From Oscillospiraceae bacterium (lineage in GTDB: Bacteria > Bacillota_A > Clostridia > Oscillospirales > Oscillospiraceae), in NCBI GenBank assembly GCA_017627975.1, contig JAGAFT010000090.1, positions 1 to 16,298 of the forward strand: a stretch of 16,298 bases of DNA, read 5' to 3'. Of this stretch, positions 1 to 16,298 are shown piece by piece. The translations under genes and the position numbers were made by a program. The notes below the pieces were generated by a model. That model was not told where the DNA came from. It saw only the letters and a list, made by a program, of their open reading frames with translations, and searched no databases. Positions within the stretch are counted from its first letter, which is position 1; the number at the start of each line of letters is the position of its first letter.

Positions 1-134
1 GCTCCGTTAAGGTTGAAGTGGAATGGACGCTGCTGAGCCTGGCTTACAATCTTCTCAAGCTGCATCATAAAATACAAACCGGCCGCTTGGGAACAGGTCT
101 TGTTGTTCCGAAGGGCTTTCCAGCGGGACCGTAG
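1..134 (+). CDS. C-terminal end of an IS1182-like DDE transposase (partial, 5' end outside window)
   Basis: Reading from base 3 gives about 43 codons before a TAG at 132-134. The peptide contains VEWTLLSLAYNLLKLHHKIQ followed by TGRLGTG. I recognise this as the last helix of IS1182-type DDE transposases, where a hydrophobic W-LL-LAYN-KLH pattern closes the protein (family knowledge from memory). The catalytic DDE residues would lie upstream of the window, so activity cannot be judged. No terminal inverted repeat is recognisable downstream, and a hairpin follows at 159-205. The fragment could be the end of an intact insertion sequence or a decayed copy. Confidence 0.72.
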   Translation, partial: SVKVEVEWTLLSLAYNLLKLHHKIQTGRLGTGLVVPKGFPAGP

Positions 135-158
135 ATCTTTTGCTAACTGAACACAGAA

Positions 159-205
159 AAACCATCCGGGAGCGCTGCAGTTTTGCTGTACTCCTTGGAT
201 GGTTT
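159..205. terminator. Hairpin downstream of the transposase, terminator-like
   Basis: The outer arms AAACCATCC (159-167) and GGATGGTTT (197-205) are exact complements. Inside, GGGAG pairs with CTCC, and TGCAG pairs with CTGTA around a TTTTG loop. On the minus strand the stem is followed directly by TTTTTC. On the plus strand the T-run is further away (CCACATTTTG). It probably ends transcription coming out of, or running into, the insertion sequence. Confidence 0.55.
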
Positions 206-268
206 CCACATTTTGACTTCTCAGAGCTTGATTTAACCTCTTTTTCCACAATTCTGGCTAAATAAAAG

Positions 269-315
269 AGGCGTTTCCTCTCAATAGCATGCTAAGCTAT
301 TTTGAGACAACGCCT
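269..315. repeat. Dispersed hairpin element, copy 1 (likely terminator of the DUF4491 gene)
   Basis: AGGCGTT (269-275) pairs with AACGCCT (309-315), TCTCAA with TTGAGA, and TAGC with GCTA, around a seven-base loop. The left arm carries a small internal mismatch. On the minus strand the stem is followed by CTTTTATTT, so it suits termination of the minus-strand gene ending at 335. A closely related hairpin lies at 4671-4717, with an identical right arm and T-run (TTTTGAGACAACGCCTTTT). Confidence 0.75.
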
Positions 316-334
316 TTTGAAATCAGCAGGGGAA

Positions 335-640
335 TCAGGGATGCTGCTGCTTGTTGGGATGGTGTTTCGGATTGGCAGGGAACCAGCCGCGCTCAACCCG
401 CTTGTGCTGCTGAAACAGCTCCACAATGCTCCAGAGACAGGAAAACCCGATTACCCCGACCACAGCGGAGAGAATGATGTCGCCGATGAAGGCAGAGAGG
501 CCGAGAAGGATCAGACCGGCCGCCAGGAAGAAGGGCCAGCAGCGATAGGAAAAGAGGTATTCACACTTGATTACGACCGGATGAAACAGACCGATGCTCA
601 AAAATGAGGCAAGGCCGAGCAATATTCCGTAGAACTGCAT
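335..640 (-). CDS. DUF4491 family small membrane protein
   Basis: This is a 101-residue protein of unknown function. It matches my memory of the DUF4491 family: an N-terminal membrane segment (FYGILLGLASFLSIGLFHP), the HPVVIKCEY stretch, a second hydrophobic segment with CWPFFLAAGLILL, a third with GVIGFSCLWS, then ELFQQHKRVERGWFPANP. The soluble end GWFP-NP is characteristic. About three membrane helices are expected, in the cytoplasmic membrane. The ATG at 640 is preceded by AGGAG with a six-base gap, and a good promoter lies at 683-711, so it is its own transcription unit, ended by the hairpin at 269-315. No role can be inferred from the neighbours, because the cytochrome gene is transcribed divergently. 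Confidence 0.88.
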   Translation of the reverse strand: MQFYGILLGLASFLSIGLFHPVVIKCEYLFSYRCWPFFLAAGLILLGLSAFIGDIILSAVVGVIGFSCLWSIVELFQQHKRVERGWFPANPKHHPNKQQHP

Positions 641-682
641 ATCTAGCTCCTGATACGGGAAGAGAATCCCATTGATACCCGG

Positions 683-711
683 ATCATATCACAAATCATG
701 CGGGGAAACAA
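683..711 (-). promoter_or_regulatory. Sigma-A promoter for the DUF4491 gene
   Basis: On the minus strand TTGTTT (711-706) is followed after exactly 17 bases by TATGAT (688-683). It lies about 43 bases upstream of the ATG and faces away from the cytochrome promoter at 808-836. Confidence 0.72.
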
Positions 712-807
712 GGGCGAGACTGAACCAGAGCGGAAAACCCGGTGGATTTGTGCAAGGGGTACAAAATGAGCAGGGACAATTCTACACATTCTGCAGTATT
801 ACAGGAC

Positions 808-836
808 TTGCTTTCTGACAGGGAAAATGTTAAAAT
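808..836 (+). promoter_or_regulatory. Sigma-A promoter for the cytochrome/Moco gene
   Basis: TTGCTT (808-813), a 17-base spacer, then TAAAAT (831-836). This leaves a leader of roughly 115 bases before the start codon, which is long enough for regulation. Confidence 0.7.
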
Positions 837-842
837 AAACTG

Positions 843-957
843 AAAACAACCACTTACTATACCTGCGGCTACAAAGGCAGGGAACCGGCCTGCTTTTCCC
901 CGGAAAGCGGGCAGGCTGCCACCGGAAGCTGCAGGGTGAATTTAAAAGGAGAGTGCA
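843..957 (+). promoter_or_regulatory. Structured 5' leader of the cytochrome/Moco gene
   Basis: GGCAG (876-880) can pair with CTGCC (916-920), and directly inside it CCTGC (889-893) with GCAGG (911-915), leaving the eight bases GGAACCGG (881-888) bulged on one side only. TTTC and GGAAA can pair further in. The ribosome binding site AAAAGGAG lies near 945-952, outside this structure. The leader could be an ordinary hairpin or a regulatory RNA. I could not match it to a named riboswitch. Confidence 0.35.
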
Positions 958-2487
958 ATGAAAAAAACAGCAAGAATCCTGGCCCTTGTGCTTGTGACGG
1001 TCTTCCTGTTCAGTACGGTCGCCTATGCGGCGGACGAGCCGCGTCAGGCCGATGTCGGGGAGAGGACCTCCTGGGAGAAAAACGCAGAGGTAAACGAAAA
1101 GTATGCTCCGCGGGTCAAGGTGATGGAAAACGGTGTGCGGGTTCAGAAGACCCCCTACAACACCACCGCTCTGGACACGCAGGCAGGGGATGTGGAGAGC
1201 AAGACCATCACGGCCTGGAACAACTATTTCCTCAACGCGGACAACCGCGGCTGCACGGCGTGCCACACGATCGAGGATGCCCTGGAGATGATGGAAAGCT
1301 ACCACGGCATCATCTACATGGGCTATGACACGGAGCAGGGCCTGCAGAACTGCTTCGGCTGCCACAGCTTCTATGACAACTACATGCGCGAAGCGATTCA
1401 TACCCTGCATCAGCGCAACAGCAAATTCCAGGCCATGGGCGGCAGCTGCGAATCCTGCCACTACATTAACCGGCTGGAAGACGGCACCATTGAGTACCAG
1501 CGCTGGGACTATGTGAAGTATGATGTTCTGCGCGGCATCGCGAGCGTTCCGGCGGAAGAGATGAACACGACGCTGACCTGGAACCAGACCGAGATTACCC
1601 CGCATGAGAAGATGTTCTTCAAGACCGTCAAGTCCAACCCCGAGACCTGGGTGACCAAGGAAACCCAGACCTCCCAGGAGGAGTTTGACAACTGGGTCAT
1701 CTCCATCGGCGGCGAAGTCGACCACGGCGGCGAGTTTACGCTGAAGGAACTGATCGACAAGTACGGCACCGAGACCCGGCTCATGAAGTCCCACTGCACC
1801 GTCAACGGCCCCGGACAGGGCATGATCTACCAGGCGGAGATCAGCGGCATTCCCCTCCGGAAAATCGTCGAGGACATCGGCGTGCACGATGACGTGACCA
1901 TGGTCGACCCGGTCGGCGACGACGGCTACTGCTACACCATTTCCCTGGAGAAGATGCTGGAAGAGGATGCCCTGCTGGTTGTCGGCATGAACGGCGACAC
2001 CATCTATGCCGATCAGGGCTGGCCCGTTGCCTTCTGGTGCAACGAGATGAGCGCCGGCAACTTCACCAAGCGTGTCAATCAGCTTAACTTCAAAACCAGC
2101 GGCGCGTCCTGGGACTTCTACGGCGACTTTACCGATGCGACAACCGGTGTACAGTTCGACAAGCCCAATGTGGGCGTGCTGAGCGCCTATGAAGGTCAGA
2201 TCTTTGACCTGGGCAAGCCGGTCCATCTGGAGGGATATGCCGATGCCTGGAACGAGCCGATCGTGAAGCTGGAGTTCTCCTTCGACCACGGCCAGACCTG
2301 GAAGGAGTATCCGATTGAGAATGCCTGCACCACCCAGTGGGTCTACTGGAACCTGGACATCAATGATATCCAGACGCCGGGCTCCTACCTCATGCAGATC
2401 CGCGTCACCAGCCAGACTGCGGACGGCCAGCCCCACACCAACGATGCACCGTACCAGATGACGAACTATATGTTCAACGTCCAGTAA
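958..2487 (+). CDS. Exported triheme cytochrome c fused to a sulfite-oxidase-like molybdopterin domain
   Basis: This 509-residue protein has a signal peptide (KK start, hydrophobic 8-20, AYA-A cleavage near residue 24). Three haem c motifs follow: CTACH (99-103), CFGCH (132-136) and CESCH (164-168). From about 250 to 385 it resembles the sulfite oxidase Moco-binding fold. Cys280 in SHCTVNGPGQG, followed by SGIPLRKIVEDIGV, sits where the family's Mo-ligating cysteine is found, and QGWPVAFW matches the family's GYPxR-like segment. Residues 400-509 resemble the Ig-like Mo-co dimerisation domain (VKLEFSFDHGQTWK, then WVYW and GSYLMQIRV). The predicted product is an extracytoplasmic enzyme passing electrons between Moco and haems; its substrate is unknown. 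There is no membrane anchor beyond the signal peptide. AAGGAG precedes the ATG. The neighbours resB and ccsA are the machinery its haems require. Export before or after Moco insertion is unclear, because the signal looks Sec-type and lacks a twin arginine. Confidence 0.88.
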   Translation: MKKTARILALVLVTVFLFSTVAYAADEPRQADVGERTSWEKNAEVNEKYAPRVKVMENGVRVQKTPYNTTALDTQAGDVESKTITAWNNYFLNADNRGCTACHTIEDALEMMESYHGIIYMGYDTEQGLQNCFGCHSFYDNYMREAIHTLHQRNSKFQAMGGSCESCHYINRLEDGTIEYQRWDYVKYDVLRGIASVPAEEMNTTLTWNQTEITPHEKMFFKTVKSNPETWVTKETQTSQEEFDNWVISIGGEVDHGGEFTLKELIDKYGTETRLMKSHCTVNGPGQGMIYQAEISGIPLRKIVEDIGVHDDVTMVDPVGDDGYCYTISLEKMLEEDALLVVGMNGDTIYADQGWPVAFWCNEMSAGNFTKRVNQLNFKTSGASWDFYGDFTDATTGVQFDKPNVGVLSAYEGQIFDLGKPVHLEGYADAWNEPIVKLEFSFDHGQTWKEYPIENACTTQWVYWNLDINDIQTPGSYLMQIRVTSQTADGQPHTNDAPYQMTNYMFNVQ

Positions 2488-2505
2488 GACAGGTACAATC
2501 CAAAG

Positions 2506-2533
2506 ATCCCCTGCCGCTTACCCGGCAGGGGAT
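2506..2533 (+). terminator. Hairpin between the cytochrome gene and resB
   Basis: ATCCCCTGCCG (2506-2516) and CGGCAGGGGAT (2523-2533) are perfect complements around the loop CTTACC, followed by GATTTGATTTT. This is a strong 11-bp stem with a modest T-rich tail. It probably trims or protects the cytochrome mRNA while letting some transcription reach resB. No separate resB promoter is evident. Confidence 0.72.
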
Positions 2534-2587
2534 GATTTGATTTTATCGTATTCCCATCAAGATCAAAAGAACGGATCGTGGCAGTTT

Positions 2588-3724
2588 ATGAAAAAAGCCT
2601 ATACCTTCATCCGCTCCATGCGCTTCGGGATGCTCCTTCTGGCGGGCATCGGAATCCTCTGCATCCTTGCAACCGTGAGCGGGAATGAGAAAATCTATTC
2701 AAGCTGGTACTTTATCCTGCTCTTTGCCGTGCTGGGCCTCAACCTGAGTCTCTGCTCCTTTCAGCGCGTCTTTCGCCTGAAGGATCTGAAGCTGGCCCTG
2801 GTAAAGAAGGCGGAAAACAGCCCGGATGTCCTGCCGGTGCCGGATGCGGAAACGTGGCTCAGAAGGCACCGCTTTGTACGGCAGAATGACGGAAGCCTGC
2901 TGAAGAACAGGGCCGGGTTCCTCGGCTCGTCGCTGACCCACGGCGCCATGCTTCTTCTGATGCTCTCGGCTGGGTTTATTTTTGCCTTTGCCCAGAGAGA
3001 GGATCTGCTTCTGTGCGTCGGAGATACGGCAGAGCTCCCCGATGGGACACAGATTACCGTCGGGGATTTCCGGCTTGAGGATGAAAGCGGCAGGACCGAA
3101 TATCTCAGCGAGCTCTCGGCCGTTCTGCCGGACGGGAACAGCATGGAGGGAAGCGTACGGGTCAACCATCCGCTGCGCGTAGGCCGTTATACCGTCTATC
3201 AGCAGAATTATTCCTACGCCGCGGTCATCGGGGTAAGCACCGAGACGAATCGGGAGGAAGAGACCGTGAAGCTCAGTGAAGCGGCATTTCTCTCGCTGGA
3301 CGGAGAGAACGGGATTTACTATTCCCAGATGTTCGGAAACGTGGCAGAGGAGAACGGAGAAGTACGTGTCTCTCACGGGCAGGAGCTGGTTCACCCGGCC
3401 TATGAAGTCATCGTAAGGGAAGACGGCGGAGAGCAAAGCGGGCTGGTTTACCCCGGGACAACGCTGTCCGCGGGAGGAATCTTCTGCAGCTTCCGCGAGC
3501 CGGAAGCCTGTCCGGGCCTGCGGGTGAAAACGCAGCCGGAATGGGCACTGTGGCTGCTGTACCTGTCTTTCGGCCTGATGACCGCGGGGCTGTATCTCTG
3601 CTTCTTCTGCATCCCGGAAGCGGCCCATGTCAGGGCGGAGGGAATTGCCATCGCCGGGAGCAAGGATATCAGCCTTCAGGTGGCCCAGTATCGTGCCGAG
3701 CTGCAGGGAAGGAGCGGATCATAG
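2588..3724 (+). CDS. resB: ResB/Ccs1 cytochrome c biogenesis protein (System II)
   Basis: This protein of about 378 residues works with CcsA to carry haem across the membrane and attach it to CxxCH cysteines. The pattern is that of ResB: an N-terminal membrane pair (RFGMLLLAGIGILCILATVSG, then IYSSWYFILLFAVLGLNLSLCSFQR, where I-SSW-F and N-SLCS-R are the family signature), a third helix with the conserved histidine (SSLTHGAMLLLML), a large extracytoplasmic domain, and a last helix (WALWLLYLSFGLMTAGLYLCFF). It is on the short side for ResB but appears complete. The ATG at 2588 is preferred. An in-frame TTG at 2537 lies in the tail of the hairpin and would add residues not typical of the family. 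The ATG's ribosome site is weak (GGATCGTGG), so the exact start is less certain than the identity. Confidence 0.88.
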   Translation: MKKAYTFIRSMRFGMLLLAGIGILCILATVSGNEKIYSSWYFILLFAVLGLNLSLCSFQRVFRLKDLKLALVKKAENSPDVLPVPDAETWLRRHRFVRQNDGSLLKNRAGFLGSSLTHGAMLLLMLSAGFIFAFAQREDLLLCVGDTAELPDGTQITVGDFRLEDESGRTEYLSELSAVLPDGNSMEGSVRVNHPLRVGRYTVYQQNYSYAAVIGVSTETNREEETVKLSEAAFLSLDGENGIYYSQMFGNVAEENGEVRVSHGQELVHPAYEVIVREDGGEQSGLVYPGTTLSAGGIFCSFREPEACPGLRVKTQPEWALWLLYLSFGLMTAGLYLCFFCIPEAAHVRAEGIAIAGSKDISLQVAQYRAELQGRSGS

Positions 3725-3776
3725 CAGGGAGCGGAAAGCGAAAAAGGGAAGAAGAACGCACTCGGGTTAAATGAGG

Positions 3777-3805
3777 TTGTAATTCAGCTTCGCTTCTGTT
3801 ATGAT
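3777..3805 (+). promoter_or_regulatory. Sigma-A promoter for ccsA
   Basis: TTGTAA (3777-3782), 17 bases, TATGAT (3800-3805), about 30 bases before the ATG. It gives ccsA expression independent of the cytochrome-resB transcript. Confidence 0.75.
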
Positions 3806-3834
3806 GCTGTAAACAGAATGTAGGAGGGATCCGG

Positions 3835-4626
3835 ATGAACGTCTTGTTTTTTGGGATTCTGGTCGTATATTTTATCGCGATGGCACTGCAGTTTGCCGCC
3901 GTCGCCTTCAAAAAAGAGAAGCTGGGGAAGGGGGCCTGGGCCGTGTTCCTGGCTGCCTTTGCCGCCCATACGGTTTATATCGTCGTCCGCGGCGTCGTCG
4001 CGAAGAGGCTCCCGCTGTCGAACCAGTTTGAGTTCGCCACGGCCTTCGCCTGGGGCGTCGCGCTGCTGCTGATCGTGCTTCAGACGAAGATGAAGGCGAA
4101 CTGGCTGAGCGTGATTGCAATGCCGATGACCTTCCTGCTGCTTTCTTTTGCCGCGCTGCAGCCGCGGGAGGTGACGGACCTGATGCCGGCCCTGCGCAGC
4201 GGCTGGTTCGGCTTCCACATCGGCTCCGCGGTGATCTCGTATTCCGCCTTTGTTGTGGCGGGGTGCGTCGGATTGCGCTATATCCTGCTGAGCAAAAAGA
4301 ACCGGGAAGAGGACAGCTTTCGGCTGCAGCAGATGGACTGGCTCAGTTATCGTCTGGTGGCGCTGGGGGTGCTGATGCTGACGGTGACGATCCTGACCGG
4401 GGCCATCTGGGCGGAGCAGGCCTGGTCGGCCTTCTGGACCTGGGATCCGAAGGAGGTCTGGGCTCTGATCACGTGGATCATCTATGTGGTCTATCTTCAT
4501 CTTCGTCTGCGCAGCAGAAAGAAGGGCCTTGCCATGGCCTGGTACGTGGTCATCGCGGTGCCGGTGGTGCTGTTTACCTTCGCTGGCGTGAACACCCTGA
4601 TGTCCGGTCTGCATACCTACGCCTGA
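3835..4626 (+). CDS. ccsA: CcsA/ResC-type cytochrome c biogenesis protein (haem handling, System II)
   Basis: This is a polytopic membrane protein of 263 residues with about eight hydrophobic segments. The tryptophan-rich haem-binding motif is present as WAEQAWSAFWTWDPKEVWAL (canonical WAxxxWGxYWxWDPKE), with Ser-Ala-Phe replacing Gly-x-Tyr. Candidate axial histidines occur in FAAHTVYIVVRG near residue 45, and at the extreme C-terminus in GVNTLMSGLHTYA. The PLSNQFEF stretch is also typical. With ResB it would form the haem exporter/lyase that matures the upstream triheme protein. It is shorter than plastid CcsA or Bacillus ResC and near HemX in size, but the neighbouring resB favours the CcsA role. 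AGGAGG sits eight bases before the ATG. The gene ends at a strong hairpin shared with the convergent tRNA-editing gene. No CcdA or thioredoxin partner is in the window. Confidence 0.9.
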   Translation: MNVLFFGILVVYFIAMALQFAAVAFKKEKLGKGAWAVFLAAFAAHTVYIVVRGVVAKRLPLSNQFEFATAFAWGVALLLIVLQTKMKANWLSVIAMPMTFLLLSFAALQPREVTDLMPALRSGWFGFHIGSAVISYSAFVVAGCVGLRYILLSKKNREEDSFRLQQMDWLSYRLVALGVLMLTVTILTGAIWAEQAWSAFWTWDPKEVWALITWIIYVVYLHLRLRSRKKGLAMAWYVVIAVPVVLFTFAGVNTLMSGLHTYA

Positions 4627-4670
4627 CCGACTGCCGGACCCAAATCAAATAATCCCATGCTCAAAAAAAG

Positions 4671-4717
4671 AGGCGTTGTCTCAATTCAGCCGATTCAGCT
4701 GTTTTGAGACAACGCCT
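4671..4717. repeat. Dispersed hairpin element, copy 2; bidirectional terminator between ccsA and the tRNA-editing gene
   Basis: AGGCGTTGTCTCAA (4671-4684) pairs perfectly with TTGAGACAACGCCT (4704-4717), and an inner CAGC/GCTG pair follows after two mismatches. The stem is preceded by AAAAAAAG and followed by TTT, so both strands get a T-run. It lies between two convergent genes. It shares its right arm and orientation with the copy at 269-315. Confidence 0.88.
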
Positions 4718-4736
4718 TTTCAGCAAAGGCTTCGGA

Positions 4737-5291
4737 TTAATCCACTTCCCAGGGGAGATCCACAAAGGTGGGTTCATGTTCGACGGCGGGCAGGATCTTT
4801 TCAAACAGATCCGCCGTCCGGAAGCGCAGGCTGCTGGTATTCAGACAGGGATGACAGCCGAAGAACTCTTCCGAAAGCAGGTCCCGATCGACGAGCAGCC
4901 GGACCTCATGTTCATGGTCGTTCATCAGGCCGAGAACACTTGCAGAGCCCGGATGGGTGTCCAGATAACGCTCCATCTGCTCCGGCGTACCAAAGCTCAG
5001 ACGGGCGGTCCCGATCTGCTTGGAGAGCAGCTTGGTCTTGAAGGGCTTTTCCCCCGGCATGATCAGCAGGTAAAAATCGGTCTGCTGCCGGTTGGTCAGG
5101 AAGAGATTTTTGCAGATGTGGCAGCCAAGCAGACCCTCTACCAGCTCGCAGTCCTGAATGGTATCAGCGTGCTCATGATCAACGCGGAAGTATTCCACGC
5201 AAAGGGAATCCAGAAGATCATAGCAGCGCTCCTCGCGGTCGCTGCGCTTCTCCTTCGGCCTCCCGGTAAACAGTGTTTCGACAATCGTCAT
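4737..5291 (-). CDS. PrdX/YbaK-type prolyl-tRNA editing protein
   Basis: This 184-residue cytoplasmic protein is of the YbaK/ProX superfamily, closest to what I know as PrdX or ProXp-ala, which hydrolyses mischarged alanyl-tRNA(Pro) in trans. Supporting motifs are KNLFLTNRQQTDFYLLIM with the conserved lysine (Lys61), KPFKTKLLSKQIGTARLSFG, the HPGSASVLGLMND segment (the PGSVSPFGL equivalent), VRLLVDRDLL, and the CHPCLNTSSLRF end motif (family HP-N-T). The length is as expected for a single-domain enzyme. AAAGGAG precedes the ATG by ten bases. It is transcribed alone from a promoter at 5340-5368 and ends at the shared hairpin at 4671-4717. Other YbaK-family specificities, such as Cys-tRNA(Pro), are possible. 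Confidence 0.87.
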   Translation of the reverse strand: MTIVETLFTGRPKEKRSDREERCYDLLDSLCVEYFRVDHEHADTIQDCELVEGLLGCHICKNLFLTNRQQTDFYLLIMPGEKPFKTKLLSKQIGTARLSFGTPEQMERYLDTHPGSASVLGLMNDHEHEVRLLVDRDLLSEEFFGCHPCLNTSSLRFRTADLFEKILPAVEHEPTFVDLPWEVD

Positions 5292-5339
5292 ATCAAAAAG
5301 ACTCCTTTGTGATCGCGGTTTTGTCCGGCGGTAATGAGG

Positions 5340-5368
5340 ATTGTAACACAGCTGCCTTGAAACGGCAA
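5340..5368 (-). promoter_or_regulatory. Sigma-A promoter for the tRNA-editing gene
   Basis: On the minus strand TTGCCG (5368-5363), 17 bases, TACAAT (5345-5340). The -35 hexamer is the left half of an imperfect inverted repeat (TTGCC and GGCAG around GTTTCAA). Confidence 0.7.
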
Positions 5369-5417
5369 CTGTTAAGAGACTTCCGGCGTTAAGAAAAAGC
5401 CCGGGCCAGATCGCAGG

Positions 5418-5446
5418 TTGACCTTTGATGCGTCAACTGGTATAAT
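5418..5446 (+). promoter_or_regulatory. Sigma-A promoter with overlapping palindrome, upstream of the lipoprotein gene
   Basis: TTGACC (5418-5423), 17 bases, TATAAT (5441-5446). GTTGAC (5417-5422) and GTCAAC (5432-5437) form an exact inverted repeat with nine bases between, covering the -35 element and much of the spacer. This is where a repressor would block polymerase. Confidence 0.78.
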
Positions 5447-5481
5447 TCCAGAGAAATCCGATATACAAGGAGAATTTGAGG

Positions 5482-6606
5482 ATGAAAGGGAAAACAAGGT
5501 GGCTTGCCCTGCTGCTGGCGGCATGTATGCTGGTTCTCTGCGGCTGCGGCAAGAAGGCGGTGAATAAGGAAGAGGGCCAGACGGTCGTTCAGGAGACAGC
5601 GGAGCCGGTTCAGGAGACGGAAGAACCGGTCAAGGAAACAGCAGAACCGGCAGAACCGGAAACAAGCGCAGAGCCGACAGAAGAAACGGCGGTACCGGCT
5701 GAAGAACCGGCGGAGAAAGCAGACCAGACGGCGAAACCCGACGGAAATACAGAGGAACCGGCCGAACCGGAAGCCGGCGCCGAAGCGGAGACCGTCACAG
5801 AGCCGGAGGAGGAACAGCCGGAAGCGAGCGAAAAGCCCGAACCGAGTGTGGAGCCGGAACCGAGTGCGGAGTCGGAAGCGAGCAATGCAGCGGTTGAGGA
5901 GCAGAGCGCAGAGGAAGCCAGCGAGACGGAGCCCCCTGTGACGGAAGAAAAGACAGAGGAGGCCTCTACGACAGAGACGAAGGAAGAGAGCGAGCCGGCG
6001 GAAGCCGAAGAAGCGGCGGCGGAAACAGCGCCTGCCGAGGAAGAGACGGAAAGTGCGCCGGAAGCCGAAGAGACCGCGCCGGAAGCCGAAGAGACCGCAC
6101 CGGAAGCTGAAGAGACCGCAGAGACCGCACCGGAGGTCGAAGAGAGCGCGCCGGAGGTCGAAGAACCGGAGGTTCAGCGGACCATCGAGATCACGGTGCC
6201 GGCGGAATATGCCGATGTGCGCTACCGGATCGGTGAGGTTACCTGGAACCCGGATGACTCGGCGACCTATCGACTGACCGAGGAAGAACATGAACAGCTG
6301 CTGGCAGAGGTCCATTCGGAGATCCAGAGCGAGCTGAATGAAATGTGCGCATCACCGTATTTCCTCGACTTCTATTCCATGACGGCGAATGAGGACTGCA
6401 CGGTCTTTACCGTTGTTTGCCTCTCGATCGAAACAACCAAGGCGGAACAGAGGTCAATTCCGCAGCTCTATGAGTTCGGAAAGATGTACGCGGCCTACGC
6501 GGGAAGGGAACCGGGCAACATCCACATCGACTATATGAACAAAATCGGCAACACCTTTGTCATGCGCGATTCGGAGCGGGACGAACGTCAGTCTTCGATC
6601 GGATAA
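5482..6606 (+). CDS. Surface lipoprotein with long Glu/Pro/Ala/Thr stalk and unknown C-terminal domain
   Basis: About 374 residues. The signal region MKGKTRWLALLLAACMLVLC ends in a lipobox LCGC with Cys22 as the likely lipidated residue, so the protein should be anchored on the outer face of the membrane. Residues about 26-230 are extremely acidic low-complexity sequence built from EP, AEE and ETA units. Residues about 232-374 look globular (RTIEITVPAEYADVRYRIGE, then a helix YRLTEEEHEQLLAEVHSEIQ and strand TVFTVVCLSIET). The C-terminal pattern recalls a widespread Clostridia lipoprotein type with an ITIPA start and a K/E-H-LL helix, but I cannot name a function. The ATG at 5482 is chosen because AAGGAG is nine bases upstream; the TTG at 5476 is too close to it. 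A long antisense reading frame here is a by-product of the codon bias. The gene has its own promoter and terminator, next to the TIR gene. Confidence 0.85.
   Translation: MKGKTRWLALLLAACMLVLCGCGKKAVNKEEGQTVVQETAEPVQETEEPVKETAEPAEPETSAEPTEETAVPAEEPAEKADQTAKPDGNTEEPAEPEAGAEAETVTEPEEEQPEASEKPEPSVEPEPSAESEASNAAVEEQSAEEASETEPPVTEEKTEEASTTETKEESEPAEAEEAAAETAPAEEETESAPEAEETAPEAEETAPEAEETAETAPEVEESAPEVEEPEVQRTIEITVPAEYADVRYRIGEVTWNPDDSATYRLTEEEHEQLLAEVHSEIQSELNEMCASPYFLDFYSMTANEDCTVFTVVCLSIETTKAEQRSIPQLYEFGKMYAAYAGREPGNIHIDYMNKIGNTFVMRDSERDERQSSIG
6055..6168 (+). repeat. 21-base tandem repeats in the lipoprotein stalk
   Basis: Units begin at 6055, 6076, 6097, 6127 and 6148, with a nine-base partial unit at 6118-6126. 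The first two are identical, the third differs at two bases, and the last two are diverged. Each encodes the heptad APEAEET or APEVEES. All changes keep the frame, so stalk length could vary by slippage or recombination without breaking the gene. Confidence 0.8.
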
Positions 6607-6624
6607 CAGAATATCGAAAAACGG

Positions 6625-6662
6625 CAGACGGACCCCGGGGAAACCCGGAGCCCGTCTGTTTT
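6625..6662 (+). terminator. Intrinsic terminator of the lipoprotein gene
   Basis: CAGACGG (6625-6631) pairs with CCGTCTG (6652-6658). An inner CCGGG/CCCGG stem closes a GAAA loop (6640-6643). TTTT follows at 6659-6662. It separates the lipoprotein transcript from the TIR gene downstream. Confidence 0.82.
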
Positions 6663-6724
6663 ACAGAGATCCCCGGATGCCGCGCAGAGAAATCCGGCCT
6701 CCTGCCGAGGCACAGAACTCTGCC

Positions 6725-6753
6725 TTGCAATTCGTATGACCATGCATTAAAAT
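6725..6753 (+). promoter_or_regulatory. Sigma-A promoter for the TIR-propeller gene
   Basis: TTGCAA (6725-6730), 17 bases, TAAAAT (6748-6753), about 35 bases before the start codon. Confidence 0.72.
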
Positions 6754-6788
6754 GAAAAAAAGAAGCGAAAAACAAAGGCGGTGATCGC

Positions 6789-9700
6789 GTGAAAGAACAG
6801 AACTATAACGCCTTTATTTCTTACCGGCGGACGCAGCGGGACGTTGCGGTGGCAAAGGAGATCCAGAACAGCCTGGAACGTTTTCGCGTGCCGAAGGGAA
6901 TCCGCAGCGCCTCAGGAAAGGAAAGAATCGAACGGATCTTCCGCGATCAGGAGGAGCTTGCGATTACCAGCGACCTTTCCAGACGGATCGAGGAAGCCCT
7001 GAGAGCCTCGGAGTATCTGATCGTGATCTGCTCGCCGGGGTATAAGCAATCCGTCTGGTGCCTTCATGAGCTGGAGACCTTCCTGAAACTTCGGGGGCCG
7101 GAGCATGTGCTCTGTGTGTTGTCCGAAGGAGAGCCGCCGGAGGTTTTTCCGGATCTTCTGCGGCACGGCAGGAAAGAGGTCACCGCCGAGGACGGAACGA
7201 AGCTTAGCGTCGAGACGGAGATCGAGCCGCTGGCCTGCGACTACAGAGGGGACTTCAGGGCGGCGAGGAAAACAGAGCTGCCGCGGCTGGCCGCGGTGCT
7301 GCTGGGCTGCCAGTATGACGAGCTGGTCATGCGGCGGGAGCGTTATCGCCGCAGGCGGCTCACGGCCTTCTTTTCGGCGGGTTTTGTGGCGGCCGCGGCC
7401 GCCATCACATGGCTGCTCTGGAGTAATGCCCAGATCAGTAAAAACTACCGCCAGTCGCTGATCAGCGAGTCCAGACTGCTGGCGATGCGGTCCCTGGATG
7501 CCTTCAGCACGCAGGACCGGCTGCAGGCGCTGAACGATGCGCTGCAGGCCCTGCCAAGCAAAGAAATGGACCGCCCGGTCACCGATGAGGCACAGTATGC
7601 CCTCTCTCAGGCCAGTTATGCGTATCTGACGCCGTATCACTGGCTGGAAACCTGGCGGATCGACGAAGCGGCCGACATCGATTCGTTCTTTATCAGCCGG
7701 GATGGGAAAATCCTGGTATGTATGGATCACAGCGGACTTTTTCGGAGTTACGAACTTGATTCAAGGAAAGAAATCGCGGCCTTCCGCGTATCGGAAAACA
7801 CGGTGCCCGTGTCGCCAGCAGAGGGGATGGACGGGGCACTGCTCTGCTTTGTCGAAGACGGCTTCCTTGTGTCGACAGATTATAGGACAGGGAAAGAAAA
7901 CTGGCGGACACCGATCACGACCGCGGTCTGTCCTTTCAGCCCGAATCAAAGCGGTACGATGATCGCGGCCGGCGACATCAACGGTGTGCTGCTGCTTGAT
8001 GCGCAAGGCAATGTGATCCGGCGCCTGGCTCTGCCGGAGGGGACGGACGAATATATCACGGAGCTCTGCTGGTCCCCGGACGACAGACAGATTGCCGTAA
8101 AGCTCAGGGGGAATCGCGGCAGCATCGGAGAGTTTGAATACCGGATGGGGATTTTTCAGACGGAGACCGCGACGTTTGTACCGCTTGATCCGATCTATCG
8201 CCGGATGGAAGGCTTCTGTTTCGATGCAGCGGGGGATTTTTATCTTCTGGGGACAGACGGAGAGAAGGCAATGAAAGAGACCGGGAGCGTGACCAGCCTG
8301 ACAGAGGTCAGGCATAGCCTGCACGCGTTTCGGGACGGAGAGGAGCGGTGGCGGCAGCCGCTTACAGCGGATGGAAGTGCCGAGGCGGGCAAGCTTCTGT
8401 TCGGCGGAGAGAAGAACGATCTTTATCTCGCCCTTGGCAGCGGCATCAGCCGCTTTGACCGGGATGGAGCCCTGCTTGGCAGCAGGAATCTCGAACGGGA
8501 GGTTCTGAGCCTTGTTTCCGCCGATGCCGCGGAAGTCAACTTCATCACGGAAGACGGCATGATCGGCACATTGTTTGCCGACAGCGGCAGCGCCACACTG
8601 GTCAAAATGTTTCCGGAAGGTTTGGACCGCGTCATTGGGATCAAGGCAGGACCGCATCAGGAGCTTCAGTATGTGCTGCGTTCGGCGGGGAACATCAGCA
8701 TCTATGAAAGCGTAAGCGATGATTCGTTTTCGGCCTTTGACGGTGAGGGGACTCCGTATCGGCCGGACAACTTCCTGCGCGCCGGGGATCGGCTGCTGGT
8801 GCAGGCAGAGAGGACACTGATGTTCTATAACCTCGAAACACGGAAAATGGAGCATTTGCGCGAACTTGATCCGACAGATGCCTGGCATCTCCTGACGGAG
8901 AACCAGGGGAGTGCGTGGCTGCTGCGCATCAGCGGAAAAGACGGACGGCTCTCGCTTGTCAGGCTGGACATGGAAAGCGGAGAGATCTTATCTGAAACAG
9001 AGCTCCCGCTGCATGACTATTTTACGGCAGAAGGCTGGTTCAATCCTGCATCCCGAACGGAAGCAATTTATCTGGACCGATACTATGCGGCGCCTTCTCC
9101 CGTGACCGTTCAGGGTGAGCTGCTGGCCGCGCATGATCGGGAGGCCTATCACCGGATTGTGCTTTTCCGGCTGACCGACGGGGAAATGCGCGAGCTGGAT
9201 GTGGATGAGGCGATGGGAGACTGTGTCCTGATCTGCGAGGAGAACTCGGTCTTAGTTCCGTCACCGCTGACCCTTTCTCCCGACGGAAAACGGATCTTTG
9301 CCGCGTGTACGGATCCGCGCGACGCAAGCAGGCATGCCGTCCTGATCAGTACGGAGGACGGGAGTGTTACGTTCCTTCCGGGGGCGCCGGACGATCTCAG
9401 CCTGGTCGCATTTACCGAAGATGGCGTCATCTTCTCCGGCACGAAGGAGATCGTTGCCTGCGGGTTTAACGGCGAGCTGATTATGAAAATCCCCTATTCC
9501 GGGGAAAAGGCGAAGTCTTTTGCCTGGTATGCAGGGCGGCTGTTCTGCGCTTATCCGGACGGAAGCCTGGTCATTTATGAAAACGGAGAGGAAATCCGCC
9601 GTGTGCCGCTCTCCTTTGACATGAGCATGGATGTGATGAGCGGAAAGGATTTTCGCTATGAGTTCACTCCGACGAGACTGTATCTGTACTTTAACGGCAA

Positions 9701-9950
9701 TATGAACGCGGTTTCGCTGAATTCAGAAAGCGACACGGCGGTGTACTATGCGTCTTCCGTGCTTGACCGGCTGGAAGACCGCAAAGAGCTGATTGTCTAC
9801 AGCCTGATTCCGGAAAAAGTGTATCAGAGCGGGGAAATGAACCGATACCTCGGCAGCTTCCGGGAATACAGCATTGAAGAGCTGATCGCCATGGCGAGAC
9901 GGCAGCAGGAGGCTTTCTCACCGCAGCGGCTCGAAACAGAGCGGGGGTAA
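6789..9950 (+). CDS. TIR domain - transmembrane helix - beta-propeller receptor-like protein
   Basis: This protein has 1053 residues. Residues about 5-130 are a TIR domain: YNAFISYRRTQRD (the FISYR strand), the LERFRVP segment, FRDQEELAITSDLSRRIEEAL, SEYLIVICSPGY, then SVWCLHELETF. Glu94 in WCLHE aligns with the catalytic glutamate of NAD-cleaving TIR domains. A basic patch RRERYRRRR (182-190) precedes one membrane helix (about 191-211), which puts the TIR inside and the remainder outside. After a helical linker (SESRLLAMRSLDAF with DRLQALNDALQALP, a pattern known from NACHT- and TIR-WD40 proteins) come about 750 residues of repeating strands with SPDD/SRDG/SPDGK turns, indicating one or more WD40- or YVTN-like propellers. 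The start is GTG, preceded by the near-perfect site AAAGGCGGTGAT. It converges with a second TIR gene. Whether it is defence, signalling or self-recognition is unknown. Confidence 0.85.
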   Translation: MKEQNYNAFISYRRTQRDVAVAKEIQNSLERFRVPKGIRSASGKERIERIFRDQEELAITSDLSRRIEEALRASEYLIVICSPGYKQSVWCLHELETFLKLRGPEHVLCVLSEGEPPEVFPDLLRHGRKEVTAEDGTKLSVETEIEPLACDYRGDFRAARKTELPRLAAVLLGCQYDELVMRRERYRRRRLTAFFSAGFVAAAAAITWLLWSNAQISKNYRQSLISESRLLAMRSLDAFSTQDRLQALNDALQALPSKEMDRPVTDEAQYALSQASYAYLTPYHWLETWRIDEAADIDSFFISRDGKILVCMDHSGLFRSYELDSRKEIAAFRVSENTVPVSPAEGMDGALLCFVEDGFLVSTDYRTGKENWRTPITTAVCPFSPNQSGTMIAAGDINGVLLLDAQGNVIRRLALPEGTDEYITELCWSPDDRQIAVKLRGNRGSIGEFEYRMGIFQTETATFVPLDPIYRRMEGFCFDAAGDFYLLGTDGEKAMKETGSVTSLTEVRHSLHAFRDGEERWRQPLTADGSAEAGKLLFGGEKNDLYLALGSGISRFDRDGALLGSRNLEREVLSLVSADAAEVNFITEDGMIGTLFADSGSATLVKMFPEGLDRVIGIKAGPHQELQYVLRSAGNISIYESVSDDSFSAFDGEGTPYRPDNFLRAGDRLLVQAERTLMFYNLETRKMEHLRELDPTDAWHLLTENQGSAWLLRISGKDGRLSLVRLDMESGEILSETELPLHDYFTAEGWFNPASRTEAIYLDRYYAAPSPVTVQGELLAAHDREAYHRIVLFRLTDGEMRELDVDEAMGDCVLICEENSVLVPSPLTLSPDGKRIFAACTDPRDASRHAVLISTEDGSVTFLPGAPDDLSLVAFTEDGVIFSGTKEIVACGFNGELIMKIPYSGEKAKSFAWYAGRLFCAYPDGSLVIYENGEEIRRVPLSFDMSMDVMSGKDFRYEFTPTRLYLYFNGNMNAVSLNSESDTAVYYASSVLDRLEDRKELIVYSLIPEKVYQSGEMNRYLGSFREYSIEELIAMARRQQEAFSPQRLETERG

Positions 9951-9969
9951 GGAAAAGGAAGACAGAAAA

Positions 9970-10011
9970 ACAGAGCGCAGTACGGATCCGGGATTCGTAT
10001 CTGCGCTCTGT
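9970..10011. terminator. Bidirectional terminator shared by the two convergent TIR genes
   Basis: ACAGAGCGCAG (9970-9980) pairs perfectly with CTGCGCTCTGT (10001-10011). TACGGATCC and GGATTCGTA continue the stem with one G-T pair and one bulged T, giving a nearly 20-bp hairpin. The plus strand continues ACTTTT and the minus strand TTTTTC. The TAA stop of the minus-strand gene lies inside the plus-strand T-tract. Confidence 0.9.
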
Positions 10012-10015
10012 ACTT

Positions 10016-11134
10016 TTATGCGGTGGGCACGACGGTGACCGTGCTGTCAGTGGTTTCGCCTGATTCCACAACCACGACGTTTTCGGTTGATGGCGTCGGC
10101 GTCGGGGTCGGATCGACGAGCTGCGGCTCCGGCGTCTGAACGGTTTCGGGTGTGGGCGTGGGTGTAGGGGTGGGTGTCGGCGTGGGCGTCGGCGTGGGCG
10201 TCGGGGCAGGGGTAATCTCCGGCGTCGGTGTGGAAGAGGGCTCCACGGTCGAGACGGGTTCCTCTGTGGGGATCGGCGTGCTTACGACCTCCGGCGAGGG
10301 AGACAGAACGGGATCGGGTTCTATTATGGGAGACGTAACGACGGAAGGTTCCTGGGCGGCCTCAATGTCCAGTTCGGCTTCCGTGGACACGGTGGGGACA
10401 GCGGATTCCACCGCTTCCGTCGGCGGCGGAGGCGGCGCGGAAGGCGCCGACGTGCCGGGGTCAGAGAAGTAGTAGTACAGCAGGTATGCCCCGCCGAGCA
10501 GAAGAGCCATTATCAGAAGAACACCGATTATCTTGCCCACAGGGCTGCCGGAGGAAGGCTCCGTCCTTGTCGGCGCTTCTGCGGGGACCTCCTGTGCGCG
10601 CTGGTTCTGCACGGTCCGGACGGAAGAGGGGCGGGAAGCGGAAGAACTCCGTGCCGCCGCGGGGGCGGCGGATGACCCGGGAACAGCACGCCGGTTGCAG
10701 CGCGCAAGCCCGTCGGCGGAAAAGACCTTGAGATAGAAGTCCTCGACTTTGGAGTATTGGCTGCAGTGGACCGCAAAAAGACGCCCCAGGCGCAGCTCCA
10801 TACCGGCGGGAAGGGCCACTTCGTCCAGATAGATCAGAAGGATGGGCTTGTTTTTGTCGCGGGCATAATTCAGCTCATCCTTACAATTGGAGGACGCGAG
10901 ATATTCATGGGTGATCAGCGCGACAAAATACCCGCAGCCCATGATAATGCGGGCGATGTTCTCATCCCATTCCCGTCCGGGGATCAGCCCCTCGTCGTAC
11001 CAGACGCGGTAGCCTGCGCGGTTCATGCTGCGGATGATGGCCGAAGCACGGTCCATGTTGCGGTGGGAATAACTGATGAATATGTAGGGCTCGCTGCCGT
11101 GATAGGAAGCGAGAGAAGGATCTTGATAAGCCAT
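10016..11134 (-). CDS. TIR domain - transmembrane protein with Thr-Pro-rich extracellular stalk
   Basis: About 372 residues. Residues 16-140 are a TIR domain of the common Firmicute type: EPYIFISYSHRNMDRA, GYRVWYDEGLIPGREWDENIA, GYFVALITHEYLASSNCKDELNYA, then PILLIYLDE. Glu87 in CKDEL is at the position of the catalytic acid in NADase TIRs. A Ser/Ala/Arg-rich linker (150-200) leads to a single helix (IIGVLLIMALLLGGAYLLYYYF, about 202-223). The rest is outside: Pro/Ser/Glu-rich, then about ten Thr-Pro pairs, ending VVVVESGETTDSTVTVVPTA without a sortase motif. The ATG at 11134 fits the ribosome site GGAGTGAT better than an in-frame GTG at 11146. The promoter at 11182-11210 is perfect. With no recognisable ligand domain, the stalk may touch the wall, or a partner such as the neighbouring lipoprotein (inference). 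Confidence 0.85.
   Translation of the reverse strand: MAYQDPSLASYHGSEPYIFISYSHRNMDRASAIIRSMNRAGYRVWYDEGLIPGREWDENIARIIMGCGYFVALITHEYLASSNCKDELNYARDKNKPILLIYLDEVALPAGMELRLGRLFAVHCSQYSKVEDFYLKVFSADGLARCNRRAVPGSSAAPAAARSSSASRPSSVRTVQNQRAQEVPAEAPTRTEPSSGSPVGKIIGVLLIMALLLGGAYLLYYYFSDPGTSAPSAPPPPPTEAVESAVPTVSTEAELDIEAAQEPSVVTSPIIEPDPVLSPSPEVVSTPIPTEEPVSTVEPSSTPTPEITPAPTPTPTPTPTPTPTPTPTPETVQTPEPQLVDPTPTPTPSTENVVVVESGETTDSTVTVVPTA
10149..10212 (-). repeat. Six-base repeat tract encoding Thr-Pro pairs
   Basis: On the plus strand this is a run of GTGGGC, GTGGGT and GTCGGC units, reading on the minus strand as alternating Pro and Thr codons. The unit is a multiple of three, so slippage would lengthen or shorten the stalk without a frameshift. 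Confidence 0.85.
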
Positions 11135-11181
11135 GGATACAATCACTCCGAAGGGGAGAGTCAGGGGATTCCTGCCCCGAA

Positions 11182-11210
11182 AGTATACGACCCGGTTTCG
11201 GCTCTGTCAA
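11182..11210 (-). promoter_or_regulatory. Consensus sigma-A promoter for the second TIR gene
   Basis: On the minus strand TTGACA (11210-11205), 17 bases, TATACT (11187-11182). The -35 is perfect and the -10 has one mismatch to TATAAT, so strong basal expression is expected unless repressed. Confidence 0.85.
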
Positions 11211-11253
11211 GCAAAAGCCGCCTGTACGGGCGGAAGGTTCATAGCCTGTTAAC

Positions 11254-11275
11254 ATCCGAAAGCAATCCGAAAGCA
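11254..11275. repeat. Two tandem copies of ATCCGAAAGCA between the divergent TIR and glf promoters
   Basis: Identical 11-base units occupy 11254-11264 and 11265-11275, one helical turn apart, 19 bases upstream of the glf -35 and 44 bases upstream of the TIR -35. The position suits a regulator binding side by side on one DNA face. A small CCGCC/GGCGG hairpin lies between the repeat and the TIR promoter. Confidence 0.5.
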
Positions 11276-11293
11276 GCCAAAAAAGGTTGAGAC

Positions 11294-11322
11294 TTGCCAT
11301 TTTTGCACGGATGATTTATACT
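11294..11322 (+). promoter_or_regulatory. Sigma-A promoter for glf
   Basis: TTGCCA (11294-11299), 17 bases, TATACT (11317-11322). Transcription should start near 11329, too close to the ATG at 11343 for that codon to carry a ribosome site. Confidence 0.8.
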
Positions 11323-11375
11323 GTACCGGGCTTGAAACCGGAATGCCAGGATCAAAAACGATGGAGGAACAAGTC

Positions 11376-12488
11376 ATGTATGATTATCTGATTGTCGGTG
11401 CGGGACTGTATGGCGCGGTGTTTGCGCGGGAAGCGACAGAGGCCGGAAAGAAGGTCCTTGTCGTCGATAAGCGTCCCAATATCGCCGGCAATGTCTATAC
11501 CGAAGACGTGGAGGGCATCAAAGTCCATGTTTACGGCGCGCATATCTTCCACACCAACAACCGGGAGGTCTGGGACTATGTGAATCGCTTCACGGCGTTC
11601 AACCGGTTTACCAACTCGCCGGTGGCAAATTACAAAGGAGAACTCTACAGCCTGCCGTTTAACATGTACACCTTCAATAAAATGTGGGGTGTGGTGACGC
11701 CAGAGGAGGCCGAGGCGAAGATTGCCGAGCAGCGGAAGGAGATCACCGGCGAACCGAAGAACCTGGAGGAGCAGGCAATCTCCCTGGTAGGCCGGGATAT
11801 CTTTGAGAAGCTGGTAAAAGGCTATACGGAAAAACAGTGGGGACGCGACTGCAAGGATCTGCCGGCCTTCATCATCCGGAGACTCCCCGTGCGCCTGACC
11901 TTCGACAACAACTACTTCAACGCCCTGTATCAGGGAATCCCCACCGAGGGCTACACGAAGCTGGTGGAGCGGCTGCTGGACGGAATTGAAGTGCGGCTGG
12001 GCTGCGATTATCTGGAGAACCGGGAAGCCCTGGACCGTCAGGCAAGACGGGTGGTTTACACCGGCCCCATTGACGCCTTCTTCGGCTTCCGCCTGGGAAC
12101 ATTGGAGTACCGAAGCGTGCGGTTTGAGACGGAACTGCTGGATCAGCCGAACTTCCAGGGGAATGCAGCGGTGAACTATACGGACCGCGAGACTCCGTGG
12201 ACGAGAATCATCGAGCACAAGTGGTTCACCTTCGGCAAGGACGAACAGGGCAACGACCTTCCAAAGACCGTGATCTCCCGGGAGTATTCCGCGGAATGGA
12301 AGCCGGGAGACGAGCCCTATTACCCGGTGAACGACGAGAAAAACGGCGCGCTGTATCAGCAGTACAAGGCGCTGGCAGACCGGGAAGAGAAGATTGTTTT
12401 CGGCGGACGCCTCGGGGAATATAAGTATTACGACATGGATCAGGTGATCGCCGCGGCGCTCCGGAAGGCGAGAGAAGAACTGGCCTGA
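11376..12488 (+). CDS. glf: UDP-galactopyranose mutase
   Basis: This 370-residue flavoenzyme interconverts UDP-galactopyranose and UDP-galactofuranose, supplying galactofuranose for surface glycans from the cytoplasm. The N-terminus MYDYLIVGAGLYGAVFAREA carries the FAD-binding GxGxxG-like motif, followed by DKRPNIAGNVYTE and HVYGAHIFHTNN, all characteristic of Glf. YTEKQWGRDCKDLPA, RLPVRLTFDNNYFNALYQGIPTEGY and the late segment IVFGGRLGEYKYYDMDQVI complete the family pattern. The length is normal and the frame intact. The start at 11376 is chosen because GGAGG lies eight bases upstream and the protein then begins exactly like its relatives; the in-frame ATGs at 11343 and 11361 lack a ribosome site. 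The YczE-like gene follows after 70 bases with no terminator, so it may be co-transcribed. No glycosyltransferase is in the window. Confidence 0.96.
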   Translation: MYDYLIVGAGLYGAVFAREATEAGKKVLVVDKRPNIAGNVYTEDVEGIKVHVYGAHIFHTNNREVWDYVNRFTAFNRFTNSPVANYKGELYSLPFNMYTFNKMWGVVTPEEAEAKIAEQRKEITGEPKNLEEQAISLVGRDIFEKLVKGYTEKQWGRDCKDLPAFIIRRLPVRLTFDNNYFNALYQGIPTEGYTKLVERLLDGIEVRLGCDYLENREALDRQARRVVYTGPIDAFFGFRLGTLEYRSVRFETELLDQPNFQGNAAVNYTDRETPWTRIIEHKWFTFGKDEQGNDLPKTVISREYSAEWKPGDEPYYPVNDEKNGALYQQYKALADREEKIVFGGRLGEYKYYDMDQVIAAALRKAREELA

Positions 12489-12558
12489 AGAGCTTCCGGC
12501 GGCAGGCCGCGGACATAAGCGGCGCCGGATCCAAAGAATGATATGACAAGGTCGAAAC

Positions 12559-13254
12559 ATGTGGAGAAATGAACTGCGGGAGAACCGGTCACCCGGGGCA
12601 ATCCTTCTGAATATGCTGATTGCGGCGGTCAGCCTGTTTGTCAACGGGTTTGGAATCTATCTGACCATCCAGGCCAACATCGGCGCGGCGCCCTGGGACG
12701 TGCTGAACCTGGGGCTTTCCAAAAGCCTCGGGATCCTCTACGGAAATGCTTCCATTGCGGTGTCGCTTACCATCCTGATCATCGACATCCTGATGAAAGA
12801 ACCCATCGGCATCGCCATGTTTATCGATGCGGTGGTTGTGGGAAAAGCGGTGGACTTCTTCAACCGGATCCATCCCGTATCACCCTGCCAGTCTCTGCTG
12901 ACTGCGATCCCGGTTATGCTGGCGGGGCTGTTCGTACTGGCCTATACACAGTATACCTATATGATGGCGTCTCTGGGCTGCGGCCCGCGCGATACCCTTC
13001 TGGTAGGTCTGGCCAAACGTCTGAAGAAACTCCCCATCGCAGTGGTGAGCATCGGACTGCTCGGCACGGCGACCCTGACCGGCTGGCTGCTGGGCGGGCC
13101 TGTGGGGATCGGGACGATTATCTGTGCCTTCTGTACCGGCCCGGTGATGCAGTTCGCGTTTCGTACCGTTCGGTTTGACGCAACGGAAATCCGGCATCAG
13201 CGGCTGAAAGACTCGATCAGCGTGTTCCTTGCAAAACCCATTTCATCCAGATAA
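12559..13254 (+). CDS. YczE/YitT-like integral membrane protein
   Basis: This 231-residue protein resembles the YczE (COG2364) group. It has five or so membrane helices, the early motif NGFGIYLTIQANIGAAPWDVLNLGLSK, the second-half motif MMASLGCGPRDTLLVGLAKRL, and GGPVGIGTIICAFCTGPVMQF near the end. The two halves each carry the small-residue G-G-PWD/GPRD loop, which suggests an internal duplication, as is usual in this family. The function is not established for the family; some members sit beside transport or stress genes. The ATG follows AAGG by seven bases, a weak site. It probably shares the glf transcript. No clear terminator follows on the plus strand. Confidence 0.85.
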   Translation: MWRNELRENRSPGAILLNMLIAAVSLFVNGFGIYLTIQANIGAAPWDVLNLGLSKSLGILYGNASIAVSLTILIIDILMKEPIGIAMFIDAVVVGKAVDFFNRIHPVSPCQSLLTAIPVMLAGLFVLAYTQYTYMMASLGCGPRDTLLVGLAKRLKKLPIAVVSIGLLGTATLTGWLLGGPVGIGTIICAFCTGPVMQFAFRTVRFDATEIRHQRLKDSISVFLAKPISSR

Positions 13255-13330
13255 CGAAAAGGCCGGTCCCGGAGTATCCCGTTGCAAGCCACAAGAGTGA
13301 AAACAAGTGAAAGATACGCGAGAGATATAA

Positions 13331-13356
13331 AAGGCGGGAGGGAAGCCTCTCGCCTT
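13331..13356 (-). terminator. Terminator of the minus-strand gene remnant
   Basis: AAGGCGGGAGG (13331-13341) pairs with CCTCTCGCCTT (13346-13356) around GAAG, with one G-T pair. Read on the minus strand the stem is followed by TTTATATC. It starts five bases beyond the stop codon at 13361, as expected for a genuine gene end. Confidence 0.8.
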
Positions 13357-13360
13357 AAGA

Positions 13361-13924
13361 CTATTCTTCAATCTTTAAGAATCCTTGCAGGAACGCTGCT
13401 GGGTACATAAATGGCTTTACAACATCACCGAAAACAACCGACAGCCTCCCATTGCCAAACGTTTGAACTACACCATGCCCAAAAGCCTTGTGAAATACTT
13501 TCGTACCGACATTCACAGAAGACTCATCAAAAGCAGGTTTAACAGGTGCAACAGGCTTTGGTTTCTCAGGCTCGACATAAGCAGCCGATTTAATTGGGGC
13601 AGGGGCTGGCTTTGGAGGCGTAGAGGCTTTATAAGTAATAACCTCACCGTTTTTGCTCTTCTTGCTCTTTTTCTCCTTCTTTGGCTTTGTAACAGGTTCT
13701 TCTAACTCTTCCTCATCTTCATCATAATCAGAGATTGGTTCCGCTGCCATCAGAATTGTATCGGGAATATCGGTTTCATCCACAGGCGGTGCTTCGGTGC
13801 TTGCCTGTTGTTCGACAAACATTTCATCATAGTCAATGACAGTATTGAACAAACCGATCTTTTCACCTTCATGCCTGTTGATGCCTGTATAACTCAGGCT
13901 GGAATCTTCATACCGCTTGAATTT
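13361..13924 (-). pseudogene. C-terminal remnant of an acidic/lysine-rich protein with a Tudor-like end domain
   Basis: The coding-like sequence reads from about RYEDSSLSYTGINRHEGEKI to a TAG at 13363-13361. It shows an acidic stretch (DYDEDEEELEEP), a lysine-rich stretch (KPKKEKKSKKSKNGE), a Pro/Ala/Lys linker, then VNVGTKVFHKAFGHGVVQTF and FMYPAAFLQGFLKIEE. The GTKVFHKAFGHGVV part resembles the small Tudor-like domain at the end of UvrD/PcrA helicases. No start with a ribosome site is visible: the first ATG (13822) has none, and upstream the same frame runs into non-coding sequence and the antisense of the next gene. Base composition is clearly more AT-rich than the neighbours. I infer a 5'-truncated leftover of a transferred gene, although a short intact protein from 13822 or from a TTG just upstream cannot be excluded. 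Confidence 0.55.
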
Positions 13925-13993
13925 ATAGATATAGTAGAATGAATGCAAGTCGAAAGCAAATATAAATAAGAATACTACAGAAGGTGAGCGAGC

Positions 13994-14755
13994 ATGATTA
14001 TCTTTTTTTCCGGCACCGGAAACAGCCGCTATGTCGCAGAACGACTCGCAGAACTGACAAAGGATGAACTCTGCGACGTGAAAAGCTATACCCGAGAGGG
14101 AAAGGGCGCCGTGTTTACGAAACCCGGCAACTACGTCTTTGTCGCACCGGTCTATGTCTCGGCTCCGGCGCTGGTTTTTCTGGACTTTATTCGTAAATCC
14201 AGCTTCCCGGATAATGTACACGCCTACTTCGTTATGGTTTGCGCAAGCTACATGGGCGGAAGCCCTGCGTACTGCCGGAAGCTTGCCAGCGAGAAGGGCT
14301 TTGCCTATCTGGGCACGGCCATGGTTTCCATGCCTCAGAATTATCTGATCTACTGGAAGACATTTGGCGCCGAGGAAAACCGGGAAAAAATCCGTCAGGC
14401 CCAGCCTACCATTGAGCGCATTGCCGGCTGCATACAGGCCGGAACCGAGCTGCCTGCCACGGAGATGAAGACCTGGGAGTATCTCTCCGCGGAGATGATC
14501 CTGGGAATGTATTACAAATTTTTCATGAAAACGGATGCTTTTCACGCCACGGAGGCCTGTATCGGCTGCGGACGCTGTGCGGCGGTCTGTCCGCTGGCAA
14601 ATATCGAGCTCAAGGATGGGCGCCCAGTCTGGGGCAAGAACTGTACCCACTGCATGGGCTGCATCAACCTCTGCCCGAAGCAGGCCATCGAGTATGGAAA
14701 GAAGACCGACGGAAAGTTCCGCTATCCCGGACCGGAAAAGGTGCAGGGTGTCTGA
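13994..14755 (+). CDS. EFR1-family flavodoxin/ferredoxin fusion
   Basis: This 253-residue cytoplasmic electron carrier has an N-terminal flavodoxin-like fold beginning MIIFFSGTGNSRYVAERLAE, with the FMN phosphate loop FSGTGNS at 5-11 and APVYVSAPA near 51-59. It ends in a two-cluster ferredoxin: C189-x2-C192-x2-C195-x3-CP (CIGCGRCAAVCP) and C217-x2-C220-x2-C223-x3-CP (CTHCMGCINLCP). This order and the length are those of the EFR1 group common in gut Clostridia, whose partners are mostly unknown. The ribosome site AAGGTGAG precedes the ATG. The gene lies just after the AT-rich remnant, and no promoter with good spacing is obvious upstream. It is not adjacent to the cytochrome module, so a functional link would be speculation. 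Confidence 0.93.
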   Translation: MIIFFSGTGNSRYVAERLAELTKDELCDVKSYTREGKGAVFTKPGNYVFVAPVYVSAPALVFLDFIRKSSFPDNVHAYFVMVCASYMGGSPAYCRKLASEKGFAYLGTAMVSMPQNYLIYWKTFGAEENREKIRQAQPTIERIAGCIQAGTELPATEMKTWEYLSAEMILGMYYKFFMKTDAFHATEACIGCGRCAAVCPLANIELKDGRPVWGKNCTHCMGCINLCPKQAIEYGKKTDGKFRYPGPEKVQGV

Positions 14756-14888
14756 AAGTTCGCCGCAGAATAGCGAAAACCCATATAAGAAGAGCATATC
14801 ACATTTCCCCTGTGTTCGATTTTAAAAAGTATTACTATTATTGGCAAAATGGGCAAATGAAAAAACCCGTGAATTCAAGGAAAACGAA

Positions 14889-14939
14889 TGAAGAGATCTC
14901 CGATTTTGATCATTTTGTTCAAAATCGAAGATCTCTTCA
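14889..14939. terminator. Long bidirectional hairpin between convergent EFR1 and HIT genes
   Basis: TGAAGAGATCT (14889-14899) and CGATTTTGA (14901-14909) pair with TCAAAATCG and AGATCTCTTCA (14919-14939), with a single mismatch in 21 pairs and the loop TCATTTTGT. A second pair, GTGAATT (14869-14875) and AATTCAC (14946-14952), encloses it. The plus strand continues GATTTTAATT. The rest of 14756-15015 is AT-rich and shows no gene. Confidence 0.78.
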
Positions 14940-15015
14940 GATTTTAATTCACCGGAAAAGCGTTTCGGTTTAAGCGCTCACGGCAGGAGAATTTCGTGAC
15001 GCAGAGGTCTCGCTC

Positions 15016-15450
15016 TCACAGATTCGCCTTGATCTTTTCGATCATCTCGGCGTATTCGCTGTCGCTGAGCTTGGTCTGACCGGGGTTCATGGCAAAAACG
15101 CCGCCCCACTCATACCCGTCACGATACTTCGGCACCAGGTGGACATGTAGGTGGCAGCCGGTGTCTCCGTAGGCGCCGTAATTGAGCTTCTCGGGGTGGA
15201 AAACCGCGTGGATCGCCTTCGCGGCGCGGGCTACATCTTCAATGAAAGCTGCGCGCTCCTCGGCACTGATATCGACGATCTCGCTGACGTGATCTTTGTA
15301 GGCAACGATGCAGCGCCCGGGGTGACTCTGCTCGCGGAAGAGGATCAGCTTGCTCACGGAGAGCTCGCAGATGGGGATGCCGTAGGCGTCGAGCAGTTCG
15401 CCGCCCATACAGTAGCCGCACTTGCTGCGCGGGGCTTCTTGTTCGGTCAT
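15016..15450 (-). CDS. HIT family nucleotide hydrolase/transferase
   Basis: This 144-residue cytoplasmic protein has the histidine triad CHLHVHLVPKY (His100, His102, His104), whose histidines act on nucleoside phosphate bonds such as Ap4A or nucleoside phosphoramidates. CGYC at 11-14 suggests the structural zinc found in many HIT proteins, and LILFREQSHPGRCIVAYKDHVSEI is the usual substrate-binding part. The start is set at 15450: GAGGG lies seven bases upstream, and the in-frame extension upstream to 15561 overlaps the promoter itself, so it cannot be translated from that transcript. It is its own transcription unit and ends before the long hairpin at 14889-14939. Exact substrate not determinable. 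Confidence 0.93.
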   Translation of the reverse strand: MTEQEAPRSKCGYCMGGELLDAYGIPICELSVSKLILFREQSHPGRCIVAYKDHVSEIVDISAEERAAFIEDVARAAKAIHAVFHPEKLNYGAYGDTGCHLHVHLVPKYRDGYEWGGVFAMNPGQTKLSDSEYAEMIEKIKANL

Positions 15451-15532
15451 GGGTCGTCCCTCGTTTCTGTATAGAATGTCCGGTTCGGGCGGCGTCCCGG
15501 ACACCGGTGCCGTGCCGCCCTCAGGCTCTGTC

Positions 15533-15561
15533 ATTATAGCGCAATACACGTCTGCCCGCAA
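15533..15561 (-). promoter_or_regulatory. Sigma-A promoter for the HIT gene
   Basis: On the minus strand TTGCGG (15561-15556), 17 bases, TATAAT (15538-15533). The leader of about 75 bases can form a hairpin from GGGCGGC (15487-15493) and GCCGCCC (15514-15520). Confidence 0.78.
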
Positions 15562-15631
15562 GCACTTATCCGCAGGCAGTCGGTATCAATGTTAGTATCC
15601 GGAAAATGTTCATTTAGCCCTGAGCAAAGCC

Positions 15632-16298
15632 TCACTCTCCGAGATTGAAACACTCCTTCTTAAAAAGAGTAAAGTCCAACTGATAGCGCTTGGAAGCGGC
15701 TTTCATCGCCCCCATGATGATCTCGTCCAGCACGTCGGCCGGGCAGGCAGCGTTCGCATTTAGGACGACGGCAATGTAGGTGCACGGTCGCACAAAGCGC
15801 CGCGTGATCTCGATCGTTCGATCCACACCAAGCAAATCGACCTTTCCGAAGTCGCCCTCCGGTTCCCAGGCGAGGAGCTTCATGTGCGGGATCTCATAGC
15901 CTCCTGCCTGGAGCTCCGCCTGTACCATGCGGGCGATGTCTGAGAGATACTCCGTGCCGTCGAAGTCGTTGCAGCAGACCTGGGCAAAGTATTCCAGATA
16001 AAACTCAGTCAATTGATCCATCGCGTTCTGCAAGTTAACGTCCTCATAGTCAATGTCGGGATGCTGCATGGACGCCTTGCCCTGCGTCAAAGCGTGGGAG
16101 AGCTCCTCAAGCCCATCGCCTGTCAAAGCGCTGATCGCAATGATCTCGGCCTGCGGATAGTGCTCGGCCAGCCAATCCCTGTCCGCCGCCAACTCCGCGG
16201 CCTCCAGCAGATCGCATTTGTTCAATACGATCAAGTCCGCTTCCATGAGCTGTGCACGAAGGATAAACGCCATGTCGCCGCCCTGACCGTTCCGCAGC
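15632..16298 (-). CDS. CobW/P47K-type G3E GTPase (partial, N-terminus outside window)
   Basis: At least 221 residues are visible. The reading frame is open to the window edge (LRNGQGGDMAF...), so an ATG at 16273 is internal rather than the start. ADLIVLNKCDLLEA contains the G4 motif NKCD of G3E GTPases, and AEIIAISALTGDGLEEL is the G5-like segment. G3E proteins are metal or cofactor chaperones (CobW, HypB, UreG, MeaB groups). The C-terminal half (LTEFYLEYFAQVCCNDFDG, then WEPEGDFGKVDLLG and VRPCTYIAVVLNANAAC) does not look like the standard CobW C-terminal domain. It resembles P47K-type proteins that I associate with corrinoid methyltransferase clusters (inference). The P-loop and any CxxC metal site lie beyond the window. 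Ends KKECFNLGE at a TGA. Confidence 0.85.
   Translation of the reverse strand, partial: LRNGQGGDMAFILRAQLMEADLIVLNKCDLLEAAELAADRDWLAEHYPQAEIIAISALTGDGLEELSHALTQGKASMQHPDIDYEDVNLQNAMDQLTEFYLEYFAQVCCNDFDGTEYLSDIARMVQAELQAGGYEIPHMKLLAWEPEGDFGKVDLLGVDRTIEITRRFVRPCTYIAVVLNANAACPADVLDEIIMGAMKAASKRYQLDFTLFKKECFNLGE

Follow-up and report, generated by a model that had tools for sequence, protein, structure and literature searches.

We identified, in a 16,298-nucleotide stretch of DNA from an Oscillospiraceae bacterium (referred to as the window), a gene designated m1, whose product combines a trihaem cytochrome c part with a sulfite oxidase (SO)-fold domain predicted to bind molybdenum cofactor (Moco); no paper describing a trihaem SO-fold fusion was found in the open literature searched. 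Our preferred reading, to which we assign a probability of about 0.55, is that m1 is an SO-fold extracytoplasmic oxidoreductase that is exported by Sec, receives its haems outside through ResB/CcsA, and acquires Moco on Cys280 after export. Judged from its sequence, m1 is a member of the sulfite oxidase superfamily and part of a real and conserved family; the Sec route, Moco binding, loading outside, and a respiratory role are what we infer for it. The features identified in the window are as follows:

958..2487, + strand: m1, trihaem cytochrome c / SO-fold Moco protein, 509 aa
958..1029, + strand: predicted Sec-type signal peptide of m1, without RR and with a long Leu/Val core; AYA-A cleavage site placed by eye
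1252..1266, + strand: CxxCH 1, CTACH, residues 99-103 of m1
1303..1410, + strand: span containing the possible distal ligands of the three haems, the invariant His116, His148, and His151
1351..1365, + strand: CxxCH 2, CFGCH, residues 132-136 of m1
1447..1461, + strand: CxxCH 3, CESCH, residues 164-168 of m1
1675..2097, + strand: Moco-binding fold, PF00174, residues 240-380 (Pfam)
1795..1797, + strand: Cys280, predicted Mo ligand (alignment)
2212..2448, + strand: dimerisation-type domain, weak sub-cut-off PF03404 match, residues 419-497 (Pfam)
2506..2533, + strand: candidate terminator or attenuator in the m1-resB gap, an 11-bp hairpin followed by a T-rich tail
2537..3724, + strand: ResB-like cytochrome c maturation protein (PF05140, E 2.8e-19)
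3835..4626, + strand: CcsA/CcsB cytochrome c assembly protein (PF01578, E 5.4e-41; CcsB TIGR03144 above cut-off)

The m1 gene starts with an ATG and has AGGAG upstream. In a first-pass annotation of this DNA, three CxxCH motifs had been described behind a signal peptide, together with a Moco fold and Cys280 as candidate Mo ligand, and these observations held up. The fusion itself was also borne out, PF00174 (Oxidored_molyb) being matched behind the three CxxCH motifs at E 5.7e-19 (68.8 bits, cut-off 24). For the Ig-like dimerisation domain that had likewise been proposed, a match to PF03404 (Mo-co_dimer) was seen, but it was weak (19.2 bits as compared to a cut-off of 22.7). Shuffling of the m1 protein (20,000 shuffles) gave a CxxCH count of 0 or 1 and never more, as compared to three in m1. 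Cut-offs of the cytochrome families in Pfam were not reached (best PF22113, 19.3 as compared to 30); m1 presents the feature set of small multihaem cytochromes (c3/c7/MtrC-like), i.e., three CxxCH motifs and three invariant histidines.

A protein search yielded 170 homologues, of which the best 120 were examined (121 proteins with the query), with identities from 99% to about 40%. Named sources among these best 120 of 170 were Clostridia MAGs and, at about 40% identity, Gordonibacter and Raoultibacter, both cultured genera. Three CxxCH motifs were present in 117 of the 121 proteins, two in three, and one in one; when the six proteins shorter than 480 aa were left out, as was done for the conservation count, the remaining 115 contained three motifs (112 proteins) or two (three proteins). 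Across these same 115 proteins (at least 480 aa, from the best 120 of 170 homologues plus the query), Cys280, His116, His148, and His151 were each invariant (115/115), and position 371 was Lys or Arg in all; three CxxCH motifs plus three invariant histidines would provide what bis-His ligation of three haems needs. An FMN-binding domain (PF04205) was found in nine of the best 120 of 170 homologues (P0059, P0063-P0065, P0068, P0081, P0104, P0112, and P0121), located N-terminal to the trihaem part in P0059; flavin-haem-Mo chains thus exist.

Ten relative loci (L001-L010), all on Bacillota-type MAGs, carry the titles Blautia, Ruminococcaceae, Oscillospiraceae, Clostridia, and Solobacterium, names that fit the earlier placement of m1 in a Firmicute. 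A survey of the domain order beside resB, which the first-pass annotation had called for, found resB directly 3′ of m1 in eight of these ten loci (L004 and L006 being one MAG), but about 4 kb away and on the opposite strand in L009, while in L007 the contig ends 445 bp past m1. The spread of m1 is patchy: at E < 1e-40, it was found in one of 400 genomes of the G004 family, this one being G004, and in four of 308 genomes of the G008 family; G006 contains three m1-type genes. Viral contigs gave 61 pattern matches, none of them a relative.

In the window, the presence of resB and ccsA beside m1, also previously noted, was upheld by Pfam and NCBIfam, with both genes downstream and on the same strand; the likelier start of resB, as judged by eye, is an in-frame ATG at 2588. 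The hairpin stretch between m1 and resB folds at -25 kcal/mol (z -4.5), a value equalled by 0 of 200 shuffles; terminator-like sites across the region numbered eight as compared to a shuffle mean of 5.2, which is not clearly above chance. Because the hairpin may end m1 transcripts, a shared m1/resB operon is possible as a candidate only. As a separate observation, the hairpin at 2506-2533 possibly sets the level of m1 above that of ResB. Further downstream, the window contains two facing TIR-domain proteins (6789-9950, + strand, and 10016-11146, - strand), one with a weak WD40-like match; these are possible signalling or defence genes.

A profile built from 70 of the 121 family members and run against solved structures matched SorA (sulfite:cytochrome c oxidoreductase subunit A; best E 1.9e-14) as well as 2xts, which we take to be SoxC, and other solved SO-fold enzymes. 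Cys280 aligned to SorA chain position 104, a cysteine that is presumably the Mo ligand of SorA. Two SorA residues assumed here to serve sulfite binding and catalysis, Arg109 (five residues after the Mo-Cys) and Tyr236, are not kept in m1: the Arg109 counterpart, residue 285, is Pro, Val, Thr, or another residue, no Arg was found in residues 281-290 in any of the 115 proteins of at least 480 aa (best 120 of 170 homologues plus the query), and the Tyr236 position falls in an alignment gap with no m1 counterpart. The designation "sulfite-oxidase-like" given to m1 earlier therefore holds for the fold only. The aligned stretch of 2xts likewise contains no SorA-type Arg after the Mo-Cys, and QGMIHNMEYVGVPL of this sulfite dehydrogenase is similar to the m1 Mo loop QGMIYQAEISGIPL. 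The m1 Mo loop suggests a substrate other than free sulfite.

Characterised enzymes with the SO fold resemble m1 in part. SorA/SorB and SorT share with it the Moco fold, the Mo-Cys, a dimerisation-type domain (weakly matched in m1), export, and a haem partner; in these systems haem is on a separate subunit and the signals are Tat signals. SoxC of SoxCD shares CxxNG and QGMI..E..G[VI]PL around the Mo-Cys, its partner cytochrome being a separate chain. MsrP (YedY) shares the Moco fold and a Cys aligned at the Mo-ligand position, but differs in having a Tat signal and no haem domain. The first-pass annotation had regarded a separate haem subunit as usual; at six plasmid SO-family loci, the next gene was an annotated cytochrome c in two, which agrees with this view, but a hypothetical gene in three and an opposite-strand hypothetical gene in one. 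According to a review, Mo in SO-family enzymes can be unaccompanied or combined with one haem or several (PMC7759655), so that several haems are not in themselves new.

One alternative is that m1 is a sulfite or sulfane dehydrogenase of the SorA/SoxC type with a fused cytochrome. SoxC is indeed the best NCBIfam match of m1 (E 5.3e-15), and the likeness of QGMIYQAEISGIPL to QGMIHNMEYVGVPL of 2xts points in the same direction. However, m1 scores are far below the equivalog cut-offs for SoxC (55 as compared to 420 bits), SorA (37 as compared to 600), and SorT (31 as compared to 570), as well as for MsrP (21.4 as compared to 207), which makes m1 a superfamily member but none of these four enzymes; with 0/115 proteins carrying Arg in 281-290, SorA Tyr236 facing a gap, and no Sox family among the window proteins scanned by Pfam, we consider a dehydrogenase of this type very unlikely. 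A second alternative keeps the fold but not the metal, such that the SO-fold domain would be empty or occupied by a different pterin, as in PruR, and m1 would act as an electron carrier or redox sensor. Consistent with this, a PDB entry titled "Pterin Binding Protein" weakly matched the family profile (E 0.18), and two related MAGs gave neither MoaA nor MoeA matches. The first-pass annotation had tied its reading to the presence of Moco biosynthesis genes; at least one of MoaA and MoeA was detected in nine of 12 related MAGs (MoaA in six of nine, MoeA in eight of 12), but neither was found in G001 and G007, and no MoeA was found in G1032, the MoaA search having covered other genomes. Because these MAGs come without completeness figures, such absences are not decisive. 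Enzymes of the PF00384 family were found in four of nine relatives and xanthine-dehydrogenase-type enzymes in six of nine, so that Moco can serve other enzymes too. According to the PruR report, pterins enter the periplasm of bacteria by a route not yet known and are bound there by the SUOX-like PruR, in which Trp replaces the Mo cysteine (PMC13259868); this counts against m1 being a PruR, as the m1 Cys is invariant in 115/115 proteins (at least 480 aa, best 120 of 170 homologues plus the query), as expected if Mo is bound, and a Mo-free m1 appears unlikely.

Export is where the third alternative arises, namely that m1 travels by Tat in spite of an atypical signal, Moco being inserted in the cytoplasm while the haem domain stays unfolded until it is outside. 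Signals were scored by motif and hydropathy, without a trained predictor, in 114 proteins (best 120 of 170 homologues plus the query, leaving out the seven of 121 without a clear N-terminal hydrophobic stretch). A strict Tat motif (RRx-hydrophobic-hydrophobic) was found in 0/114 of these signals, and m1 itself has no RR, in agreement with the earlier remark that a twin-arginine signal is missing. RR occurred near the core in nine of the 114, including Gordonibacter P0099, none fitting the strict motif, and a lipobox-like motif in 36; among the closest matches (P0001-P0050, 48 with a signal), RR occurred in one and the lipobox-like motif in 13. Core hydropathy averaged 2.62 (s.d. 0.35) over the 114 signals, as compared to 1.27-1.73 in 13 Tat controls, all of which presented the strict motif. 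These controls were E. coli MsrP, five plasmid-borne SO-family proteins, four DMSO-family proteins of G009, the L003 and L005 flavoproteins, and, from L010, an ORF of 154 aa with unassigned function; a 14th (Aureimonas), whose annotated frame has no signal, is outside the 13. The Tat motif was present in five of six plasmid SO-family controls.

All four PF00384 (DMSO-family Moco) proteins of G009 have RRxFL Tat signals, while the m1 of this genome is cut by the contig end (L010), so that its N-terminus is not visible; the DMSO-family proteins of G004, G005, and G006 (one each) showed no RRxF-type motif (0/3), which leaves G009 and the flavoproteins as the basis of the Tat contrast. A Tat-signal FMN-bind/FAD-binding flavoprotein reductase (L005:13947-15959) is located 2.4 kb (nearest ends) from an intact Sec-signal m1, and another (L003:18826-20838, assigned by 88% identity to the L005 copy) lies 7.3 kb (nearest ends) from its intact Sec-signal m1; these cells thus appear to own Tat and to exclude m1 from it. 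TatC was found in six of nine relative genomes, but not in G001, G006, and G007 among the nine MAGs searched (completeness figures absent); G006 holds three m1-type genes. While TatC in six relatives, the Tat-type signals on the DMSO-family enzymes of G009 and the L003 and L005 flavoproteins, and the nine RR-bearing signals would fit a Tat route for m1, the absence of the strict motif, the lipobox-like motifs, the more hydrophobic cores, and the TatC-negative genomes argue against it, and we regard this route as quite unlikely.

We therefore return to Sec export with later Moco loading. Attachment of c-type haem takes place outside, on a chain that is still unfolded, and so speaks for Sec, and Moco is normally inserted inside the cell, which favours Tat; combining the two in a single polypeptide compels a choice of route, and the signals point to Sec. 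The m1 chain would cross the membrane unfolded through Sec, and ResB/CcsA, encoded next door, would attach the three c-type haems outside, for which the six invariant histidines suggest bis-His coordination. A single Mo-pyranopterin would sit on Cys280, and the haems may serve as a wire that links Mo to an electron donor or acceptor in the membrane. As a Sec substrate is unfolded, Moco would have to enter m1 after export, and it is probably loaded outside; no precedent for Moco insertion outside the bacterial cytoplasm was found in the open literature searched.

Two known systems offer precedents that render this combination less surprising. NosZ, a copper enzyme without homology to m1, has a metal centre that is assembled outside in any case, and the haem of mammalian sulfite oxidase, which like m1 combines the SO fold with a haem domain, is b-type. 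Clade II NosZ with a fused c-haem represents a precedent of the works-like kind: possession of the c-haem motif is linked to a Sec signal, and the NosZ that lacks both belongs to clade I (PMC8301774). For mammalian sulfite oxidase, which differs from m1 in relying on mitochondrial import and not on bacterial Sec, Moco-dependent folding traps the protein in the mitochondrial intermembrane space (PMC10574614). According to a review, no enzyme-specific chaperone is known for SO-family enzymes (PMC10609526); Sco3746, a membrane-bound haem-Moco protein, is reported to require both Sec and Tat (PMC5449189).

Some relatives also encode m2, a haemless SO-fold protein of about 325-345 aa found downstream of m1 or m1-resB at L001, L004, L006, and L009 (L006 being from the same MAG as L004); PF00174 was above cut-off in both m2 proteins scanned. 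A SecA paralogue lies near m2 at the same four loci, and blocks of this paralogue with DUF4213/DUF364, resB, and ccsA were found at L009, L044, L083, and L084; the L004/L006 block also includes m1, resB, and m2. The coordinates of these features are:

L004:2765-3799, L001:4136-5143, L009:11513-12496, and others: m2 genes
L004:2765-8351, L009:3696-12496, L044:5627-11113, L083:1-5279, L084:1287-5848: SecA paralogue block

At L009:3123-3530, a 130-aa ORF was also seen that resembles the m2 C-terminal domain only (57% over m2 residues 201-335).

Neither of the two SecA paralogues scanned reached any of the NCBIfam cut-offs for SecA or SecA2; length was 690-725 aa in four genomes, the G001 copy is cut by a contig end, and the G850 copy has 43-47% identity to the others and an unclear start. 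An m2 gene and a strong second SecA occurred together in six of 12 m1 genomes (G001, G004, G006, G008, G850, and G997; in G008 and G997 the other SecA is a fragment), and neither was found in the other six (G002, G003, G005, G007, G009, and G1032), with weak second SecA-domain matches left uncounted (28.6 bits in G007, 22.9 bits in G1032) and the absence of m2 in G1032 referring to 12 kb around m1. Over these 12 genomes, the co-occurrence gave a one-sided Fisher p of 0.001, kinship being ignored. Two strong SecA genes were found in six of 12 m1 genomes as compared to 20 of 393 other genomes from a single order (p 3e-5), a comparison that is indicative only, with differing search methods and a hand count; the background figure, also a hand count, is 21 of 394 genomes in which two matches reached E 1e-60, includes G004, and may count split genes. 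A PF07517 count of second SecA genes in 308 genomes was set aside, as it is raised by weak second matches.

The m2 signals are weakly hydrophobic (1.20-1.93) and contain Gly, the core being preceded mostly by KK or KR, and by RR in L009; a strict RR motif was found in 0/11 rows (10 genes), TRRILSG of L009 being a near miss. As read from motif and hydropathy, these signals are neither clear Sec nor strict Tat signals, and our guess is that the SecA paralogue may export m2. We rejected a need of the window m1 for this paralogue, as neither m2 nor such a SecA is present within the 16 kb window; dependence of m1 on the paralogue is also unsupported in the relatives, with no second SecA found in G002, G003, and G005 (intact m1) or in G009 (cut m1). 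No paper linking SecA2 with molybdoenzymes was found in the open literature searched; in the passages searched, the word "molybd" is absent from PMC8238504 and PMC11334425, and "sulfite oxidase" from PMC11574389.

Taken as a group, these bacteria may load Moco outside the cytoplasm into a Sec-exported haem protein, for which a Moco export route would be needed, with the SecA paralogue serving m2 in the relatives that have it; we put this forward tentatively, at somewhat short of an even chance. In the established view, exported molybdoenzymes need Tat, since Moco insertion is cytoplasmic (compare PMC5449189). The family-wide occurrence of c-haem and Moco sites behind a Sec-type signal makes this Tat rule for molybdoenzymes directly testable, and the contrast presented by m1 is sharpened by at least one relative (G009) using Tat for other exported molybdoenzymes. 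The m1 family also marks a class of probable respiratory enzymes, from anaerobes of gut and rumen, that has so far gone unstudied, and the main interest of m1 is its export question.
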